The notes beneath the pieces are model-generated. The model was not told where the DNA came from and searched no databases. It worked only from the letters and a program-made list of their open reading frames with translations. A stretch of DNA of 36,304 nucleotides, from NCBI GenBank assembly GCA_030038435.1, contig JASHOY010000310.1, positions 1 through 36,304 on the forward strand. The letters run 5' to 3'. The position numbers and the translations under genes were made by a program. Of this stretch, positions 1 through 36,304 are shown one piece after another. Origin of the DNA: Acidobacteriaceae bacterium. GTDB lineage: Bacteria > Acidobacteriota > Terriglobia > Terriglobales > Acidobacteriaceae. Position 1 is the stretch's first letter. Every line of letters starts with the position of its first letter.

Positions 1-197
1 CATTTACGGCGACGCGATCAACGCCATGCTGGCGGCCGCCGCCATGAACTTCCACAAGCTCCTCAGAGCTTTTTGGCTCTATTTTCTGCCCAGCCTGCTG
101 GCGGCCTGGAGCCAATGCCAGGCGGTTTCGGCTCCCATCGACCAGCTTGTGCTGTCGCACACGATGTGAAAATCACTTTTTCAGGATCGACTAACTA
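1..197 (+). mobile_element. Right end of an IS5-like insertion sequence
   Basis: The transposase tail ends at 169. About 25 bases later the sequence becomes recognisable receptor coding DNA (from about 200). The bases between read TGAAAATCACTTTTTCAGG. Their reverse complement, starting CCTGAAAAAGTGATTTTC, has the look of a terminal inverted repeat. The left end, the target duplication and the exact border cannot be seen, so the end coordinate is approximate. Confidence 0.5.
2..169 (+). CDS. IS5-like transposase, C-terminal end (partial)
   Basis: This frame is open from the left edge of the window and stops at the TGA at 167-169. It encodes about 55 residues that start IYGDAINAMLAAAAMNF and continue HKLLRAFWLYFLP. 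The pattern G-D-x-[IL]-N-A, then a small-residue stretch, then N-[FL]-x-K-L-L, is what I know from the extreme C-terminus of IS5/IS4-group DDE transposases. The catalytic part lies outside the window, so neither the exact IS family nor the activity can be judged. The first ORF on the next frame (from 73) begins inside this gene and its first residues are therefore not receptor sequence. The call rests on motif memory, not on a search. Confidence 0.68.
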   Translation: MYGDAINAMLAAAAMNFHKLLRAFWLYFLPSLLAAWSQCQAVSAPIDQLVLSHTM

Positions 198-1476
198 CCC
201 CGGTTCGGTCCGTCCGAATCTCCTAAATCCAATTAACAACCCATACGCGTCGGTCGTTCAGCCTACCGGTAATTCGCTGGGACTGCTGGAGGACGTGGGC
301 CAGGGACCTTGGACCATCAATCCGAAGTACATCATTCCCACCTTCTGGAATTATTCCGTAGGCGTGGAACGACAATTCCGGACCAACGACATGGTCAACA
401 TTTCCTACGTCGGAAGCCAGCTCTTCAATGGCGACTGCGATAACAGCAGTTTCGCCGGGTCTTGCCCGAACGCCAACCACGAAAGCGCCGCCGCCATCGA
501 GGCGCTGAACTGCAATCCCATGACCGGCGGGAGGTACGAGAACTGCAGCAACTACAACGTTACCAATCCCTTCAAAGGGCTCGCACCGTTCAACGGTTCC
601 AGCTACTACACCTCGTCTACCATCGGTGGGCTCAATCTGACGCGGCCGATGCCGCAATTCACAGATATGACCATGTGGCAGGCCAACACCGCGCACACCT
701 GGTATAACTCGCTCCAGGTCACCGGGTCGCATCGGATGAGCCGTGGCCTCGTGCTTCATGGAACCTGGACATGGTCGAAGATGATCGATGAGGGTGGCAA
801 CTGGGATACCACTTACCTCACTCCTTACCGGCAGATCGACGGAAACGATCACTCGCACCGCGTGACCGTATCTGGCGTCTATGACCTTCCCGTCGGCCGC
901 GGGCGGACCTTCCTGGGCAACTCCAACCGCATCGTCGATGGCGCCATCGGTGGTTGGGAACTGGGCAGCCTCTACGTGTATCAATCTGGAGCGCCCTGGC
1001 TCCTGCCCGGAAATCCAAACGAAATCTACCTTCACAACGCTTATGTGAAGCCGCACATCCAGAACGACAACGGTTACATTCGCCTCGCGGCAGCGTGCGC
1101 CGAACAGTACCAGGAGAAAAGCGGCGTCTATTCTCTCCATCAAATGAGCTTCGACTATGACGGGACCTGCTCACAGGGCGCAGATTTCCTGCAGATCCCG
1201 TCCTATGGCGCAGCTTACACCGGCGCTGAATACACCGGCATCCGGCTTCAAAGGTCGCATCAGTTCGACTCCAACCTTTCGAAGAACTTTTCGCTCTATG
1301 AGAACCTGAAGCTGCAAATGCGCGTGGAAGCCTTCAACGTGCTCAACCATCCGTTGTGGACTGGTAGCCCCGACGGCAGCACCAATGACACCTCCTTCGG
1401 AACCATCACCAGAGGACCATCCGGCCAAAGCAACCTGCCTCGCCAGATGCAGATTTCTGCCAAGGTCACCTGGTAG
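198..1476 (+). pseudogene. Oar-like TonB-dependent receptor, 3' remnant truncated by an IS
   Basis: About 425 residues of the C-terminal beta-barrel of an Oar-like outer-membrane receptor remain. Visible hallmarks are YPGSVRPNLL, NYSVGVERQF, VNISYVGSQLFNG, LVLHGTWTWSKMIDEG, a YDLPVGRGR turn, GGWELGSLYVYQSG and LQMRVEAFNVLNHPLW. The same segments occur in the two intact receptors of this window (for example FNAGYTWSKSMDN and FQAQFFNIFNRVN). It ends in an aromatic residue (VTW), as outer-membrane barrels usually do. There is no signal peptide, carboxypeptidase-regulatory domain or plug. The open frame continues leftward into the transposase, so the ATG at 73 belongs to the IS. The protein would normally be 1100-1200 aa, so this is very probably a non-functional fragment. 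A receptor rebuilt in another locus cannot be excluded. Confidence 0.75.
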
Positions 1477-1608
1477 GCCTTTTTTACCTTTTTCGGTATC
1501 GCTTTGCCCCGGGGAGGCTCCGGCAGGAGATCTCCTCGGGATTTTTATTGAAATTTCGTGCCCGGCTTCCGCATGTGCAGACCTGTTTTCGCCCGAATTC
1601 AGGAGTAG

Positions 1609-1648
1609 GCAGTACCTCCGCCTTCCTCGCAGTACCTCCGCCTTCCTC
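1609..1648. repeat. Perfect 20-bp tandem duplication
   Basis: A 20-base unit (1609-1628) is repeated exactly and without gap at 1629-1648. It lies at the 3' end of the minus-strand regulator gene, and the second copy overlaps two bases of that gene's stop codon (1647-1649). It looks like a replication-slippage duplication. I see no promoter or terminator character in it. Confidence 0.85.
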
Positions 1649-3143
1649 ACTGAACCGCGGAGCCCGAACTGGCATTGGCCGGCAACTGCTTTTGATCCGT
1701 TGTCAGCGGATGCACCGTAATCAGTGACGCACCCAGCACCTCGTCGCCCTTTTCCAGGCGCACGCTCAACAAGGCCTGAAACAATGGCGGACCACCGTTT
1801 ACGCCGCGAATCTTCTGGGTGGCAAGCGCCTTGGCAAGCTCTTCCACTCCCGTTGCTGACGTCGCGAACATCGCTGCTCCCGCGCACCCGGTCGTGTCCA
1901 GTCCGCCCAGGTCCACAATGTACCTGCCCGGCACCACGCCAGGCTGAACCGTAATCAGCGCGTGGTCGGTTTTCAAAACCCCGGTAACGGGATCACGCTC
2001 TGTGCCATAACTCGACTTCTCGCCCGGCCGCGGGTGGGCGTTCTCGATGATTCCCCGCCAAACGCCCCCTTTGGGGTCCGGGTTCACAAACGTGAAATCG
2101 CCAACAGTATTAAATTGGCTTACGGCATAGCTTTGAAACGAAGATCCGATCAGGATCACATTATGCTGCTTCATGTCATCCGGGGTCAGGTCCCTTCCCG
2201 GCTCGACGACCGGCTTGAGCCCCATCTGCCCAAAGAGATTCGACATCGTCGAAACTGCAACCAGGTCGCCGGAACCGAGATAGACGTCTTCGTAATAGAG
2301 CTTGCCGGCTTTGGCCACAAGTTCCGGGTCAGCAGCAAATTCCTCGGCCAGGTGCGGATCCACGGGAGCGCCGCGGTAATCGCTGGCGCCGTGCGGAAAC
2401 CAGAACAGGTCGTTATGAGAGTCAAGAAGAAAGACCGCATCCGCATGCGCGATGATCGGAGACGGGTCATTACCCAGCAAGCCGGCCCAAAAGGCCTTCA
2501 CCGCATCGGTAGAGTGCTTGAAGTTCGGCTCCAGACTCGCTGAAGCCGCGCTGCTGGCGGATGAAACATGGTGCAGCATCTCGCCCAGCCAGAAGCCGGC
2601 AGCAAAGATTACCGCCGCAGTTCCGATGGCAAGTGCCACACGCCTGAATATCCGGTTTCCGGATTGCTGGTTCTTAGTTTCAGTTAAAACCGGGGATCGT
2701 GCGCCGCTGGCCTGCACTGCGCTTCCGCTTCCCGGAGCTCCGTTCGATCCAACGTGATTGATTAAAGACGCACCGGCTCCCTCGTCACCTTCCTCATGCC
2801 CGTGGCCCGCGAGAGCTGCGAAAGTCGGTAGATAATGGCCCTTGGGGATTTCGATCAGAATGGGATCGTGCTTGCCCTCGCCACCATAGTATTCCCTCAG
2901 CTTTTGCCGCAGCCGATGCGTCTGGACTCGGACAATGGGATCGGTCTTGGGGTCGAAGTCCTGCGGCCTGCTGAATGCTCCCACCCCAATCGTGTACTCT
3001 TTCAGCGTTTCCGAATCAGGACCATAGGCCTGGTCGACGAGGAATTGGAGCAGTTGCTGCAGGGTGTGCGCATTGCGGAACGCCACAGACTGCAGAATGC
3101 GCTGCATCTGCCGCTCGCTTCGCTCCTGCGGAGGGTAATTCAC
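1647..3143 (-). CDS. Winged-helix-type regulator with a membrane anchor and large C-terminal sensor-like domain
   Basis: This 498-aa protein has three visible parts. Residues 10-110 form a DNA-binding-like module common in Acidobacteria, with TLQQLLQFLVDQA, LKEYTIGVGAFSR, FDPKTDPIVRVQTHRLRQKLREYY and IEIPKGHYLPTF. Residues 111-165 are a flexible linker. Residues 168-190 are one hydrophobic helix (VALAIGTAAVIFAAGFWLG). The remaining 300 residues would lie outside the membrane if the N-terminus is cytoplasmic; I do not recognise this part. The start is GTG at 3143, preceded by GGAGGA six bases upstream. The gene is divergent from the intact Oar-like receptor at 3659, so it may sense an envelope signal and act on that promoter, in the way of one-component CadC-like regulators. 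That role is inference. Confidence 0.72.
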   Translation of the reverse strand: MNYPPQERSERQMQRILQSVAFRNAHTLQQLLQFLVDQAYGPDSETLKEYTIGVGAFSRPQDFDPKTDPIVRVQTHRLRQKLREYYGGEGKHDPILIEIPKGHYLPTFAALAGHGHEEGDEGAGASLINHVGSNGAPGSGSAVQASGARSPVLTETKNQQSGNRIFRRVALAIGTAAVIFAAGFWLGEMLHHVSSASSAASASLEPNFKHSTDAVKAFWAGLLGNDPSPIIAHADAVFLLDSHNDLFWFPHGASDYRGAPVDPHLAEEFAADPELVAKAGKLYYEDVYLGSGDLVAVSTMSNLFGQMGLKPVVEPGRDLTPDDMKQHNVILIGSSFQSYAVSQFNTVGDFTFVNPDPKGGVWRGIIENAHPRPGEKSSYGTERDPVTGVLKTDHALITVQPGVVPGRYIVDLGGLDTTGCAGAAMFATSATGVEELAKALATQKIRGVNGGPPLFQALLSVRLEKGDEVLGASLITVHPLTTDQKQLPANASSGSAVQ

Positions 3144-3658
3144 TCCTGCTCCTCCATTGCCGACAGGTACTCAATCGCAATCAACGGGACCAGCGATGAG
3201 AATTACGTGCTCGCCGATTTCGCCCGACGCGCATTGGCCCGTCGAGCCCGAGTCCTGAATTCGATTCATTGATTCTACGACAGCAATGTGCGCACGAATA
3301 GGCAGCCTTTACTGTAATGAAATAGCGACCAGAACCTCGGCCTGCACAGATCATCGCTCCTCCTCCATGTAACAAGAGCTTTAACGTAGCTGGAACGCCG
3401 GGCTTTTTGAGGCCCGATAATCCCAAAGACGGCTGCATATGCCGTCGGCCCTCCATGTTTCAGACTTAAGTAACCCCCCGTAACTAGCCAGTCATACAAT
3501 CTCCCGCCCAGTATATGCGGGATGTTCCAGAAGCACTTTTCTGAGGCGGGAAGCAATATTCTTGCGCGGCGGAACGGAGTGGACGAGCGCGTGCTTTACC
3601 CCCTCTCTTGAAAACGCTAACAATCAGCACACTCCGGGAAGCTACTTTGGGAGGACAC
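3144..3658. promoter_or_regulatory. Divergent intergenic region with three short hairpins
   Basis: No gene is evident in these roughly 515 bases between the divergent regulator and receptor. Three small inverted repeats lie in a row: CGGGC/GCCCG (3399-3416, 8-nt loop), GACGGC/GCCGTC (3428-3446, 7-nt loop) and TCCCGC/GCGGGA (3502-3522, 9-nt loop). A TACAAT at 3495-3500 could be a plus-strand -10 box, but I find no good -35. The TTG-initiated extension of the receptor frame from 3608 lies here and is judged non-coding. Confidence 0.4.
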
Positions 3659-6600
3659 ATGCTAAAGCGATTGACAGCAATCTACGCCGTGATCGGGCTC
3701 GCCCTTCTGCTTTCGATTTCCCCGAAAAACACACTGGGGCAGGCGGTAACTGGCACCCTGCTCGGTACCGTTCAGGATTCGAGCGGCGCGGTGGTTCCCC
3801 ACGCCACCGTAACTCTCACCAATGAGGGAACCAACGTTATCAACACCACACTGACCGGCCCGCAGGGCTTTTACACTTTCCCCAACCTGAATCCTGGCGA
3901 GTATACCGTTTCGGTTTCCGCCTCGGGATTCAAGAAGGTCATCTCGCCGCACAACGTCGTGCAGGTGGAGCAAACCACCAGCGTGAATCTGACCCTCCAG
4001 CCCGGCGCCGTGAGCACTGAAGTGACAGTGACTGGCGCGACCCCGATGGTCGAAACTACCACCTCGGACCTCGGCACCACGATCAGCCAGGCACAGATCA
4101 ACAACCTGCCCGTCAATGGCAGAATTCCGGCCATGCTGATGCAGCTCGCTCCCGGTTCCACGCCCACAGCCTGGGGTGCCGGCAACGGTGAAGATTCATC
4201 CACAGCATCCACCACGGCGCCGGGTGGCGCCGGCGGCGGCGCCTACACCGAGACTAGCGGCTTTCCATTCGAGTCGAATCTCTACCTGGTCGATGGCGTG
4301 ACCGATGTCGAATTGGAAAACGGATACATGGGCCTGCAGATTCCCTTCGATTTCGTTCAGGAAGTAAAACTGGAAACCAGCGATCCCACCGCTGAGTACG
4401 GAACCTTCGGCGCCCAGGTATCCAACATCACCACCAAAACCGGAACCAACACTTTTCACGGCCAGGTTTTCGAATGGAACCGCAACACCGACTTCAATGA
4501 CCCCGACTACTTCAGCAAGCTGAACCCGCCGTTCCACTATAACCAGTTCGGCGGCGAAGTCGACGGCCCGATTATCAAAAACAGACTCTTCTTCGCGGCC
4601 GATCTGCAGTGGCTCAAGCTCGCCGAAGGGTCTTCCGGCATCATAAGCCTGCCCACCGCCGCGGCCCGCAGCGGTAATCTCTCCGCTTTCAACGTGACCA
4701 AAGGCGGATTGACCTACGGTCCCATTGGCAATCCCATGGCCTGTTATTACGGCGCCAAGGCCAACGGCGCTGCAAATCCTCAACCGTGCACCGCCAGCTC
4801 GGCCATCTCCCCTTCCACGGGAACCGCTGACACCGTGCCTGCGTCGGACATTGCGCCCATCGCCGCGGCCTTCTTCAATCCCTCGGTGTGGCCGCTGCCC
4901 AACCTTGCCGGAGCGGTCAATAACGCTACGCAGGTGGAATTGAACGACGCGTCCGAGCCGCAGGAAGACGCCCGCGTTGATTGGGTGCTGACACAGAGTG
5001 ATCGTCTCTTCTTCCGCTTCGGCTACAGCAATCGAACCCTCAACCAGCCCTTGCTGGTCGGCCAGGATACCAGCCCCAACCCCTTCATGAATGATGGCAA
5101 CATCAAAGCCACCAACCAGCTCAGCAACAACGTTGTCGGATGGGATCACACCTTCGGCGCCACCGGCACCATGATGAATCAGTTGCGCCTCGGCTACAGC
5201 CGCTACGCCACCACCGACTTCAGCCCCGCGGACGGCATAGCGGAAAACAATACCCTGGGAGTTCCCAACGGAAACATCTCCGCTTATCCCGATACTAGTG
5301 GTATTGCTCAAGTCAATATCAGCGGCTTCGAGGGCACCGGGGACGCGGGCTGGGTGCCGCAGGGATTAGGCAGGCTTACCAACAACTACCAGTTCAACGA
5401 CGCGTTCACCTTCATCCGTGGCCGCCACAACTGGAAGTTCGGCATTGCCTATACGCCCATCCAGGCGCGCGTCTTCAATTCGCAGAACGATCCCCGCGGG
5501 CAGTTCAGCGCCAACGGCAACATGACCGGCACGCCGCTGGCGCCGGGCTACGCCGCCGCGCTCGGAGTAGCTACGAGCGCAAGCAACCCCGCGCAGGGCA
5601 ACGGCTCGGCCATCGCCGACTGGCTGGTGGGCGCCATGAACGGCGTCGACCGCGACCATTTCTTCGCCCCCCCCAACACGCGGACCAAGGAAATCGGCGA
5701 ATTCGCTCAAGACGACTGGCGCGTGACCCAGAAAGTCACCTTGAACCTCGGCTTCCGCTACGATGTCTACACCCACCCCGTGGATGTGCATAACCTGCAG
5801 AGCAACTTCGTAACCACCGGCCCCGATGCCGGTCTGATTCAACTCGCCTCGTCAAGCAACCGCGGCCCCAATGTGAACACTTATTACGGAAACATCGCGC
5901 CGCGCCTGGGTGTCGCTTACACGCCCGACAACGGCAAGACAGCAATTCGCGCCGCTTTCGGCGTCAGCTACTTCAACGGCAACTTCGGCGCCGACGGCGG
6001 CACGCTGGAGCGCAACTTCCCGCTGCTGGAACAGGAAAACAACTCCTCGCCGGAAGGAAACTGCTCGACGCCCTACGGAGTCACTCCGGCAGGCGGATCA
6101 GCTACCGCCAACCCCAACGCCGCCGAATACTCGACCTGCGGCTCGCTCATCCTGCAGAACGGCCTGCCCGGCAACACGACCTCGGGCACGCCGGTGTATA
6201 CGCCCATTGTTCCCTTCAACGTAGCGCCAGGGGGCACCATCGCATCGCCGCCCGGCTTCGGCGTCTATCAGGTGGCGCAGAACTTCCGCCAGAGCGTGGC
6301 CGACAACTGGAACGTCAGCATTGAGCGGCAGCTCGGCGCCAACATGGCCCTCCACGCCGCTTACGTGGGCACCAAGGGCTCCTACCTCTACAACGATTGG
6401 CAACTCAACCAGTGCAATCCGACGGCGTTTACCCAGGGTCCGTCCTACGACCAGCTTCAGGCTCAATATGGCACGTCGGAGTATCCCGGCACCCCGCAGT
6501 GCTACCCGTTCTACGGCATCGCTCCCGGCATCTCCACCATGGACTTCCGCAATAGCGGAGCCAAGTCGCATTACAACGCCGGCGAGCTCGTCTTCGAGCG

Positions 6601-7270
6601 CCGCGCCGGAGCCAGCCTGACCTTCAATGCCGGCTATACCTGGTCCAAGTCGATGGATAACTACAGCAACCAGCTCGACTCTTACGACATGCACCAGTAC
6701 CTCGATACCGCGGGCTGGCACCACGCCAACTACCCGCAGACTCTCACCTTCAGCTACGTCTACGGCCTGCCCTTCGGCCGCGGAAAGCAGTTTGCCAGCT
6801 CCATCTCTCCAGCCGCCGACGCCATCATTGGCGGGTGGAACATCAGCGGCGTTACCTGGCTCCGTTCCGGCGCGCCGCTGCTCGTAACCGCCAGCTCTCA
6901 ATACCTGCTCAGCCAGAACAGCGGACAGCGCGCCAATTACACCTGCTCGGTCGCCGACAATCCCCGCACCATCTCCGAGTGGATCGACACCAGTTGCTAT
7001 TCGCAGCCCATCGGCTTCGTCTTCGGCAACGACGGCGTCGGCCAGGGAAGCGGCTACGGGCCTCGCTATATGAGCTGGGATATGTCCTTCAGCAAGTCGA
7101 TCCAGTTTGTCGAGCGCGTGCATTTGCAGTTCCAGGCCCAGTTCTTCAACATCTTCAACCGCGTCAACTACCAGACTCCCGACACCGGCGTCACTGACTC
7201 CAGCTTCGGCCAGATTTCCAACGACTACCTGCCCCGGCAGGGTCAGCTCGGAATGACTCTTTCATTCTGA
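3659..7270 (+). CDS. Oar-like TonB-dependent outer-membrane receptor
   Basis: The protein has about 1203 aa and should transport or bind a large substrate, often glycan- or peptide-derived, at the outer membrane using TonB energy. Its substrate cannot be told. The ATG at 3659 is preferred because GGGAGGA lies just upstream and a signal peptide follows directly (LTAIYAVIGLALLLS, then LGQA). Next comes a carboxypeptidase-regulatory-like domain (GTVQDSSGAVVPHATVTLTN to SVNLTLQPGA). A plug with INNLPVNGR, LYLVDGV and AEYGTFGAQVSNITTKTGTN follows, then a long barrel ending in LGMTLSF with a terminal Phe. The TTG start 17 codons upstream has no better ribosome site. The gene is monocistronic, with a strong hairpin after the stop. 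It is divergent from the membrane-anchored regulator. Confidence 0.93.
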   Translation: MLKRLTAIYAVIGLALLLSISPKNTLGQAVTGTLLGTVQDSSGAVVPHATVTLTNEGTNVINTTLTGPQGFYTFPNLNPGEYTVSVSASGFKKVISPHNVVQVEQTTSVNLTLQPGAVSTEVTVTGATPMVETTTSDLGTTISQAQINNLPVNGRIPAMLMQLAPGSTPTAWGAGNGEDSSTASTTAPGGAGGGAYTETSGFPFESNLYLVDGVTDVELENGYMGLQIPFDFVQEVKLETSDPTAEYGTFGAQVSNITTKTGTNTFHGQVFEWNRNTDFNDPDYFSKLNPPFHYNQFGGEVDGPIIKNRLFFAADLQWLKLAEGSSGIISLPTAAARSGNLSAFNVTKGGLTYGPIGNPMACYYGAKANGAANPQPCTASSAISPSTGTADTVPASDIAPIAAAFFNPSVWPLPNLAGAVNNATQVELNDASEPQEDARVDWVLTQSDRLFFRFGYSNRTLNQPLLVGQDTSPNPFMNDGNIKATNQLSNNVVGWDHTFGATGTMMNQLRLGYSRYATTDFSPADGIAENNTLGVPNGNISAYPDTSGIAQVNISGFEGTGDAGWVPQGLGRLTNNYQFNDAFTFIRGRHNWKFGIAYTPIQARVFNSQNDPRGQFSANGNMTGTPLAPGYAAALGVATSASNPAQGNGSAIADWLVGAMNGVDRDHFFAPPNTRTKEIGEFAQDDWRVTQKVTLNLGFRYDVYTHPVDVHNLQSNFVTTGPDAGLIQLASSSNRGPNVNTYYGNIAPRLGVAYTPDNGKTAIRAAFGVSYFNGNFGADGGTLERNFPLLEQENNSSPEGNCSTPYGVTPAGGSATANPNAAEYSTCGSLILQNGLPGNTTSGTPVYTPIVPFNVAPGGTIASPPGFGVYQVAQNFRQSVADNWNVSIERQLGANMALHAAYVGTKGSYLYNDWQLNQCNPTAFTQGPSYDQLQAQYGTSEYPGTPQCYPFYGIAPGISTMDFRNSGAKSHYNAGELVFERRAGASLTFNAGYTWSKSMDNYSNQLDSYDMHQYLDTAGWHHANYPQTLTFSYVYGLPFGRGKQFASSISPAADAIIGGWNISGVTWLRSGAPLLVTASSQYLLSQNSGQRANYTCSVADNPRTISEWIDTSCYSQPIGFVFGNDGVGQGSGYGPRYMSWDMSFSKSIQFVERVHLQFQAQFFNIFNRVNYQTPDTGVTDSSFGQISNDYLPRQGQLGMTLSF

Positions 7271-7299
7271 GCCCGTCCGCAACCCTCGATAAACACCAC

Positions 7300-7326
7300 G
7301 GCCGGATGAGCATCCCTCATCCGGCC
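7300..7326. terminator. Perfect 11-bp stem hairpin between convergent genes
   Basis: GGCCGGATGAG (7300-7310) pairs perfectly with CTCATCCGGCC (7316-7326) around a 5-nt loop. It sits 30 bases after the receptor stop and 38 bases after the minus-strand lipoprotein stop, so it can serve both genes. The T-rich tail after it on the plus strand is short (TTCCTTT). Confidence 0.75.
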
Positions 7327-7363
7327 GGCTTCCTTTGTGCAATTGCTCCAAAATCCTCGTGAC

Positions 7364-8251
7364 TTACGGCAGATGTTGCACCTTCATCCCCGCCGGTAGC
7401 TCTAACTGAAACTCGTCCGCCGGCAGTTTCATGTTCTGGTGCATGCCATCGATCGCAAGCACCAGCTTGAATTGCCCCGGCCGCAAGATCGTGATGGTCG
7501 AGGGGTACTGGATGGAATTGAAGCTGCGATAGTCCTGGTAGGTCACTTGCGTCTGCAATTCGCCGGTGCTGTTATAAATATCCTCGTCATAGGGCAGCAG
7601 ATCGTCGCGGTGAAAAGTCACCACCCGCACCGGCGTTTCGATCTGGCTCCCGGGGTTTACGCGATTGACGTTAAGAATGTACTCCGGCACCGAGTAGAGA
7701 TGCTTCTTGGTCGGATCTTCGACCGTCTCCGTGTCTGAGGTCACGAAGCAATGTTCATCCGGTTCCACGCCGCGCACTACCATCGCGTCGAAGAAGAAAT
7801 CCGGCCGCAGATTTTCCCAGGTGTTCTTTGACGTCGCCCTGGCAGAGTCGGAGCCTTCAACGACCTTGTTTTTGGCGGGAATCTCCAAAGTAAAGTCATT
7901 TCCGGTGCTGGCCAGGTCAAAGATCATCACTCCAAAATAGGTTCCTCGAATTCGCAACTTTTCCGGCTTGGCAATCACAATCGCCGCGCGAAAACTTGGT
8001 TCCGTCTTCGCCAGCCCCTGCTCAGTTTTGAATTCTGTGGCCACAATTTCCGCTGTAGCCGTCAGTGCCTGCAGGCTGTCCCACCGCTGATTCAGACGCT
8101 TTACCAGTTCCTCGGGTGTCACCGTCTGCACAATCTGCGGCGCTTTGGGAACCGGCAGCCTGCGCTTGCTCGGAACAAAAAGAGAACACCCTGTGAGCAG
8201 CAGCGTGAGGCCCATGCCTGCTGCGGCAGCGGAACGCACCGCCGCTCTCAC
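7364..8251 (-). CDS. Putative outer-membrane lipoprotein, DUF4292/LolA-like
   Basis: The protein has 295 aa and a clear lipoprotein signal: a positively charged start, a hydrophobic stretch and the lipobox LLLTGCSLF, so the mature protein should begin at that Cys. The rest alternates in short beta-strand-like segments (SLQALTATAEIVAT, FRAAIVIAKPEKLRIRGTY, DFTLEIPAKNKVV, STITILRPGQFKLVLAI). This resembles the half-barrel LolA/DUF4292 fold that binds lipid chains. The family assignment is tentative. The start is GTG at 8251, and its GTGA overlaps the stop of mltG by four bases, so the two are translationally coupled. This places it with a cell-wall enzyme and suggests an envelope role. Confidence 0.7.
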   Translation of the reverse strand: MRAAVRSAAAAGMGLTLLLTGCSLFVPSKRRLPVPKAPQIVQTVTPEELVKRLNQRWDSLQALTATAEIVATEFKTEQGLAKTEPSFRAAIVIAKPEKLRIRGTYFGVMIFDLASTGNDFTLEIPAKNKVVEGSDSARATSKNTWENLRPDFFFDAMVVRGVEPDEHCFVTSDTETVEDPTKKHLYSVPEYILNVNRVNPGSQIETPVRVVTFHRDDLLPYDEDIYNSTGELQTQVTYQDYRSFNSIQYPSTITILRPGQFKLVLAIDGMHQNMKLPADEFQLELPAGMKVQHLP

Positions 8252-9288
8252 TGCGCACCCGCCTGCTTCATAGCTCTGCGATAGCCGGCCACGTCCCGGT
8301 TGTGCTGCTCGAGCGTGGTCGCAAACAACGAATGCCCCTGCGGGTTGGCCCCCGCGGCTACAAAGTAAAGAAATTTCGTCTGGGCCGGATGCATCGCGGC
8401 CCGCAGCGCAGCAATTCCGGGATTCGCTACCGGCCCCGGCGGCAGGCCCGCATGAAGATACGTGTTGTACGCCGTGTCCAGGGTCAGGTCGCTCTTGTGA
8501 ATCGCTCCCCGCCAGCGCCCGTCCAGTTCCAGTCCGTAAATCACCGAAGGGTCGCTCATCAGCGGCATGTTTTTTTCGAGCCGGTTCTCGAAGACGCTCG
8601 CCACCAGCGGCCGCTCCGAATCCACCGCCGTCTCCCGCTCTACCAGCGAAGCGATGGTTACAATTTGATGCACGTTCTGCTTCAACCCCAGCTCCCGTGC
8701 TACCGCGCGAAAGCGGCGCACCATCGTCTCTGCCACCTGGCGGTCGGTCGCGTTTGGAGAAAAACGGTAGGTGTCTGGAAACAGATAGCCCTCAAGGCTC
8801 TTTGCCTGTGAGTCCAGATCGCTCACTAACCCCGCCTCTTCCACTGCCGTAAGCAGGAACTGGCGCCGCGTCCCAATGCCGGCCTGTTGCAGCTTCGCGC
8901 CGATCTCGAAAATGTTCGCGCCTTCGGGAACGGTGACTGAAACCGTGTAAACATCCCCGCGTTCAATGCGGTCATACACCTCTAAAACCGTGGCCGCATG
9001 GGTAAAGCGGTACTCTCCGGCTTTCAGCGTCCCTTCTTTCAGCAGCCGCACCAAGTCGAAGGCGAACCGGCTGCGCACCACCCCCGCCGCTTCCAGATCC
9101 CTGCCGATTTGCGCCGTCGATGAGCCCGACGCAATATTGACCAGAGTTTCACCGCTGGGCCCAAATGGAGTCACAACCAGCCACGCCGCGCCGCCCACGG
9201 CAGCAAGGGCAACGAGGAGCACTCCCTTTAGCAGGCCCGCAACGCCTAAGCGCTTCTTTTTCCTGCTCTTCCGCGTGTTTGCCGCCAT
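8248..9288 (-). CDS. mltG: Endolytic murein transglycosylase MltG (YceG-like)
   Basis: MltG cleaves nascent peptidoglycan strands in the periplasm and is thought to end glycan chain synthesis. The 346-aa product has the usual size. It has a basic cytoplasmic N-terminus (KSRKKKRLG), one membrane helix at about residues 17-39 and a LysM-like region (SGSSTAQIGRDLEAAGVV). The YceG catalytic domain follows, with EGYLFPDTYRF, TIASLVERETAVDSERPLVASVFENRL, MPLMSDPSVIYG and NTYLHAGLPPGPVANPGIAAL. The first Glu of VERET, residue 217, corresponds to the catalytic Glu of the E. coli enzyme. The stop overlaps the lipoprotein gene by four bases. The gene is divergent from ruvX, a pairing also seen in other bacteria where mltG and ruvX are neighbours. 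Confidence 0.96.
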   Translation of the reverse strand: MAANTRKSRKKKRLGVAGLLKGVLLVALAAVGGAAWLVVTPFGPSGETLVNIASGSSTAQIGRDLEAAGVVRSRFAFDLVRLLKEGTLKAGEYRFTHAATVLEVYDRIERGDVYTVSVTVPEGANIFEIGAKLQQAGIGTRRQFLLTAVEEAGLVSDLDSQAKSLEGYLFPDTYRFSPNATDRQVAETMVRRFRAVARELGLKQNVHQIVTIASLVERETAVDSERPLVASVFENRLEKNMPLMSDPSVIYGLELDGRWRGAIHKSDLTLDTAYNTYLHAGLPPGPVANPGIAALRAAMHPAQTKFLYFVAAGANPQGHSLFATTLEQHNRDVAGYRRAMKQAGAQ

Positions 9289-9419
9289 GCCGTCCTGGAA
9301 AGGTCCTCACTGTTGTAGATGACGCAAAAACTCGCTGCCGGGACCCGGCTCTCTCTTTCGATTCTAGACTCTGCATTTGGATGCACATAGCGCCGGCAAT
9401 GGGGCCGGTTTTAAGCTGA

Positions 9420-9881
9420 ATGACGGGAGACCAGAGCTTGCAGGCTGCCGCACCACTTCGCTACCTCGCCCTTGACGTCGGCAATCGCCGTATCGGAGTA
9501 GCCGTCTCCGACGAGTTGGGTCTTACTGCGCAGCCGGTGTTGACGCTCGAACGCCGGCGTAACCCGCGCGAAGACCTGCGCTCGCTCGCTCGCCTCGCCC
9601 GCCGCTTTGGCGTCGCCGGCATTGTCGTCGGCAATCCCCTTCATCTCGACGGATCGGAAAGCGCTCAAACCGCAAAGACTCAGGCCTTCGCGGCCGCACT
9701 CGGCGAACTTACCGGCTTGCCCATCCATCTCCACGACGAACGCCTCACCTCCCACCAGGCTCACCAGATCCTTTACCAGACCGGCCATCCCCGCCAGCAG
9801 CACCATCGCGTCGTCGATCAGGTCGCCGCCACGCTCATACTCAAAGACTTTCTCGAGGAAAGCAAAAAACGCAGCGAATAA
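9420..9881 (+). CDS. ruvX: RuvX/YqgF RNase H-like Holliday junction resolvase family protein
   Basis: The 153-aa product matches the RuvX/YqgF family, a small RNase H-fold nuclease linked to pre-16S rRNA processing and Holliday junction resolution. Visible motifs are YLALDVGNRRIGVAVSDELG with the first catalytic Asp at residue 19, GIVVGNPLHLDGSES, LPIHLHDERLTSHQA with an acidic pair, and HHRVVDQVAATLILKDFLE with the last acidic residue. The ATG at 9420 lacks a clear Shine-Dalgarno. A TTG six codons downstream (9438) has GGGAG at a good distance and is an alternative start that keeps the whole domain. Confidence 0.94.
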   Translation: MTGDQSLQAAAPLRYLALDVGNRRIGVAVSDELGLTAQPVLTLERRRNPREDLRSLARLARRFGVAGIVVGNPLHLDGSESAQTAKTQAFAAALGELTGLPIHLHDERLTSHQAHQILYQTGHPRQQHHRVVDQVAATLILKDFLEESKKRSE

Positions 9882-10109
9882 ACCAATCGGGCGACCCAAT
9901 CTGATTTGGGCATTGCTTTGCCAGTCGCGGAAAAACCCAATTGAAGGAGCTTTGTAACAAGGACGCGCTTCAGTCGGGCCGAGGGTTTCGCAGAATAAGC
10001 GCGGGCTTTCAGCCCTGCTGCTCCCGGCCTCCTGGCGCGGGTCAAATTACATCGTGAATCTCCGGCAGGCTGCACAAGACGCTACGAGCTACCGGCTGCA
10101 AGCTCCCCC
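9882..10109. other. Convergent intergenic stretch with a small hairpin
   Basis: No gene is seen between ruvX and the VWFA gene, which converge here. GGGCT-TTC-AGCCC (10003-10015) forms a 5-bp stem with a 3-nt loop and is GC-rich on both sides. It could be a weak terminator or one copy of an intergenic palindromic repeat. I found no second copy in this window. Confidence 0.4.
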
Positions 10110-11159
10110 CTACTGCCCGCTATTGCCATTCGGCGCGTAGTAGCCCTTGCGCGTCTGAATCTTGATACCCTGACCGCAATCCATTGAGATTTTGCGGAAG
10201 GTGCCGTCGAGCTTGGTATTGCTGGGCGTGTAGGTGGCCAGGTATTCGCTGCGCAGCTCATCGCTGATCTGCTGAAATGCCGCTGTCAGCTTGCGGCCAT
10301 TGTTGCCAACGTCGATCAGGTGCCCTCCGGTCTGCTCGCTGATCTGCTTGGCCGCGGAGTAGCCGTAATATCCCATGCCGGCGTTGATATACCCGCCCAC
10401 ATCGGCAATGAGAATCACGTAAACCATCACATTGGAGCGCTGCGCCGCCGCGATAGCTTCGCCGATCTTGTGGTCGCTGCCCTCATCCTGCCCGTCGGTC
10501 AAAATGATCAAGGCCTTGCGCCCGGTCTGCTGGCTCAGCTTCTCCGTGGCAGATTGGTAGATCGCATCATAGAGCAGCGTGCCTTTGGGATCGCCGCTGG
10601 TTGGCAGTGGTCCTCCGCCCAGGCCGGGCAACCCGCCCCCATTCCCGCCGGCGGTGTTGATTTGCGCCTTGTTCATGGCGTCGGCCAGCTCCCGCGGGCT
10701 GTTGGTAAAGTCCTGGAGCAGGTCCACATTCACATCGAACGAGGCCAGGAATGCCTGATCCTGCGGCCGCAACACGTCGCGCAGGAATTCGGCGCCCGCC
10801 TGCTGCTCCAGCGGCAGCACGTCCTGTTGACTGCCCGAGGTGTCAAGCAGAATACCCAGTGTCAGCGGCAGGTTGGTCTCGGCCTCGAAGCTCTTCATGG
10901 TCTGCGGAACCCCGTCTTCCCTGATCGTGCACTCATTGCGCGTCAGGTGAGGAACCAGTTCGCCGTGCTTGTCCCTGGCGTTGAAAAACACGTCCACCAG
11001 GTTGACATTCACTTTGAATGTGGCCACCGACTGGTCGGGTGGAAGCGCGGGCGCATTGCTGACCGGCGAGGCGTCCGGCGAGGGAGCAAGCTGTCCCCAT
11101 GCCCCGGCAGGCAAAGGCAGGGCAAGTAGCAACGCGGCAACTCGAATCCGGCTCAGCAT
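10110..11159 (-). CDS. Secreted VWFA-domain protein of the acidobacterial type
   Basis: The 349-aa product begins with a signal peptide (VAALLLALPLPAGAWG). It then shows the pattern of the acidobacterial VWFA-related family (TIGR03436-like). An N-terminal strand block is present (FKVNVNLVDVFFNARDKHGELVPHL, IREDGVPQTMKSFE), followed by a von Willebrand A domain. The domain has an intact metal site, LGILLDTSGSQQDV (Asp106, Ser108, Ser110), and RKALIILTDGQDEGS with a later Asp. It ends LRSEYLATYTPSN and IQTRKGYYAPN, the usual closing motif. Such proteins are numerous in Acidobacteria and their role is unknown. Protein-protein adhesion in the envelope is a reasonable guess. It is divergent from a second member of the family. 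Confidence 0.85.
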   Translation of the reverse strand: MLSRIRVAALLLALPLPAGAWGQLAPSPDASPVSNAPALPPDQSVATFKVNVNLVDVFFNARDKHGELVPHLTRNECTIREDGVPQTMKSFEAETNLPLTLGILLDTSGSQQDVLPLEQQAGAEFLRDVLRPQDQAFLASFDVNVDLLQDFTNSPRELADAMNKAQINTAGGNGGGLPGLGGGPLPTSGDPKGTLLYDAIYQSATEKLSQQTGRKALIILTDGQDEGSDHKIGEAIAAAQRSNVMVYVILIADVGGYINAGMGYYGYSAAKQISEQTGGHLIDVGNNGRKLTAAFQQISDELRSEYLATYTPSNTKLDGTFRKISMDCGQGIKIQTRKGYYAPNGNSGQ

Positions 11160-11447
11160 TTCAATATGTTGGACGAAAATCCACTTACGAAGAAAGCATA
11201 CCCCGAATTGCTGAGCGGTGGGGGAAAGCGCATTGCGGCGTCTGGTGCCAGTTCGAAATTCGCTTTTCCCGTTTGAAATCGCCTCCCGGCCCTGGACTCA
11301 CTTGCAACTCGAGATGACGATTCACAGGCAACCACCGGTGATCTGGCGCGTCTGATACTCTGTCAGGTGCAGCATCCTGCGCTGACCAAGTGGTGCGCGA
11401 ATGCACCGGCGGAACCGTTTCGGCGCCAGGGAAGGACGGGGATTTTC

Positions 11448-12779
11448 GTGAAGTCTGGATTAACGGCAGTTTTGCTGGCAGCATCTCTGAGTAGCGGACC
11501 GGCGTTGTGTGCCGCGGCCCAAACCCAGCAGCAACAGTCCCAAGCCAAGAATCAGCAGCCGGCCGCTCCCAATGCCCCGGTGCCCAATGCGCCGGTGCCG
11601 CAAACGGCGCCTCCATTAGCCACCGTCGACGGCCCGGTTACGCCGGGTCAGGGCACGACCGCCCCGAGCACCTCTTCATCCTCGGGCGAAACCACGGTAC
11701 CTCCGCCGCCCGCTCCGGCAGCCCCCCCGCCACCCGCCTCGCGGCCGCAGGGTCCGCCACTTCCATCGAGCGAGCAGGATTTGGGACGCTTGGTGATTCA
11801 CGTCAACTACGTGCAGGTCCCCACCGTCGTAAAGGATGCGAAAGGCCGGTGGGTGGCCGGACTCACTCCCAATGACTTCGCCGTCTATGAGAACGGCCAG
11901 CACGTCAATCTCGCCTTTTTCAGCACCGACGCCTTTCCGTTGTCGATCGCTTATGTCATCGATCAAAGCCTTCCATCGAACATCATGGATAGGGTCAACG
12001 CCTCACTGGGCGCGATCCAGGGTTCTCTGACACCCTACGATTCGGCCGCCGTGTTCACCTACGCCAACGGCGCCAAGGAGTGGACCGGATTCACCGCCGG
12101 CCAGAGCGCACGGCTGCCCGCCGTTCTGGCTCTGGCCAAGGCCACCGGAAGCGATGCCATGGTGCCCTTAAACAGCGGCCCAATCGCCGGCGGTTGCGCG
12201 GTCATGCAGAACGGCTGGTGCATGGATCCCAACGTGCAGCGCGGGGGGTCCGCAGGCGACTCCTCCTTTATCACCATCCCCAAGGAAATTCATACCCTCA
12301 ATGACGCAATTCTGGCCGCTGCCCGCCAGCTTGCCGTTCTGCCCAAGGACCGGCGCAAGATCATTTACGTCATCTCCGATGGCAAGGAATACGGCAGCAG
12401 GGCCACTTGGAAAGAGGTCGTCCACTACCTCCAGGCCAACAATATCGCGGTTTACGGCACTCTCGTGGGCGAGTCGGCGGAGTGGGGCGTGGGCTTCATT
12501 GACCGCTTCCATCTGCCCTTCACCATGTACGACAACGTTCTCTACAAATACACCGTCGCCACCGGCGGCGATCTGGATACCCAGACCGGCACGGCGGGCA
12601 TTGAAAACAGCTACCAGAAGATCGCTGCCGAGGCACGCAATCAGTACACCCTTGGCTACTACAGCCACACCTCGATCTATGACAGCCGCTTCCGCACCAT
12701 CGATGTGCGCGTCGACCGGCCAAATCTGACCATCATTGCCAAGCGCGGCTACTATCCCTCAGGCCAGTCGTACCAGTGA
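11448..12779 (+). CDS. Second secreted VWFA-related protein with a Pro-rich linker and degenerate metal site
   Basis: I place the start at GTG 11448, where GGAAGGACGGGG lies upstream and a signal peptide follows directly (LTAVLLAASLSSGPALCAAAQ). The ATG at 11367 would add 27 residues before that signal. The product is 443 aa. Residues 25-110 are a low-complexity linker rich in Gln, Ala, Pro and Ser, including NAPVPNAPVP and a PPPPAPAAPPPPA run. The VWFA-like domain follows (VIHVNYVQVPTVVKDAKGRWVAGL, FAVYENGQHV, LSIAYVIDQSLPSN, RRKIIYVISDGKEYGS). It closes with ARNQYTLGYYSH and IIAKRGYYPSG. The MIDAS motif DxSxS is changed to DQSLP, so metal binding may be lost. It forms a divergent pair with the intact-motif protein at 10110. 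Confidence 0.85.
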   Translation: MKSGLTAVLLAASLSSGPALCAAAQTQQQQSQAKNQQPAAPNAPVPNAPVPQTAPPLATVDGPVTPGQGTTAPSTSSSSGETTVPPPPAPAAPPPPASRPQGPPLPSSEQDLGRLVIHVNYVQVPTVVKDAKGRWVAGLTPNDFAVYENGQHVNLAFFSTDAFPLSIAYVIDQSLPSNIMDRVNASLGAIQGSLTPYDSAAVFTYANGAKEWTGFTAGQSARLPAVLALAKATGSDAMVPLNSGPIAGGCAVMQNGWCMDPNVQRGGSAGDSSFITIPKEIHTLNDAILAAARQLAVLPKDRRKIIYVISDGKEYGSRATWKEVVHYLQANNIAVYGTLVGESAEWGVGFIDRFHLPFTMYDNVLYKYTVATGGDLDTQTGTAGIENSYQKIAAEARNQYTLGYYSHTSIYDSRFRTIDVRVDRPNLTIIAKRGYYPSGQSYQ

Positions 12780-12939
12780 GAATGGATGCTTGAGTCCGCG
12801 GGTTGAGGCTCAAAGCGCTTGCTTTCCCGCGGGACCGAATCGCGGCAACCTATTTCGCGGCTGCGTCGCCGCCCGCCTGCATGGCAGCACCAGTGTAAAC
12901 GCACCCGGCAGTCCAACCCTCACGCTTGCAGCTTCAAAC

Positions 12940-12976
12940 AACAAGAGACCTGTGCTTCCGGCACAGGTCTCTTGTT
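12940..12976. terminator. 16-bp perfect hairpin, bidirectional terminator
   Basis: AACAAGAGACCTGTGC (12940-12955) pairs perfectly with GCACAGGTCTCTTGTT (12961-12976) around the stable 5-nt loop TTCCG. It lies between the converging VWFA gene and tatA. A-rich and T-rich stem ends on opposite sides fit a terminator that works in both directions. Confidence 0.8.
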
Positions 12977-13021
12977 CAAAGACGGCAATCAACAGCAGCG
13001 AGCGCGTGGCCCGCGCAACAA

Positions 13022-13258
13022 TTATGCCTTGGTCTCTGTTGTGTTTGCGCTTGGCGGTGTAGAAGGCGCGTTTTGCTGCACGTTCTGGGCTGTATTCGCC
13101 GGCGGAGCCGGGTCACCAATCCCGCGGATCCCTTCCCGGAATCCCTTCAAACCTTCTCCCAGTCCCTTCCCCAGTTCCGGCAGCCGCTTGGCACCGAAAA
13201 GCACAAATGCTACGATGGCGAGCACGATCAGATGCCATGGCTGAAGCATATCGCCCAT
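13022..13258 (-). CDS. tatA: Sec-independent translocase subunit TatA/E
   Basis: The 78-aa product is a TatA-type protein, which forms the pore-like oligomer that exports folded proteins with twin-arginine signals. One membrane helix (residues 8-24, WHLIVLAIVAFVLFG) is followed by the Gly-hinged amphipathic helix starting AKRLPELGKGLGEGLKG and a polar Ala/Pro/Gln tail. GGAGGA lies upstream of the ATG at 13258. No tatB or tatC is in the window. Two proteins with twin-arginine signals are encoded about 9 kb away (22386 and 23391), so a Tat system is needed in this organism. Confidence 0.92.
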   Translation of the reverse strand: MGDMLQPWHLIVLAIVAFVLFGAKRLPELGKGLGEGLKGFREGIRGIGDPAPPANTAQNVQQNAPSTPPSANTTETKA

Positions 13259-13452
13259 TGTTATATCCTCCGTGCGCTCTGCTTTAGCCGCGCACGCTCA
13301 CTGCACTATTGTCGCACACAAGCGTCAAAACGCGCACCACCGTCTTTTTCGATTTTTCAGTGCCATCAAGAGAGCATCGCCGTCGCCCTCCGATGCGCTT
13401 CGCGACAATCAGGGCTGCCCTTGCCCCGCGCCGGTGCTGAAGGCAGGGCGCC

Positions 13453-13914
13453 TCAGTTTACGCGTGCAGGGTTACCCAGCCGGTCGGTGACCATGGTGAA
13501 AAACGTGGCGAGATCTTCCTCTTCCCCCTCGGTCAGCCTGCGATAAACCTTCATCAGCGGGAACAGGCGGGAGCCGCGCACTTCCACCGCAGGGACGGCC
13601 ATTTCGCCGCCCGGGTACTGCGTCATCTCCCAGTTGCCCGCATAGCGCCGGCGCAATACTTCGCCCAGGTAGCTGCCCCAGAGCCGCACTTCGAAATCGA
13701 TGTCCAGTTCCGGATTATCGCCAATAAGGACCAGGATTTCATCCAGTCTTTCGATCGATTCGGCACTGAAATCGAGACTGCGGCGGAACTCATCGCCGCC
13801 CCGATCGGCTGCCGCCTGAGCATACCCCTGCATCATCGCTTCGAGGCTGGGAAAGGTTGTCGACTCGAGACGCTTGCGCAGATTATTTCCCACCCTCAAA
13901 GTATATTCCGCCAT
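13453..13914 (-). CDS. Conserved hypothetical protein, 153 aa
   Basis: The frame is open from 14088, but I place the start at ATG 13914 because GAGGA lies six bases upstream and the extra 58 residues look like low-quality translated intergenic DNA. The product is acidic and soluble, with no signal or membrane segment. A mixed helix/strand second half contains LDEILVLIGDNPELDIDFEVRLWGS and YLGEVLRRRYAGNWEM, then AVPAVEVRGSRLFPLMKVYRRL. The GEVLRRxxxGxW pattern recalls small proteins of the DUF3806 kind, but I am not sure of it. It is divergent from the thioredoxin-like gene with about 95 bases between the starts. Confidence 0.6.
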   Translation of the reverse strand: MAEYTLRVGNNLRKRLESTTFPSLEAMMQGYAQAAADRGGDEFRRSLDFSAESIERLDEILVLIGDNPELDIDFEVRLWGSYLGEVLRRRYAGNWEMTQYPGGEMAVPAVEVRGSRLFPLMKVYRRLTEGEEEDLATFFTMVTDRLGNPARVN

Positions 13915-14008
13915 GCAATCCTCAGCGCAAAGCGCAGCGCTTCCGCGACATGGCACAGTACCCCGCGACTGTGGCAGACTGAAAGCACCCCCTGGAGGCT
14001 TCCCGCTT

Positions 14009-14506
14009 GTGAAAAAATGGCGCATTTTCGCTTTTGGAGCCGCACTGACGCTCTTCGCTGCAGCGGCGCATCCGGCCGCGCCGGACATTTATCCCCCGCC
14101 CAGCCAGGCGCGCACCGACATTGCCGCGGCACTACGTACCGCCGCAGCCGCGCATAAGCGCGTGTTGCTCGACTTCGGCGGAAACTGGTGCCCCGACTGC
14201 CAGGTGCTCGACATCTACTTTCACGACGCGCAAAATGCGCCCATCGTACATGCCAACTACATCGTGGTGCACATCAACATCGGCCAGATGGACGCCAACG
14301 TCAGCCTCGCCGAGCGCTATGGCATTCCGCTCAAAAAAGGTGTCCCGGCGCTGGCCGTGCTGAGCAGCCACGGCAAGCTGCTCTACAGCCAGTCCTCCGG
14401 GCAGTTTGAAAACATGCGCAGCCTCAATTCCTCCGCGCTCACCCAGTTTTTGATTCGCTGGAAGCCGGTCAAGCCGGGATGTTCCGAGGTAATGACGAAC
14501 TGCTGA
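14009..14506 (+). CDS. Exported thioredoxin-like protein (WCPDC)
   Basis: I start the 165-aa product at GTG 14009. It has CTGGAGG upstream and begins a signal peptide (KKWRIFAFGAALTLFAAAAHPAA); the ORF start at 13874 would run into the divergent neighbour's promoter. The thioredoxin-fold domain shows RVLLDFGGNWCPDCQVLDIYF with Cys61 and Cys64, VVHINIGQMD, a GVPALAVLSSHGKLLYS segment carrying the cis-Pro, and a C-terminal helix. The active-site type (WCxDC) is common in periplasmic thiol-disulfide or thioredoxin-like proteins (DUF953/Thioredoxin_7-like). Two further Cys lie at the C-terminus. The partner is unknown. Confidence 0.8.
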   Translation: MKKWRIFAFGAALTLFAAAAHPAAPDIYPPPSQARTDIAAALRTAAAAHKRVLLDFGGNWCPDCQVLDIYFHDAQNAPIVHANYIVVHINIGQMDANVSLAERYGIPLKKGVPALAVLSSHGKLLYSQSSGQFENMRSLNSSALTQFLIRWKPVKPGCSEVMTNC

Positions 14507-14529
14507 TGACCGCGCCGCCGCTTTCCCCA

Positions 14530-15159
14530 TCAGGTCAGCGGCGCAAGATGCTTGGTGTTCTGGTAGGTGTAAACAATGCGGTGCGCCACCGTAATGGTTG
14601 AAAGCACGGCCAGAACCCATAACACCGGCGCCATCACTCCCCAGTGATTGAACAGCGCGCCGAGCATGATCAGCACAACCCGCTCCGGACGCTCCATGAA
14701 ACCCACTTTGCACTGTCCGATCAGCGCTTCGGCGCGGGCCCGCGTGTAGCTGACCATGAGCGAGGTCACCATCACGAAGGCCACCAGCACCACGTAACGA
14801 AAACGATTGATGCGGCCGTAATAGACAAGCAGTCCGAAGAACAACACCACGTCGGAATAACGGTCGATCACCGAGTCGAAGAACGAGCCGAAGACCGTAA
14901 CCTGATTGGTGCGGCGTGCCACCCGGCCATCGACCATATCAAAAATGCCCGCGCCGAAAATCACCAGTCCCGCAAATAGAAACATCTCGTCGCCGTTGGT
15001 AGCGTTGGCCTGGCCAAAGAGAACGGCGGCAATGATATTGATCACCAACCCGATGAAGGTCAGTACGTTCGGTGAAATGCGGCTGAGCGCCAGTCCGTTT
15101 ACGATGCGATCAAGAAGCCAGCCGCAGGCGCGGCCAAAGGCACTGGTCCAGGAAATCAT
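14530..15159 (-). CDS. CDP-alcohol phosphatidyltransferase (PgsA/PIP-synthase-like)
   Basis: Members of this membrane enzyme family join a CDP-diacylglycerol with an alcohol such as glycerol phosphate, inositol phosphate or serine. The 209-aa product has the complete signature DG-x2-AR-x8-G-x3-D-x3-D at residues 77-99 (DGRVARR, then FGSFFDSVID). It has about six hydrophobic helices, among them VLTFIGLVINIIAAVLFG, FLFAGLVIFGAGIF, VVLFFGLLVYYG and VVLVAFVMVTSLMV. The FMERPERVVLIMLG segment is typical of the archaetidylinositol/phosphatidylinositol phosphate synthase side of the family, so the product may not be phosphatidylglycerol phosphate. It lies 13 bases downstream of greA and is probably co-transcribed with it. 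Confidence 0.88.
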   Translation of the reverse strand: MISWTSAFGRACGWLLDRIVNGLALSRISPNVLTFIGLVINIIAAVLFGQANATNGDEMFLFAGLVIFGAGIFDMVDGRVARRTNQVTVFGSFFDSVIDRYSDVVLFFGLLVYYGRINRFRYVVLVAFVMVTSLMVSYTRARAEALIGQCKVGFMERPERVVLIMLGALFNHWGVMAPVLWVLAVLSTITVAHRIVYTYQNTKHLAPLT

Positions 15160-15172
15160 TGGAGCTTCCTTG

Positions 15173-15685
15173 CTACTGCTTGGCGCCGTCGGCTTTGCTG
15201 TCCTGGTCTCCGTCGCCGGCTTCGTCGTGTATCGTTGTCAATTTTAGGACTTCGAGCTCGCGCTTGCCGTTCGGTGTAACCACCGTCGCTACGTCGCCGA
15301 CGCGCTTGCCCACCAGTCCGCGCCCAATCGGAGAGGTCGTGGATATAAGCCCCTTCGAAACATCCGACTCCTCGCTGGTGACCAGGCGATATTCAATCTC
15401 TTCTTCCTTGGTCGCATCGTAAACCACCACCGTGGATCCAAATCCCGCCTTGTCCTTGGGGATATTCGATAAGTTGACCAGGGACAGTTCCGCCATCCGC
15501 CGCTTGAGTTGTCCAAGTCGAGCATTTACGAAGTCCTGTCTCTGCTTCGCCATGTGATATTCGGCGTTCTCAGACAGATCGCCCATTGCGACTGCCTTCT
15601 TGATCTCGGCAGGAAGTTCGTGCGCAAGTTCATGCTCGAGCTGGCTGATCTCAGCCAGGAGCTGTTTTTTTATGTGATCCGGCAT
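15173..15685 (-). CDS. greA: Transcription elongation factor GreA
   Basis: GreA rescues backtracked RNA polymerase by stimulating transcript cleavage. The 170-aa product has the N-terminal coiled coil (KKQLLAEISQLEHELAHELPAEIKKAVAMGDLSENAEYHMAK, in two helices) with the acidic tip residues Asp36 and Glu39. The C-terminal FKBP-like domain shows STVVVYDATKEEEIEYRLV, STTSPIGRGLVGKRVGD and ELEVLKL. The ATG at 15685 fits the family start, and the extra 57 residues to 15856 do not. An acidic tail of about 17 residues (EAGDGDQDSKADGAKQ) extends past the usual end. A TATAGT at 15862-15867 on the minus strand is a possible -10 box, with a poor -35. Confidence 0.95.
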   Translation of the reverse strand: MPDHIKKQLLAEISQLEHELAHELPAEIKKAVAMGDLSENAEYHMAKQRQDFVNARLGQLKRRMAELSLVNLSNIPKDKAGFGSTVVVYDATKEEEIEYRLVTSEESDVSKGLISTTSPIGRGLVGKRVGDVATVVTPNGKRELEVLKLTTIHDEAGDGDQDSKADGAKQ

Positions 15686-16011
15686 CGATGATCCGTGGCG
15701 GGAGCGGGGTGGCTCATTCCGCGAAAGATAACAGAACTCTGCCCTTTCATTATACCCGCGCCAGAAAATTGGGCAGCCGGGGTTTTCTCCCGTGGCAACT
15801 CGCAGAAACACCGTCTGGTGCCGATGAGAGTCGCACGCAAATCGTTGCATCCACAATAGTTACTATAGTTTGCATGGAAAAATCTACCAGTTTTGAGTAG
15901 AAAGTTCCCGGTGCCCCAGGACAGTTGAAAACTCGCCAGGAGATAGTAAATTCCAAACTAAATCATTAAAAATCAAATATTTGCTACATTGTCGCAGTAG
16001 ATCTTTCCGCT

Positions 16012-16027
16012 TTGGCACAGCGTTTGC
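16012..16027 (+). promoter_or_regulatory. Sigma-54 (-24/-12) promoter
   Basis: The sequence TTGGCACAGCGTTTGC has the invariant GG (16014-16015) and GC (16026-16027) separated by exactly ten bases. It matches TGGCAC-N5-TTGC. Transcription would start near 16039, about 73 bases before the ATG of the Gly/Ala-rich secreted protein. Sigma-54 promoters need an enhancer-binding ATPase. None is encoded in the window. Confidence 0.72.
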
Positions 16028-16111
16028 CCGTCCTTTGGCATCAAACCGGCTAGCCTGTGTAGGGTTAGTCGGCTCGCAGGTTTCCCGCTCGAAACTACGG
16101 AGGGTAATGTG

Positions 16112-17131
16112 ATGAGAACCGCCCGATGGCTCCCGATGGCAGCCGCCTTAGCTGCTCTCGCGAGTCTTCCCCTTGCAGCGCAAGAAGCCAGCGCATCGGC
16201 AAGCCAGAGCGTGTCGGCCTCGGCCGCCGGCACGCATGTCAACCAGTCGTCGAATTCAGCCGCGCAAGCGAACGTCAACCATGAACACGTCAACGCAAGT
16301 GAAGCGGCAGCAGATTCATCGCGTGCCCAAAGCCGCTACTCTGATGCCGGCGCGAGCGGAGACAACGCGGCCGCAGCCCGGGCAAATATGCGTCCAGTGA
16401 GCGGCGAACTGGAGCGCAAGCTGGACTCGAAGACGGCCAGGGTCGGCGAGCCGGTGGTGCTGAAAACCACGAAAAAAATGAGAACTGCCGGCGGAATCGT
16501 CATCCCCAGCGGTTCGCGGCTCGTCGGGCACGTCACCGAAGTGCAGCCCCATACCAGGAGACATCAACCATCAAGCTTGGGAATTGCTTTTGATCGCGTG
16601 GAACTGAAGAATGGGCAAAGCTTCGCTATCCGCTCTGTCATTGCCTCGGTAAGCCCGAGCCCTGCGTCGCTTGAGGCGGCTTCCTTCGAGAATGAAAACG
16701 CCTTTGCCGGCCCAGCGGGGGGCGGCATGGCGGCCGGTGGCGGCGCTATGGGCGGCGGCAGCGCCGCAATCGGCCGGGCAAGCGGAGGCCTGATTGGAGG
16801 CGGCGCAGGCATGGTCGGCGGAGCGACATCGAACCTCGGTCGTGTCGGCTCTGGTCTGGCTTCGACGGCCGGCGGGACCATGAATGCAGGGGACAACGGC
16901 ATCAATGCCGCCGGAGATCTTGCCGGCGGAGCCTCGGGTGATTTGCACCGCGGTCTCGGCGGGTCGGCTGGAGCGGTGGGTTCGCTTGGCGCCCATGCCA
17001 CGGAAATTCCCGGCGTGATGCTCGACAGCAGCGTTGCGGGGAGCGCGTCAGGCATGCTTTTGGCCGCCCGGCAGAACGTCCAGCTTGAAAGCGGGACGCG
17101 AATGGTCCTGGACCTGGCGGCTGCCAAGTAA
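16112..17131 (+). CDS. Secreted Gly/Ala-rich protein with a TrbI/VirB10-like core segment
   Basis: The product has 339 aa. I choose ATG 16112 over GTG 16109 because GGAGGG is seven bases upstream. A signal peptide (TARWLPMAAALAALASLPLAAQEA) is followed by a Ser/Ala/Asn-rich segment. Next comes a compact beta domain (VSGELERKLDSKTARVGEP, VLKTTKKMRTAGGIVIPSGSRLVGHV, LGIAFDRVELKNGQSFAIRSVI) that resembles parts of TrbI/VirB10-like proteins. About 110 residues of Gly/Ala repeats such as GGGMAAGGGAMGGGSAA follow, and the C-terminus (NVQLESGTRMVLDLA) again looks beta-like. A cell-surface or envelope matrix role is possible. The sigma-54 promoter in front suggests it is induced by a specific stimulus. 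Confidence 0.7.
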   Translation: MRTARWLPMAAALAALASLPLAAQEASASASQSVSASAAGTHVNQSSNSAAQANVNHEHVNASEAAADSSRAQSRYSDAGASGDNAAAARANMRPVSGELERKLDSKTARVGEPVVLKTTKKMRTAGGIVIPSGSRLVGHVTEVQPHTRRHQPSSLGIAFDRVELKNGQSFAIRSVIASVSPSPASLEAASFENENAFAGPAGGGMAAGGGAMGGGSAAIGRASGGLIGGGAGMVGGATSNLGRVGSGLASTAGGTMNAGDNGINAAGDLAGGASGDLHRGLGGSAGAVGSLGAHATEIPGVMLDSSVAGSASGMLLAARQNVQLESGTRMVLDLAAAK

Positions 17132-17350
17132 GGTGGCTGCGATGTTCGCGGAAATGTGGAAGGAATGAAGCGGGGGCGATGCAGGTCTCGCCCCTGTATC
17201 ATTTCGGCACACTCGCAGTGACTGAGGTCTCGCAAACGCGTAATCTGGCGCTTCCAGTCCTCTATTTCGTAATATCGGCGCTGATGAGAAAAACTTGAGG
17301 CAGTAAACGTATTTCTTTTACGAATTGACCTGCCCAAAAGGAATGCTGCC

Positions 17351-17602
17351 ATGAACACCGGCTGTATCACCCAGGATGGTTTCGAAATCAGTCCCCGCTT
17401 TCGCCGCTCGGTCGAGCAGCGCATTGCCCGCCTGGAGAATGACGCCGCCTACGACGAGGCTCAGGTGGCCTCGCTCGATGACCTCGACCACATCCGCCGG
17501 CAGATGCGGCTGGTCGCTACCCAGCGCGCCGAAGCCCTGCGCATGAGGCTTTTTCTCGACCGCGCAAAAAACCGCCTGCCTAAGCCGACGACCACCCTGT
17601 GA
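17351..17602 (+). CDS. Small hypothetical protein, 83 aa
   Basis: The frame starts at ATG 17351 after AAAGGAA at a suitable distance. The product is charged and helical. Its middle (SVEQRIARLENDAAYDEAQVASLDDLDHIRRQMRLVATQRAEALRM, in one predicted helical run) looks like a coiled coil. It has no signal, membrane segment or Cys pair. I do not recognise a family. It stands alone between the Gly/Ala-rich gene and the porin, with a hairpin after it. A competing open frame on the other strand (17318-17638) lacks a good start. Confidence 0.5.
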   Translation: MNTGCITQDGFEISPRFRRSVEQRIARLENDAAYDEAQVASLDDLDHIRRQMRLVATQRAEALRMRLFLDRAKNRLPKPTTTL

Positions 17603-17623
17603 GGATCGGACCCTGCTGCGGTT

Positions 17624-17655
17624 GATGCTGCGGACCAACAGCGCTCCGCAGCATC
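17624..17655. terminator. 11-bp hairpin between convergent genes
   Basis: GATGCTGCGGA (17624-17634) pairs perfectly with TCCGCAGCATC (17645-17655) around a 10-nt loop. Outer bases (GACCC upstream, GGGGTC downstream) may lengthen the stem. There is no U-tract on either strand, so its termination strength is unsure. It separates the small ORF from the converging porin gene. Confidence 0.6.
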
Positions 17656-17685
17656 GGGGTCAAAAATAGACGCGGCGCTACCGCG

Positions 17686-18906
17686 TTAGCGCTCGGTCAG
17701 ATTGTTGCCGAAGATGAAGCCGATTTCCCCCATCAGTCGAGGCTGATCGGCATTGGTGCCGTTGGGGCCGAACACATCACCCGGCACATAGCTGCCCGCG
17801 TGCGTCCAGGAAAGGTCGCCGCGGATGTAAAAGCCACCCGTCTGGTAGGTAGGCGTCACCGTCCCGGAGACCGCGTCGCTGCCCGGCCCATAGAGCAGAT
17901 TCGCGCTGCTGTCGGTGGCGCTTCCTGAACTGGCGATATATTCGAAACGCACCGGGAGCGAGAAGCCGTGCTTGAAGGCGCGGCTGACCAGAATTGCTCC
18001 GCCCGTGGTTGACGTGCCCTTCGCTACGCCGGCGCGGGTGCTGGCGGGAACGTTCGAAAACTGGAAGTACGGCTGAACGATCCAGGCTCCCTTGGTGTAG
18101 GTGTAAATGACGTTGTAAATGCTGCTGTCATTCTGCAGAGGGGTCGCGGCGGTCTCGTAACCTGTGGCCCCGGCGTTGCCGCCCGCGACAAATGCCAGGC
18201 TGCTGGCCCCCTTGGTATAGGTCAAAATGCCGCTCAGCCAGGAATATCGATTCGAGTAATAACCATCATTCCAGCTCAGCGATGCTGAGAAATATTTGCC
18301 CAGCGTCTGGTTGACCTGAATGCCGCGGCTGATGGCCGGCTCCTGGTTCCACAACAGGCCGCGCTCAATGTTCATATTTTCAAAGGTGAAGGTATACTCG
18401 GCGCCAATGAGTGTGGGCAGCGAGCCGATTTGAAAGGATGTGTTCTTGCCTGCCGGGATCTTGAGAAAGGCTACAGGTACGGGGCCGTAGAAGTCGGTCA
18501 GCGTCTTGTCGGCGGGCAGAAACGGTGTTCCGAGAGAAGGCATGGTGTAAGCGCCGACCTGAACATAGAATTGAACGGGGCCGTCAGCCTTTTGAATGAA
18601 TATCTGTCCGTTGCTCAGCGTCGCCTGTCCGGTGTTGTCGCCGGGAACGTGATTGCCTTGCCACAGCCCTGAACCGGTAACGATGCCATTGGCGGCGAGT
18701 TTGCCGAATGGCCCCGAGCTGAAGGTAGCCGGAGGCAGCCACTGCAAAGGTCCGGTGACTGAAGGCGTGGGGAGCGGGCTCGGTGCGGCTGCTGCCGGGG
18801 CGGGAGCGGGGGCAGCGGAACTCTGGGCGGCAGCTCGCTGAACCGTTACTGCCACTCCAAATGCCAATACGCCAGTTGCTGTTGCCAGTCGAAAGAAACA
18901 CCTCAT
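17686..18906 (-). CDS. Outer-membrane beta-barrel porin, BBP2-like
   Basis: The 406-aa product has a signal peptide ending near VQRAAAQS, an Ala/Pro-rich linker (residues 30-52) and then a barrel of alternating amphipathic strands. Recognisable segments are GPVQFYVQVGAYTMPSLG, TSFQIGSLPTLIGAEYTFTFENMNIERGLLWNQEPAISRGIQVN in consecutive strands, YFSASLSWNDGYYSN and GFYIRGDLSWTH. They fit the putative beta-barrel porin-2 family (BBP2, PF07642 type), which I know in Acidobacteria and Planctomycetes. It should allow passive uptake of small solutes. AAAGGTGAGG precedes the ATG at 18906. It is divergent from an orphan response regulator, with a direct repeat pair 101-141 bases upstream of its start, so regulation by that protein is plausible. 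Confidence 0.82.
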   Translation of the reverse strand: MRCFFRLATATGVLAFGVAVTVQRAAAQSSAAPAPAPAAAAPSPLPTPSVTGPLQWLPPATFSSGPFGKLAANGIVTGSGLWQGNHVPGDNTGQATLSNGQIFIQKADGPVQFYVQVGAYTMPSLGTPFLPADKTLTDFYGPVPVAFLKIPAGKNTSFQIGSLPTLIGAEYTFTFENMNIERGLLWNQEPAISRGIQVNQTLGKYFSASLSWNDGYYSNRYSWLSGILTYTKGASSLAFVAGGNAGATGYETAATPLQNDSSIYNVIYTYTKGAWIVQPYFQFSNVPASTRAGVAKGTSTTGGAILVSRAFKHGFSLPVRFEYIASSGSATDSSANLLYGPGSDAVSGTVTPTYQTGGFYIRGDLSWTHAGSYVPGDVFGPNGTNADQPRLMGEIGFIFGNNLTER

Positions 18907-19006
18907 TTTCGGGCCTCACCTTTCTGAATGAATGTGGAGTTTAGGTCCATGTGCGTGACGCGAGATGTCACTGATTTTTAGCTGTTTTGATGACACCAGA
19001 AGGTCT

Positions 19007-19047
19007 CTAAAGTTCCCATAAAGATGGTCCTAAGGTTCCCATAAAGA
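19007..19047. promoter_or_regulatory. Pair of 18-bp direct repeats upstream of the porin, likely regulator sites
   Basis: CTAAAGTTCCCATAAAGA (19007-19024) recurs as CTAAGGTTCCCATAAAGA (19030-19047) with one mismatch. The start-to-start spacing is 23 bp, about two helical turns. Same-face tandem sites are typical for OmpR/PhoB-family regulators, and an OmpR-type response regulator gene starts 295 bases away. The rest of the 435-bp interval (18907-19341) shows no gene. A 7-bp inverted repeat CTCGGAG/CTCCGAG lies near 19170-19200. Confidence 0.65.
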
Positions 19048-19341
19048 AAAGCAGGTCTTTCCCTCAAAGGTTTATAAGGGTCTCTACGAGAATGAACTTG
19101 GATTTATCCCGGTCATTATGCAATCCTGATTCTGCATTTGTTATGAGGCGGGCCCGCTCTTCCTGGTCGAATCTCGGAGCGCACTGCATTCCGTTCTCCG
19201 AGTCCCAGCTTTGAATCCCCCGCGCGCGGAAAAGCACGGGCATATTCGAAGACGGTATGAGGGGGCCGGTCCCGATCACCGCTAAAGCAGCCGCGGGATA
19301 CTCTTTATCTCTGGGACGGCCGATTCGTAAGGAGTTCGAAT

Positions 19342-20100
19342 TTGAATACGGAAAAGAGCATCCGCGTGCTGCTCGTCGATGATGAACCCGCCATTCGCAG
19401 GTCGCTGCGGCTGCCGCTTCAGGAACTGGGCTTCCTGATTGTCGAAGCGTCGCGCGGCGAAGAGGCGCTGCACCTGGCCAGAGGAGACAGCTTTGACGTC
19501 GTCCTGCTGGACATCAACATGCCCGGGATCGGCGGCATGAAAACCCTGGAGAGGCTGCGCGCCTTGGCGCCACGGCTTCCCATCTTAATGCTCACCGTGC
19601 GCGACGACGAAAGAGACAAGGTCGAGGCCTTGGAGAAAGGCGCCGACGACTACATCACCAAACCCTTCAGCTTTCGCGAATGCCTGGCGCGCATTCGCTC
19701 CGCGGTACGGCGCGCGCAAACGCCGGAACGGCCCGAGGATCTGCCCATCACCATCGGCGAAATCGAAGTGCAGCCAGCGCGCCGAAGCGTGAAAAAGTCC
19801 GGCCAGCCTATACGCCTGACGCCAAAGGAATACGACATCCTTTATTACCTGATGGCCCATGCCGGCCGCGCCGTGACTCATGGCAAGCTTCTCACTTCCG
19901 TATGGGGCGCGCAGTACCGGCAGGAAGTAGACTACCTGCGCACTTTCGTGCGCCAATTGCGCAAGAAGATCGAGGATGATCCGTCGAATCCGCAATATCT
20001 GCTGACTGACACTTGCGTAGGATATCGATTCGCCGAGGAAATCCCTCTTGCCGGTAACAGCGAATCCGCCTCCAGTGGCGCTTACTACCCCTTGACATAA
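19342..20100 (+). CDS. OmpR/KdpE-type response regulator (orphan)
   Basis: The 252-aa product has a receiver domain (residues 7-122) with the acidic pair Asp13/Asp14, phospho-acceptor Asp57 (VVLLDINMPG), Thr85 and Lys107 (DDYITKPFS). A winged-helix effector domain (about 140-235) follows, with IRLTPKEYDILYYLM, the recognition region VDYLRTFVRQLRKKIEDD and CVGYRF. Sequence style (LLVDDEP, RLTPKEY, VDYLRVFV-like) is nearest KdpE. Translation starts at TTG 19342 with AAGGAG seven bases before it. No histidine kinase or kdp gene is nearby. It lies between the divergent porin and the redox cluster and could control either. Its stop codon overlaps a TTGACA (20092-20097) that lacks a good -10 partner. 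Confidence 0.9.
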   Translation: MNTEKSIRVLLVDDEPAIRRSLRLPLQELGFLIVEASRGEEALHLARGDSFDVVLLDINMPGIGGMKTLERLRALAPRLPILMLTVRDDERDKVEALEKGADDYITKPFSFRECLARIRSAVRRAQTPERPEDLPITIGEIEVQPARRSVKKSGQPIRLTPKEYDILYYLMAHAGRAVTHGKLLTSVWGAQYRQEVDYLRTFVRQLRKKIEDDPSNPQYLLTDTCVGYRFAEEIPLAGNSESASSGAYYPLT

Positions 20101-20123
20101 GCCGCGGTTATCAGGTGCGATTC

Positions 20124-20137
20124 GTGATCATGATCAC
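20124..20137. promoter_or_regulatory. CRP/FNR-type palindrome at a class II promoter position
   Basis: GTGATCATGATCAC is a perfect 14-bp palindrome. It matches both the CRP form (GTGA-N6-TCAC) and the FNR form (TGAT-N4-ATCA). Weaker outer arms (CAGG..CGA / TCGCCTG) extend the symmetry to about 34 bp. Its centre (20130.5) is 41.5 bases before 20172. A -10-like AATGAT (20160-20165) also predicts a start at about 20172. That is the classic class II activator arrangement, and it leaves the ATG at 20175 almost leaderless. Confidence 0.62.
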
Positions 20138-20174
20138 TGTCGCCTGACGCCCACACAGCAATGATGTTGTGTGC

Positions 20175-21839
20175 ATGGCAAGCGCCCCGGCAACAACGCC
20201 GAAAACCGTGAAGCTGCCGCTTCTGCGCAGGATCTCGCAGATTTTCTTTCTGCTCCTCTTCCTTGGACTGCTAATTCTGACTTCGCTGCGCTCCACGCCA
20301 GGCGTGGCCGGCGACCTTCATGTGCACGCGCCGGTGCGCCTGTTCTTTGAGTGGGACCCGCTGGTCGCCCTGGGCAATGCGCTGGCCACGCACGCTCTTT
20401 ATCGTGGCCTGCTCTGGAGCCTCGTCATCCTGCTGCCGACGCTCTTTCTCGGCCGATTCTTTTGCGGCTGGATTTGCCCTCTCGGCACCCTGCAACACTT
20501 CCTCGGCAGTTGGCGGTCCGAGGCCAAGCGCGGTAAACAGCGTATCGAATCGAATCGCTACAAGCGCTGGCAAACGGTTAAATATGTGGTGCTGATCGCC
20601 GGCCTCGCGGCGGCCTGCTTCGGAACCATGCTGATCGGATGGCTCGATCCTTTCAGCCTGCTGGTGCGCTCGGTTGGGCTCTCTATTCTGCCGGCGTTCA
20701 ATTACGCAGTACGCGCCGTGCTGGCGCCGCTTGAGCACAGCCATTCCGGCGCCATCAGCGGAACCAGCGCGATCCTTCATGATGTGCTGCAATTCACGGT
20801 GCTGGATTTCCGCCAATCGCACTTTGCGCAGGGAGTTTTTCTGGGCGTTGTTTTTATTCTCATTCTGGCCGCCAGTCTCCGTGTAACGCGATTGTGGTGC
20901 CGTGCCATTTGTCCACTGGGTGCCTTATTGGGCGCAGTCTCGCGCTGGTCTGTCCTGGGCCTGCATAAGGACGCGGCCTCATGCGATAAATGCAACCGCT
21001 GCCTGTTGAATTGCCAGGGGGGCGACGATCCCATCGGCGGTGCGAACTGGCGCAAGTCAGAGTGCCTGATGTGCATGAACTGCGTGGGCAGTTGTCCGCA
21101 CTCTAGTTTGCAGTTTCGCTTCTTCCGCAAAGAAAAGGAAGTGGCTTCGCCGGACCTCGGCCGGCGCCGCGCGGTTACCGGACTGGCCGCGGGTGCTGTC
21201 GCGGTTCCGCTTATCCGCGCTAACACCGGGATGGGCAAAGATCGCCATGACCGGCTGCTGCGCCCCCCGGGATCGCTGCAAGAGTCCGATTTTCTTTCCC
21301 GCTGCATCCGCTGCGGCGAGTGCATGAAGGTATGTCCCAACAACTCGCTGCATCCCACCCTCGAAGAGGCCGGATTCGAAGGACTATGGACACCCACACT
21401 GGTGCCCCGCGTCGGGTATTGCGAGCCTAGCTGCGTGCTGTGCTCGGAAGTTTGCCCCACCGGAGCAATCTGGCAAATCACGCCCGCTGAAAAGGGCTGG
21501 GTTGTTGGAGTGGGTCAAGAGAAGAGACAGCCGGTGCGCCTGGGCACTGCATTCTACGATCGCGGCCACTGCCTGCCCTGGGCTATGGCCACCGATTGCA
21601 TTGTGTGCGAGGAGTGGTGCCCGGTCTCGCCCAAGGCGATTTTTCTCGAAGAGGAGAAAGTGGTGGACTCGGCGGGCAATATCAAGATGCTCAAACAGCC
21701 GCACATCGATCCAAGCCGGTGCGTAGGCTGCGGCGCCTGCGAATACGCCTGCCCCATCCAGGACCACCCGGCGGTTTACGTGACCAGCATTGGAGAAAGC
21801 CGTTCGCCTTCGAGCCAGATTCTGCTCAGCCGAAGTTAA
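20175..21839 (+). CDS. NapH-NapG-like fusion polyferredoxin, membrane bound, six 4Fe-4S motifs
   Basis: The 554-aa product combines two proteins that are usually separate. Residues 15-310 are NapH/NosR-like: several membrane helices, two CxxxCP motifs (FCGWICPLG at 97-104, WCRAICPLG at 241-249) and two 4Fe-4S clusters (CDKCNRCLLNC at 270-280, CLMCMNCVGSCP at 297-308). Residues 329-347 (GRRRAVTGLAAGAVAVPL) look like an internal twin-arginine segment, as at the start of NapG/MauM. The NapG-like half follows with four clusters: CIRCGECMKVCP (377-388), CEPSCVLCSEVCP (416-428), CLPWAMATDCIVCEEWCP (466-483) and CVGCGACEYACP (517-528). NapGH-type modules oxidise quinol and pass electrons to the periplasm. 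There is no Shine-Dalgarno; the ATG at 20175 (or GTG 20169) may be nearly leaderless. It is the first gene of a four-gene cluster. Confidence 0.9.
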   Translation: MASAPATTPKTVKLPLLRRISQIFFLLLFLGLLILTSLRSTPGVAGDLHVHAPVRLFFEWDPLVALGNALATHALYRGLLWSLVILLPTLFLGRFFCGWICPLGTLQHFLGSWRSEAKRGKQRIESNRYKRWQTVKYVVLIAGLAAACFGTMLIGWLDPFSLLVRSVGLSILPAFNYAVRAVLAPLEHSHSGAISGTSAILHDVLQFTVLDFRQSHFAQGVFLGVVFILILAASLRVTRLWCRAICPLGALLGAVSRWSVLGLHKDAASCDKCNRCLLNCQGGDDPIGGANWRKSECLMCMNCVGSCPHSSLQFRFFRKEKEVASPDLGRRRAVTGLAAGAVAVPLIRANTGMGKDRHDRLLRPPGSLQESDFLSRCIRCGECMKVCPNNSLHPTLEEAGFEGLWTPTLVPRVGYCEPSCVLCSEVCPTGAIWQITPAEKGWVVGVGQEKRQPVRLGTAFYDRGHCLPWAMATDCIVCEEWCPVSPKAIFLEEEKVVDSAGNIKMLKQPHIDPSRCVGCGACEYACPIQDHPAVYVTSIGESRSPSSQILLSRS

Positions 21840-21853
21840 GGGAGTTGAAGCCG

Positions 21854-22348
21854 ATGATATTAACGCCACGAAGCTGGAAAACGGTCAGCGCCTTGCTGGC
21901 GCTCGCGCTGTTGTTAACCGCTGAAGGATGCAGAAACTCGAAGCAGCCATTCCCGGCCTCGGGAGTTGTTGCGGGTTGGCAGAAAACCAGCGACACACGC
22001 ACATATGCTGCGAAAGATCTTTGGCAATACATCGACGGCGAAGCGGAGGAATACCTCAGCGCCGGCGTCGTTTCTGCATCCACATCCGATTACAAATACC
22101 AGGACGGACTGGAGGCAGCCGTCGACATATTCACCATGGGCAACTCCGCCGATGCAGCGAAGATGTTCGGCTCCAAATCGGAAAAAGGCGGCAGGAGTGT
22201 GCAAATGGGTGACCAGGGCGTTGCATACAACCAAAGCGTGACGTTTCGCAAGGGACCGTACCTCGTTCACATCGTCGGATATGAATCGACCCCCGATGCA
22301 CCTCAGGCTCTTTTGGCGCTGGCCCATGGTGTTGAAGCGAAGCTTTGA
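21854..22348 (+). CDS. DUF6599-family exported protein, probable lipoprotein
   Basis: The 164-aa product starts at ATG 21854 with GGGAG upstream, 14 bases after the polyferredoxin stop. The in-frame ORF upstream to 21596 is not used. A hydrophobic signal (VSALLALALLLTAEGC) ends at Cys26. The lipobox (AEGC) is imperfect, so lipidation is likely but not certain. The body matches what I recall of DUF6599: a Trp early in the domain, RTYAAKDLWQYIDGEAEEYLSAG, and a beta-rich core (AAVDIFTMGNSADAAKMFG, NQSVTFRKGPYLVHIVGYE). Function is unknown. Lying between an electron-transfer protein and two exported DUF362 proteins, it may be an envelope partner of that chain. Confidence 0.8.
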   Translation: MILTPRSWKTVSALLALALLLTAEGCRNSKQPFPASGVVAGWQKTSDTRTYAAKDLWQYIDGEAEEYLSAGVVSASTSDYKYQDGLEAAVDIFTMGNSADAAKMFGSKSEKGGRSVQMGDQGVAYNQSVTFRKGPYLVHIVGYESTPDAPQALLALAHGVEAKL

Positions 22349-22385
22349 GTTTATGCCGTCGCCTTCAGGCAGTCAGGAGGAAATG

Positions 22386-23378
22386 ATGAAGAGTCGCCGC
22401 GAGTTTTTGAAAGATGCCGCCGGAGCCGCGCTTTGGGGTGCCCAAGGCAGCTTTGAATGGGCCCAAAAACCAGGTCAGCGGATTTCCGGCGCCAGGTCCC
22501 GCGTTGTGGTGGCCCGGGATGCCGGGCTGCGCATCCAGGGTTCACAACCTGACGAACAGAACGTGCTGGCGCTGCTGGACAAGGCGATGACCGCTTATTC
22601 CGGTCGAACAGCGCCGGCCGAAGCATGGCGATACCTGGTGCCGCGCGATACGGTGATCGGGCTGAAAGTCAATGGCCTTGGCGGGCGAGGCATTTCTACA
22701 CACGCGGTGTTGGTCCACGCCATCTGTGAGCGGCTGCAGCAGGCCGGCGTACCGGCGGGAAATATCGTCGTTTGGGACCGCAATGCGCGCGACCTCGAGG
22801 CCTGTGGAATGAACCTCGGCACCGATCGAAGCCGCGTCCGATGCTACGGATCGGACGTAGCGGGCTTTGAAGATACCGCCGTACATTGTGGCTCAGCTCA
22901 ACTTCGGCTGTCGAGGGTTCTCACGCGCGATTGCGACATGGTGATCAGTGTGCCCATCCTCAAAGATCACACCATGTCCGGCATAACGTTTTCGATGAAG
23001 AATATGTATGGGGTTATCGATCGTCCCTATCTGCTGCACGGCGATAACTGCAATCCCGGTGTGGCCGACGTGAACGCCTTGTCTGCTGTGCGCGATAAAG
23101 TGCGCTTCACTATTGGCGACGCGCTCACATCGGTTTACGAGGGCGGCCCGGTGTATTCCCCCGAGCATTTATGGCGCCCGAATGCGCTCATCGTGGGCGA
23201 AGACCGCGTAGCCGTGGACCAGTCCGCATGGCAGATGCTCGACCGCAAGCGTGTTGAAGAAGGGCTGTCGACGCTGAAAGACGCGGGCCGCGAGCCTCGT
23301 TATATAGCCACGGCGGCCGATGCGGCACACCGGCTCGGCACCAACGATCCGCGGCGAATCCAATTGCTGGAAGTGTGA
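22386..23378 (+). CDS. DUF362 protein with twin-arginine signal (first copy)
   Basis: The 330-aa product starts at ATG 22386, five bases after AGGAGG; the ATG at 22383 is too close. The N-terminus MKSRREFLKDAAGAALWG is a Tat signal with the full SRRxFLK motif, so the folded protein should be exported. DUF362 features are VIGLKVNGLGGRGIS, VLVHAICERLQQAGVPAGNIVVWDRN, DMVISVPILKDHTMSGITFSMKN followed by MYGVI, a nearby DNCNPG segment and DRVAVDQSAWQML. There is no CxxC cluster, unlike DUF362 proteins fused to ferredoxin, so electrons would have to come from a separate donor such as the polyferredoxin encoded upstream. Its biochemical role is unknown. Confidence 0.85.
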   Translation: MKSRREFLKDAAGAALWGAQGSFEWAQKPGQRISGARSRVVVARDAGLRIQGSQPDEQNVLALLDKAMTAYSGRTAPAEAWRYLVPRDTVIGLKVNGLGGRGISTHAVLVHAICERLQQAGVPAGNIVVWDRNARDLEACGMNLGTDRSRVRCYGSDVAGFEDTAVHCGSAQLRLSRVLTRDCDMVISVPILKDHTMSGITFSMKNMYGVIDRPYLLHGDNCNPGVADVNALSAVRDKVRFTIGDALTSVYEGGPVYSPEHLWRPNALIVGEDRVAVDQSAWQMLDRKRVEEGLSTLKDAGREPRYIATAADAAHRLGTNDPRRIQLLEV

Positions 23379-23390
23379 CGAGAGAAGAAA

Positions 23391-24512
23391 ATGGCCGAGC
23401 AAAACCATGGCGAGCCGGGCGAAAAGGTGGAAGCGGACTTGACCACTGACAGGTCTGAATCGCGGCCGGGAGCGATGCTGGCATCAGGCATGTCGCGTCG
23501 TGAAGCGATGCTGCAGCTGTTGCGGCTGGGAGGTGCTGCCGCCGGAGTGGCAGGCACGGCATTCTGGCTCAGTGAGCGCAGCAGCCGTCCCATCCCCGCA
23601 GCGCCCGAGAAAGCTCGGCGCGACCATCGCGTGGCGGCGAACGTGAGCCTGCCCAAGATCACGGTGGCTTATTGCCCCACTGAAGCCGGCCAACCTGTCG
23701 CCCGCCAAGGCGAGCCGCGATTGCTCGTGCAGAAGGCGCTGGAAAACCTGGGCGGAATCCGGCGGTTTATCAACACCGGCGACACTGTGGTTCTAAAACC
23801 CAACATTGCCTGGGACCGCACCCCGGAGCAAGCAGCGAATTCCAACCCTGAGTTAGTGGCCGAGGTAGTTCGCCAGTGCCGGCAGGCCGGGGCAAAACGC
23901 GTGATTGTTACCGACGTGAGTTGCAATGAACCGCGGCGTTGCTTCCTGCGCTCCGGTATCGAAGCCGCCGCGCGAGCTGAGGGAGCAGAAGTCGTGCTCC
24001 CGGATTCCCAGCTGTTTCGTGAAGTGGACATTGGAGGTGTAGCACTCAAGACATGGCCGGTTTTCGGGCCGTTTCTCGATGCGGATAAGGTAATCAACTT
24101 GCCCATTGCCAAGCAGCATGGGCTGGTTGGGGTCACCTTGGGGATGAAGAACTGGTATGGAATTCTCGGCGGTGAGCGCAACCGCCTGCACCAGCAGATT
24201 CATCAGAGCCTGGTCGACCTGGCCAGTTTTATGTTGCCGACGCTCACTCTGCTGGATTGTTATCGCGTGCTGCTTCGCAACGGCCCCACCGGCGGGAACC
24301 TCGAAGATGTTGCCATCAAAAAAACTATCGTCGCAGGAACCGATCCCGTGGCAATTGACGCTTATGTAGCCAAGGCGTATTGGGATCTCGATCCGCAGCA
24401 CCTGCCTTATCTGGAAATGGCCGATGCGCGTGGACTAGGGTCGGTAAACTTCGACAGGCTGGCGGTGAAGGTGAGCCGCATTGCCAGCGACCCTGCCGGT
24501 AGCGCCGGGTAA
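23391..24512 (+). CDS. DUF362 protein with twin-arginine signal (second copy)
   Basis: The 373-aa product lies 12 bases after its paralogue. A polar leader precedes a twin-arginine segment, MSRREAMLQLLRLGGAAAG (Arg36-Arg37); a start at ATG 23490 would give a conventional Tat signal length. DUF362 motifs are GDTVVLKPNIAWDRTPEQA, LVAEVVRQCRQAGAKRVIVTD, KVINLPIAKQHGLVGVTLGMKN followed by WYGIL, and GTDPVAIDAYVAKAYW. Compared with the first copy the core P-I-x-K-x-H-x-x-x-G-x-T-x-x-M-K-N-x-Y-G is kept, while the rest has diverged, so the two probably form a heteromer or act in sequence. It is the last gene of the cluster and converges on the gene at 24588. Confidence 0.85.
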   Translation: MAEQNHGEPGEKVEADLTTDRSESRPGAMLASGMSRREAMLQLLRLGGAAAGVAGTAFWLSERSSRPIPAAPEKARRDHRVAANVSLPKITVAYCPTEAGQPVARQGEPRLLVQKALENLGGIRRFINTGDTVVLKPNIAWDRTPEQAANSNPELVAEVVRQCRQAGAKRVIVTDVSCNEPRRCFLRSGIEAAARAEGAEVVLPDSQLFREVDIGGVALKTWPVFGPFLDADKVINLPIAKQHGLVGVTLGMKNWYGILGGERNRLHQQIHQSLVDLASFMLPTLTLLDCYRVLLRNGPTGGNLEDVAIKKTIVAGTDPVAIDAYVAKAYWDLDPQHLPYLEMADARGLGSVNFDRLAVKVSRIASDPAGSAG

Positions 24513-24587
24513 GCCGTTTGATATACCGCGGGCCGAGTGCGGTTGCTTTTGGAAGCGGAGCCGGGTCTCGTAGCCTCCCTGCAACCC

Positions 24588-26126
24588 CTACTCCCGCGGG
24601 CCCACAATCGTCAGGTGCATACCTGTCACGGCCTTATAAGTCAGATCGACAAATGCCCCATTCTGTTTTGCCGTGAAGCTCTTTGCGTCTGCTTTTACAT
24701 AAACTGTCAGCTTTGGCAGTTTCCAGACATTTGACTTTACGTCGCCTGCCCCGATCCCCGGAGCGCTGATACGAAAGCTAATGTCACCATCCGCCGAAAT
24801 GACGATTCCCTTCTTGTCTGCCGTAGCATCGATTGGTGGACAACGAGTAAGTTGAATCCAGCCGATCCTGCCTGGCGCCTGCCACTGCACCGTCACCGGA
24901 TGAAACTGGCTTCTCGCGTCGACGCCTCGCATATGCCTGGTGAATTCTCCGCCATAGATCACGCTCTTACCAATCCACGCTGTTGCAATGCGCCCTTCCG
25001 CGATCGGCTGGCGCACCCGGTGTTCACCCTGAAAGCTCTCGAAACTCTTCATCGCATCCTGAGGTATGTGTGTATCCAGAACCACGATGAGGGGAACGAA
25101 CCAGAGATCCGCAACGTGATCTACGGGAGGTTTGAAGGACGGCAGCGGCGCCTGGTCCGCGTTGAGCACTGTCCGCAACCACAACCCCGTAACGCTCACA
25201 TAGCTGCGCATGTCCATTCCATAGGAGCGGTCATAAGGGCCGGAGATATTGCGAAGATTGGCGTTATATAACTCCGCGGTCGTTCGCCACAATGCGGCCT
25301 CCATTTCCCGGCCCCTGGCTCGCATCTGCGGCGTGGATCCGTAGTCGCGCCAGAGCGCCAGGGCGTACAGATCCACTCCCCCGTACGTCGGCGAATTGAA
25401 CTCGTCGAAGGTGTCGTGCTCCTTGAAAAGTCCGTAGACGGTATCCTGCCATTTGATTGCCGGCGCCATCCACTGCGGTCGGCCGCCATGGGCCGCTGCA
25501 TAATCCCACAGAAATGCAAGCATCAAAGCGGGGTTGGAATAAGTCGGCTGCAAGCGGCCCTGCTTCACTTCGCCGGCGACGGCATCGTCGATGGAAGTCA
25601 TCATTTCTTTGGCCAGATCGGCCGGAATGCGGTCCCGGTATTCTTCCAGGATTATCGCGAACGTAGTGCCGATGAATTCCCGCCAATTTGGATCGTAGCC
25701 TCGCCACATCACCGCCTTGGCCGGTGGCTCGGGCTCATTGGGAGAGCGCTTGAATGTCCCATTCCACGGCTTGCCCGGTTCATGGTATTGCTGTTTCAAG
25801 ACAACGCGAATAATTTCAGAAGCGCGCTCGCGATCACCGGGCCCATCGCGCAGCAAGAGTCCCAGCGCGTACCACGTTGACTCCCGCACCATGTAATAGG
25901 AAGGCGCCCGCAAGTTGCCCTCCACAGTTCCCGCCGGCGCCCGACACAGCTCGTACTGCGAATCCCAGGAGTTATCGGCCCACCGCATCGAAGTCGCAAA
26001 AATCTCCTGACTGTTCTGGCTCAGCGACTGCACATTTGGGTGTCGCGATAATGCGCGCGCTGGAACCGCGAAAACAAGACTGAAGAGGACGATAAAACCC
26101 GCTGCTGCCCGTAGCCATAGCTTCAT
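24588..26126 (-). CDS. Secreted protein, probable alpha/alpha-toroid carbohydrate-active enzyme
   Basis: The 512-aa product has a signal peptide (AAGFIVLFSLVFAVPARA). Residues 50-330 are rich in helices with conserved aromatic and acidic patches (STWYALGLLLRDG, YDPNWREFIGTTFAIILEEY, TYSNPALMLAFLWDY, FDEFNSPTYGGVDLYALALWRDYG, GPYDRSYGMDMRSY). The last 150 residues look like beta-strands (RIGWIQLTRCPP, GDISFRISAPG, PKLTVYVKAD). A helical toroid followed by a beta sandwich is the plan of several polysaccharide lyases and heparinase-like enzymes. I cannot name the family, so substrate and catalysis are unknown. AGGGGA precedes the ATG. It lies 163 bases behind the Oar-like receptor on the same strand, which suggests a role in the same nutrient pathway. 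Confidence 0.65.
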   Translation of the reverse strand: MKLWLRAAAGFIVLFSLVFAVPARALSRHPNVQSLSQNSQEIFATSMRWADNSWDSQYELCRAPAGTVEGNLRAPSYYMVRESTWYALGLLLRDGPGDRERASEIIRVVLKQQYHEPGKPWNGTFKRSPNEPEPPAKAVMWRGYDPNWREFIGTTFAIILEEYRDRIPADLAKEMMTSIDDAVAGEVKQGRLQPTYSNPALMLAFLWDYAAAHGGRPQWMAPAIKWQDTVYGLFKEHDTFDEFNSPTYGGVDLYALALWRDYGSTPQMRARGREMEAALWRTTAELYNANLRNISGPYDRSYGMDMRSYVSVTGLWLRTVLNADQAPLPSFKPPVDHVADLWFVPLIVVLDTHIPQDAMKSFESFQGEHRVRQPIAEGRIATAWIGKSVIYGGEFTRHMRGVDARSQFHPVTVQWQAPGRIGWIQLTRCPPIDATADKKGIVISADGDISFRISAPGIGAGDVKSNVWKLPKLTVYVKADAKSFTAKQNGAFVDLTYKAVTGMHLTIVGPRE

Positions 26127-26220
26127 TTTGTAGTTCCCCTGGGATTAACAACCCTCACTCTTCCCCTCCTTAAACCTCCAACGTTCGAGGTGAAGTCATA
26201 CTAAAAAGTGAGAACAGATT

Positions 26221-26247
26221 GCGGCCGCACCGTCAAGGTGCGGCCGC
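26221..26247 (-). terminator. 11-bp GC-rich hairpin behind the receptor gene
   Basis: GCGGCCGCACC (26221-26231) pairs perfectly with GGTGCGGCCGC (26237-26247) around a 5-nt loop. It lies 43 bases after the receptor stop on the minus strand. A T-rich stretch (CACTTTTTAG) follows about 20 bases further on. It may end most receptor transcripts while letting some pass into the gene at 26126. Confidence 0.65.
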
Positions 26248-26289
26248 GCCGAAGATGTTTTTAGGTTACACACCGCGAGTATGGCCCGC

Positions 26290-29200
26290 CTAGAAAGAGA
26301 ACTTCGCGGCAAATTCCATGGTGCGAGCTTCATACGAAGGCGTGCCGCTGGTTGAAGTTATAGTTCCGGCATTGGAGTTGGAAATACTCGAGTTTGGCGT
26401 CGCAAAGTTAGGATGGTTGAAAACATTGAAGGAGTCTGCGCGCAGTTGAACATTATAGTGTTCGTGCCATTGGATGTTCTTCTGCAGGCTCATATCCCAA
26501 TCTTGAAACGCAGGACCACGTAACATGTTATATCCAGAGTTGCCGTAGCTCGCATAAGTGGTTACGCCCGCACCCTGCCCGGCGTTGAAAACAGCTTGGC
26601 AGTTCGTCCCGCTCGTAACCGAGTTATAACACGGCGGAGGAGCATATGCCGAGGGATTGAACCATTCATTCAGCGACTTATGAGACGGATAGAGCGAAAC
26701 CCCGGGAACACGATCGGCGCGGCCGCTTACCTGCCCCACCGGGGAGCCGGGCGCACTATATGTCACTGAAAATGGTTGCCCGGTCTGGAAGGTGGAAATG
26801 CCAGATAACTGCCATTTGCTAATGATCTGGTTCAGGAGCCCGCCGGCGCTGGCAAACAGCGGCTGACCATGGCCGAATGGCAGCGCATACGAGTAGTTCA
26901 CGGTAAGTACCTGCGGCGTAATGCCGCCAATGTCACCGTAGGAGTCATTGGGATTGCTGCCTGAGGAGTTTTCCAGGTTTTCCGTTCCCAATACACGGGT
27001 CCATTGGTATTCAGCTCCGATGGCGAAACCGCGGCCGTAGCGCTTGTGTACTCCCACCTGCAGCGAGTTCATGGTGCTGTGGAATATAGGTTCCATGTAG
27101 TAAGGAATGGAAGAGAAAGGTTGATGCAGATTCGTGCTCTGCACCGTCGAACCTACTACCGGAGGGTTAGCCAGGTTCAGGTTAGATTGAGTATTGCCGC
27201 TGCCTCCGTAGTTGTTCTGTTTCAAATTGTGCTGGCCCACATAGCCTACGCGTATATCGAATCCGCTTGCGAATTCGTGCTCCAGGGCCAGATTGTACTC
27301 TTCCGTATAAGGCGTAACCGCCGGATACTGCGCGTTCACCGATGGATTGACGCTGTAAGTACCCGTAGCGGAGAACGGATTGCTCATATTGAAAGCTGAA
27401 GAATAGGTCTTGGAGTTGGTGAACGTCTGTGTGGCCTCAAAGGGAAGGGTTCCGAACATATTCCCCATATAGGATGCCGGCAGCAGGTTATAGTAGATTC
27501 CGAAGGCGCCGCGTAACACCGTATCTGGGAAGAGCTGGTACGCGAATCCCAACCGGGGCGCAAAGTTTTTATCAGGACGCCCCAGGTAACTGAAGGGGTT
27601 ATTCGATATCCCCGCAGTCGACGATAGCGTCATCAGGTTATCCGCTGTCAATGTGCTCACGTAAGAAGGGATCGCACTCGACGGGTAGGAGTTGCCGAAC
27701 ACCACCACTTTATTGAGTGACGGCACATAAAGTGAGAATTCGCCATAAGGGCCCGGCTCGAACCACTGCAGGTCATAGCGAATACCCATATTGATAGTCA
27801 GGCTGGGCAGTAACTTCCAGTCATCCTCGACATATGCGTCCCATTGGCTGGAAATGTTACGGGTGATGAAATTACCCGGCGTTCCCTGGGCGGTGGTGGC
27901 GGGAAGACCAAGCAGAAAGTCCGCGAAGGCATTGCCGCTATATTGACCGTTGAACGAAAAGGAACCGTGTGGCGGGCTTACTGCCGAATCATTCCAGTGA
28001 TTGTCGAATAGATAGCCAAACCCGGCCTTGACGGTGTGCCGAGCAAAAACCTTGGTCAAAGACGTATTCGCCTGGATTACCTGCTCCAAATCCTTCGAAC
28101 CCTGCTCGCCAACGCCGGTAATGTTGGTAATGCTGATCTGCGGCGCGCCTTCGATCAACTGCGGACTCAGGCCGGGAATGATTGTCTCCCATTTTGTTTG
28201 ATAGTTCTGCGGCGTGCGGTAGATGGGCAGATGAAAGTAAGAGGCATCCGTATCCAGTAACAAGGTTGGAGAAAAGGTATGTGTCCAACCCAGAATGACA
28301 TTGGTGTTGTGCTCGCCATCGCCGGAGAATCCGCCCTGAAGGCTGTCGGCTCCCACATCTGGATTCGGTCCGTAGAGAGCCTCGAGAAACGTAGCGCGAA
28401 GCTGATCTTTGTCGCTGATTCTTTGATCAAGTCGCAGCGAGAACCGCTTGGCGTTGCTGGTATAAGGAACCAGTTCGAACGTGTTGGTGCCGGTTCCGCT
28501 TGTGGTCGGCGTCGGATAGAGAAGCTTCAATAACTGCAGATCTACCTGATTTTGATCCCCGGTGGGAATGGTTTGATTCTGAAAAGGAGTTCCGGTCGAC
28601 GGGTTGATAATCGGCGTATTGAACTCGGTAAAGATGCCCTGCCGTTCCAGAGCCGTCGGCTGCTGGCTGTCCAGGCTGGCCGACTGATTCAAACGGAATC
28701 CCTCCCAGGCGACAAAGTAAAAGGAACGATTCTTGCCGTTGTAACCAGGAAAACGAATCGGCCCCTCAAAATTACCGCCAAATTCATTCCTCTCGTAAGC
28801 CGGACGCGGTTTTCCTCCGCCGAAATAGGTCTTTGCCGCCGTACCCTTGGAGCGATTGAACTCGAACAATTCACCATGGTACTGATTAGTGCCACTAGCG
28901 GTAGCCACAATCACCTGCGCAGGCTGATTAAATTCTGCCGGCGCACCCGTGGTCATCACCTTGAACTCCGCGAGGGCATCGAGCGAAGGCACTTCCGGCT
29001 CGGCGCGCTGCAGTGTCACTTCCATGTTGGTCACGCCATCCAGCGTAGACCCCAGGCCGCCGTAAGCGTTCCGGCTCCCCGTCCCAACCGCGAATGTCAT
29101 TCCTCTAACCGCGAGCTGATCCTGTGCTCCCACTCCCTGCACTCCTGGAGCAAGCGCGATCAAGCCCATCACGCTCAGTCGTCCGTTCAGTGGCATGTTT

Positions 29201-29766
29201 TGAATGGCGTGGCTTTCGACCACATCTCCGACAGAAGAGGCCTCCGTCTGGATAAGTGGCCCGGTGCTTGTTACTACGACGTTCTGCTCCTGCGAGCCCA
29301 CAGACATCTTCACGTCGCTTTCCATGGTCTGATCGATAGCCAGCGCGATACCCTTTTGCACCGTAGTTTGAAATCCGGCTTTTTCCACCTTTATGTTGTA
29401 GTGGCCGGGTGGCAACAGGGTGATGTCATAAGTCCCGGCCGCCGAGGTAATCGCCGTGTGAATCGTGTTGGTTTCGATCTGCGTGATCGTAACCATGGCT
29501 CCGGGAATTACCGCGCCCGTCGAATCGGTGACCGTACCGGTAATCGATCCCGTAATACCCTGGGCCCATCCGGCATGGCCCGCGGCGACGAAAATCATCG
29601 CGGCAGCAAGCACCCAGCCGAAGACGTCAAATGAAAGTCTTGCATGTCGCGGGGAGCAGAAAGTGCCGTATCGCTCATGGCACGGGTTGTCATGTTCAGC
29701 GTCTTGATCTTTCTCTTTCCAGCACTCTTGCAGTTTGCGTATCTCACAAAAGACAAACTTCAACAT
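26290..29766 (-). CDS. Oar-like TonB-dependent receptor under LacI-type control
   Basis: The frame is open to 30096, but the ATG at 29766 has an excellent AGGAGGAGCAAG site before it, giving 1158 aa. The N-terminus is odd: about 48 polar residues, with several Cys and His, precede the hydrophobic signal segment (FGWVLAAAMIFVAAGHAGWAQ). The rest is standard. The carboxypeptidase-regulatory domain shows ITGTVTDSTGAVIPGAMVTITQ; the plug shows NMPLNGRLSVMGLIALAPGV, TLDGVTNMEVTLQ and PAEFNQPAQVIVATASGTNQ. The barrel has NVQLRADSFNVFNHPNFA and a terminal Phe (AAKFSF). Operator and promoter upstream link it to the LacI-family gene, the permease and the kinase, so it probably imports the compound those proteins use. 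Confidence 0.92.
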   Translation of the reverse strand: MLKFVFCEIRKLQECWKEKDQDAEHDNPCHERYGTFCSPRHARLSFDVFGWVLAAAMIFVAAGHAGWAQGITGSITGTVTDSTGAVIPGAMVTITQIETNTIHTAITSAAGTYDITLLPPGHYNIKVEKAGFQTTVQKGIALAIDQTMESDVKMSVGSQEQNVVVTSTGPLIQTEASSVGDVVESHAIQNMPLNGRLSVMGLIALAPGVQGVGAQDQLAVRGMTFAVGTGSRNAYGGLGSTLDGVTNMEVTLQRAEPEVPSLDALAEFKVMTTGAPAEFNQPAQVIVATASGTNQYHGELFEFNRSKGTAAKTYFGGGKPRPAYERNEFGGNFEGPIRFPGYNGKNRSFYFVAWEGFRLNQSASLDSQQPTALERQGIFTEFNTPIINPSTGTPFQNQTIPTGDQNQVDLQLLKLLYPTPTTSGTGTNTFELVPYTSNAKRFSLRLDQRISDKDQLRATFLEALYGPNPDVGADSLQGGFSGDGEHNTNVILGWTHTFSPTLLLDTDASYFHLPIYRTPQNYQTKWETIIPGLSPQLIEGAPQISITNITGVGEQGSKDLEQVIQANTSLTKVFARHTVKAGFGYLFDNHWNDSAVSPPHGSFSFNGQYSGNAFADFLLGLPATTAQGTPGNFITRNISSQWDAYVEDDWKLLPSLTINMGIRYDLQWFEPGPYGEFSLYVPSLNKVVVFGNSYPSSAIPSYVSTLTADNLMTLSSTAGISNNPFSYLGRPDKNFAPRLGFAYQLFPDTVLRGAFGIYYNLLPASYMGNMFGTLPFEATQTFTNSKTYSSAFNMSNPFSATGTYSVNPSVNAQYPAVTPYTEEYNLALEHEFASGFDIRVGYVGQHNLKQNNYGGSGNTQSNLNLANPPVVGSTVQSTNLHQPFSSIPYYMEPIFHSTMNSLQVGVHKRYGRGFAIGAEYQWTRVLGTENLENSSGSNPNDSYGDIGGITPQVLTVNYSYALPFGHGQPLFASAGGLLNQIISKWQLSGISTFQTGQPFSVTYSAPGSPVGQVSGRADRVPGVSLYPSHKSLNEWFNPSAYAPPPCYNSVTSGTNCQAVFNAGQGAGVTTYASYGNSGYNMLRGPAFQDWDMSLQKNIQWHEHYNVQLRADSFNVFNHPNFATPNSSISNSNAGTITSTSGTPSYEARTMEFAAKFSF

Positions 29767-30154
29767 CTTGCTCCTCCTGAAGATTTGCAATTTCTTTCTT
29801 TGCCTGGGAATCTTACTTATCGAACTGCGCAATTCGCCTCCTTGCGCACGATACACTCCAGTTAGCGCGGCTCCGCGTTGCAACCTTCGCTGCCAACAAT
29901 TTCCAAGCTTCGGCGGCGGAACAGGTGCAGCACCAGTCCAGGTGATGTCACTGCTCGCCGAACTGAACCATCGACCTCGATCGCTGACGCTGGGTGCCCC
30001 AGAGGCTGGAACGAATCCAACCACGTTGCACTGCTGTGCAGCGCATGGCAAATTCCGTACCAATCCCGGGCAAGCTCGTGCAGGAGAGCAGCCCACAGTA
30101 GCCGCAGGTTACGTCAGACGCTCAAACGTCTTATTCAAACGTTTGAATCTTTGA
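29767..30154 (-). other. Long 5' leader of the receptor gene
   Basis: The predicted start near 30154 leaves an untranslated leader of about 388 bases before the ATG at 29766. The receptor's reading frame stays open through 330 bases of it, but the translated residues do not resemble any receptor N-terminus. I recognise no known riboswitch. Attenuation or RNA-level control is possible. Confidence 0.4.
30133..30148. promoter_or_regulatory. LacI-family operator 1
   Basis: ATTCAAACGTTTGAAT is a perfect 16-bp palindrome with a central CG, as expected for LacI-family operators. It lies 12 bases downstream of the -10 box of the minus-strand receptor promoter, where a bound repressor would block transcription. 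A further half-site TCAAACGT lies at 30122-30129. The same operator could overlap a plus-strand promoter for lacI itself (TTGAAT 30143-30148, 16 bases, TATAAT 30165-30170). Confidence 0.82.
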
Positions 30155-30160
30155 GAGACG

Positions 30161-30189
30161 ACTATATAATCGGCCCGATGACATGTCAA
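30161..30189 (-). promoter_or_regulatory. Sigma-70-type promoter of the receptor gene
   Basis: Read on the minus strand there is a perfect -35 box TTGACA (30189-30184), a 17-base spacer and a -10 box TATAGT (30166-30161). Transcription should start near 30154, just before the operator. Confidence 0.75.
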
Positions 30190-30401
30190 GTTAAAAAAAT
30201 ATCGCCGGGAATTTCATTGGTCCGTAAACACTTTTCGGGAGCGCCATTGCATCTTCTCAACGTCCGCTAAACCGGTTCCAACTACGAAGCGCAACCAGAT
30301 CAATCGCCGCATGCAAACACGAAAAGGCCCCTGATTGCCGGTCTGCTATGACAAAATGGCGCAGGGCTCGCACTTAAGCGAAGACCGGCGGGAGGAGAAG
30401 A

Positions 30402-31511
30402 GTGGCTCAACGGAAAACCGGCCATGTGACCTTGCTTGACATCGCCCGCGCGTGTGATCTCTCCGTCTCGACCGTGTCCATTGTCCTAAGTGGGGCTCCG
30501 CTTTCGCAAAACGTGGCGGCCAAAACCCGCGAGCGCATACGCGCCATGGCGCAGAAACTCGGCTATCATCCTGATGCCTATGCCCGCTCGCTGCGCCGCC
30601 GGCGCAGTCAGACCATCGGCGTTCTCGCCTTCGATCTCTCCGACCCATTCTGCATCCCCATCCTTCGCGGCATTCAGGCCGGCCTGCATCCCGCCCAGTT
30701 CAGGCCGCTGCTTATGGACGCGGAAAGCGAGCGCAGGCTATTCGACAGTTATCTCAAGATGATTCTCGAAGTCCGCGCGGAGGGGGTCATCGTAATCGCC
30801 AGTTGGATTTTTGAAGAGACCAACCTGCTGGCCGACATCGAGAAAAATCACGTTCCTATCGTGATTGTGGGCCGGGATCTGACGGCAAGGAAAATCAGTT
30901 CGGTGCTGGTGGACAATGAAGCGGGAGGAGCGCTCGCCATGCGCCACCTTTGCAATCTCGGGCATCGAAAGATCGCTGTAATTCGGGGCCCGGAAGAACT
31001 TTTCGACAGCGAACCGCGCTGGAAGGGAGTGCAGTGCGCCGCGGCAGAGGCGGGAATCCGCCTGGATCCGCAACTGGTATTTCAGCTGCCGGGATTGGTG
31101 GGTCCCACTTCCGGCTTCGAGGGCGGTCTGGATATTTCCCGGCGGATCCTGGCATCAGGCCGCCCCTGCACCGCGGTTCTTGCCTTCGACGACATGACAG
31201 CCCTGGGAGTGGTTCGCGGTCTCGACGGGGCAGGTTTGCGGGTTCCACAGGATTTTTCGGTACTGGGTTTCGACGACGTCCTGCCGGCAGCCATGGCCAC
31301 ACCGGGAATCACCACCATCCGTCAGCCGCTCACGGAAATGGGATCGCTCTCGGCACGGTGGGTGCTCGACGCCATCGAGGGACGGCCCTCGGCAAGCAGA
31401 AGAATTCCGCGATTGCACAAGGCCCAGCCGGAACTGGTGGTGCGGGTATCCTCTGCGCCGCCGCGGGAAGCATCTTTGCTTCGAGCGGGCGCCGGCAAAG
31501 ATGGCGCTTGA
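30402..31511 (+). CDS. LacI-family transcriptional repressor
   Basis: The 369-aa product has an N-terminal LacI helix-turn-helix (residues 9-30, VTLLDIARACDLSVSTVSIVLSG). The hinge region follows (RIRAMAQKLGYHPDAYARSLRRRRSQTIGVLAFD), then a periplasmic-binding-protein-like effector domain (GVIVIASW, VPIVIVGRDL, VLVDNEAGGALAMRHLCNLGHRKIAVIRGP, AVLAFDDMTALGVVRGL, VLGFDDVLPA, TTIRQPLTEMG). It probably senses a sugar or sugar phosphate. The start is GTG 30402 behind GGAGGAGAAGA. Two near-identical palindromes at 30133 and 31541 are its likely operators, flanking the gene on both sides. Its stop codon lies inside the -35 box of the next promoter, so permease and kinase can be expressed apart from the repressor. 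Confidence 0.94.
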   Translation: MAQRKTGHVTLLDIARACDLSVSTVSIVLSGAPLSQNVAAKTRERIRAMAQKLGYHPDAYARSLRRRRSQTIGVLAFDLSDPFCIPILRGIQAGLHPAQFRPLLMDAESERRLFDSYLKMILEVRAEGVIVIASWIFEETNLLADIEKNHVPIVIVGRDLTARKISSVLVDNEAGGALAMRHLCNLGHRKIAVIRGPEELFDSEPRWKGVQCAAAEAGIRLDPQLVFQLPGLVGPTSGFEGGLDISRRILASGRPCTAVLAFDDMTALGVVRGLDGAGLRVPQDFSVLGFDDVLPAAMATPGITTIRQPLTEMGSLSARWVLDAIEGRPSASRRIPRLHKAQPELVVRVSSAPPREASLLRAGAGKDGA

Positions 31512-31536
31512 CATCCCTGCCGATTTGGTTGATATT
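31508..31536 (+). promoter_or_regulatory. Sigma-70-type promoter of the permease-kinase pair
   Basis: A perfect -35 box TTGACA (31508-31513, sharing bases with the lacI stop codon) is followed by a 17-base spacer and GATATT (31531-31536) as -10. Transcription would start near 31543, inside the second operator. Confidence 0.7.
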
Positions 31537-31540
31537 CATG

Positions 31541-31556
31541 TTTCAAACGATTGAAT
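31541..31556. promoter_or_regulatory. LacI-family operator 2
   Basis: TTTCAAACGATTGAAT agrees with operator 1 at 14 of 16 positions and keeps the arms TTCAA/TTGAA. It begins four bases after the -10 box of the permease promoter, so a bound repressor would cover the transcription start. Confidence 0.82.
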
Positions 31557-31636
31557 AGGCGTTCTGGAAGGCTCGATCACCGCAATCATCATCAACGCGA
31601 CAGAGTCGGCCGCAGCAGGCACGATAAGGATCAACA

Positions 31637-32968
31637 ATGGCGCCCTCCACCCGGACCGAGACCGCTGGCCTCAAGCGCAGTCTGCGCTTCTGGGATCTGG
31701 TGCTTTTCGGCATCATCCTCATTCAGCCCACGGCGCCCATGCCTGTCTTTGGCGTACTCTACAATGTCTCCCGCGGCCACGTCGTTTCGGTCATTTTGCT
31801 TGCCATGGTGGCCATGCTCTTCACTTCCATCAGTTATGGGCGCATGGCCCGCGCGTATCCTCACGGCGGCTCGGCCTTTCTCTACGTCGGCAAAGAAATT
31901 CACACCAGCCTGGGCTATCTCACCGGCTGGTGTCTAATCCTGGACTATGTGGCCAATCCGCTCATTTGCACCATCTGGTGCAGCCACGCAGCCATGAACT
32001 TTCTGCCGGAAGTGCCCTATTCGGCCTGGGTCGCTTTCTTCGCTCTCTTCTTTACAATTCTGAACTGCAACGGTGTTGAGACATCGGCGCGAATCAACGC
32101 CGGCATGGCGGCTGCGCTTGGGGTCGTGGTTTTGCTGGTGCTGATCGCAGCACTCAGATGGCTCCTGCACCTCTCCCATCCCGGCGTTGGCTTTTTCTTG
32201 CAGCCTTTCTATGACCGGACCACATTCAGCACTGCCGGCCTGCTGCGCGGCACTTCTATCGCGGTGCTCACCTACATCGGTTTCGACGGCATCTCCATGC
32301 TCGCCGACGAAGCTACAGATCCGGTACACAGCATACCTCGAGCCATCGTGTTCACCTGCTTCATCACCGGCGTACTCGCCGCCATTGAGGTCTATGCGGC
32401 TCAACTGGTATGGCCACGCGGAATGGCTTTCCCCGACATCGATACCGCCTATGTCAGCGTTTCGGCGCGCATGGGCGGTCCCATTCTCTTCGTTATCGTG
32501 AATGCGTCGCTGTTGCTGGCCACGGTCGGCTCCGGCATGGCCTCCCAGCTTGGTGCGGCGCGTCTGCTTTACGCCATGGGCCAGGACGGAGCATTGCCCG
32601 CTCGCTTTTTCGCAGCCGTGCATCCCAAAAGCCGCATCCCGCGCAATAATGTGCTCCTCGTCGGCGCCATCTGTCTGGCGGGGGGACTGATCTTCAATTA
32701 CCAGCTCGGCACCGAGTTGCTGAACTATGGCGCTTTGCTGGCTTTCATGGGTGTCAATCTCGCCTCCATTCTTCGCGGCTGGCGACAGGCCCGCTTCAGA
32801 CAAATGGTTCCCATACTGATCTCGGCATGCGGACTTGTGACATGCTTCTTTCTTTGGATAAACCTCGGCTCGCTGGCGCGCATCGTGGGCACAACCTGGG
32901 CCGTGGCCGGCATCCTCTTGTGGGTGGTCCGACGCCGCTTCACCATGCTTCCCGGAGAAGCCGTATGA
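31637..32968 (+). CDS. APC-superfamily permease
   Basis: The 443-aa product has about twelve membrane helices and the APC pattern. The first helix is unwound-looking (FWDLVLFGIILIQPTAPMPVFG). YGRMARAYPHGGSAFLYVGKE and GYLTGWCLILDY follow, then IAVLTYIGFDGISMLADEATDP and LGAARLLYAMGQDGALPARFFAAVHPKSRIPRNNVLL. APC carriers usually take up amino acids or amines. Here the gene is under a LacI-type operator and its stop overlaps a PfkB sugar kinase (ATGA), so the substrate may instead be an amino-sugar, polyol- or nucleoside-like compound. That is inference. AAGGAT precedes the ATG at 31637. Confidence 0.88.
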   Translation: MAPSTRTETAGLKRSLRFWDLVLFGIILIQPTAPMPVFGVLYNVSRGHVVSVILLAMVAMLFTSISYGRMARAYPHGGSAFLYVGKEIHTSLGYLTGWCLILDYVANPLICTIWCSHAAMNFLPEVPYSAWVAFFALFFTILNCNGVETSARINAGMAAALGVVVLLVLIAALRWLLHLSHPGVGFFLQPFYDRTTFSTAGLLRGTSIAVLTYIGFDGISMLADEATDPVHSIPRAIVFTCFITGVLAAIEVYAAQLVWPRGMAFPDIDTAYVSVSARMGGPILFVIVNASLLLATVGSGMASQLGAARLLYAMGQDGALPARFFAAVHPKSRIPRNNVLLVGAICLAGGLIFNYQLGTELLNYGALLAFMGVNLASILRGWRQARFRQMVPILISACGLVTCFFLWINLGSLARIVGTTWAVAGILLWVVRRRFTMLPGEAV

Positions 32969-33993
32969 CCGACCCCTCATCTTTGCCGCCAATAAATCAT
33001 TCCAGGCGCTTTGACTTTACACTGGCCGGCGATACCGATCTCGACATCCTGCTCTATGGCCTTCCTGAGAATCTGCCGCTGGAGCGGGAACTCCTGGCAG
33101 AGGGCCTTGCCGTTCGCGTCGGAGGGTCGAGTGCGATCACGGCACACAATCTCGCCGCGCTGGGCAACTCGGTCGGCTTCATCACCCCCCTCAGCGGCGA
33201 TAACTTCGGCGCTCTCTGCCAAACCGAGCTGCGAAGGGCCGGAGTCGACCTCTCCCGCTCGGTTCCGGTGCGGCATACTCCGAGCGGCGTCACCGTTCAC
33301 CTGCAGCACCGGGAAACGCGCCACATGTTCACCTACGCGGGCGCAACCTTTCAACTCCGCTTCGATAATCTCGACCTCGACTACCTGGCAGACGCGCGCC
33401 ACTTCCACATGTGCTCCTACTATCTGCAGCGCGCACTCACCTTTCAGATCCCCAGACTCCTGGCCGCGCTTAAGCAGAGAGGCCTCACCATCTCCCTTGA
33501 CCCCAACGACGATCCAAAGCAGCACTGGGATGACGGCATCCTTGACGCGCTGCAGTTTGTCGATATTTTGATGCCCAACGAGCGCGAAGCGTGCCAGATG
33601 GCCAAGGAACCGGATCCGGAAAGAGCCATCATCCAGCTCCGCCAGCGGGTTCCGCTGCTGATAATCAAGCGCGGCGCAATGGGTGCTTCGGCCTATACCA
33701 GCGCTGGCGAATGGCACCTTCCGGCGCGTTCCGTCGAAGTGATCGATGCCGTCGGTGCAGGAGATAGCTTTAACGCTGGATTCCTGCATGCCTGGCTACG
33801 TAATTGGCCCGTTGAAAAAGCCCTTGCCTTCGGAAATCTCGCTGGCGCTTGGTCTGCAACGGCAAGCGGGGGCACGGCGGCGTTTTGTGAAGAGCAATCC
33901 CTCCGCGATCTGGAAGAAACCTGGGCAGAAATGGAAGGATCAACTCAGTTCACACTTCAGAGCATTGCTGGATCTGGTCGGAAGGTCACATAA
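32965..33993 (+). CDS. PfkB/ribokinase-family sugar kinase
   Basis: The 342-aa product starts at ATG 32965, whose ATGA overlaps the permease stop; the open frame upstream to 32827 is inside the permease. It phosphorylates a sugar or similar alcohol with ATP. Visible features are AGDTDLDILLYG, RVGGSSAITAHNLAALGNSVGFI (signature 1-like), a lid-like TYAGATFQL, SLDPNDDPKQHW, DILMPNEREACQMA (the N-x-x-E motif), LLIIKRGAMGASAY and signature 2, DAVGAGDSFNAGFLHAWL, with the catalytic Asp of GAGD. It forms a translationally coupled pair with the APC permease, so the imported compound is probably phosphorylated at once. Confidence 0.92.
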   Translation: MTDPSSLPPINHSRRFDFTLAGDTDLDILLYGLPENLPLERELLAEGLAVRVGGSSAITAHNLAALGNSVGFITPLSGDNFGALCQTELRRAGVDLSRSVPVRHTPSGVTVHLQHRETRHMFTYAGATFQLRFDNLDLDYLADARHFHMCSYYLQRALTFQIPRLLAALKQRGLTISLDPNDDPKQHWDDGILDALQFVDILMPNEREACQMAKEPDPERAIIQLRQRVPLLIIKRGAMGASAYTSAGEWHLPARSVEVIDAVGAGDSFNAGFLHAWLRNWPVEKALAFGNLAGAWSATASGGTAAFCEEQSLRDLEETWAEMEGSTQFTLQSIAGSGRKVT

Positions 33994-34079
33994 GTCTGCC
34001 CGCCCTTCACCCCAGGAATGCTGGAGCGAACCTTTCCCTTTCCGGGCGGGTGAAGCGCTATCCTGCCGGCCCTTCGCGA

Positions 34080-34883
34080 TCAGGGAATGCGGCGCGCCAG
34101 ATGGAGAAGCGTAAGGTTGTGCTTACGAACTCGCCCCCCTGGACAGGCCTCGATGAGACGACGCATCTCGCCAAAGAGCCATTCTCGTTTGTCCGTTTCG
34201 AGCAAAACGTGGTCTGAGGCCGTGCGCATCAGTGCAACGTGTTCCTCGGCCGTAAACTCTTCCGACCATAGTCGCCGGATTACGCGCACTTCATCAAAGC
34301 AGCCGCTCTGCTCAATCTCGGCACAAGAGTCCGGAATGACTTCGGGCGGTGGAAGAGGCCACGGTACCCGGCCCATTCCTATCGCCGCGTAACACTGCTG
34401 AATCTCTTCAAAGAACGGATCGTAACCCTGGGGATAGACGTGTTCCGTCGTGGTGAACGCCAGCATGCCGCCGGGCCTGAGCGCCGCGGCGGCCTTTCGA
34501 TAGCGCAGCTCCGGATCGAGCCAATGCCATACCGTGATTGCTGCAACCAGGTCGAATTCTGGCGACGGCTCCCAATTTTCGAACCGCGTACAACGCACTT
34601 CGACATCCGCGAAGCCGGCAAGGTGCTGCTGCGCAAGCCGTGCCAGGTTCGCGCCCATTTCGAGTGCCAGAATTCGCGCTCCGCGCCGGGCCATGGGCAA
34701 CGTCGACTTGCCGCTCCCACAGCCTATCTCGAGCACGTATGGAGGCCGGTCATGCAGTCGCAACTCGGCAAAAAGGGTGTCGTAGAGCCATGCCGGCGGC
34801 TCGCGTCTGCCCCGATCAAACTGCTCCGCAATGGTGTCGAAGATCTGCGCACGCCGCAGCCGCTGTTCGGTGGAGAGCTGCAT
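34080..34883 (-). CDS. Class I SAM-dependent methyltransferase
   Basis: The 267-aa product has a Rossmann-like SAM fold. Motif I is VLEIGCGSGKST (residues 50-61), with an acidic residue at the end of strand 2 (RILALEMG). FDLVAAITVWHWLD is the motif IV region and LRPGGMLAFTT the motif VI region. It fits Methyltransferase_11/25-type small-molecule methylases such as trans-aconitate- or UbiE-like enzymes. The substrate is not indicated. The start ATG 34883 has only a weak GGTGAAG site. It converges with the kinase gene, with 85 bases between, and lies behind the amylase-family gene on the same strand with a 145-base gap. Confidence 0.88.
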   Translation of the reverse strand: MQLSTEQRLRRAQIFDTIAEQFDRGRREPPAWLYDTLFAELRLHDRPPYVLEIGCGSGKSTLPMARRGARILALEMGANLARLAQQHLAGFADVEVRCTRFENWEPSPEFDLVAAITVWHWLDPELRYRKAAAALRPGGMLAFTTTEHVYPQGYDPFFEEIQQCYAAIGMGRVPWPLPPPEVIPDSCAEIEQSGCFDEVRVIRRLWSEEFTAEEHVALMRTASDHVLLETDKREWLFGEMRRLIEACPGGRVRKHNLTLLHLARRIP

Positions 34884-35028
34884 TTCTTCACCGTATCACC
34901 CAGGGCGCGGACAGAGATTTCGTCCTTGCAGGACCGGGGCGCAGTAATTGATCAGCTTGCAATTCCAGGGAATCCGGTTTCAGCGTTCACTCCAAATGGT
35001 GCTTGCCCCTTGCTGGAGCCCATTGTCC

Positions 35029-36304
35029 TCAGCCCTTGCGCAGAATCTGCGCTTCCATCGGCTGCAACTGGACCTGGACCACGTTGACCGGGCCTTCCCC
35101 GTGCGTGCCGTCCACTTCCGCCACAGCCACATCTCCCGCTCCAAGCTGCAGCACTTGGCCTGGCTTCGCCGGCGCAGCTTGATTGCTGTAGAGAATTCGG
35201 ATCGTATCGCCAGGGGCGCTCAAACTCCCCTCAAGGATCACCCACACGCTCTGCGCGCTTGTGGTATTGAAATTCGCCACCGTGAGCACCTCCTGGTCAT
35301 TGAGGATGCGCGAGAATGCCAGGACGCCCGGCGAAATCGTCGAAACACCAAAATTCCGCTGATCCCCGGAAATAGGCCGAAAATAGAAGCGGCCGTAACG
35401 CAGCGCAGCCTGGCTGGCGCGCACCGCCGCAATCTGCTGAATGTGCAGATAAAAAGGATTCGCCGCATTGAACCCCGGCCCTCCCCACAACGCCTCGCGG
35501 ACCGCGGGATCGGGACCGGCGCCATGAAGTCCCTGCTCGGTTCCGTAATACACGCAGGGAATTCCCGGAAGCGCGAACAGGCACGCCAGCCCCGCAGTCA
35601 CCTGGGCATCGTAGATGGGAACACCGTCGGGCGGGATATAGCGAATGCGGGCATGGTTGTCGTGATTATCCAGAAAAGAGACGAAAAAGCGCGTGGCGTC
35701 ACCGTGCGAACTCAGGATGTCCTGCTCTACCTGCTTTCGGAACTGGTACATGGCCACCAGAGATGCGGGCGCGAGAGAGCCTTTCACCGCCGGCACCAGG
35801 TCGTTGTAGAGAGGATAATCAAGCGCTGCGTCCACCCCAACCAGGTCGCCTTGGTCCGATGTGTTGCGGCCAATGAATCGCGCTATATCGGTCTCTTCGT
35901 TGCCGTCGAGAACTTCGCCGAAGGTGAAGAAGTTCTTCTTGCCGATGCTCAGCGCAAACTCGCGCATCGAGTTGCCGAAAACCTGCGGCAGACCTCCCTT
36001 GAGATATCGCAGGGTGTCGATTCGGAACCCATCAATGTCATAGCGCGCGATGACATACTGATACGCACGGATCAGAATGTTCTGTACGTTCGTCTCCCAG
36101 GTGGACAGTTGCTTGAATGGCGGAAAATCCCCAACCGTGTCATCTCCGCTCGGCGCCGGATCTCCCTGCCGCCGGAAATACTCGTTCTGCTGCATCTCCA
36201 CCGGCCAGATCAGCTCATCCGCGCTGGGGCTGGGAACAACCCCGGGAGAGTTGTAAGCGGCAACCGCTGTCCCCGTCGCGTCGCGCCATTCCACATCCAT
36301 CCGG
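35029..36304 (-). CDS. GH13 alpha-amylase-family enzyme (5' end outside window)
   Basis: At least 424 residues are visible and the frame runs past the right edge, so the ATG at 36300 is probably internal. The catalytic set of GH13 is present: RYDIDGFRIDTLRYL with the nucleophile Asp, FFTFGEVLDG with the acid/base Glu and FVSFLDNHDNHAR with the transition-state Asp. ALPGIPCVYYGTEQGL follows, and a C-terminal beta domain (FSRILNDQEVLTVANFNTT, VNVVQVQLQPMEAQIL). It should act on alpha-1,4- or alpha-1,6-glucans. Hydrolase or transglycosylase activity cannot be decided from the visible part. A pairing with the upstream LacI-controlled locus is possible but not shown. Confidence 0.92.
   Translation of the reverse strand, partial: RMDVEWRDATGTAVAAYNSPGVVPSPSADELIWPVEMQQNEYFRRQGDPAPSGDDTVGDFPPFKQLSTWETNVQNILIRAYQYVIARYDIDGFRIDTLRYLKGGLPQVFGNSMREFALSIGKKNFFTFGEVLDGNEETDIARFIGRNTSDQGDLVGVDAALDYPLYNDLVPAVKGSLAPASLVAMYQFRKQVEQDILSSHGDATRFFVSFLDNHDNHARIRYIPPDGVPIYDAQVTAGLACLFALPGIPCVYYGTEQGLHGAGPDPAVREALWGGPGFNAANPFYLHIQQIAAVRASQAALRYGRFYFRPISGDQRNFGVSTISPGVLAFSRILNDQEVLTVANFNTTSAQSVWVILEGSLSAPGDTIRILYSNQAAPAKPGQVLQLGAGDVAVAEVDGTHGEGPVNVVQVQLQPMEAQILRKG

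Follow-up and report, generated by a model that had tools for sequence, protein, structure and literature searches.

In LarA, the nickel-pincer nucleotide (NPN) serves hydride transfer within one substrate, and the LarA/DUF2088 proteins include racemases of lactate, malate and other 2-hydroxy acids. DUF362 is a domain of unknown function in bacteria and archaea. Both DUF362 and DUF2088 are placed in Pfam clan CL0471 by PMC11770544. The NPN is covalently bound by Lys183 in LarA of I. pallida (PMC12611868). According to statements in a 2024 mBio article (PMC11796402), about 15% of the genomes analysed there contain larB, larC and larE but no larA, and larA is absent from most cyanobacteria. The same article describes the cofactor-using protein of larA-less genomes as yet to be identified and as likely to have a fold distinct from that of LarA.

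The second system that resembles the locus considered here is the polytopic Sec/Tat polyferredoxin PFD (Q1NSB0) of the deltaproteobacterium MLMS-1 (Tooke et al., eLife 2017, PMC5449189). Tat-dependent export of its NapG half is reported there from reporter fusions, and the main text of the article contains neither DUF362 nor the word "operon". We analysed a stretch of 36,304 nucleotides (the window) from an Acidobacteriaceae bacterium, in which a gene for a NapH-NapG fusion stands next to genes for a DUF6599 protein and two DUF362 proteins, DUF362-A and DUF362-B. The best overall reading of this cluster, with a probability of about 0.5, is an exported oxidoreductase with the LarA fold that is connected to quinone and probably depends on NPN. 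The fusion architecture was already known; the DUF362 side, with its LarA-type fold and residues and its linkage to larB, larC and larE, is new.

The four-gene cluster and its NapH-NapG fusion

The four open reading frames all lie on the + strand and span positions 20169-24512. Four genes in one direction with gaps of 14, 37 and 12 bases had been predicted, and these frames are present, the middle gap being 34 or 37 bases depending on the start codon. The cluster does not begin at 20124, as originally proposed: the GTG at that position meets an in-frame TGA at 20145, and the real start is GTG 20169 or ATG 20175. Genes were called as longest open reading frames, with approximate starts, and some of the counted frames are fragments. 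The fusion gene (20169..21839) encodes 556 residues when read from GTG 20169. It is followed by the genes for the DUF6599 protein (21854..22348; 164 residues; PF20244, E 1.9e-18), DUF362-A (22383 or 22386..23378; PF04015, E 1e-21) and DUF362-B (23391..24512; PF04015, E 1.9e-50), so that Pfam agrees with the identities first assigned to all three. The original statement that there is no molybdopterin enzyme or cytochrome c is correct for the four genes of the window, but a sister locus (L070) carries a cytochrome c gene within the cluster. A response regulator gene at 19342-20100 was rejected as an operon member, since it is absent just upstream in all four sister operons itemised (L068-L071). 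Promoter and terminator scans were uninformative, with 2 and 7 sites versus 1.7 and 6.1 in shuffled sequence.

The N-terminal half of the fusion is its NapH-like membrane portion and contains two CxxxCP motifs (C99/C103 and C244/C248) and two 4Fe-4S Cys sets (272-282 and 299-309). The C-terminal half is NapG/MauM-like, with four such sets (379-389, 418-429, 468-484 and 518-528) after a twin-arginine motif and a weakly hydrophobic segment. All motifs and clusters predicted for the first gene could be located in this way, and they are kept in 40-42 of 42 aligned sequences, made up of 41 of the 72 fusion reading frames and that of the window. The NapGH quinol dehydrogenase has the same composition, two CxxxCP motifs and two clusters in NapH and four clusters in NapG. 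Unlike NapGH, the fusion in the window is a single polypeptide, and the cluster contains no nitrate reductase genes. Its classification as NapH or NapG proper was rejected, the scores being 99.4 bits against an NCBIfam equivalog cut-off of 234 and 97 bits against one of 269.

At the junction of the two halves, RR332-333 and the segment 335-353 (21162..21227, + strand) form a candidate Tat-dependent fifth transmembrane segment, which would place the NapG half outside. The segment has a mean Kyte-Doolittle value of 1.25 and is followed by R, K and R. Among the 42 aligned sequences, R333 is present in all and R332 in 39. This twin-arginine had been overlooked in the original prediction. The MLMS-1 PFD is likewise a NapH-NapG fusion with a twin-arginine before a weakly hydrophobic fifth segment, positive charges after it and four clusters predicted outside; it differs in that the published description states three inner clusters, whereas the NapH half of the window's protein has two Cys sets. 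The fusion fits the published Sec/Tat polytopic polyferredoxin architecture, its own Tat export being predicted from sequence, and as a dual Sec/Tat polyferredoxin it is not a novelty (PMC5449189).

The DUF6599 protein is probably a lipoprotein, as first proposed; its putative lipobox, LLTAEGC, departs from the canonical form but is plausible. The Cys at the end of the leader is similar in several close relatives and absent in most of 55 aligned rows (54 of 70 DUF6599 reading frames and that of the window). Its predicted model (pLDDT 92.9) gave no Foldseek match at E <= 0.001. The nearest structures by VIA-align were the PknH extracellular domain (Z 12.4) and then TiME (Z 9.9), a resemblance between model and structure that tells little about function.

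Conservation of the module and the predicted fold of DUF362

The NapH-NapG fusion is found in 112 of 396 Acidobacteriota genomes (match E of 1e-40 or better) and also in other phyla. Neighbourhoods were compared in two sets of loci. The Acidobacteriota set consists of 80 loci (77 genomes) out of the 112 fusion genomes; the second set, from several phyla, is the best 80 of at least 450 relatives and may overlap the first. A DUF362 gene is present at 76/80 and 69/80 loci, respectively, and at 70/80 and 59/80 it has the orientation of the fusion gene and is no more than 400 bp away from it. The genes recur together in other genomes, with a shared neighbourhood in several phyla. When the neighbours of the second set were clustered, with overlapping frames removed, a Tat-exported oxidoreductase (AKR) was found within 6.5 kb of the fusion at 21/80 loci, in 18 of them on the same strand. 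Two of the 37 fusion matches in Myxococcota (G546 and G616) are a more distant polyferredoxin, and no DUF362 was seen with them.

Both DUF362 proteins carry the predicted twin-arginine signals, which are SRRE-type motifs: MKSRREFLK in DUF362-A and MSRREAM, from residue 34, in DUF362-B. The RR pair is kept in 89/92 aligned proteins of the Acidobacteriota set and 61/63 of the second set, which argues for exported rather than cytoplasmic proteins. The DUF362 alignment was built from 69 of 79 eligible reading frames plus the window's, and the 63-protein set contains one protein per second-set locus, only those above 300 bits. In a tree, DUF362-B falls within the main operonic clade and DUF362-A in a second clade, which is seen where an operon has multiple DUF362 genes. 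Some loci hold two or more diverged copies.

A sequence search of the PDB with both DUF362 proteins found no relative (E 0.2-0.9 only), and DUF362-B was then linked to LarA by fold search. Its predicted model (pLDDT 93.8) matches 12 entries with Z 14.6-17.3 over 202-213 residues, the next entry having a Z of 5.1, and Foldseek gave the same 12 entries E values of 6e-6 to 3e-4. Eleven of them are titled LarA or malate racemase, and one, 4nar, is an unnamed Thermotoga protein. DUF362-B is predicted from this model to have the LarA N-domain fold. Along LarA, which has about 393-480 residues, the matches run no further than residues 259-286; the LarA C-terminal domain is absent in predicted DUF362-B, the mature protein of which has 313 residues.

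The profile match between DUF362 and LarA is weak (59%, E 9e-5; with more sequences only 14%, E 0.0019). In both profile alignments, with modest scores, two residues of DUF362-B stand gap-free opposite residues of the LarA active site. His243 (codon 24117..24119, + strand) aligns with the second catalytic His of LarA (His173 in I. pallida, His174 in L. plantarum), and Lys253 (24147..24149, + strand) with the Lys that binds NPN (Lys183 in I. pallida; K183/184). His267 (24189..24191, + strand), a candidate nickel ligand, sits two columns from the Ni-binding His of LarA in a gap-free but weak profile alignment. K241, H243, K253, H267 and D289 are invariant in the 63 fusion-linked proteins of the second set. 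Lys253 and His267 are also found in 92/92 proteins of the larger alignment, and the His243 column, with extra copies included, holds H in 89/92 and T in the other three.

The partners of the LarA Asp and of the first catalytic His differ between the two alignments. This His stands opposite N179 in one, where H occurs in 11/92, and elsewhere in the other. A second equivalent of the catalytic His pair was not found in DUF362: only two His columns are at least 85% conserved, whereas LarA needs three. DUF362-B further differs from LarA in its Tat motif and its electron-transfer partner. With one catalytic His only, ordinary racemisation is not expected. LarA proteins of S. plurextorum and B. wexlerae also keep one of the two catalytic His, but they keep the first and lose the second, whereas DUF362-B keeps the second; they have 480-505 residues, and NPN has been shown for one of them (PMC12611868).

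Linkage to larB, larC and larE and alternative readings

In some lineages the cluster has the same neighbours as LarA. All of larB, larC and larE occur near the operon in seven loci of Acidobacteriaceae and Gammaproteobacteria, counted over two sets that may overlap. The linkage is that of a minority, 5/80 second-set loci (L176, L177, L178, L224 and L237) and 2/80 Acidobacteriota-set loci. In L068 and L070 the genes larE-larC-larB, in this order, immediately precede the fusion, and all three are above the NCBIfam cut-offs in both genomes. L224 passes all three cut-offs and L237 those for larE and larB, and the LarC match in the genome of L237 has consistent coordinates and frame. The original prediction had overlooked both this linkage and the LarA-like fold and residues of DUF362.

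The LarA-like pocket of DUF362 could hold a different cofactor or ligand, with the larBCE linkage reflecting a separate NPN enzyme or chance, which we consider unlikely. Two of the seven linked loci are gammaproteobacterial by title. Five second-set loci have larC, whereas random placement would give 0.25, a figure that assumes 4.6 Mb genomes and independence, three of the five loci being from Acidobacteriaceae or Terracidiphilus. The Chromatiales locus L224 reads larC-larE-larB-DUF6599-DUF362-fusion-AKR, and most neighbouring genes in it overlap. These features argue against a different ligand. Other genomes speak for it. Eleven of the 112 Acidobacteriota fusion genomes, spread over five families, lack LarC and also lack LarB and LarE matches above the cut-off (LarE was sought in 25 genomes and LarB in 30, including all 14 LarC-negative ones), and the fusion-linked DUF362s inspected in six of the eleven keep K241, H243, K253 and H267. 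The sole LarC-negative fusion genome of Myxococcota (G636) has the full module of fusion, DUF362, DUF6599 and AKR (L261). Bacteroides ihuae, a control genome, contains DUF362 and lacks LarC. At L258, larE and larC stand beside a Tat AKR and a polyferredoxin of a more distant kind; no DUF362 was seen on this contig, which stops 206 bases past larE.

At the level of genomes, LarC is commoner with the fusion than without it, both in Acidobacteriota (98/112 versus 184/284) and in Myxococcota (36/37 versus 135/198; 34/35 when G546 and G616 are dropped). It was found in 44 and was missing in 6 of 50 fusion genomes not titled Acidobacteria, with 6 further candidates excluded. LarA was sought, as Lar_N, in 80 of the 98 Acidobacteriota genomes with fusion and LarC, and 24 of the 80 have no match. 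The genome of the window contains larB, larC and larE on other contigs, and LarA is also present.

The original prediction itself, in which the fusion hands electrons from quinol to the two DUF362 proteins and these serve as a terminal reductase for respiration or repair without NPN, now appears rather unlikely. NapGH of E. coli and W. succinogenes offers a parallel, being described in PMC5449189 and PMC5928378 as a quinol dehydrogenase that feeds a periplasmic reductase, and the conserved operon and Tat motifs would suit such a role, as would the eleven genomes without larB, larC and larE. However, the structural relatives of the DUF362-B model are LarA-type racemases, a Pfam scan found in neither DUF362 protein a cofactor domain beyond DUF362 itself, and the larBCE linkage would stay unexplained. 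That DUF362 is no enzyme but an exported factor that matures or docks the clusters of the fusion is very unlikely, since its near-constant pairing with the fusion is set against the invariant charged and His residues, the diverged copies at some loci and the second Tat-exported oxidoreductase nearby.

Proposed mechanism and its meaning for DUF362

An exported, quinone-linked LarA-fold enzyme is very likely, and a redox link between the quinone-interacting fusion and the exported DUF362 is the natural reading of the module. The fusion would be inserted by Sec for the NapH part and then by Tat for the NapG part, and would act as an iron-sulphur wire that links the quinone pool to the outer side of the membrane. 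The principal enzyme working with it would be DUF362-B, exported by Tat in the folded state, with DUF362-A and the DUF6599 lipoprotein as putative accessory parts. A hydride may be exchanged between an NPN-type site of DUF362-B and the wire, so that a hydroxy acid, sugar acid or sugar would be oxidised or the matching carbonyl reduced. Because the Pfam scan detected no one-electron centre in DUF362, hydride-to-cluster transfer would require a hypothetical extra step. For NPN as the cofactor in the lineage of the window, the chances are about even. By analogy, LarA-type chemistry would suit substrate oxidation at least as well as the flow from quinol to DUF362, and oxidation feeding quinone can be proposed only tentatively as the direction.

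Control genomes partly fit the idea of DUF362 as an NPN user. In Synechococcus elongatus and Haloferax volcanii, LarC and DUF362 occur without a Lar_N match, whereas in Corynebacterium glutamicum and Methanocaldococcus jannaschii LarC is accompanied by neither DUF362 nor Lar_N. In the titles and abstract openings searched, mostly from outside subscription journals, nothing ties NPN to DUF362, Tat export or quinones, and Npun_F2552 is not mentioned in this literature.

With its predicted LarA fold, DUF362 is a concrete candidate for the NPN user in genomes with larB, larC and larE and without larA. It is conceivable, though somewhat speculative, that the Tat-exported DUF362s are the first extracytoplasmic NPN enzymes and the first to be connected to a respiratory quinone pool, and that the wider DUF362 family is the NPN user predicted for those genomes. 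If this is true, DUF362 would gain a cofactor, the Sec/Tat polyferredoxins would gain an enzyme partner, and respiratory chemistry would gain a nickel organometallic cofactor.

The four-gene cluster and its conservation

The window is one of the 512 contigs (C512) of a 6.4 Mb assembly. Four genes on its + strand, spanning 20169-24512, encode a NapH-NapG fusion (20169-21839), a probable DUF6599 lipoprotein (21854-22348), and two DUF362 proteins, DUF362-A (22383 or 22386 to 23378) and DUF362-B (23391-24512). The Pfam families named in the original prediction were confirmed by Pfam scan, and the observation was sound. The start of the fusion gene had been put at 20124; a reading frame from there is interrupted by an in-frame TGA, and the ORF begins at 20169. 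An OmpR-type response regulator gene (19342-20100, +) ends 68 bases upstream of the fusion and is absent just upstream in four sister operons inspected gene by gene. Convergent with the operon is a gene (24588-26126, -) for a 512-aa protein that has a signal-like start and no match in Pfam or NCBIfam.

Judged by its sequence, the fusion is kin of both NapH and NapG but counts as neither, since it scores below both NCBIfam cut-offs (NapH, 99.4 bits against 234; NapG, 97 bits against 269). Its closest named relatives, among the best 80 of 450, are from Acidobacteriaceae and Terracidiphilus MAGs (77-81% identity). Two CxxxCP motifs and six 4Fe-4S cysteine sets are kept in 40-42 of 42 aligned fusion sequences. 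An internal twin-arginine is also kept (second Arg 42/42, first Arg 39/42). The segment after it is weakly hydrophobic, scoring 1.25 where the four clearest N-terminal segments score 1.96-2.43, and positive charges come next. According to the main text of Tooke et al., the dual Sec/Tat polyferredoxin is a NapH-NapG fusion whose fifth segment is Tat-dependent by reporter fusions (PMC5449189). The window fusion carries the same marks (twin-arginine, weakly hydrophobic segment, positive charges); therefore, its architecture was already known and the fusion itself is not new. DUF362 is not named in that main text. The original interpretation, in which quinol electrons pass through the fusion to an exported DUF362 pair, is half right: the genes are conserved together, but the fusion architecture had been described.

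The fusion is found in 112 of 396 Acidobacteriota genomes (E 1e-40 or better), and 77 of the 112 supplied 80 loci. DUF362 is present in 76 of these loci (same strand and less than 400 bp away in 70), DUF6599 lies on the strand of the fusion in 37 (profile built for this analysis), and the fusion, DUF6599, and two DUF362 ORFs share one strand in 10. The best 80 of 450 relatives in named genomes come, per record titles, from Acidobacteria, Myxococcota, Nitrospirae, Planctomycetota, deltaproteobacterial groups, Gammaproteobacteria, SAR324, Armatimonadetes, Verrucomicrobia, and others. Among these 80 named loci, DUF362 occurs in 69 and adjoins the fusion in 59, DUF6599 occurs in 40, and all parts occur in 8; in 7 of the 11 loci with no DUF362, the fusion lies less than 700 bases from the locus start. 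The commonest gene order is DUF6599-DUF362-fusion, and the window's order, fusion-DUF6599-DUF362-DUF362, recurs in its close relatives. In a tree of DUF362s, DUF362-B belongs to the main clade of operonic copies, and DUF362-A to a second one made up of extra copies. The twin-arginine signals predicted for the DUF362 proteins are kept in 89 of 92 aligned sequences (extra copies counted) and in 61 of 63 from the named loci (best 80 of 450). At locus L070, a small cytochrome c (Cytochrome_CBB3) gene (6977-7348) lies between the fusion and DUF6599 genes.

Relationship of DUF362 to LarA

LarA, the lactate racemase, uses the nickel-pincer nucleotide (NPN) as its cofactor. An AlphaFold2 model of DUF362-B (70 sequences, mean pLDDT 93.8) retrieved 19 PDB chains with E below 0.001 in Foldseek. 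The titles of eighteen name a lactate racemase, a malate racemase, or a LarA-like protein; the other is 4nar, an unnamed Thermotoga maritima protein. VIA-align gave the 12 entries behind these chains Z 14.6-17.3 (202-213 residues, rmsd 2.6-3.4) and the next entry Z 5.1. The match of the model spans only the N-terminal domain of LarA. Against the NCBIfam Npun_F2552 family, DUF362-B scores 71.6 bits, far under the 500-bit cut-off. The kinship of DUF362 and LarA was already known, because DUF362 and DUF2088 share a Pfam clan and ten DUF362 sequences rooted a LarA tree as outgroup (PMC11770544); the available part of that article gives no cofactor for DUF362.

In LarA, as described in PMC12611868, a Lys binds NPN, one His sits on nickel, two further His are catalytic, and an Asp lies at the ribose. 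LarA numbering was carried over via one Acidobacteriota LarA, and DUF362 and LarA profiles were then compared. The first alignment with DUF362-B, a weak match (probability 59%, E 9e-5), places H243 at the second catalytic His, K253 at the tether Lys, N138 at the Asp, N179 at the first catalytic His, and H267 two columns off the nickel His. With a larger profile, the score dropped to 14% (E 0.0019); H243 and K253 stay aligned, whereas N138 and N179 do not. Both alignments agree on H243 and K253, and these two assignments are therefore the firm ones. The 63 fusion-linked DUF362s from the named loci (best 80 of 450) show no variation at K241, H243, K253, N254, H267, D289, G298, and P299. In the set of 92 sequences, which includes extra copies, position 243 is T in 3, and only two His columns are conserved versus three in LarA. 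One catalytic His instead of two would fit one-way hydride transfer, not racemisation.

NPN biosynthesis genes and the fusion

NPN is made by larB, larC, and larE. In sister genome G388 (locus L068), larE (3664-4602), larC (4625-5944), and larB (5944-6690) directly precede the fusion, which starts at 6772. The same three genes lie just before the fusion at L070 (genome G345), and in both genomes the matches exceed NCBIfam cut-offs. Downstream of DUF362-B, L068 also encodes a GH127 (beta-L-arabinofuranosidase type) glycosidase with a twin-arginine start (11209-13155), which a protein at L069 (2396-4345) resembles by start of sequence only. All three lar genes are present in 5 of the 80 named loci (best 80 of 450), whose genomes may overlap with the Acidobacteriota set: L176, L177, and L178 (Terracidiphilus and Acidobacteriaceae), L224 (Chromatiales MAG), and L237 (gammaproteobacterial MAG), where larC adjoins the fusion and larE-larB lie ~4 kb further. 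Under simple assumptions, ~0.25 larC-holding loci would be expected by chance among these 80 (best 80 of 450). L203 and L226, the latter on the opposite strand, carry larE without larB or larC. NCBIfam cut-offs are exceeded by all three genes in L068 and L224, by larE and larB in L237, and by larE in L203; the L237 larC agrees in coordinates and frame with the LarC match of its genome (G433). The gene order at L224 is larC-larE-larB-DUF6599-DUF362-fusion-aldo/keto reductase, and most neighbours overlap at their ends. In the window's genome, larE is at the end of contig C79 and larC-larB at the end of C29, neither adjoining the fusion; these contig ends may represent one larE-larC-larB group split by assembly.

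LarC is commoner in genomes with the fusion, both in Acidobacteriota (98/112 fusion genomes versus 184/284 others; Fisher p 4e-6, kinship ignored) and in Myxococcota (36/37 versus 135/198, p 8e-5; 34/35, p 1e-4, minus two distant polyferredoxin matches; kinship ignored in both). It is also present in 44 of 50 examined fusion genomes not titled Acidobacteria (two titles name no phylum). LarA is present in the window's own genome; 24 of 80 examined genomes with fusion and LarC have no Lar_N match, and therefore NPN there needs another user. Among the control genomes, those of Synechococcus elongatus and Haloferax volcanii contain both LarC and DUF362 and give no Lar_N match. In Corynebacterium glutamicum and Methanocaldococcus jannaschii, LarC is present with neither DUF362 nor a Lar_N match, so DUF362 cannot be the sole other user.

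LarC was not found in 14 Acidobacteriota fusion genomes, 11 of which also have no LarB or LarE over the cut-off (five families, 92-100% complete). K241, H243, K253, and H267 are unchanged in the DUF362s inspected from six of these 11, and LarC-negative Myxococcota genome G636 carries the whole module (L261). Assembly gaps apart, a strict need for home-made NPN across the whole family is thus excluded. At locus L258 (4570-10436, G546:C95), larE-larC point the same way as genes for two small membrane proteins, a polyferredoxin that is more distantly related, and a Tat aldo/keto reductase. No DUF362 is seen, and the contig stops just past larE; the locus is either a truncated operon or a second kind of polyferredoxin linked to NPN. 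NPN might therefore serve polyferredoxin systems in more than one way.

A possible exported oxidoreductase

The proposal that DUF362 carries NPN is a hypothesis: the circumstantial support for it is good, and the counter-cases are real. Tat export implies folding in the cytoplasm, often with a cofactor. NPN would be made in the same compartment, where DUF362 would fold before export, and the polyferredoxin would link quinone with the outer face of the membrane. In LarA-type chemistry, hydride passes between a 2-hydroxy acid and NPN. Substrate oxidation is weakly preferred as the direction because it is downhill into menaquinone (lactate/pyruvate ~ -190 mV, menaquinone ~ -74 mV), although characterised NapGH runs the opposite way.

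A neighbouring enzyme also speaks for alcohol/carbonyl chemistry. In 21 of the 80 named loci (best 80 of 450; 18 on the same strand), an aldo/keto reductase with Tat export is encoded no more than 6.5 kb from the fusion, for example at L224 (6692-7939), L254 (4944-5927), and L179 (4865-6106). The reductase profile matches 19 of 80 Acidobacteriota loci, some distantly placed or on the other strand, and a few members carry two 4Fe-4S Cys sets. The literature searched contained no description of an exported LarA-fold partner tied to NPN biosynthesis; to that extent, this proposed link is what is new here. The combined system would be an exported, quinone-linked hydroxyl/carbonyl oxidoreductase.
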